From the IMG/VR virus record IMGVR_UViG_3300044625_000919, positions 1 through 24,468 of that record: DNA of 24,468 bases. One strand, 5' to 3'. A program made the position numbers and the translations under genes. This document shows, piece by piece, positions 1 to 24,468 of the stretch (the stretch's first letter is position 1; each line of letters starts with the position of its first letter). The notes beneath the pieces were generated by a model. The model searched no databases and was not told the DNA's origin. It worked only from the letters and a program-made list of their open reading frames with translations. The DNA comes from a virus.

Positions 1-139
1 GATGGGCCTCCATGTAGGCCGGGTTGTACGGGCCTTTGTGTTCGGTGGTGCCCTTGAAAGTCCGTCGCGTCTGAGTCTTGCTGCCGTCGAGGATGGCCCG
101 CACCATCGGGCCGCTGAACAGGATCGGGCGTTCTTTCAT
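1..139 (-). CDS. ASCH-like phage protein (partial, C-terminus beyond window)
   Basis: Only the first 46 codons are present, reading leftward from the ATG at 139; the window edge removes the rest. The N-terminus [19 protein letters not shown] followed by SKTQTRR is the characteristic opening of a very common phage protein family related to ASCH domains, often labelled 'morphogenetic protein' without experimental support. ASCH domains have a PUA-like fold and are thought to bind nucleic acid or modified nucleotides. The start overlaps the stop of the upstream gene in an ATGA arrangement, so the two are translationally coupled. It is the most distal visible gene of the leftward early operon. Family assignment is good; biochemical function is inferred only. 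Confidence 0.75.
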
Positions 140-414
140 GGCTGGGCCTCCATCACCATCCGCCGCAGAGTGCTGAGCACCGTGGCGCTCGGGCCGTGGC
201 GTTTCAGCATCCCCAGCTGGTGGTCAATCAGCGCAACCACCCGGCCGCGCATCAGCTCCTGCCCCTGGGATAGGGCGGCCTGCAGCGCCGGGGATTCGTG
301 CAGGGCCTCGGTGGCACGGGCGACGGCCGCGCTCTCGGCGGCGAGGGCCTCGCGGTCGGTCTCAAGCGTGGCCAGCAGAGTGTTGAGCTGCTGGCGGATG
401 TCGGTGATCTGCAT
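136..414 (-). CDS. small coiled-coil hypothetical protein
   Basis: A 92-residue protein starting at the ATG at 414. Its N-terminal half is a probable coiled coil, with regularly spaced Ile/Leu and many Glu, Gln and Ala residues (around residues 4-50). The C-terminal part is basic and helical. No catalytic motif, signal peptide or membrane segment is visible. It begins 3 bases after the SSB stop and overlaps the ASCH-like gene by ATGA, so it belongs to the same leftward transcript as the recombination genes. I do not recognise the family. A structural or accessory role next to SSB is possible but is only guilt by association. Confidence 0.6.
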
Positions 415-417
415 GGG

Positions 418-858
418 TCAGAAGGGCACCGCGTCGGAGCTGGTCCAATCGGGCTGGGCCTTGGCGGGGGTGGCTGCGGGGGCCTGCTGCTGGGCGGGGG
501 CGCCATCGCGCTTCGCCTTCATCAGGAGCTCCCACTTCTCCACGCTCACGGACCAGGCGCTGCGCTCTTCGCCGGTGGTGCGATCGGTCCAGGTCTCGGA
601 CTTCACCTGGCCGGACACCTCCACCAAGTCGCCCTTCGCGCAGGCATCAGCGAAGGCCTGGGCCCGCTCGTTCCACAGCACCAGCTTGAAGCTGTCGGGC
701 TGTTTGCCGTCGTCACGCTTGGCGCCGGGCTGGTTGACCAGCAGGCGTGCATTGCAGACCGTCAGGCCTGAGTCGAAATACTTCATCTCCGGCTCAAATC
801 CCAGGCGCCCGATGAATCGGTGCTGAGAGGCGCGGAGCAGTTGGATCAGGAGTTCCAT
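418..858 (-). CDS. ssb: single-stranded DNA-binding protein
   Basis: A 146-residue protein with an ATG at 858. Residues about 1-112 fit a bacterial/phage SSB OB-fold: a strand with CNARLLVNQP, then FKLVLWNERAQAFADACAKGD, then VEVSGQVKSETW, matching the usual 'W..A...... kGd.v.v.G.l....w' pattern. An Ala/Pro/Gln-rich linker follows (about 119-136), and the protein ends in SSDAVPF. That resembles the acidic DDxPF tip which in SSBs recruits partner proteins. It would coat ssDNA during phage replication and annealing. It lies 19 bases downstream of the RecA/Sak4-like ATPase, a pairing common in phages because Sak4-type annealases work with SSB. The tip is less acidic than in Escherichia coli. Confidence 0.88.
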   Translation of the reverse strand: MELLIQLLRASQHRFIGRLGFEPEMKYFDSGLTVCNARLLVNQPGAKRDDGKQPDSFKLVLWNERAQAFADACAKGDLVEVSGQVKSETWTDRTTGEERSAWSVSVEKWELLMKAKRDGAPAQQQAPAATPAKAQPDWTSSDAVPF

Positions 859-877
859 GGATGTTCAAGGGATGGGG

Positions 878-1894
878 TTAGATGTTCCAGGCAGCGGGGA
901 GATCGTCGCTGTTATCCGAAGGCGGATCCTCACCTTCGGGCGAAGCCTCAACTTCCAAAGGATCGCCGTCGTGGTCCAAGACCGTCATGGTTGGTCGGTC
1001 TTCTTTCGCCGGCACACCGTTGCACTTCGCCACGGTCTCGCCGCTGATCCCCTGTTGGATGATGCGGTCGAGGGTCTGGCGGGGCAGCCGTTCCAGTGAG
1101 CTGGTTTCGCCCTGGCTCACCATCTGGCAGAACTGAATCAGTCCTTCGCTGGTGAGCCCTGCCGCCTTGCAGGCCTCTCGCGCTTGATCGGCCACGCTGA
1201 ACGGCTCGGCGCCGCTCTCCAGCCAGCCTTTGAGCAGCCGGCCCGTGGCCTCGGTGATGGTGTCCCGCCAGTCGGCAAACAGGGTCGTTCGATCCTTGGT
1301 GGCGGTGGCCTTGTGGTCGATGTCCACGTCCATCACGCACGTGAACTCGTATTCCATGCCGTCGCGCTGCACCGGCTGCAGGCCCACCTTGCGGGGGACC
1401 TTCTTACCGCGCTCGTTCTCTTCCAGCACGTACTCCTGCTTGACCCGCATCGTGGTGATGACGTGGCAGGGGCTGGAGAGCAGCGCTTCAACCAGGGCGT
1501 TGTGCTCTGGGGTGATCTCGCGCCAGGCGGCGTAGCTGTTGGCGCCAGGGCGGGCCGCCAGCTGGCCCTGCTTGTCGAGCAGGCCGCCAGCGCCTGACCA
1601 GGCATGGCTGAGGCTGTCCACGATGATCGTGGTGTAGCCCGCATCCTCAAACGCGCTGATCGCCTCCCGGTACTTCCCCACGGTGTAGGGCTTCTCCAGA
1701 GTGATCACGTCGTAGTCGCCAATCTCGGCGTAGAGATCAGCGCTGCCGTTCTCGGTATCGATCACGCCGACCTTGCCGCCGATGCCGAACGCCAGGCGCA
1801 GGGCGCTCATGGTCTTGCCGGAACCGGACGGGCCCAGCAGGGCGAGCCTGAGTTTCGCCTTGCGGCGTGTTGCCTTGCGTATCTGAAGGGCCAT
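878..1894 (-). CDS. RecA/Sak4-like AAA ATPase (phage recombinase)
   Basis: A 338-residue protein with ATG at 1894 and TAA at 878-880. It has a Walker A motif GPSGSGKT at residues 21-28, the strand VGVIDTENGSADLYAE that follows it in this phage ATPase family, and a Walker B strand TTIIVDSLSHAW centred on D93. This RecA-core architecture matches phage Sak4-like single-strand annealing/recombination ATPases (AAA_24-type). It is longer than typical Sak4 proteins: about 100 extra C-terminal residues include a helical segment and a very acidic, Ser/Pro-rich tail ending DDLPAAWNI, perhaps a protein-interaction tail. SSB immediately downstream supports a role in recombination-dependent replication. 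The ATPase call is secure; Sak4 rather than another RecA-like ATPase is probable. Confidence 0.82.
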   Translation of the reverse strand: MALQIRKATRRKAKLRLALLGPSGSGKTMSALRLAFGIGGKVGVIDTENGSADLYAEIGDYDVITLEKPYTVGKYREAISAFEDAGYTTIIVDSLSHAWSGAGGLLDKQGQLAARPGANSYAAWREITPEHNALVEALLSSPCHVITTMRVKQEYVLEENERGKKVPRKVGLQPVQRDGMEYEFTCVMDVDIDHKATATKDRTTLFADWRDTITEATGRLLKGWLESGAEPFSVADQAREACKAAGLTSEGLIQFCQMVSQGETSSLERLPRQTLDRIIQQGISGETVAKCNGVPAKEDRPTMTVLDHDGDPLEVEASPEGEDPPSDNSDDLPAAWNI

Positions 1895-1921
1895 GGCATC
1901 GAGCGGTTGGATGCCAGAATC

Positions 1922-2341
1922 CTAGCGGATGGGTTCCGGTTTCGCACCCGTTCGCAGTATTTCTCTCGCATCCTCCACACTGCGCACGATTCCGGCGCAC
2001 CCACCAGCGGTGGTGATGTGGTCGATGAATGCGGTCTGCTGGGGGGTGGGCCTGCCGGTGGCCGATTTCACCTCAAGGGCCACGAACTGGGCCAGGTCGC
2101 CGACGCGGCGGTAACCGATCAGGTCGGAGCTGCCGACACACAGGCCCGCATGGAGCGGTCGGCCGCCACGGATCACCACGTCACCCGGGCGGAGGGAATG
2201 GGCCAGCGCGGAAAGGTTCCCGGCGGTGACGCGGGTGGCGGCGCCAGCCCAGCCGGTGCCGACGTTGTTCCTGAAGAGGCGGACCGGGCCTGAGCCGTGG
2301 GCCAGGAGTATTCGTTGCTGAGTTTCCTGTTCGCTGGGCAT
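1922..2341 (-). CDS. VRR-NUC domain nuclease
   Basis: A 139-residue protein. I chose the ATG at 2341 because the recognisable domain begins there (MPSEQETQQRILLAHG). An upstream in-frame TTG at 2404 would add 21 residues and overlap the preceding gene. The core is a PD-(D/E)XK nuclease of the VRR-NUC type. GSSDLIGY supplies the metal-binding Asp (D73), FVALEVKS supplies the E-x-K pair (E90, K92), and the helix TPQQTAFIDHI carries the conserved Gln. The family includes stand-alone phage nucleases thought to act as Holliday-junction or flap endonucleases. Its position between a helicase/HTH pair and a recombinase/SSB pair fits a job in phage recombination. Confidence 0.85.
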   Translation of the reverse strand: MPSEQETQQRILLAHGSGPVRLFRNNVGTGWAGAATRVTAGNLSALAHSLRPGDVVIRGGRPLHAGLCVGSSDLIGYRRVGDLAQFVALEVKSATGRPTPQQTAFIDHITTAGGCAGIVRSVEDAREILRTGAKPEPIR

Positions 2342-2378
2342 GGCGGGGGCGGATGTGATGAGGGCAGTCAACGCATCC

Positions 2379-2999
2379 CTAAGCCACCTCCCGCAACGCC
2401 TCAAACGTCATGGCCAGCACCCGCACCGGGCGGGCCTGACGCATCGCCAGGGTGATGGCTGCCTGGGAGACGTGCAGCTCTCTGGCCGCGGCCACCGCAC
2501 TGGGCCAGATCTGGCCGGTCTCCACGCACCGCACGCGCCAGTCACCACGGGGCCTGGGATACCGTGCGGCGATCTGCTCAGCCAGCTCGCGATCCTCCAG
2601 CAGGGCGAACAGCCGATCGGCATCGAATCCACCGAGGGCCTGCGGGCGTTGGCGGGCCAGTCGGCGCCAGTTCTGGCGGGACACGTACCGGAACGCACCG
2701 CGCCAGACCGGCTGGAGAATCTCCTGATTCCGTCGCGTGCGAAACCAGGCCTCGACTCTGGTGTTAGGGCAGCCCAGGATCTCGGCCGCGCCTCCCGATG
2801 TGACCCACTCGCCAGCACGGACCCTGGTGCGGTGGCCCATGCGGACCAGCTTCAGGTGGATGGCATTCGCTGAGCGCTCCGGCCATTTCATCTGCCCAGC
2901 CTTGCGCCGGTAGCGGTTGGCGATCTCGCGGACGGGGAACGACTCGGCCAGGGATTCGAGGAACTCCGACTCGGGGCGGGTCCAGCGTGGGGGTATCAC
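2379..2999 (-). CDS. multi-HTH DNA-binding protein with NUMOD1-like C-terminal module
   Basis: About 206 residues. I chose the GTG at 2999 because it overlaps the helicase stop as GTGA and has a purine-rich GGGGGAGGG stretch 5 bases upstream. A GTG at 3014 is the alternative and would add five residues. Three DNA-binding-like modules are visible. An N-terminal Myb/SANT-like helix bundle contains the Trp-rich WTRPESEFLESLAESF. A central MerR/excisionase-like segment contains SGGAAEILGCPNTRVEAWF. The C-terminal module (from CVETGQIWPSAVAAARELHV to the end) resembles the NUMOD1 helix-turn-helix of homing endonucleases. No nuclease motif is visible. It probably binds phage DNA as a regulator or a specificity factor for the neighbouring helicase and nuclease; this is inference. 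Confidence 0.65.
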   Translation of the reverse strand: MIPPRWTRPESEFLESLAESFPVREIANRYRRKAGQMKWPERSANAIHLKLVRMGHRTRVRAGEWVTSGGAAEILGCPNTRVEAWFRTRRNQEILQPVWRGAFRYVSRQNWRRLARQRPQALGGFDADRLFALLEDRELAEQIAARYPRPRGDWRVRCVETGQIWPSAVAAARELHVSQAAITLAMRQARPVRVLAMTFEALREVA

Positions 3000-4576
3000 G
3001 CCACCCTCCCCCACTGCCCCTTCGCCTGCCGGGCCGCCATCACATGCCGGGCCCAGCCGCGGGGGTTTTTCATGCCGCGGCGCTTGCCGATGGCGATCAG
3101 GTCTTCAACGGTCTGGGCGCGGGATTGTTCGCGTAACAGAGGCACTCGCATGCGTTTCCGATGGCATCGACAGGAGTCCTGGAAAATGTCTTCATCATCA
3201 ACAGGAAAAGGATTTTTCCTACTGATATGCCAGATTGATTCATCGTCGCTAGGCGAAAGAACAAACCACCCAGGTTCCCACTTATTAGCTTCATTCAATA
3301 CTTCTATTTTTTGGCCCATCTTCAACTGCACGGTTGCATTAGAGCCCACCTCAACCAACTCACCATCCACGTGCTGCAACGATCGCCGCTCCGGCTTGAA
3401 CTCGTGGCCGCAGTCGGGACAGGCCTGGCGGGCGCTGGGCATGGCGGCGAAACATGCCGGGCAGACCTTCACGCTCGGCGCCTTCTCCCGGTCTTTCTTC
3501 GGTGTGCCCTCCAACGTCCACTCCCGCTCTTCAAGGTGGTGGCCCAGCCTCACCACGTTGCCCACGTGGTCGAGGATCACCGCCTGCTTCCCCGGCTGGG
3601 GCCTCAGGCAGCGGCCGATCATCTGCAGGTGCAGGCTCACCGACTGGGTAGGCCGCAGCAGGATGCACCCGGCCACGCTGGGCACGTCCACACCCTCGCC
3701 GATCAGCGCGCAGCTGGTGAGCACCTTCAGTCGACCGGCGCCCAAGTCCGCCAGCAGCTGCTCACGGGTGGCCGCATCCATGGTGCCGTCGATCGAGGCC
3801 GCGGCCACGCCGTTGCGCTGGAACAGGTCGGCCACCGCTTCGGCGTGCGCGACGCTGCAGCAGAACGCGATGGCCGTCCGCCCGTCGAGATACCGGCGGT
3901 AGTGCGACAGGCAGTCACCCATCGCCTGGCCTGCCTGCAGGGCCTGGCCCGCCTGGCTCATGTCGAAGTCACCCATCCGCCGACGCAGGCCGCTGGTGTC
4001 GAATCCGATCGGCGGGGCCAGCACGCGGGCCGAGGCCAGGAACCCGGCCTCGGTGAGTTCGGCGGGGGTGGGGCCCATCACCATCGCTGAGTACCACTCA
4101 CCCAGGCCGCGGCCATCGCAGCGGATCGGCGTGGCGGTCACCCCCAGCACCCGAGCGGTGCGGCAGTGCTGCAGCACGCGGGCCCAGGTGCCGGCATTGC
4201 TGTGGTGCGCCTCATCGATCACCAGCAGGTCGAAGAACTCCTGCGGGATGTGGTGCAGCCGCCTCGCCAGGGTCTGCACGGAGGCGACCTGCACCGGGCG
4301 GGACAGGTCCATGCTCCGGTTGGCGGCGATCAACCCATGCGGCACGTCGAGGGCCTCTAGGCTGGCGCTGGCCTGGCGGAGCAGCTCGGCGCGGTGGACC
4401 AGGATGCACACCCGGTTGCCGCGGGCTGCGGTCTCGCGGGTGATGTGGCTGAACAGCACGGTCTTGCCCCCGCCAGTGGGCAGCACGAACAGCACCGATC
4501 GGTGGCGGGACTGGTAGGCATGGCGGATCTCGGCGACGGCTTGGAGTTGGTAGGGGCGGAGGTTCAGGGTGGTCAC
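2996..4576 (-). CDS. SF2 DEAH-box helicase with zinc finger and an inserted segment
   Basis: A 526-residue protein starting at GTG 4576, which overlaps the upstream stop as GTGA. The helicase motifs are clear: Walker A PTGGGKT (33-39), DEAH (121-124), motif III-like GVTATP (145-150) and motif VI QMIGRCLRP (318-326). A four-cysteine zinc finger follows (C372, C375, C386, C389). The protein ends in the module RAQTVEDLIAIGKRRG...NPRGWA usual for this phage family. Between residues about 411 and 481 lies a segment that I do not expect in the family and whose DNA is far more AT-rich (see findings). As an ATP-driven translocase it probably opens or remodels replication and recombination intermediates. 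The start agrees with operon coupling. Confidence 0.88.
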   Translation of the reverse strand: MTTLNLRPYQLQAVAEIRHAYQSRHRSVLFVLPTGGGKTVLFSHITRETAARGNRVCILVHRAELLRQASASLEALDVPHGLIAANRSMDLSRPVQVASVQTLARRLHHIPQEFFDLLVIDEAHHSNAGTWARVLQHCRTARVLGVTATPIRCDGRGLGEWYSAMVMGPTPAELTEAGFLASARVLAPPIGFDTSGLRRRMGDFDMSQAGQALQAGQAMGDCLSHYRRYLDGRTAIAFCCSVAHAEAVADLFQRNGVAAASIDGTMDAATREQLLADLGAGRLKVLTSCALIGEGVDVPSVAGCILLRPTQSVSLHLQMIGRCLRPQPGKQAVILDHVGNVVRLGHHLEEREWTLEGTPKKDREKAPSVKVCPACFAAMPSARQACPDCGHEFKPERRSLQHVDGELVEVGSNATVQLKMGQKIEVLNEANKWEPGWFVLSPSDDESIWHISRKNPFPVDDEDIFQDSCRCHRKRMRVPLLREQSRAQTVEDLIAIGKRRGMKNPRGWARHVMAARQAKGQWGRVA

Positions 4577-4926
4577 GCAGCGCCAAACCCCCTGGCGTTG
4601 GGATTATCGCAAAGGTTCAGTATTTCGCCCTTGCCAATTTCAGACTCAAGGTTTGCTTGATTGAGAAAGACGCGAGCGTTAGTTTCGCCAGCCACAACCC
4701 TAACCACCAAAACCGCAACGGCAGTTTTTACTTCACCCGTAACATCTGGGACAATCTCTAGCTCATTCAAGTCGAGATAAGGCTTGCGAATGAACATGCT
4801 GCAACGGTGTCTGCGCATTTCCCGAAGATCGCGCTTCAGAATCGCCAGAGATGGCTCTGCGATTTCCGGCTGTAGATCTCCATGGTGAACCGAGCCGTCG
4901 GGCGAGTAGATGGTGTGCTGAGTCAT
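4573..4926 (-). CDS. hypothetical protein, first gene of leftward operon
   Basis: A 117-residue protein from the ATG at 4926. A GTG at 4965 would add 13 residues but lacks a better ribosome site. Hand counts of two 60-base lines in the gene give 45% and 53% GC, below the flanking genes, which suggests separate acquisition. The residues predict a mixed alpha/beta fold with a central hydrophobic strand VKTAVAVLVVRVVAG and no membrane segment. I recognise no catalytic motif. It is the promoter-proximal gene of the leftward operon and overlaps the helicase start as GTGA. A regulator or an anti-host early protein would be typical in this position, but nothing in the sequence demonstrates that. Confidence 0.6.
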   Translation of the reverse strand: MTQHTIYSPDGSVHHGDLQPEIAEPSLAILKRDLREMRRHRCSMFIRKPYLDLNELEIVPDVTGEVKTAVAVLVVRVVAGETNARVFLNQANLESEIGKGEILNLCDNPNARGFGAA

Positions 4927-4965
4927 GGCATCAGTGATCCGAATTAACACCACCACCCACCCCAC

Positions 4966-5010
4966 TTGCTGCCGCCCACAGGAGCTGTGGAGAGCTGGAA
5001 CCAGCGGCAG
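4966..5010. repeat. nested inverted repeats in the divergent control region
   Basis: Between the two divergent operons, CTGCCGC (4969-4975) is the exact reverse complement of GCGGCAG (5004-5010). Inside lies the perfect palindrome CCACAG-gag-CTGTGG (4976-4990) and then GCTGG-aa-CCAGC (4994-5005), which overlaps the outer arm by two bases. The set could be a pair of operators or a branched DNA/RNA structure. I see no coding sequence I trust in 4927-5197. Confidence 0.5.
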
Positions 5011-5168
5011 TGCTCGATGGGACCCGTGCAGACCAGAGGCCGAATCCCTACGGCGCTAACCGCAGGGCACCCACCGCCTGGCCCGGGCAGTGGTCGGCAT
5101 CGTCAGGGAGTGGGGCGTGGGGGTGGTGGCTCCCAGATCATACCCTGTGGGTTCCGCATCCGCACCCC

Positions 5169-5175
5169 TTAGGAT
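5169..5175 (+). promoter_or_regulatory. putative -10 box for the rightward early operon
   Basis: TTAGGAT sits about 23 bases before the preferred RHH start at 5198 and would place transcription start near 5181. It resembles the TAAGCT and TAAGGT boxes upstream of two later genes in this window. No convincing -35 element is visible, so the call is tentative. Confidence 0.35.
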
Positions 5176-5197
5176 GGGAGAACAACAATCACCCCCG

Positions 5198-5374
5198 ATG
5201 CCCCGCTACCCGTCCCCTGAAGGCCACACCACAATCAGCCTGGAGCTGAGAACCGATCTGGTGAGCCACCTCGACACACAGGCCCAGTACCTCGGCATGA
5301 GCAGAGCCGCATACCTCCGGCAGCTGATCGTGCGCGACACCGAACGCCAAGGCCCCGCCCCCGCCCGGGCCTGA
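5198..5374 (+). CDS. ribbon-helix-helix (CopG/MetJ-like) DNA-binding protein
   Basis: A 58-residue protein when started at ATG 5198. An upstream ATG at 5174 overlaps the candidate -10 box and adds residues with no family resemblance. The pattern fits a ribbon-helix-helix fold: a polar beta strand TTISLELRTDL, helix A (VSHLDTQAQYLG) and helix B (SRAAYLRQLIVRDTERQ). Such proteins bind operators as dimers, using the strand in the major groove. As the first rightward gene, 4 bases before the primase and beside a palindrome-rich divergent region, it is likely an autoregulator of early transcription or replication. The family call is good; the target is inferred. Confidence 0.75.
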   Translation: MPRYPSPEGHTTISLELRTDLVSHLDTQAQYLGMSRAAYLRQLIVRDTERQGPAPARA

Positions 5375-5378
5375 CCCC

Positions 5379-7982
5379 ATGCCCCTAGACGCAGCGGACG
5401 GCAGCTGGCCCCGGCTGCTGATGGAACTGGGCGGCCTATCGCCTGAGCAGCTCACTGACACTCACCAGCCCTGCCCGAACTGCGGCGGGGAGGACCGCTA
5501 CCGGTGGGACTGCGACGACGGCCCCGGAGGCTGGTTCTGCAACCAATGCGGCGGCAAGGACCGCATGGGTGGTGGCGGCAATGGCATGGACCTGCTGATG
5601 CGGGTCAAGGGCTGGGAGTTTAAGGACGCCTGCCGCAGGGTTGAGGAACACCTGGGCCTGCCGCAGCCGCAGGCCGCCAAGCCCAAAGCCAAGGGCCGGC
5701 CGCATCGCATCCCCGATCAGCCGCCAGCCGATGCCGCGGCCCCCGCACTAAGCCGGGCCACCGCCCAGTGGTGCTACCGCAATGCCGCTGGTGAGCAGCT
5801 GTTCTGGGTGCAGCGCATCCCCAAGCCCGACGGCAAGCTGTTCGTGCACCGGACCTGGCTGGACGGTGGCTGGCACTACCCCAGCAAGCGCGACCCGTTC
5901 AAGTCGGAATGGCCCACACCCCGGCCGCTCTACCGCCTGCCGGATTTGACAGGCAGGCCTGATGCCCCGGCGCTGATCACCGAGGGCGAGAAGGCCGCTG
6001 ACGCTGCTGCTGAGCTGTTTCCTGATCACGTCTGCTTGGCCTGGTGCGGCGGCACGGGCGGCATCAACACCGTGGACTGGCAGGCCCTGGCGGGCCGCGA
6101 CGTGACGCTCTGGCCCGATGCCGATGAGCCCGGCCGAGCGTGCATGGCGAAGGTCGCCGCCAAGCTTCTGCCCATCGCCGCATCGATGGCCATCGTTGCC
6201 CCGCCAGGGTCGGCGCCCGAAGGCTGGGACCTGGCCGATGCCACCGACTGGACCCAACGCCAGGCCGCCAACGCCCTGCGGAAGTTCGCCAAGGCCGTGG
6301 AAGCACCGGCCGAACCTGAGCCCGCGCCCTCCCCCCCGGCACCCGCGCCCGAGCCCCCGGCAGACATCCCCACGTCCCGCCCCTTCACCTGCCTGGGCTT
6401 CGACGAGGGGATTTTCTATTACCAGCCACGCAGCACCGGCCAGGTCACCGGAATATCTCGCGGCAGCCACACCGGCACCAACCTGGTGCAGCTCGCTGAG
6501 CTGGGGTACTGGGAGGCGCTCTACCCGTCGAAGACCGGCGTGAACTGGCTGGCCGCCGCATCCTCGCTGTTCGCTGAGCAGGCCCGGGTGGGCATCTTCA
6601 GCCCTGACCGCATCCGTGGCCGTGGCGCCTGGTGGGACGCCGGCAGGTCGGTCCTGCACCTGGGCGACCGGCTGTTGATTGATGGCGAGCTACACCCGAT
6701 CGCCAAGCCGCCCCGATCGAAGTTTCACTACCAGCGCCTCGCATCAATCGACCTGCCCGACGGCATCGAGCCACTCACCGATCACCTGGGCGCCGAGCTG
6801 ATCGACATCGCCTCACGGTTCCATTGGGAGGTGCCGGCCTCAGGCCTGCTGCTGGCGGGATGGATTGCTCTGGCGCCAATCTGCGGCGCCCTCCAGTGGC
6901 GTCCGCACCTGTGGTTGACCGCATCGGCCGGCTCGGGCAAGTCTGCCATCCTTGATCGGCTCGTTGGCCCGCTGATCGAATCGCTGGCGCTGTTTCCTGA
7001 GGGCAACACTACCGAGGCCTTCATCCGCCAGCAGCTCCGCTCCGATGCGGTGCCCGTGGTGTTCGATGAGGCCGAATCCAACGAGAAGGCCGACCGCCAG
7101 CGGATCCAGAACATCCTCTCGCTGGCCCGGGTCGCCAGCAGCGCCGGCCGCGGCGTGATCGGCAAGGGCGGCGCCGATGGCACTGCGCAGAGCTTCACCA
7201 TTCGATCGATGTTTCTGCTGTGCTCGATTTCCACAGCCCTGAAGCAGGGCGCCGATCAATCCCGGTTCGCTCAGCTCACCCTGCGCAATCCGTCCTACCT
7301 GCCGAAGGAGCAGCGCATCGCCCACTGGTCCGCGCTGGACGCTGAGATCACCCGCCTTTGCACGCCCGAAACCGGCCACCGCCTGATGCTCCGCATGGTG
7401 CGCCAGATCCCGATCATCCGCGATTCGGTCGCCGTTTTCCGCAGGGCAGCAGCCGAACGGTTCGACAGCCAGCGGCAGGGCGATCAGTACGGCACCCTGC
7501 TGGCCGGCGCGTGGTCGCTGATGAGCTCTAGGGCCGCCACGATCGAAGACGCCTACCAGTTGATCGACGCCAACGACTGGGAGGCCTACAAGGAACAGTC
7601 CGAGGCCGATGAGGAGCGCTGCCTGCAGCACATCCTGCAGCATCAGATCAGGGTGGAAGGCGACCGGGGCAGCGCCTACAACCGCACCATCTGGGAGCTG
7701 GTGGAGCTGGCCCGTGGCAGCGCCGCATCGATGGAGATCGGGCCCGGCGCGGCTGAGTCGCACCTTGGCCGCATCGGCGTGAAGGTCGAGTCTGACCGGC
7801 TGCTGATCAGCAACACGGCAAAGGGGCTACGGCGCATCCTGGACGGGACGCCATGGATGGACTGTTACGCCACAGTGCTCACCCGCCTATCCGGCGCGAA
7901 GAAGGCCGGCGTGGTGCGGTTCAAGGGACTGGCAGGCGTGAGCAGAGCCGTTTCACTGCCCCTTCCGAGCGCCGAAGCGTAA
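5379..7982 (+). CDS. P4-type primase-helicase (zinc ribbon, Toprim-like, DUF927/helicase)
   Basis: An 867-residue multidomain replication protein. Residues 32-57 form a zinc-binding primase ribbon (C32, C35, C54, C57). Around 197-252 is a Toprim-like domain with ITEGEKAADAAAE and the acidic motif WPDADEPG. A Pro/Glu-rich linker (about 308-332) leads into a DUF927/helicase region from about 335. This carries Walker A TASAGSGKS (514-522) and Walker B VPVVFDEAE (558-566). Phage P4 alpha and its relatives combine priming, unwinding and origin recognition in one chain, so this is likely the phage replication initiator. It starts 4 bases after the RHH gene. GTAAC repeats begin within its last codons, which suggests the origin it acts on lies immediately downstream. 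Confidence 0.9.
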   Translation: MPLDAADGSWPRLLMELGGLSPEQLTDTHQPCPNCGGEDRYRWDCDDGPGGWFCNQCGGKDRMGGGGNGMDLLMRVKGWEFKDACRRVEEHLGLPQPQAAKPKAKGRPHRIPDQPPADAAAPALSRATAQWCYRNAAGEQLFWVQRIPKPDGKLFVHRTWLDGGWHYPSKRDPFKSEWPTPRPLYRLPDLTGRPDAPALITEGEKAADAAAELFPDHVCLAWCGGTGGINTVDWQALAGRDVTLWPDADEPGRACMAKVAAKLLPIAASMAIVAPPGSAPEGWDLADATDWTQRQAANALRKFAKAVEAPAEPEPAPSPPAPAPEPPADIPTSRPFTCLGFDEGIFYYQPRSTGQVTGISRGSHTGTNLVQLAELGYWEALYPSKTGVNWLAAASSLFAEQARVGIFSPDRIRGRGAWWDAGRSVLHLGDRLLIDGELHPIAKPPRSKFHYQRLASIDLPDGIEPLTDHLGAELIDIASRFHWEVPASGLLLAGWIALAPICGALQWRPHLWLTASAGSGKSAILDRLVGPLIESLALFPEGNTTEAFIRQQLRSDAVPVVFDEAESNEKADRQRIQNILSLARVASSAGRGVIGKGGADGTAQSFTIRSMFLLCSISTALKQGADQSRFAQLTLRNPSYLPKEQRIAHWSALDAEITRLCTPETGHRLMLRMVRQIPIIRDSVAVFRRAAAERFDSQRQGDQYGTLLAGAWSLMSSRAATIEDAYQLIDANDWEAYKEQSEADEERCLQHILQHQIRVEGDRGSAYNRTIWELVELARGSAASMEIGPGAAESHLGRIGVKVESDRLLISNTAKGLRRILDGTPWMDCYATVLTRLSGAKKAGVVRFKGLAGVSRAVSLPLPSAEA

Positions 7983-8025
7983 CGCGTAACGCCTCCCGTA
8001 ACGCTGAGATCGCAGTCGTAGAGCG

Positions 8026-8049
8026 GGTGTTACGGTTGTAACGCCTTTT
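8026..8049 (+). terminator. intrinsic terminator after the primase gene, built on an iteron pair
   Basis: GGTGTTAC and GTAACGCC form an 8-bp stem (one G-T pair) around a GGTT loop at 8026-8045, followed by TTTT. It lies 44 bases after the primase stop. The short T run makes it moderate in strength. The stem is itself an inverted pair of the GTAAC repeats, so it may serve in the origin rather than, or as well as, in termination. Confidence 0.5.
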
Positions 8050-8066
8050 GGGGGGTAGATAGCCCC

Positions 8067-8126
8067 ATAGAGAGAAAGGCGCGTAGGCACAGGCATGGGT
8101 GATACGCCCTAGGCCTCTCTCTCTAT
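8067..8126. repeat. imperfect inverted repeat between the iteron clusters
   Basis: ATAGAGAG (8067-8074) pairs perfectly with CTCTCTAT (8119-8126), and GCGTA (8081-8085) pairs with TACGC (8103-8107) inside it. This gives a long interrupted stem with a loop of about 17 bases. It is followed by the pyrimidine/AT-rich stretch ATCTATATCTCTATTTAA. The position fits a DNA-unwinding or structured element of an origin. Confidence 0.45.
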
Positions 8127-8292
8127 CTATATCTCTATTTAAGCGTAACTAACGTAACAACAGGGGCAAACCGTAGCGGTGGCGCGGGATCTCGCGTTAC
8201 AGCCGACCGTAACAGCACCGTAACGCACCGTAACGCTCCATGCTCCCCGCGTGACAATCCATTAACCGGCCACCCACGGCCGCCCCAGCCCA

Positions 8293-8352
8293 TAAGGCAC
8301 GCGCTAAGCTATGGGGACAGGAGCCGAGAGGTTCCACCACTCACCGCCAGCC
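8293..8352 (+). promoter_or_regulatory. promoter and 5' hairpin leader, copy 1
   Basis: A block TAAGGCACGCGCTAAGCTATG (8293-8313) contains a TAAGCT -10-like box. It is followed by GGAGCC-GAGA-GGTTCC (8320-8335), a 6-bp stem with a GNRA-type loop near the predicted transcript 5' end, then ACCACTCACCGCCAGCC up to the ATG at 8353. The same architecture recurs at 9271-9330 with compensatory base changes in the stem. There is no Shine-Dalgarno sequence close to the ATG. Confidence 0.55.
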
Positions 8353-8529
8353 ATGACCAGCCACGCAACCGCCGCCGCGCAACGCAAGCAAGCACTCCGC
8401 CACGACATCATGAACGTCGTCAAGGCCAACGGTTTTGAAGTCACCGGAGACTTTTGGTTCATGCTGATTTTTCGCACTGAATCTGAACTCAAAAAGATCG
8501 CTCAGGAGTTACACGTCAAAGCCGCCTAA
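8353..8529 (+). CDS. small hypothetical protein
   Basis: A 58-residue protein from ATG 8353 (MTSHATAAAQRKQALRHD...). An in-frame ATG at 8311 lies between the -10-like box and the predicted transcription start, so it is unlikely to be used. The sequence is basic in the first half, with a helix around RKQALRHDIMNVVKANG, then a short strand FWFMLIFRT and a final helix SELKKIAQELHVKAA. That gives an alpha-beta-alpha pattern. No known motif is recognised. It is the first gene after the candidate origin and has its own promoter and leader, so it is probably an early or middle accessory protein. Confidence 0.55.
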   Translation: MTSHATAAAQRKQALRHDIMNVVKANGFEVTGDFWFMLIFRTESELKKIAQELHVKAA

Positions 8530-8543
8530 TCCCACCCCAGCCC

Positions 8544-8562
8544 GCCGGGGGCTCACCCCGGC
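8544..8562 (+). other. intergenic hairpin
   Basis: GCCGGGG and CCCCGGC form a perfect 7-bp stem around a 5-base loop, 15 bases after the stop of the 58-residue gene and before the ATG at 8587. No T run follows, so it is not a classical intrinsic terminator. It may act as an mRNA-stabilising or processing hairpin. Confidence 0.4.
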
Positions 8563-8586
8563 AACCCGTCTCGCCGCCATCACGCC

Positions 8587-9015
8587 ATGCCCCGCACCGT
8601 CAAGCTCCGTTTCCAGCGCAATCGATGCCATGCTTCCGGCCCCGGCACTCGCTGGAGCAGCTACGAAGACACCATCGAAATCACCCCGGCATGGGCCGGC
8701 AAAGGGATCGCCATCCACAAGCCCGTCGGCTTTCATGGTGACGACGGCCAGCCCTACTTCAAGCAGGTGCAAGGCCTGTGGAAATTGACCCACATCAACA
8801 GCGGCCTAGCCATGGGCAGCTGCCACGGCAACTTGGAGCGCGCCAAGGCCTACGCCAAGCAGTGGGACGCTGAATTCGCTGCGCTGCCGGCTGGCCAGCC
8901 CATGGCGCCTGATCGCATCGCCGCATGGAAGGAGGTCGTCGAAGAGATGCGCATCGAGCCCCCACGCAAGCCCAGCCAACCTGCTCACCGCCGCGGCCAC
9001 CCCATAACCGCCTGA
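8587..9015 (+). CDS. hypothetical protein
   Basis: A 142-residue protein, ATG at 8587. Residues 1-110 look like a compact alpha/beta domain rich in aromatic and small residues (GFHGDDGQPYFKQVQGLWKL, then INSGLAMGSCHGNLERAKAY). A basic, Pro-rich tail ends it. No catalytic or metal-binding signature is obvious and I do not recognise the family. The alternation of conserved-looking Gly/His/Trp residues argues that it is a real folded protein. Its TGA overlaps the next ATG by one base (TGATG), so the two genes are probably co-translated. Its function may lie in early host takeover or DNA metabolism, by position only. Confidence 0.65.
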   Translation: MPRTVKLRFQRNRCHASGPGTRWSSYEDTIEITPAWAGKGIAIHKPVGFHGDDGQPYFKQVQGLWKLTHINSGLAMGSCHGNLERAKAYAKQWDAEFAALPAGQPMAPDRIAAWKEVVEEMRIEPPRKPSQPAHRRGHPITA

Positions 9016-9242
9016 TGCCCCTCACCAACGCCGAACACCAGCGCCGCTGGAGAGAACGCCAGGCCGGCCGCCTGCCGCCTGTGGAGCGCCCCTGCTGCAC
9101 TGCCACTGCCTGTGGCAAGGTCCACCGTGGCGCCCATGGCACCCTGTGCGCCAGCTGCTGGGAGCGCATCACACCAGAGGGCAGGGCGGCTCACTCCGAA
9201 CGGGTCAGACGCGCTCAGCGCCGCAAGCGTGACAGATTGTGA
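9015..9242 (+). CDS. small basic cysteine-rich (zinc-ribbon-like) protein
   Basis: A 75-residue protein from ATG 9015, which shares one base with the preceding stop (TGATG). It opens with PLTNAEHQRRWRERQ, an N-terminal motif seen in many small phage proteins. It then has cysteines in PCCTATACGKVHRGAHGTLC-ASCW that could bind zinc, and ends in a highly basic helix (RVRRAQRRKRDRL). The composition suggests a nucleic-acid-binding protein. The cysteine spacing does not match a family I can name with certainty. A longer in-frame ORF from 8925 exists but would overlap the previous gene heavily. Confidence 0.6.
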   Translation: MPLTNAEHQRRWRERQAGRLPPVERPCCTATACGKVHRGAHGTLCASCWERITPEGRAAHSERVRRAQRRKRDRL

Positions 9243-9270
9243 ACTGGCCGCCCTGATGGTCGCCACACCG

Positions 9271-9330
9271 TAAGGGACGCGCTAAGGTATGTGCATCGGA
9301 GGGACGCCCTCCACCACTCGCCAGCCAGCC
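9271..9330 (+). promoter_or_regulatory. promoter and 5' hairpin leader, copy 2
   Basis: TAAGGGACGCGCTAAGGTATG (9271-9291) matches copy 1 at 19 of 21 positions. The hairpin GGAGGG-ACG-CCCTCC (9298-9312) is a perfect 6-bp stem in the place of the copy 1 hairpin, followed by ACCACTCGCCAGCCAGCC and the ATG at 9331. Spacing from the conserved block to the start codon is the same as in copy 1 (39 bases). Confidence 0.55.
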
Positions 9331-9828
9331 ATGACCGCCACCTACTTCGCCGGCCTAAGCACCCCTGAAGAAATCAAGCGCGCCTACCGCGATCTCGCCC
9401 GCCAGCACCACCCCGACCTCGGCGGCGACCTGGAGACGATGAAGGCCATCAACGCCGCCTACCACGCTGCCCTGAGCGGCCAGAACGGCAAGGTCAACGA
9501 CGGCCGCACCTACAAGTACAACGCCAAGTCAGAGCAGGAGATCATGGACGTGATCGCCGAGCTGCTCAAGCTGCCCAACCTGGAGATCAGCCTGATCGGC
9601 TACTGGATCTGGGTGCAGGGCGACACCAAGCCCGTCAAGGATCAGCTCAAGGCGCAGAAGTGCCGCTGGCACTCTGGCCGCAGCTGCTGGTACTGGAAGC
9701 CCGCATGGTGTGGCAAGACCCGCAGCAATCCCGGCGGGCTGGAGACGCTGGCCGCCAAGTACGGCTATCAAGGGTTCACCAGCGAGGCTCAGCAGCCTGC
9801 CGCACCCCGCCAGCTAGCCGCCGCCTGA
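9331..9828 (+). CDS. J-domain (DnaJ-like) protein
   Basis: A 165-residue protein from ATG 9331. Residues 4-50 form a J domain: helix II IKRAYRDLARQHHPDLGGD with the HPD tripeptide at 27-29, which stimulates Hsp70/DnaK ATPase, then helix III MKAINAAYHAAL. The C-terminal part (about 88-130) contains YWIWVQGDTKPVKDQLKAQ followed by a W/H-rich stretch ending in CWYWKPAW. I have seen this module behind J domains in other small phage and bacterial proteins. It probably recruits host DnaK to a phage complex (replication or assembly). It has its own promoter-leader and is followed by a strong terminator, so it is likely a one-gene transcript. Confidence 0.85.
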   Translation: MTATYFAGLSTPEEIKRAYRDLARQHHPDLGGDLETMKAINAAYHAALSGQNGKVNDGRTYKYNAKSEQEIMDVIAELLKLPNLEISLIGYWIWVQGDTKPVKDQLKAQKCRWHSGRSCWYWKPAWCGKTRSNPGGLETLAAKYGYQGFTSEAQQPAAPRQLAAA

Positions 9829-9878
9829 CGGCCATCCCCTACACTGCCCTCGGTGCATGGCGCATCGAGTGGACCGCG

Positions 9879-9907
9879 ACCCTCGCCCTGGCAGGCGGGG
9901 GTTTTTT
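9879..9907 (+). terminator. strong intrinsic terminator
   Basis: ACCCTCGCC and GGCGGGGGT form a 9-bp stem (one T-G pair) around a CTGGCA loop at 9879-9902, followed at once by a T run to 9907. This is the clearest intrinsic terminator in the window and separates the early/middle genes from the structural genes. A TACACT box at 9840-9845 lies shortly upstream, so it might instead end a very short transcript. Confidence 0.8.
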
Positions 9908-9945
9908 ATGCCCGCTGGCAGACTGTGCGCAGATGCCCTGCCACC

Positions 9946-10176
9946 GTGAAACGCGCTGCCACCCCTTGGCACCTGCTAGACCGCTCGACCCCATGGCTGG
10001 CCTGGTGGCAGGAGCTGATCCTCAACTGGGTGTCGTCGTGGAATTCCATCGGCTGCCTGACCGTTATCAGCGCTGCTGACCCTGATGAGTTCGCCGCCTG
10101 GGATCTGCCGACTGATCTGGAGCTGCAGCGGATGGAGCTGGAAGAGCTGCTGGCCGTGGGAGAGGGTGAGGGGTGA
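9946..10176 (+). CDS. small Trp-rich hypothetical protein
   Basis: A 76-residue protein from GTG 9946. A longer reading from 9853 would run through the terminator and is rejected. The first half is rich in Trp and Leu (WHLLDRSTPWLAWWQELIL, then NWVSSWN), amphipathic rather than clearly membrane-spanning. The second half is strongly acidic (DPDEFAAWDLP, then ELQRMELEELL). I recognise no family. It overlaps the next start by TGATG and a GAGGGTGAGGGG ribosome-site-like stretch lies inside its end, so it is coupled to the gpZ-like gene and is probably a small structural or assembly protein. Confidence 0.5.
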   Translation: MKRAATPWHLLDRSTPWLAWWQELILNWVSSWNSIGCLTVISAADPDEFAAWDLPTDLELQRMELEELLAVGEGEG

Positions 10177-10913
10177 TGTTGGAGCTCAACCTGACCATTG
10201 ACACCAGGGCGATTGATCGATTCGCCCTGCTCACCGAGAAGAACATCCGCTATGCCACGGGCAGGGCCATGGCGGCCACTGTGCGGGCTGCTGAGCAGCG
10301 GCTAAAGCAGGATCTGGCTAAGACCTCAGGTGGGCCCATCGAAGGTGGCGCCACCCGCTGGACCATCGGCGGCACATACAACCGCAGACCATCGCCCAAC
10401 AACCTGGTGGCCGAGGTCGGCCTGCGGTCGGATCAGAGCAGGGCAGCCGGTCGCTATATCTCGGTGCTGACCCGTGGCGGCCCACCGCGTCGCAAGGCCG
10501 TGGACAGCAAGGCTGCTGGTGTGGTGGATGGAAGCGGCCTCACCATCGTGCCAACCCGCAGGCAGCGGGTGAACGCTCAGGGCAACGTCACCTTGGCGGC
10601 CTACAAGAAGGCCCTGGCGTCCGCCTCCTACATCCGCAATGGCCAGCAGTTCAACCGCACGACTGGCGGCCGATTCTTCGTGATCCCGATCAAAGGCCCG
10701 GCCGGTCGCATGGGCGTCTTTGAGCGCACCAGCCGCGGCCGCTACGGCACCCTCAGAGGCGCTCAGATGCGCTTCACCCTGGAGCCCAACCCCAAGCCCC
10801 GGCGCAGCACCTACGACCTGACTGGCGACCTGCAGCGGTCCGCTCAGGTGGTGTGGCCCGGGGAGATCCAGAAGTGGTTGAGGGCAGAGCTGGCGCGGGC
10901 TGGGTTCAGATGA
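10176..10913 (+). CDS. minor tail protein, lambda gpZ-like
   Basis: A 245-residue protein. I prefer the ATG at 10176, which shares its A with the upstream TGA, over the GTG at 10173. The layout resembles gpZ-type tail completion proteins. An N-terminal helix with an alanine-rich stretch (YATGRAMAATVRAAEQRL) comes first. A long basic middle follows with repeated R/G-rich turns, and then a late strand FFVIPIKGPAGRMGVFERT. It ends in a C-terminal helix (GEIQKWLRAELARAG). gpZ helps make tails competent to join heads in lambda. In lambda the gene lies after the capsid genes; here it lies before the terminase, which is unusual. The family match is by pattern only, so a different head-tail protein remains possible. 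Confidence 0.5.
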   Translation: MLELNLTIDTRAIDRFALLTEKNIRYATGRAMAATVRAAEQRLKQDLAKTSGGPIEGGATRWTIGGTYNRRPSPNNLVAEVGLRSDQSRAAGRYISVLTRGGPPRRKAVDSKAAGVVDGSGLTIVPTRRQRVNAQGNVTLAAYKKALASASYIRNGQQFNRTTGGRFFVIPIKGPAGRMGVFERTSRGRYGTLRGAQMRFTLEPNPKPRRSTYDLTGDLQRSAQVVWPGEIQKWLRAELARAGFR

Positions 10914-10917
10914 GGCG

Positions 10918-11069
10918 CTATTGAGAATCAGCAGGGCGCCGAGTTGATTCTCAATAAAAGCCAAATCAATGAGAACCCTTGCGGCGCAAGGGATTGCGGG
11001 TCCTCCCTGAGGCAAGGGGGACAAGGATCTTTCGCGCCTCGATCTTTTCCTAGCGGGACTATTGAGAAT
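10918..11069. repeat. TATTGAGAAT inverted and direct repeats
   Basis: TATTGAGAATCA (10919-10930) and TGATTCTCAATA (10945-10956) are perfect 12-bp inverted arms around a 14-base spacer, starting 5 bases after the gpZ-like stop. CTATTGAGAAT recurs exactly at 11059-11069 in direct orientation. Between the two sets lies a perfect hairpin, CCCTTGC-GGC-GCAAGGG (10976-10992), and a second stem, GTCCTCC/GGGGGAC, near 11010-11030. The tract has no gene. It could be a packaging or operator region, or a small mobile-element remnant. Confidence 0.6.
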
Positions 11070-11134
11070 TGGTTACACTCGGTGCCCTGCCCGTTACAGG
11101 GTCCGCCGAATTTTGAGAGCAAACCGCCGAGAAT

Positions 11135-11156
11135 CCGCTTGAAAGCGTGGTTTTTT
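11135..11156 (+). terminator. putative intrinsic terminator before the ParB-like gene
   Basis: CCGCT-TGAA-AGCG(T)GG (11135-11150) makes a short GC-rich stem with one bulge, followed by six Ts (11151-11156). It lies just upstream of the palindrome at 11160 and the AT-rich cassette. That would insulate the cassette from transcription arriving from the gpZ-like gene. Confidence 0.55.
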
Positions 11157-11159
11157 GCC

Positions 11160-11176
11160 CTGTAACCTGGTTACAG
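11160..11176. promoter_or_regulatory. perfect 17-bp palindrome, likely operator
   Basis: CTGTAACC-T-GGTTACAG is a perfect inverted repeat with a one-base centre, 15 bases upstream of the ParB-like ATG at 11192. Related GTTACA half-sites lie at 11071-11077 and 11093-11099, and the right-hand CCCTGTAAC (11158-11166) also pairs with GTTACAGGG (11093-11101). The half-site shares the GTAAC core with the candidate origin. It is probably a protein-binding site; the binder is unknown. Confidence 0.55.
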
Positions 11177-11191
11177 CAGCCACCCCACCCT

Positions 11192-11821
11192 ATGCCCCGA
11201 AAGGCCCCGCCGCCGGTGATGCCGGACAAGCTGGAGCGCTGGCCGATCGATCGGCTGGTGCCCTACGAGAAAAATGCCCGGACCCATAGCGCTGAGCAGG
11301 TAGCGCAGATCGCCGCCTCAATCCAGGAGTTCGGCTTCACCAACCCGATACTGGTGGCCAGCGATGATGGCATCCTGGCGGGCCATGGCCGACTAGCCGC
11401 GGCGAAGGATCTGGGCCTGTCCGAGGTGCCCGTGGTGGTGCTTGACCACCTGACCCCGACCCAGCGCCGGGCCTATGTCCTGGCGGATAACAAGCTGGCG
11501 CTGAATGCGGGGTGGGATGAGGAGCTACTTAAATCTGAATTGCTTGACCTTGGCGAGCTCGATTTTGATTTGACCTTGCTGGGATGGGGGAACGATCTGC
11601 CAGAGTTTGCTTCTGCACCGGACTATTCTATTTTGGATGACGAAGACGTCGCTGACCAGCTAGACGAGATGGCGGCTGGCGTAAAAAAAGCGATACAGAT
11701 TGAGTTTGAGCCTGAGCACTACGAAGAAGCCCAAGAGCTGGTGAAATTCTGGCGGACCAAGGGCGGCTACATTGGGCTTATGTTGATTGAAAAACTTGCC
11801 TCGGAGAAATCAAAACTATGA
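11192..11821 (+). CDS. ParB/Srx-like domain protein
   Basis: A 209-residue protein from ATG 11192; earlier in-frame starts lie within the terminator/palindrome region. Residues about 14-105 match a ParB-like N-terminal domain: DRLVPYEKNARTHS, IAASIQEFGFTNPILV, then ILAGHGRLAAAKDLG with the GHGR nucleotide-binding motif (64-67). The segment QRRAYVLADNKLALNAGWDE is typical of the phage ParB proteins that are often fused to DNA methyltransferases. Here no methyltransferase domain follows; the chain ends in a helical tail (residues about 165-209). It overlaps the next gene by ATGA and heads a putative modification cassette. GC content falls towards its 3' end, as in the two genes behind it. Confidence 0.85.
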   Translation: MPRKAPPPVMPDKLERWPIDRLVPYEKNARTHSAEQVAQIAASIQEFGFTNPILVASDDGILAGHGRLAAAKDLGLSEVPVVVLDHLTPTQRRAYVLADNKLALNAGWDEELLKSELLDLGELDFDLTLLGWGNDLPEFASAPDYSILDDEDVADQLDEMAAGVKKAIQIEFEPEHYEEAQELVKFWRTKGGYIGLMLIEKLASEKSKL

Positions 11822-12513
11822 AACTTGAACAAAGCGAGATCAACGGAATCAAGTTTTGGCATCGTCCTGGATTCAGTGATATCAAAACCTTTCGGGAAGT
11901 GATCGGCCGCGACGTTTATCAGCAGCGTGGAATGCGCATATTGCCGGGGGATCGCTGGATGGACTGCGGCGGCAATGTGGGGGCTTTCGCTTTGCTTGCC
12001 TGTAGTTTGAAAGCAGATGTTGTGACATACGAGCCAGACCCTTATAACTGCGAGATAATCGAAAAAAATCTGAGGCTCAATGGATTTCGCGCAAACGTAA
12101 AACAGAGAGCACTAGTACATGATGATCGAGACGAGGTTGTTTTATTCATAGGCAATAACAACAATGTATGGCGCAATAGCATTGTAAAAAAGTGGAACAA
12201 CCTAGGCATCAAGGTACCGTGTTTGAATTTTGACCAAGAGGCTCAATCTTTTGATTGCTGCAAGATGGATATAGAAGGGGCTGAAATGCTTATTCTCGAA
12301 AACACTCAAAAGATCTTTCGCAAATTGGTTTATGAATGGAGTTTTGACATTGATAACAGCCTGCCAAGATTCTGGAGTTTAATTGAAAAGCAACAAAAGC
12401 AGTACAACGATTTTAAAAGTGTTGGCAATGTAGGCAGATTTGCAACAAGAGACTACGTGACTTGGCAACAGTCATGGTTTCCAGCCTGCGCAAACGTATT
12501 TGCTTTTAACTAA
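11818..12513 (+). CDS. FkbM-family SAM-dependent methyltransferase
   Basis: A 231-residue protein beginning in an ATGA overlap with the ParB-like gene. SAM-binding motif I is WMDCGGNVGAFALLA (DCGGNVGA at 49-56). An acidic end of strand beta-2 follows in VVTYEPDPYNC (E72), with the helix NLRLNG after it. The FkbM signature is KMDIEGAE (149-156). FkbM enzymes generally O-methylate sugars or small molecules, so the substrate here is open: a sugar on a modified base, a glycan, or a capsid group. The GC content is far below the flanking phage genes, which suggests recent acquisition. It shares one base with the next ATG (TAATG). Confidence 0.85.
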   Translation: MKLEQSEINGIKFWHRPGFSDIKTFREVIGRDVYQQRGMRILPGDRWMDCGGNVGAFALLACSLKADVVTYEPDPYNCEIIEKNLRLNGFRANVKQRALVHDDRDEVVLFIGNNNNVWRNSIVKKWNNLGIKVPCLNFDQEAQSFDCCKMDIEGAEMLILENTQKIFRKLVYEWSFDIDNSLPRFWSLIEKQQKQYNDFKSVGNVGRFATRDYVTWQQSWFPACANVFAFN

Positions 12514-13277
12514 TGAAACGCATTGACCTTGTTCAATCCGCACACAATCGCAAAATTGGCGAAGAATGTGAATATATCGAGCCAAACATCACAGAAGATT
12601 GCATTTTTTATTCAAACGGCGAGCCTATTGGGTTTTATGTTAGCAAGATGCCTGCAAAAATGTGCAAGCTGGCTGATCTCGCAAATACAGAATTTAAGAG
12701 TGACAATGTTCCCAAAACAAAAATGGATAGGAGTGATGTGCTAAAAGCGCAAATAGACAATCCAGGAATGACAAGATCTGAGGCGAGAGAAATAGGAACC
12801 TGTCAAATGTCCACAATTATAGGCTCAGTCCCGCCGAAGCCTCAATTTATGAGGCATTATCCCACTCGGTCAAGTGTCCACACTGTCAAATCCGCCCAAA
12901 CATTTATCAAGGCGATGTTAATGCTCGCAAAAGAAAGCGAAACGCTAATTGCTCAAATTATGCCCGAACAACACGCTAGGCAGCTAAATATATTCAAGGA
13001 TGTGCCAAGCAAGTGGAAGTTTGGAAATCTTTTTACGTCTTCTATTAGCAATTTCAATATCAGCGCGCCATTCCACAGGGACACCGGAAACATGAAGGAC
13101 ACTGTAAATGTAATTATTTGCAAAAAGCTAAATGCAAAAGGCGGAGACTTGCATATACCGGACTATGGTGCAACTATAGGACAGCAGGACAACTCCGTTC
13201 TTGTTTATCCAGCGTGGAGAAACATGCACGGAGTTACGCCCATAAATCCAGTGCACCCAGGGGGGGTACAGGAATAG
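12513..13277 (+). CDS. TET/JBP-like 2OG-Fe(II) dioxygenase, C-terminus shifted out of frame
   Basis: As it reads, 254 residues. The C-terminal half has a double-stranded beta-helix dioxygenase pattern: ISAPFHRDTGN with the iron-binding H188 and D190, GGDLHIPDYGA, and distal His H239 in NMHGVTPI. The N-terminal part (EYIEPNITED, GEPIGFYVSKMP) fits a phage dioxygenase family related to TET/JBP base oxidases. The frame ends at HPGGVQE after a run of seven Gs. One base skipped there restores PGGYRNSLVFYPLNAFRDHP and a TGA at 13318-13320, giving 268 residues. The restored segment carries an Arg in the place where this superfamily binds 2-oxoglutarate. GC content is about 38% by hand count of two lines. 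Oxidation of a DNA base is the likely but unproven role. Confidence 0.75.
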   Translation: MKRIDLVQSAHNRKIGEECEYIEPNITEDCIFYSNGEPIGFYVSKMPAKMCKLADLANTEFKSDNVPKTKMDRSDVLKAQIDNPGMTRSEAREIGTCQMSTIIGSVPPKPQFMRHYPTRSSVHTVKSAQTFIKAMLMLAKESETLIAQIMPEQHARQLNIFKDVPSKWKFGNLFTSSISNFNISAPFHRDTGNMKDTVNVIICKKLNAKGGDLHIPDYGATIGQQDNSVLVYPAWRNMHGVTPINPVHPGGVQE

Positions 13278-13320
13278 CTTGGTTTTTTATCCGCTCAACG
13301 CTTTTCGTGATCACCCATGA
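13260..13320 (+). other. G7 frameshift site and out-of-frame C-terminus of the dioxygenase
   Basis: The run g13260-g13266 carries seven Gs. In the main frame it reads GGG GGG GTA and reaches TAG at 13275. Skipping one G gives GGG GGG TAC and continues for 17 residues to TGA at 13318, which overlaps the terminase small-subunit ATG (13317) as ATGA, the junction style used elsewhere in this genome. Confidence 0.75.
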
Positions 13321-13841
13321 ACCTCGAAGGCTACGCCGCCCACCGAAAGGCGCGGGGCCTTCGTGGCACCAGTCACGTGGCGGTGCTCAAGGCGATCGAC
13401 ACTGGCCGCCTCACCGAGCCCGCCGTGCGCAAGGTAAACGGCCGCTGGCAGATTGACGCCCCGCTGGCCGATGCGCAGTGGGCCGGCAACACCAACAACA
13501 TGCCCGACAGCGGCACCGAGCTGCCGGAACCGCCTAACACCCGCCAGCCGCACCCGGAGGGCGGCGGGCCATCGCTGGCTCAGGCCAAGCGCGCAAAGGC
13601 CGTCTACGAGGCGGAGCTGACCAGGCTAGAGCTGCAGCGGGAAAAGAAGGAGCTGATCTCCGCCGACGACGTGCGCCAAGAGGCCGCACGCATAGCCCGT
13701 CAGGTCCGCGATCTGCTGCTGAACATCCCAACCCGAAATGCGGCGAAGGTGGCAACGATGCAGGACCAGGAGGAAGTCCGCGCCCTATTGCAGAGCGAGA
13801 TCGAGATAGCGTTGCGAGGGTTGGCGAATGAAGCAGCCTGA
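13317..13841 (+). CDS. terS: terminase small subunit (Nu1-like)
   Basis: A 174-residue protein from ATG 13317. The N-terminal part (residues 1-50) resembles a winged-helix DNA-binding module: NLEGYAAHRKARG, then TSHVAVLKAIDTGRLTEPAV and RWQID. After a Pro/Asn-rich linker, a long helix begins with SLAQAKRAKAVYEAELTRLE and continues through LQREKKELI, which is the hallmark of Nu1-type small terminase subunits. This is followed by ARQVRDLLLNIPTRNAAKVA. It recognises the packaging site and loads the large subunit. It overlaps TerL by 14 bases. In lambda-like phages the cos site lies just upstream of this gene. Here that space is filled by the AT-rich cassette, so cos may sit in 10914-11191. Confidence 0.88.
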   Translation: MNLEGYAAHRKARGLRGTSHVAVLKAIDTGRLTEPAVRKVNGRWQIDAPLADAQWAGNTNNMPDSGTELPEPPNTRQPHPEGGGPSLAQAKRAKAVYEAELTRLELQREKKELISADDVRQEAARIARQVRDLLLNIPTRNAAKVATMQDQEEVRALLQSEIEIALRGLANEAA

Positions 13842-15705
13842 CGCTGCCACGGTCTACCGCAATGCGTTCATCGCAGCGCTCCAGCCCCCGCTGGATCTGA
13901 CCGTCAGCGAGTGGGCGGATCAGAACCGGATACTCACCCGCCGCAGCAGCTCTGAGCCGGGCCTATGGCGCACCGATCGCGTGCCGTTCCTTAAGGAGCC
14001 AATGGATCTGCTCAGCCCTCGTGAGCGTCGCATCAGGCGGGTGGTGCTGATCTTCGGCAGCCAGTCCGGCGCAAAGACCGAGTGCGGGCTGAACTGGCTG
14101 GGCCGCACCATCGCAAACGACCCGGCCCCCTTCCTAGTGATGTTCCCCACTGAGAGCTTTGCCAAGCGGCAGATCCGCCAGCGCCTGTCGCCGCTATTCA
14201 ATGACACCCCGGCGGTGGCGGCGAAGTCGCTCAGCAGCAAGAGCAGGGACTCTGCCAATGCGATGTTCCTCAAGGAGTTCGAAGGGGACATGCTGCTGTC
14301 GATCATCGGCGGCAACAGCGGCAGCGCAGCGCAGGGTATGCCGGCGCAGAACCTATGGGTGGATGAGGCCTCGTCACTGCCGCTGGAAATTGACGACAAG
14401 GGCGACCCGATTGAAAACGCCGAGGCCCGGCAAACCAACTTTCCCGATCGAAAGACGCTGCTGACCAGCACCCCTGGCAGCCGCGGCGCGTGCCGAATTA
14501 CCTGGGAGTTTGAAACCCGCTCAGACCGTCGCCGCTACGGGATGCTGATGCCCTGCTGCGGCGGCCATGCCGTGATCGAGTGGCCGCACATGGTATGGGA
14601 TAAGCGCGACGGCGAGGTGTGGTGCCAATGCCCGCTATGCAATGAACGGGTGGCGCAGCACCACAAGACTGCCATGCTCGCCGGCGGGATCTGGACGCCA
14701 ACGGCAAAGGGTGACGGCGAGACGGCGGGCTTCCATCTGCCTGGGTGGTATGCGCCGTATGGCTGGCTGAGCTGGGAGAAGATCCGCGATGAGTTCCTGC
14801 GCGCCAAGGCGGACCCGCTGCTGCTGAAGGGCTGGGTGAACAAGCGGGCCGCTGAGGCCTGGGAGGATGAGAGCCTGGCCAAGGTCTCAGCCGATGGCCT
14901 GATGGCCAGAGTCGGCGGCTACGGCCACGGCACCTGTCCCGAGGGCGTACTGGCGGTGCTGATGGCGGTGGACGTGCAGGACACCTGGCTGGAGGTGTCG
15001 GTGTGGGGCTACGGCCGCGGCAAGCCTGAGCAGGCCTGGCGGATCTGGCACCAGAAGATCGAGGGCGACCCGGGGCAGGATCACGTCTGGGATCAGGTGA
15101 CGACGATCCGCGAGATCGAATGGCCGCACGCAAACGGCGGCAAGCTGAAAGCGATCCACTGCGCGGTTGACACCGGCGGCCACTACACCAGCGAGGGGTA
15201 TGACTACTGCCGCCGGTACGCCAAAGATGGTGTGGTGGCCATCAAGGGCAGCAGCCAAAAGAACGCGCCGCCGCTCGGCAAAGGCTCAAAGCAGGACGTG
15301 ACCTTCAGGGGCAAGACCGTGAAGGGTGGCGTCACGCTTTACATGATCGGCACGCATGCCATCAAGCGGACCATCTACAGCCGCCTTAAGATTGAAGAGC
15401 CCGGCGACGGCTACATCAACTTCGACGACGCCACCACGGAAGACTACCTGCAGGGCTTGACCTGTGAGCGGCTGCAGCCGCGCTACGTCAAAGGGTTCCA
15501 GGTGCTGGAGTGGGTGAAACCCAGCGGCGCCCGCAACGAGCCGCTTGACCTGAAGGTGTACTGCCTGGCGATGCTGGAGCTGCTCAAGCGCCGCTACAAC
15601 CGTCAAACCATGTGGGACCAGCTGGCGGCACAGCTGGCGGCCTCCGTAGCCTTAGACCAGCAGGCCGCGCCACGAAAGGCCCGGAGTTTCACGGTGCTCA
15701 AATGA
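13828..15705 (+). CDS. terL: terminase large subunit, lambda gpA family
   Basis: A 625-residue protein, close to the size of lambda gpA. Its opening (LTVSEWADQNRILTRRSS, then EPGLWRTDRVPFLKEPMD) is typical of GpA-family packaging ATPases. The Walker A-like motif is FGSQSGAKTE (76-85) and Walker B is NLWVDEASSLP with the catalytic Asp-Glu at 179-180. A cysteine-rich zinc-binding part includes C243, C244, C266, C268 and C271. The nuclease domain starts at MAVDVQDTWLEVSVW (D382) and includes CAVDTGGHYTSEGY. It cuts concatemers and pumps DNA into proheads. It overlaps the gpW-like gene as ATGA. Confidence 0.95.
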   Translation: MKQPDAATVYRNAFIAALQPPLDLTVSEWADQNRILTRRSSSEPGLWRTDRVPFLKEPMDLLSPRERRIRRVVLIFGSQSGAKTECGLNWLGRTIANDPAPFLVMFPTESFAKRQIRQRLSPLFNDTPAVAAKSLSSKSRDSANAMFLKEFEGDMLLSIIGGNSGSAAQGMPAQNLWVDEASSLPLEIDDKGDPIENAEARQTNFPDRKTLLTSTPGSRGACRITWEFETRSDRRRYGMLMPCCGGHAVIEWPHMVWDKRDGEVWCQCPLCNERVAQHHKTAMLAGGIWTPTAKGDGETAGFHLPGWYAPYGWLSWEKIRDEFLRAKADPLLLKGWVNKRAAEAWEDESLAKVSADGLMARVGGYGHGTCPEGVLAVLMAVDVQDTWLEVSVWGYGRGKPEQAWRIWHQKIEGDPGQDHVWDQVTTIREIEWPHANGGKLKAIHCAVDTGGHYTSEGYDYCRRYAKDGVVAIKGSSQKNAPPLGKGSKQDVTFRGKTVKGGVTLYMIGTHAIKRTIYSRLKIEEPGDGYINFDDATTEDYLQGLTCERLQPRYVKGFQVLEWVKPSGARNEPLDLKVYCLAMLELLKRRYNRQTMWDQLAAQLAASVALDQQAAPRKARSFTVLK

Positions 15706-16268
15706 CTCAACCGCTGGAGCTCTACCAAGGCGATCTAACCAGCTGGATCGAATCCCGCGTCCATCCTGATGCCACGGCCGTTCGCGTGTGGTTCCGCGCT
15801 GCAGCAGCTGGCGCCGGTATCGAGGCGGTGGCCAGCGACACGGACGACGGCTGGAAGGTGGAGCTGAGCGCCGCCACGACGGCCACGATGGCGGCCGGCA
15901 GCTGGGAACTGCAGATCGTCTCCACGGTCAGCGGCGCCCCACTCACCACCGGCCGCGGCAGCTTGACCGTCCGCAAGAGCCTGGCATTCAGCGGCACCCC
16001 CGGCGCCTTCGATGATCGCAGCCAAGCGCAGAAAGATTTGGAGGCGGCTGAAGAGGCCATCCGCGCCCTGACCACGGGTGCGCAGGAGTACCAAATCGGC
16101 AGCCTCGGCAACGGTGGCCGGAAGGTGGTCCGCGCCGACCTGGCGGAGCTGATCAAGTGGCGCGACCGCCTCAAGGCTGAAGTCGCCCGCGAGCAACGCG
16201 CCGAGATGATTGCGCAAGGCCTCGGCGATCCGCGCCGGCTCTATGTGCGCTTCACGGGGGTGAGCTGA
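15702..16268 (+). CDS. gpW-like head-tail joining protein with N-terminal beta domain
   Basis: A 188-residue protein from ATG 15702, overlapping the TerL stop as ATGA. Residues about 110-188 match gpW: a helix QKDLEAAEEAIRALTTGAQE, a beta hairpin with RKVVRADLAELIKWRDRLKAE, and an Arg-rich end RRLYVRFTG, as in lambda gpW's C-terminus. The first 95 residues are different: a probable beta sandwich (LYQGDLTSWIESRVHPDATA to RGSLTVRKSLAF) like domains attached to phage structural proteins. Lambda gpW is only 68 residues. Position between TerL and portal is exactly that of gpW. It would fill the connector under the portal; the extra domain may face outside. Confidence 0.75.
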   Translation: MTQPLELYQGDLTSWIESRVHPDATAVRVWFRAAAAGAGIEAVASDTDDGWKVELSAATTATMAAGSWELQIVSTVSGAPLTTGRGSLTVRKSLAFSGTPGAFDDRSQAQKDLEAAEEAIRALTTGAQEYQIGSLGNGGRKVVRADLAELIKWRDRLKAEVAREQRAEMIAQGLGDPRRLYVRFTGVS

Positions 16269-17845
16269 TGGGTGTCCGTTCCTGGCTGCAGCGGCAGATC
16301 CTGACCACCCGGCACGGCCGGCAGCAGGGCCAGCGGATGTTTGAGGGCGCCCGGCGTAACCGGCTGCTCCATGACCTGGTGGCGCCGACCACCTCCGCAG
16401 ACGCCGAGCTGCGCGTCAGCCTGGCCGTACTGCGCGACCGCTGCCACCAGCTGGTCAGGGACAACCCCTACGCCCGCCAGGCCAAGCGGACTACGCAGAT
16501 CAACGTGGTGGGGCCGCGTGGAATCCAGATGCAGGGGCAGGTGATGCGCCCCAACGGCACCGAGAAGGACGTGCGCCGCAACCAGCTGCAGGAGGAAGCA
16601 TGGCGCCGCTGGTGCCGGCCAGATACTTGCGACGTGGCGGGGCGGCTGAGTTTCCACGGCTTCGAGATGATGGCCGCCGGCAGCCTGCCGGAGTCGGGCG
16701 AATGCCTGATCAGGATCGTGCGGCAGCCGATGGGACAGGGCCGCACACCGCTGGCGCTGGAGCTGATTGAGGCGCACCAGCTCGATGAGGACAAGAGCGG
16801 GGTATCAGATCGCGCTGGCCACGAATGGCGGCTAGGCGTCGAGATCAACCAATGGGGCCGCCCCACCCGGTACGCCATCCTGACCCGCCACCCTGGTGAC
16901 GTGGAGCTGGGCCTGAACCGCCGTGGCGTGGAGCGGAAGCACCTCCTGGTTCCGGCGGCGGACATGATCCATGTGTTCATGCCGGAGCGGATCGGGCAGA
17001 GCCGGGGCGTGCCGTGGTTGGCGTCGGTGATCACAACTGTCCACGGGCTTTCTGAATACGAAAAGGCTCACCTGGTACGGAAGCGCGTCCAGGCGGCATC
17101 GCTGGGGTGGATTCAGACGCCCGATGCCGGGCTGACCGGTGATGCGGTGGAGAACGGTCAGCGGCTATTCAACACTGAGCCGGGCGCCTACAACATCCTT
17201 GAGCCCGGCGAGGTTCCGGTGCCGCCAAACTTCGGGCCGGATGATGGCCAATACGATGCAGTCGTAAAAAACCTCACCAGGCGGTTTGCGGCTGGGTATG
17301 GATGCAGCTACGCCACGATCAGCAGGGACTTTTCGGACGCGAATTACAGCAGCATGCGCACAAGCGTCCAAGAGGATCGCGATCATTGGCGCGTGCTGCA
17401 GAGCATGCTGATACAGCAGCTGCATCAACGAGTCTTTGAAGAATGGCTCCGCGCTGCAATGTTGGCTGGCGAATTACCTTCGCCAGCTTTTAACGATTAC
17501 TGGACTAAGCCAGAAAGATATAATGCCCCCATGTGGCAGGCCAGGAGCTGGGACGGCATAGATCCATTAAAAGACATGGTTGCCATGGAAAAAGCCAGGG
17601 CGCTGTTACTCGAGTCCCATTCGCAGCAGATAGCCAGCTACACAGGGTCCGAGTTCGGGCAAGTGATGGCACAAATCGCCCGCGAAAACGAGCTGAAAGA
17701 ATCCCTGGGCCTGATGCCCACCGTGGAGCAGCCGCCTGAGCCAGCGTCGGAACCACCCATCCCTGAGCCTGAGGCGAAAGACCCCGACGACGACGAAGAG
17801 GACGCCGAGGATGAGGAAGCTCAGCCCCGGCCATCCGTAGCCTGA
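16268..17845 (+). CDS. portal protein, lambda gpB family
   Basis: A 525-residue protein, near gpB's usual length, starting in a TGATG overlap with the gpW-like gene. Family landmarks are the opening with LRVSLAVLRDRCHQLVRDNP, then YARQAKRTTQINVVGPRG. The middle contains WRRWCRPDTCDVAGRLSFHG, LALELIEAHQLDED, and HVFMPERIGQSRGVPWLASV. The stem/crown part has FAAGYGCSYATISRDFSDAN and YSSMRTSVQEDRDHWR. The C-terminus is Pro-rich and then strongly acidic (DPDDDEEDAEDEE). The portal dodecamer sits at one vertex of the head and is the channel through which the terminase packs DNA. Confidence 0.93.
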   Translation: MGVRSWLQRQILTTRHGRQQGQRMFEGARRNRLLHDLVAPTTSADAELRVSLAVLRDRCHQLVRDNPYARQAKRTTQINVVGPRGIQMQGQVMRPNGTEKDVRRNQLQEEAWRRWCRPDTCDVAGRLSFHGFEMMAAGSLPESGECLIRIVRQPMGQGRTPLALELIEAHQLDEDKSGVSDRAGHEWRLGVEINQWGRPTRYAILTRHPGDVELGLNRRGVERKHLLVPAADMIHVFMPERIGQSRGVPWLASVITTVHGLSEYEKAHLVRKRVQAASLGWIQTPDAGLTGDAVENGQRLFNTEPGAYNILEPGEVPVPPNFGPDDGQYDAVVKNLTRRFAAGYGCSYATISRDFSDANYSSMRTSVQEDRDHWRVLQSMLIQQLHQRVFEEWLRAAMLAGELPSPAFNDYWTKPERYNAPMWQARSWDGIDPLKDMVAMEKARALLLESHSQQIASYTGSEFGQVMAQIARENELKESLGLMPTVEQPPEPASEPPIPEPEAKDPDDDEEDAEDEEAQPRPSVA

Positions 17846-17864
17846 GGCCAGCGACTATCCGGCT

Positions 17865-19865
17865 TTGGATCTCACGAAACTCAAAGGCCCCCAACGGCGA
17901 GAGCTGCCAGGCGGCCTCCGCGTTGAGGAAAGCACCGACGAAACCCTGACCTTCAGCTTCAGTTCTGAGGCTCCTGTGAAGCGCTGGTTCGGCCGCGAGA
18001 TCCTGGTGCACGAGCCAGGCGCGATGGATCTGAGCCGAATGAATGACGGCGCCCCGTGGCTTTGGAACCATAACCCGAACGTGGTTTTGGGCGTAACCGA
18101 AAAGACTTGGCTGGGCGACGATCGCCGGCTCTACTCCACGGTGAGATGGAGCCCCAACACCCTGGAGAAGGGCAGCGAGGAGTACAAGCGCCGACAGGAC
18201 ATTCAGGCCGGCATCACAAGGAACGTCTCGTTTGCTTACGAGATTGAGGACTTAGACGAGCGCGACGGCGCTTTCTATGTCACTAGCTGGCCAGTGCTGG
18301 AGGTCTCCAGCGTCAGCGTCCCCGCCGATCAGACCGTAGGCCTGGGCCGCGCCATGGATGACCCTTGGGTAGAGCCTGAGCCTGCCGCTGAGCCCACCCC
18401 TGAGCCCCCTGCGCCAGCCGAGCCGACCGTCACGATTGACCCCGAGTTGGTCGAGTCTGCCGTTAGCAAGGCCCTCCATAGCCTGACAGCACAGACCGCC
18501 GAGCGGACTGACCCCACTGATCAAATCCAAATGACCACTGAGATCAACGTGGCGGAGGTGCAGCAGGACGCTCGGCGCGCCGAGCGCGAGCGTGTTGCGA
18601 CCATCCGCGGCATGTGCGACCAGTTCCAACTCCCCGAGCTGGCTGAAAAACTCATCAACGACGACGCTTCCATCGATGCCGCCCGTGCGGTGGTGATGGA
18701 ACAGGTTGGCATGCGCAAGGTTGAGTTCCAGGGCCGCGTGCACGATGCCGGCAACGCCGAGCTGGGCCTGAGCAAGCGTGAAATCAAACGCTTCAGCCTG
18801 TGCCGGCTGCTCCTTCACATGACGGAGCCAACTAACGCCAGGCTCGCTGATGCCGCTGGCTTTGAGCTGGAGGTAAGCCGAGCCGCTGCGGATCTGCAGG
18901 CCAGGACGCTCAATAAGAGCGCTCGCGGCGTGTTGATCCCTTGGGAGGTGCTGGGTGTTTCCCGCGCTGCTCAGACCCCTGGCCAGGTGGTCGGCACCTT
19001 CGGCGACGGTGGCGCACTGGTCGGCACCGACCGGCTGGATGCGCAGTTCATTGACCTAATCCGCAACCGCAGCGCCTTCCTGAACAGCGGCCTGACCATG
19101 CTCTCCGGCCTGGAGGGCAACGTCGAAATCCCCAAGAAGCTCAGCTCCAGCCAGTACTACTTCGTCGGCGAGAACGCTGACGTGCCCAACAGCAAGCTGA
19201 CGTTCGGCTTGGTGAACATGGTCCCCCGCACCATCGGGGTGCGCGTGCCCATCAGCCGGCGGATGATGCTCCAAAGCTCTCCCGATATCGACAACTTGGT
19301 GCGCCTTGACATGGCCGAGTCCGTTGCCTTGGGCATGGATTCCACCATCGGCTACGGCACTGGGTCCAACGGCCAGCCGCTGGGCATCATCGAAACCACC
19401 GGCATCGGCAGCGTGACCTTGGGCGGCGGCACCGCCAAGGCATTCCCTGTGAGCCTCGGCGGCGACGGCTCCACCACCCACAACTGCGGCGACTGGGCCG
19501 ACTACGTGGACCTGGAGACCGAACTGGCGATCGACAACCTCGACGACGGCTCGATGCGCTACATCATGAATAGCGTGGTGAAGGGCGCTCTCAAGCAGAC
19601 CCTGCGGGCCTCCGCCGCTGGCTCCGACTACATCATGACCGACGCCGGTCAGGTGAACGGCTACCCGGTAGTGGTAAGCAACCAGATGCGGCTCAACGAC
19701 GTACTCTTCGGTAATTTTGCCGACTGCGTGGTGGGCATGTGGTCTGGGCTCGATCTAATCGTGGATTCGGTCACCCAGGCGGCATCTGGCCAGACGATCC
19801 TGAATGTCCACCAGGACTTCGACGTGGCGGTGCGCCGCCCGCAGTCCTTCGCCCTGGGCACCTGA
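17865..19865 (+). CDS. fused prohead protease (S78) and HK97-fold major capsid protein
   Basis: A 666-residue protein. No ATG or GTG occurs between the preceding in-frame TAG and the first domain, so the TTG at 17865 is the likely start; the first ATG is at codon 54, inside the protease. Residues 15-160 match an HK97-type S78 protease: H69 in WLWNHNPNVVLG, S122 in RNVSFAY and E146 in PVLEVSSVSVPA. A Pro/Glu linker (169-188) and a charged helical scaffold-like region (about 225-310) follow. From about 320 to the end it is a major capsid protein (SARGVLIPWEVLGVSRA, VPRTIGVRVPISRRMMLQSS, HQDFDVAVRRPQSFA). The protein would have to cut itself to release mature capsid subunits. Confidence 0.9.
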   Translation: MDLTKLKGPQRRELPGGLRVEESTDETLTFSFSSEAPVKRWFGREILVHEPGAMDLSRMNDGAPWLWNHNPNVVLGVTEKTWLGDDRRLYSTVRWSPNTLEKGSEEYKRRQDIQAGITRNVSFAYEIEDLDERDGAFYVTSWPVLEVSSVSVPADQTVGLGRAMDDPWVEPEPAAEPTPEPPAPAEPTVTIDPELVESAVSKALHSLTAQTAERTDPTDQIQMTTEINVAEVQQDARRAERERVATIRGMCDQFQLPELAEKLINDDASIDAARAVVMEQVGMRKVEFQGRVHDAGNAELGLSKREIKRFSLCRLLLHMTEPTNARLADAAGFELEVSRAAADLQARTLNKSARGVLIPWEVLGVSRAAQTPGQVVGTFGDGGALVGTDRLDAQFIDLIRNRSAFLNSGLTMLSGLEGNVEIPKKLSSSQYYFVGENADVPNSKLTFGLVNMVPRTIGVRVPISRRMMLQSSPDIDNLVRLDMAESVALGMDSTIGYGTGSNGQPLGIIETTGIGSVTLGGGTAKAFPVSLGGDGSTTHNCGDWADYVDLETELAIDNLDDGSMRYIMNSVVKGALKQTLRASAAGSDYIMTDAGQVNGYPVVVSNQMRLNDVLFGNFADCVVGMWSGLDLIVDSVTQAASGQTILNVHQDFDVAVRRPQSFALGT

Positions 19866-19867
19866 TT

Positions 19868-20161
19868 ATGAGGCTGCAGATTCTCTCGAACTGCAGAGCA
19901 GGCGGTCGCCACCTCTCCATGGGTGAGGTGGCCGACCTTCCGCAAGGCGTCGCCAACGAGCTGCTGGCGCTGGGCATGGCCTCAATTGCGCCAGAGCCCG
20001 AGCCTGAGCTCGCCGCGGCCTGCCCGCCTAAGCCGCGGCGCTCTGCAAAGAACCCGGCGGTTGCCATGGAAACAGCTTCTGACGAGGAACTGGCCATGCC
20101 TGCTGGCCAAGTGCCCACAAAGTGTGGGCGTCCCGTATTCACCCCCACCCCGGAGGATTGA
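19868..20161 (+). CDS. small head-operon protein following the capsid gene
   Basis: A 97-residue protein from ATG 19868, 2 bases after the capsid stop. Residues 1-42 (RLQILSNCRAGGRHLSMGEV, then ADLPQGVANELLALGMAS) follow a short pattern often seen just behind phage capsid genes: 'strand, Gly, strand, acid-rich turn, helix, Leu-Gly'. The rest is a low-complexity Pro/Glu/Ala region with no fold I can assign. A longer in-frame reading from 19739 would overlap the capsid gene and is not supported. It may be a minor head or connector protein; function is unknown. Confidence 0.65.
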   Translation: MRLQILSNCRAGGRHLSMGEVADLPQGVANELLALGMASIAPEPEPELAAACPPKPRRSAKNPAVAMETASDEELAMPAGQVPTKCGRPVFTPTPED

Positions 20162-20164
20162 TCA

Positions 20165-20551
20165 ATGGCCATTGAACTCAGAGCCCTGGAGCAACTCCAG
20201 GCATTCACCATCCTGGCTCCTGCCACCCGCGACGCTGCGGGCAACACCACTGCGGTGGACGTGAGCAGCGTTGACGGCGATCTGCTGCTGCTGCTGTATG
20301 CCGCCGCCAGCGCCTCCAACACCGCGATCAAGGTGAAAGTGCAATCCGGCAATGCCTCTGACGGCAGCGATGCTGCAGACGTGGCCGGCGGCGTCTTTAC
20401 CGATCTGGGCAGCACTGCTGCACTGCAGAAGCTGTCAATCCCCCGCGACCAGGTGGGCAAGTTTGTGCGGCTGGCCTTCACCGACGAAACCGGCAGCTTT
20501 TCCGCTACCGTCACCTGCGTGGCAGTCGGCGGCGCCCGTTACGCGGTCTGA
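20165..20551 (+). CDS. probable head decoration-like or structural protein
   Basis: A 128-residue protein from ATG 20165. It is rich in Ala, Ser, Val and Asp and looks mostly beta: TTAVDVSSVDGDLLLLLYAA, IKVKVQSGNASDGSDAADVA, then VGKFVRLAFTDETGSFSATV. The pattern of alternating hydrophobic strands and 'GDLLLLLYAA' followed by 'KVKVQ' resembles small phage proteins found next to capsid genes, but I cannot name a family. In lambda this position would hold D/FI-like genes. A surface-decorating or stabilising role is likely from position only. Confidence 0.55.
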   Translation: MAIELRALEQLQAFTILAPATRDAAGNTTAVDVSSVDGDLLLLLYAAASASNTAIKVKVQSGNASDGSDAADVAGGVFTDLGSTAALQKLSIPRDQVGKFVRLAFTDETGSFSATVTCVAVGGARYAV

Positions 20552-20553
20552 CC

Positions 20554-20889
20554 ATGATCCAGGAAATCCCCGATGATTTCCTGCTGGCTGACTTCGGCTC
20601 CAGCGTCACTGCTGGGGCCGTTGTTGGTTTGGGCTTCAAGGATGAGATCAGTAATTTCGTGCTCGATGATCGGGTGATCTCGATCGACTGCACGCTGACC
20701 GTCCGCACTGACCTGTTTGGCGGGCTGCAGTATCGCGACCTAGTGGAGCACGGCGGGCAGTCCTACCGGCTATTGCATGAGCCCCTGCGGCAGGCTGACG
20801 GGCGGTTCTGCGTGATGCTGCTGGAGAAGATTGAGGCCGTCTTTACGGTGTACTTGGAAGGCGTTTTTGAGGCCGGGGTGTTCGTATGA
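20554..20889 (+). CDS. head-tail connector, lambda FII-like
   Basis: A 111-residue protein, ATG at 20554, 2 bases after the previous stop. The pattern fits a gpFII-like beta barrel: GAVVGLGFKDEISNFVLDDR, then CTLTVRTDLFGGLQYRDLVE and GGQSYRLLHEPLRQADGRFC, ending with a strand VMLLEK. In lambda, FII closes the head after packaging and forms the point to which the tail attaches. The gene order (after capsid, before tail genes) agrees. It overlaps the fibre gene by ATGA. Sequence identity to lambda FII is not something I can measure here. Confidence 0.65.
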   Translation: MIQEIPDDFLLADFGSSVTAGAVVGLGFKDEISNFVLDDRVISIDCTLTVRTDLFGGLQYRDLVEHGGQSYRLLHEPLRQADGRFCVMLLEKIEAVFTVYLEGVFEAGVFV

Positions 20890-22502
20890 CGCTGAATCTG
20901 ACCCGGCGGCTGGTCAAGGGCACGCCGCTCACAGCGGCGGAGCATGATGGCAACCTGGACAAGCTGGAGGATGGGATTGAGGCGCGGGAGGCGCTGGGCG
21001 CGGTCGCCGCCCACGTAGCAGCAGCCGATCCCCATCCCGGCTACCTGACTCAGGCCGAAGGAGACTCTCGATACAGACAATCAGCCACTGCGCTGACCGA
21101 TGGCGACATCCCTGCAGGGATCGCCAGAGACTCGGAGGTGGCAGCGGCAATCGGAGCGCATGAGGCAGCAGCCGACCCGCATCCTGGCTACCTGACCGCC
21201 GCCGAGGGTGACGCGGCCTATGTGGGGCTGAGCGATGCCCGGCTGAGCGACGCCCGCGAATGGACCGCTGCCACAATCGAGCAGGCTGAGGCCGAGACCG
21301 GCACCGCGACGACCCGGCGGGCGTTTACGGCGCAACGGGTGCGGCAGGCCATCGCGGCATGGTGGACCAGCGCCAGCACCGCGGCAGGCCGCGCCATGGT
21401 GGAGGCGCTCAGCTCTGCCGCACAGCGCACGCTGCTGGGCCTGGGCACGGCTGACAGCCCATCATTTGCCGGCCTGACGATCACCGGCACGGCGCCGGTT
21501 GCCATCCCCCACATCCACGGCAGCATCGCCGGCAACTTTTACGTTCACGTCAGAAACACCAGCGGCGGCCCCCTAGCGGCGGGCACGGCGGTCTATGCGA
21601 CTGGCAGCGTGGGCGACACCGATCGGATCACGGTGGCGGCCTGCGACCCGACCGACCCGCTCAAAATGCCGGCGATCGGCGTGCTGGAGACCACCCTTGC
21701 CAACAACGGCGATGGCGACGCCGTGGTACTGGGCGAGCTGAGGCCTTTCAATACCAACAGTTATCAGCTGGGCGATCATCTCTATGTCGGCGCTGGCGGC
21801 GCCCTGGTGGCGACGATCCCGGCATCTGGCGAGGTGCAACAGGTCGGCAGCGTAGTGAGGGTGAACGTCAACACCGGGACCATCCTGGTGAACACTGGCG
21901 CGGCGATGGCCCGGGTGGGATTCACTGGGGCCTATGCGGACCTGAGCGGGTTGCCCACCCTGGGCACGGCAGCAGCAGCAGCCAGCACGGACTTCGCCCC
22001 CGCAGCGCAAGGCGTCACGAACGGCAACAGCCACGACCACAACGGCGGCGATGGGGCACAGATCGCTTATGGCAGCCTGTCTGGATTGCCGTCGATTCCT
22101 AGCACATACGCCGACCTAGGGCCTCTCGGCGACGGCCTAATACTGGTGCTCAGCAACCGTGGCGAGACCGCAACGGCTGGCACCAACTATGCCGAGGTGC
22201 CGGTGCCAGTACCGTCTGGCAACTTCACTCTGACGGCCGTGCGGTTTGGCTCTCACATCGACACCACCGGCAGCAGCAGCACGACGTTCAACGCCTACCG
22301 CCGAACGGCGGCGGGCGTGAAGACGAGCGTGCTGACGGGCAACGCCACGCTGGCATCAGGCGCCAGCCTGGTTGACGTGTCGGCCAACATCACCGGCGCA
22401 ACATTCACCGCTGGTGATCGGATCGGCGTCGATCTGATCGGCGTGGGCACTGGCGCCCAAGGCCTCTTCGCTCAATTTCTGTTTACCCGTTCTGCTGTCT
22501 AA
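20886..22502 (+). CDS. fibre-like structural protein with DPHPGYLT repeats
   Basis: A 538-residue protein that overlaps the FII-like gene by ATGA. The N-terminus LTRRLVKGTPLTAAEHDGNL matches the attachment ends of phage fibre proteins. A repeat of 22 residues is present twice (42-63 and 91-112; core AAADPHPGYLT-x-AEGD). After it comes RRAFTAQRVRQAIAAWW, a motif common in tail-fibre proteins, and then a beta-rich Gly/Ser/Thr domain to the end. No enzyme motif is visible. It probably contacts the host surface. It lies between head-closure and tail-terminator genes, where lambda has none, so it may be a head fibre or a relocated tail fibre. Confidence 0.8.
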   Translation: MTLNLTRRLVKGTPLTAAEHDGNLDKLEDGIEAREALGAVAAHVAAADPHPGYLTQAEGDSRYRQSATALTDGDIPAGIARDSEVAAAIGAHEAAADPHPGYLTAAEGDAAYVGLSDARLSDAREWTAATIEQAEAETGTATTRRAFTAQRVRQAIAAWWTSASTAAGRAMVEALSSAAQRTLLGLGTADSPSFAGLTITGTAPVAIPHIHGSIAGNFYVHVRNTSGGPLAAGTAVYATGSVGDTDRITVAACDPTDPLKMPAIGVLETTLANNGDGDAVVLGELRPFNTNSYQLGDHLYVGAGGALVATIPASGEVQQVGSVVRVNVNTGTILVNTGAAMARVGFTGAYADLSGLPTLGTAAAAASTDFAPAAQGVTNGNSHDHNGGDGAQIAYGSLSGLPSIPSTYADLGPLGDGLILVLSNRGETATAGTNYAEVPVPVPSGNFTLTAVRFGSHIDTTGSSSTTFNAYRRTAAGVKTSVLTGNATLASGASLVDVSANITGATFTAGDRIGVDLIGVGTGAQGLFAQFLFTRSAV

Positions 22503-22504
22503 CC

Positions 22505-23119
22505 ATGACTGACACCATCAAGACCAATCTCGACACCGGCATTCGGTACTACGACGAGCAAGGCCCGCGCGAGGGCCAAAGCGTCGATCTGTTTGTGCCG
22601 ATGAGGGGCAGCGTGCCCACCAACCCAGGCGGCGCCAGGTGGCCCAACCTTTTCGGTCTGCCCTATGACGGCACCCAGATCAAGTTCTACCTGAGGAGCG
22701 AACCTCAGGTGCGCGAGTACGACTCTCAGATTTTCTACGAGGTGGCCAGCTGGGGGCCTGTGGACTATCCGAACCCGAAGGTCGGCGGCCCTGCTGGGAC
22801 ATGGGAAGAGACGTTGGAGGTGCTCCGCCGGCCAGATGACGAGCTGCTGAATCAGGTTGAGGCCGCGAGGCTGCAGGCTAACGCCAGGCTGTATCCGAGC
22901 AACGAAGATCCAATGCTGGCCGTGCTGCTGGCTGAGGCCATCCGGCGCGATCAGGAGGGCACGGCAACGGCCACCATGATCGACCTGCTGCAGCGGCATC
23001 AGGCGCTGGTCGAGGCGGGCTACGGCAACATAGAGCGGGCGAAAGAACTGCGCCAGCAGATCGAGGCAGGCCAGCCGTTTGACCTCTCTGCTGGATGGAT
23101 CAATGAGCTGCCAGCATGA
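22505..23119 (+). CDS. hypothetical protein of the fibre cassette
   Basis: A 204-residue protein from ATG 22505, 2 bases after the fibre gene. The N-terminal half is a mixed alpha/beta region with many Pro/Gly turns (SVDLFVPMRGSVPTNPGGAR and LPYDGTQIKFYLRSE). The C-terminal half (about 105-190) is helical and contains DELLNQVEAARLQANARLY and LRQQIEAGQPFDL. I do not recognise the family. It may be a chaperone or an adaptor for the neighbouring fibre proteins, since short helical proteins often sit beside fibre genes, but this is inference. Its stop is followed by a short GC-rich spacer with a perfect AGGAGG ribosome site for the next gene. Confidence 0.65.
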   Translation: MTDTIKTNLDTGIRYYDEQGPREGQSVDLFVPMRGSVPTNPGGARWPNLFGLPYDGTQIKFYLRSEPQVREYDSQIFYEVASWGPVDYPNPKVGGPAGTWEETLEVLRRPDDELLNQVEAARLQANARLYPSNEDPMLAVLLAEAIRRDQEGTATATMIDLLQRHQALVEAGYGNIERAKELRQQIEAGQPFDLSAGWINELPA

Positions 23120-23160
23120 GTGGCGCAGGGGGCCTTATGCAGGAGGGAATCGGATGCTGA
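23116..23160 (+). other. 14-codon overlapping mini-ORF
   Basis: An ATG at 23116 overlaps the previous stop as ATGA. It opens a 14-codon reading frame ending at TGA 23158-23160, just inside the start of the next gene. It may be a translational bridge to the gene at 23154, or have no role. Confidence 0.3.
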
Positions 23161-23933
23161 TTGTTCAGAGACGGAGGGCGGCTGCCTACGACCCCGACGC
23201 GCAGGCGTACATCACTGCCGTGGAGGCTGCTGATACTCAGTCGCTGGAAATTGGCGTGAAGGATGCGATCAATGCGTTCGTGGTGGGGTGCAAAGCTGAT
23301 GGGGTCTGGAGCGCTATCAAGGCGTCGTGCATCTTGGCTGGTGCCCGCACACTGGCCGGCGCGCTGGTGCCGTTGGTGGGGACGGCGCCGACAAACTTTG
23401 GCTTTGTGGTGGGGGATTACAACCGAAAGACAGGACTGGTGGGGGATGGAAATACAAAAAATTTAGATAGCAATAGGTTGTGTTCGAGTGATGAACAAAA
23501 TAACGTTCATGGCGCGGTTTATGTAAGTACTAGAGATACTGCGGCAGGCCGGTATTTATCGGGCACGACATTTCCTGCAGTTCCAGCGACAGGCACTTTT
23601 GCGATAGTGGGTAACACAACAGGTTTTCGGGCTAGAGTTCAAGCTTCAGTCCTTAATTCGCACTCATCTAATACTGCTGTTCCTGTTCTCTTGGGAGTCT
23701 CTAGGGCTTCATCGGCTAGTTACTCATGGCGAGATGGTAGCAATTCGGGCACTCAATCCACTGCTAGTACTGGAGTGTCTACAGGGAATTATTTTATCTT
23801 CTCCGATAACACTGGAAACAATGATTCCAACGCCCGCATCGCCTTCTACAGCATCGGCGGAACCCTCGATCTCGCCCTGCTCGACGCCCGCGTGACCGCT
23901 CTGATCAACGCCATCGCGGCGGCGATCCCATGA
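23154..23933 (+). CDS. receptor-binding-like/tail structural protein with AT-rich centre
   Basis: A 259-residue protein from ATG 23154, chosen because AGGAGG lies 7 bases upstream. The N-terminal 70 residues (DPDAQAYITAVEAADTQSLE, then VKDAINAFVVGCKADGVWSA and CILAGARTLAGALVPL) resemble the opening of phage structural proteins of the same kind, seen in many prophages. After NFGFVVGDYNRKTGLVGDG it changes into a beta-rich, Ser/Thr/Asn-rich domain (about 95-235) that looks like a sugar-binding or receptor-binding sandwich. A C-terminal helix ends the chain. The centre of the gene is about 43% GC, so it was probably swapped in from elsewhere. Confidence 0.75.
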   Translation: MLIVQRRRAAAYDPDAQAYITAVEAADTQSLEIGVKDAINAFVVGCKADGVWSAIKASCILAGARTLAGALVPLVGTAPTNFGFVVGDYNRKTGLVGDGNTKNLDSNRLCSSDEQNNVHGAVYVSTRDTAAGRYLSGTTFPAVPATGTFAIVGNTTGFRARVQASVLNSHSSNTAVPVLLGVSRASSASYSWRDGSNSGTQSTASTGVSTGNYFIFSDNTGNNDSNARIAFYSIGGTLDLALLDARVTALINAIAAAIP

Positions 23934-24385
23934 CCACCCCCAGCCTCCGAGAGCAGATCCTGAACCACATCGCCACCGTCACCCTCCCCGGCACGGTGCA
24001 GGTCGGCATCAGGATCTACCGCAGCCGGGTGCAGGCGCTCTCTAGGTCGGAGGCCCCGGCGCTGATCGTCAGCCCCGGCGAGGACAATCCGGTGAACGCC
24101 CCGCGCACCACGGGCGCCAGCCTGGGACGCCTTGACAACGCGTTGGTGGTCCTGGTCGAAACCTACGTGCGCGGCGTTGTGCCGGACCAGCTGGCGGACC
24201 CCATCGTGACCGACGTTCACGCCCGCATGATGGCCGACCGCACCCTTGGCGGCTTGGCCCATGACGTGCAGCCCGATGGCTACCTGCCAGAGATGGAGGC
24301 AGCCGATGCCACTTCTGGCCGCATGACTCAGCGTTTCCTGATCCGCTACCGCACCCGCGACGACGCAATCAACGCGGCTCCATAG
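23930..24385 (+). CDS. tail terminator, lambda gpU-like
   Basis: A 151-residue protein overlapping the previous stop as ATGA. It begins SLREQILNHIATVTLPGTVQ. It continues with the strand pattern VGIRIYRSRVQALSRSEAPA and LIVSPGEDNP, then ALVVLVETYVRGVVPDQLAD, DVHARMMADRTLGGLAHDV and ending FLIRYRTRDDAI. This matches the gpU-type minor tail protein layout: a helix, five or so strands and a final RT/RD turn. gpU caps the growing tail tube at its end. In lambda it follows Z; here fibre genes come before it. Assignment is from pattern, so family-level confidence is moderate to good. Confidence 0.7.
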   Translation: MTTPSLREQILNHIATVTLPGTVQVGIRIYRSRVQALSRSEAPALIVSPGEDNPVNAPRTTGASLGRLDNALVVLVETYVRGVVPDQLADPIVTDVHARMMADRTLGGLAHDVQPDGYLPEMEAADATSGRMTQRFLIRYRTRDDAINAAP

Positions 24386-24414
24386 GCTGAGCTTACGGAT
24401 GCTCACCCCCAACC

Positions 24415-24468
24415 ATGGCGGCCGACCAACACTATGAGCACCACGGCCTGTCTGGGGAGTTCGTGATG
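24415..24468 (+). CDS. partial CDS at window end (N-terminus only)
   Basis: An ATG at 24415 opens 18 codons to the window edge (MAADQHYEHHGLSGEFVM). The position, 29 bases after the gpU-like stop, fits the next tail gene, usually the major tail tube protein or a small gene. There is no good ribosome site. Too little is left to identify it. Confidence 0.4.
   Translation, partial: MAADQHYEHHGLSGEFVM

Follow-up and report, generated by a model that had tools for sequence, protein, structure and literature searches.

A one-base gain in a G tract as a probable natural null allele of a TET/JBP-family dioxygenase gene in a phage DNA-hypermodification cassette

In the window analysed here (24,468 nucleotides, positions 1 to 24,468 of IMG/VR virus record IMGVR_UViG_3300044625_000919), a dioxygenase gene on the plus strand stops shortly after a run of seven G (13260-13266, +), and the bases beyond the stop still read like the end of the same enzyme. 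Is the short form the normal protein, or has a single base thrown the gene out of frame, and by what cause? The open reading frame (12513-13277, +) encodes 254 aa and ends with HPGGVQE before TAG 13275-13277. In the frame displaced by one base, YRNSLVFYPLNAFRDHP is encoded at 13267-13317 and closed by TGA 13318-13320, which overlaps the downstream ATG (13317-13319) as ATGA. Re-reading of the sequence found the coordinates of the run and of the TAG, as given in an earlier sequence-only reading, to be exact. Taken alone, the G7 run is unremarkable. An unusual homopolymer density in the window was considered and rejected, as G/C runs of at least seven are rarer than expected (two observed, about seven expected under a first-order model). 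Judged by alignment, the displaced frame matches an invariant or near-invariant block of TET/JBP relatives far more closely than chance would allow. Promoter and terminator scans gave results near chance level.

Profile and alignment evidence places the gene in the TET/JBP family of 2-oxoglutarate dioxygenases, as a broken member rather than a working one. Enzymes of this family oxidize 5-methylpyrimidines in DNA, an activity that is putative for the intact form of the phage gene. The window product matched Tet_JBP (PF12851, 4.5e-10) with 39.4 bits and the protein of a near-identical contig, L003, with 45.0 bits, both above the curated cut-off of 34.9 bits; the match reaches profile position 161 of 164 for the L003 protein and 147 for the window product. 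The Fe(II) ligands, HxD and the distal His (H188, D190, and H239), are invariant in alignment A2 and are kept in the window allele. The L003 protein has the Arg of the 2-oxoglutarate site (R253) and the last strand of the core (252-259), whereas the 254-aa product lacks both; the alignments (44-45 proteins) show no variation at Y252, R253, N254, S255, or Y259. PHROG 6059 and RefSeq name this TET-like family, including the protein of Prochlorococcus phage MED4-184 (17129-17914), "queuine tRNA-ribosyltransferase", a label that is contradicted by Pfam and by the fold search.

A PDB search with a single sequence gave no match; a profile of 45 relatives found human TET2, and a fold search also gave matches. 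In the profile alignment, HGVTPI...GYRNSLVFY of the phage enzyme is placed on HATTPL...TRISLVFY of TET2, Arg on Arg. TET2 has R1896 at the base of its 2-oxoglutarate pocket and, next to this Arg, S1898 (PMC9749932). The R-x-S spacing of the aligned segment fits this numbering, and R253 is predicted to hold 2-oxoglutarate, in agreement with the earlier proposal that the restored ending includes an Arg at this site. An AlphaFold model of the intact 268-aa L003 form, made from an alignment in which one row from an outside record was omitted, has a mean pLDDT of 94.1 and a strand at 252-259. Its best PDB matches in the fold search were TET2 (E 1.6e-12, TMq 0.66), CcTet, and NgTET1.

The sequence-only reading had suggested that the shorter frame is not the ancestral one and that skipping one G gives an ending typical of the family, and the relatives support both points. 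They comprise 80 from IMG/VR, Prochlorococcus phage MED4-184, and loci from bacterial genomes, of which 83 were compared at the tract site. GYRNS lies in the gene's own frame in 82 of the 83; the sole exception, L002, carries the same G7 as the window and is also the only compared relative that ends at GGVQE. The refutation named in the sequence-only reading, relatives with this ending, therefore fails, for L002 shares the G7 allele itself. The number of consecutive G at the site is 2-3 in 79 of the 83 relatives, five in L016, six in L003 and L068, and seven in L002, and a long G tract was not found as a conserved feature of the site. These counts bear on a programmed shift at G7, whether +1 ribosomal frameshifting or transcriptional slippage, by which the window allele would yield the full enzyme. 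Such a mechanism would suit a downstream frame that is intact up to the ATGA overlap, but the recency of the G7 accounts for this, and nearly all relatives, L003 among them, are in frame with no shift and show no conserved shift site. Because they need no slippage, programmed frameshifting is not a trait of the family, and we consider it very improbable for the window, although low-level leakage across the tract may occur. A different lesion was seen in L013, whose TET gene (337-1134) has an in-frame TAA (937-939) and Arg in place of the catalytic distal His. Its sequence marks it as a second, independent broken TET gene; the window is therefore not the only phage sequence in which this gene has been lost.

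The contig L003, from another virus, aligns to window positions 11038-15882 with two differences over 4,845 bases. One is an A in place of G at 12726 (D72N), which affects a residue that varies freely in the family (K, D, R, N, and others). The other is a tract shorter by one G, with which L003 encodes an intact enzyme of 268 aa, as expected from the claim that a one-base change restores the full enzyme. Since so close a contig has G6 and an intact enzyme, the sequences identify G6 as the ancestral state and G7 as a recent frameshift. The displaced reading at 13267-13320, YRNSLVFYPLNAFRDHP with its TGA, is then an out-of-frame remnant of the conserved C terminus, and the TAG at 13275-13277 a premature stop reached owing to G7.

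A sequencing or assembly error, with G6 and an intact enzyme in the real genome, would also explain this pair. Errors are common in G runs, L003 has G6, and no further decay is visible in the window TET gene. The contig L002 speaks against it: it matches window positions 12181-16341 without a difference (4,161 bp, G7 included), and over 16342-17171, inside the portal gene, it differs at 59 of 830 positions (about 93% identity); 38 of the affected codons are synonymous and 11 non-synonymous, and the frame stays open without a stop. Because these portal differences are numerous and mostly synonymous and leave the frame open, L002, barring a chimeric assembly, reads as a different, mosaic genotype that also carries G7. 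Two contigs that share 4.1 identical kb seldom come out of one assembly, and the two G7 contigs are therefore probably independent of each other. Furthermore, the overlap between the window and L003 contains seven homopolymers of at least six bases, among which the G tract alone differs. An isolated error behind G7 is unlikely because the tract recurs in L002, and we give the error explanation as a whole only a small chance. Along the alignment with L002, identity drops from 100% to about 93% at a sharp mosaic boundary inside the portal gene. Two pattern scans found no further contigs with the tract context, leaving three in total, the window included. A literature search under two metagenome numbers returned no source papers.

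G6 and G7 are thus both present in near-identical contigs at the level of contig comparison, and with no other decay in the gene, G7 must be very recent, reversible, or an error. If reversible, the tract would slip between G6 (on) and G7 (off) and switch DNA hypermodification in the phage population. The two lengths in nearly identical genomes, the off allele without further decay, and the presence of G7 in two genotypes are what such phase variation would produce, yet the tract is short for a contingency locus, the 2-3 G of most relatives give no sign of selection for a long tract, and there is no sign of reversal. We regard this explanation as quite unlikely, somewhat more so than an error. 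Were it true, the coexistence of modified and unmodified virions in one phage population might serve as bet-hedging against both restriction enzymes and nucleases that depend on modification, a reading that we likewise hold to be improbable.

The evidence therefore favours a true natural mutation among the four causes that the sequence-only reading had listed; programmed +1 frameshifting did not hold as a family mechanism, an isolated sequencing error became unlikely, and phase variation was left unproven with a short, unconserved tract. We consider it likely that the window carries a null allele, real but ordinary: one G was gained in G6, the C terminus was lost, and the protein is predicted to have no activity. 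Before that gain, two consecutive Gly codons close to the C terminus would have read GGG GGG, a slippage-prone sequence in replication, and slippage there is the simplest account of the G gained in the lineage of the window. The resulting G7 would move the frame, so that translation would stop three codons past the tract. The enzyme would lose its last 17 residues, including the predicted 2-oxoglutarate Arg and the strand that completes the catalytic core, and with them presumably its activity. The phage DNA would then be expected to lack the oxidized base and anything built on it.

The mutation also alters the junction with the next gene, encoding the terminase small subunit (13317-13841, +; PHROG 57, 4.2e-21). 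The ATG of this gene overlaps the ancestral TET stop, as had been noted from the sequence, and the same overlap of TET stop and terminase start is present in the relative L068. With G7, the TET stop sits about 40 bases before the terminase ATG and the ATGA stop-start overlap is lost, which could weaken translational coupling to the terminase.

The gene belongs to a cassette that begins with a ParB-like gene (11147-11821, +; Pfam ParB_N, 2.8e-07), followed by an FkbM-type methyltransferase gene (11818-12513, +; Pfam Methyltransf_21, 3e-11) that overlaps the TET start. Among 81 loci, relatives of the former lie near TET in 71 and relatives of the latter adjoin it in 33, both counts being lower bounds because many contigs are cut. 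The combination of a ParB-like gene, an FkbM methyltransferase, and TET is a known kind of phage DNA-hypermodification cassette, located here just upstream of the genes for the terminase small subunit and then TerL. Literature searches for phage TET cassettes, FkbM included, returned nothing on the ParB-like/FkbM/TET arrangement. The window terminase and portal genes resemble those of Synechococcus phages S-CBS1 and S-CBS3.

The slot that separates the ParB-like gene from TET is swappable (window 11147-13320; L004, L008, L033, L044, L049, L053, and L045-L047). It is occupied by the FkbM methyltransferase, a TET-associated glycosyltransferase (PF20691), an amino acid:DNA transferase (PF18724; accompanied by a kinase-like protein in L049), unknown proteins (L026, 1261-2106; L062, 2502-3602), or nothing. 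Because the same position holds a glycosyltransferase or an amino acid:DNA transferase elsewhere, the middle gene is predicted probably to decorate the base hydroxylated by TET. The FkbM protein may methylate that base, and this version of the cassette suggests an O-methylated hydroxymethyl base. A low-G+C stretch spans 11550-13300, immediately upstream of the terminase genes. The G+C content is about 43% in the FkbM and TET genes and about 65% in the flanking genes, a contrast consistent with acquisition of these two genes as a unit.

The mutation itself is ordinary. The window and L003 form a natural pair of near-identical phage genomes that, over 4.8 kb, contrast a putatively working with a putatively broken TET gene and otherwise differ by a single substitution, at a variable position, and this pair could reveal the role of the oxidized base for the phage in nature. 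The annotated 254-aa protein is unsuited to enzyme work because its near-identical intact counterpart has 268 aa.

Compared with known systems, the locus is closest to the phage TET/JBP-like dioxygenases (PF12851; PHROG 6059), with which it shares the domain, the adjoining ParB-like gene and base-decorating enzyme, and, in the G6 allele, an intact HxD...H...R layout; the TET-like protein of Prochlorococcus phage MED4-184 is 45.5% identical. The window allele differs from these enzymes in being truncated before the Arg. The solved structures of TET2, CcTet, and NgTET1 are the best fold matches of the intact form, and the C-terminal H...R-SLVFY segment aligns, but identity is only 11-14% and the substrate of the phage enzyme is putative. 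The frameshift resembles homopolymer alleles at bacterial contingency loci, where genes are switched off by single-base changes in runs of G, whereas the window tract is shorter, lies in a phage gene, and gives no evidence of reversible switching.
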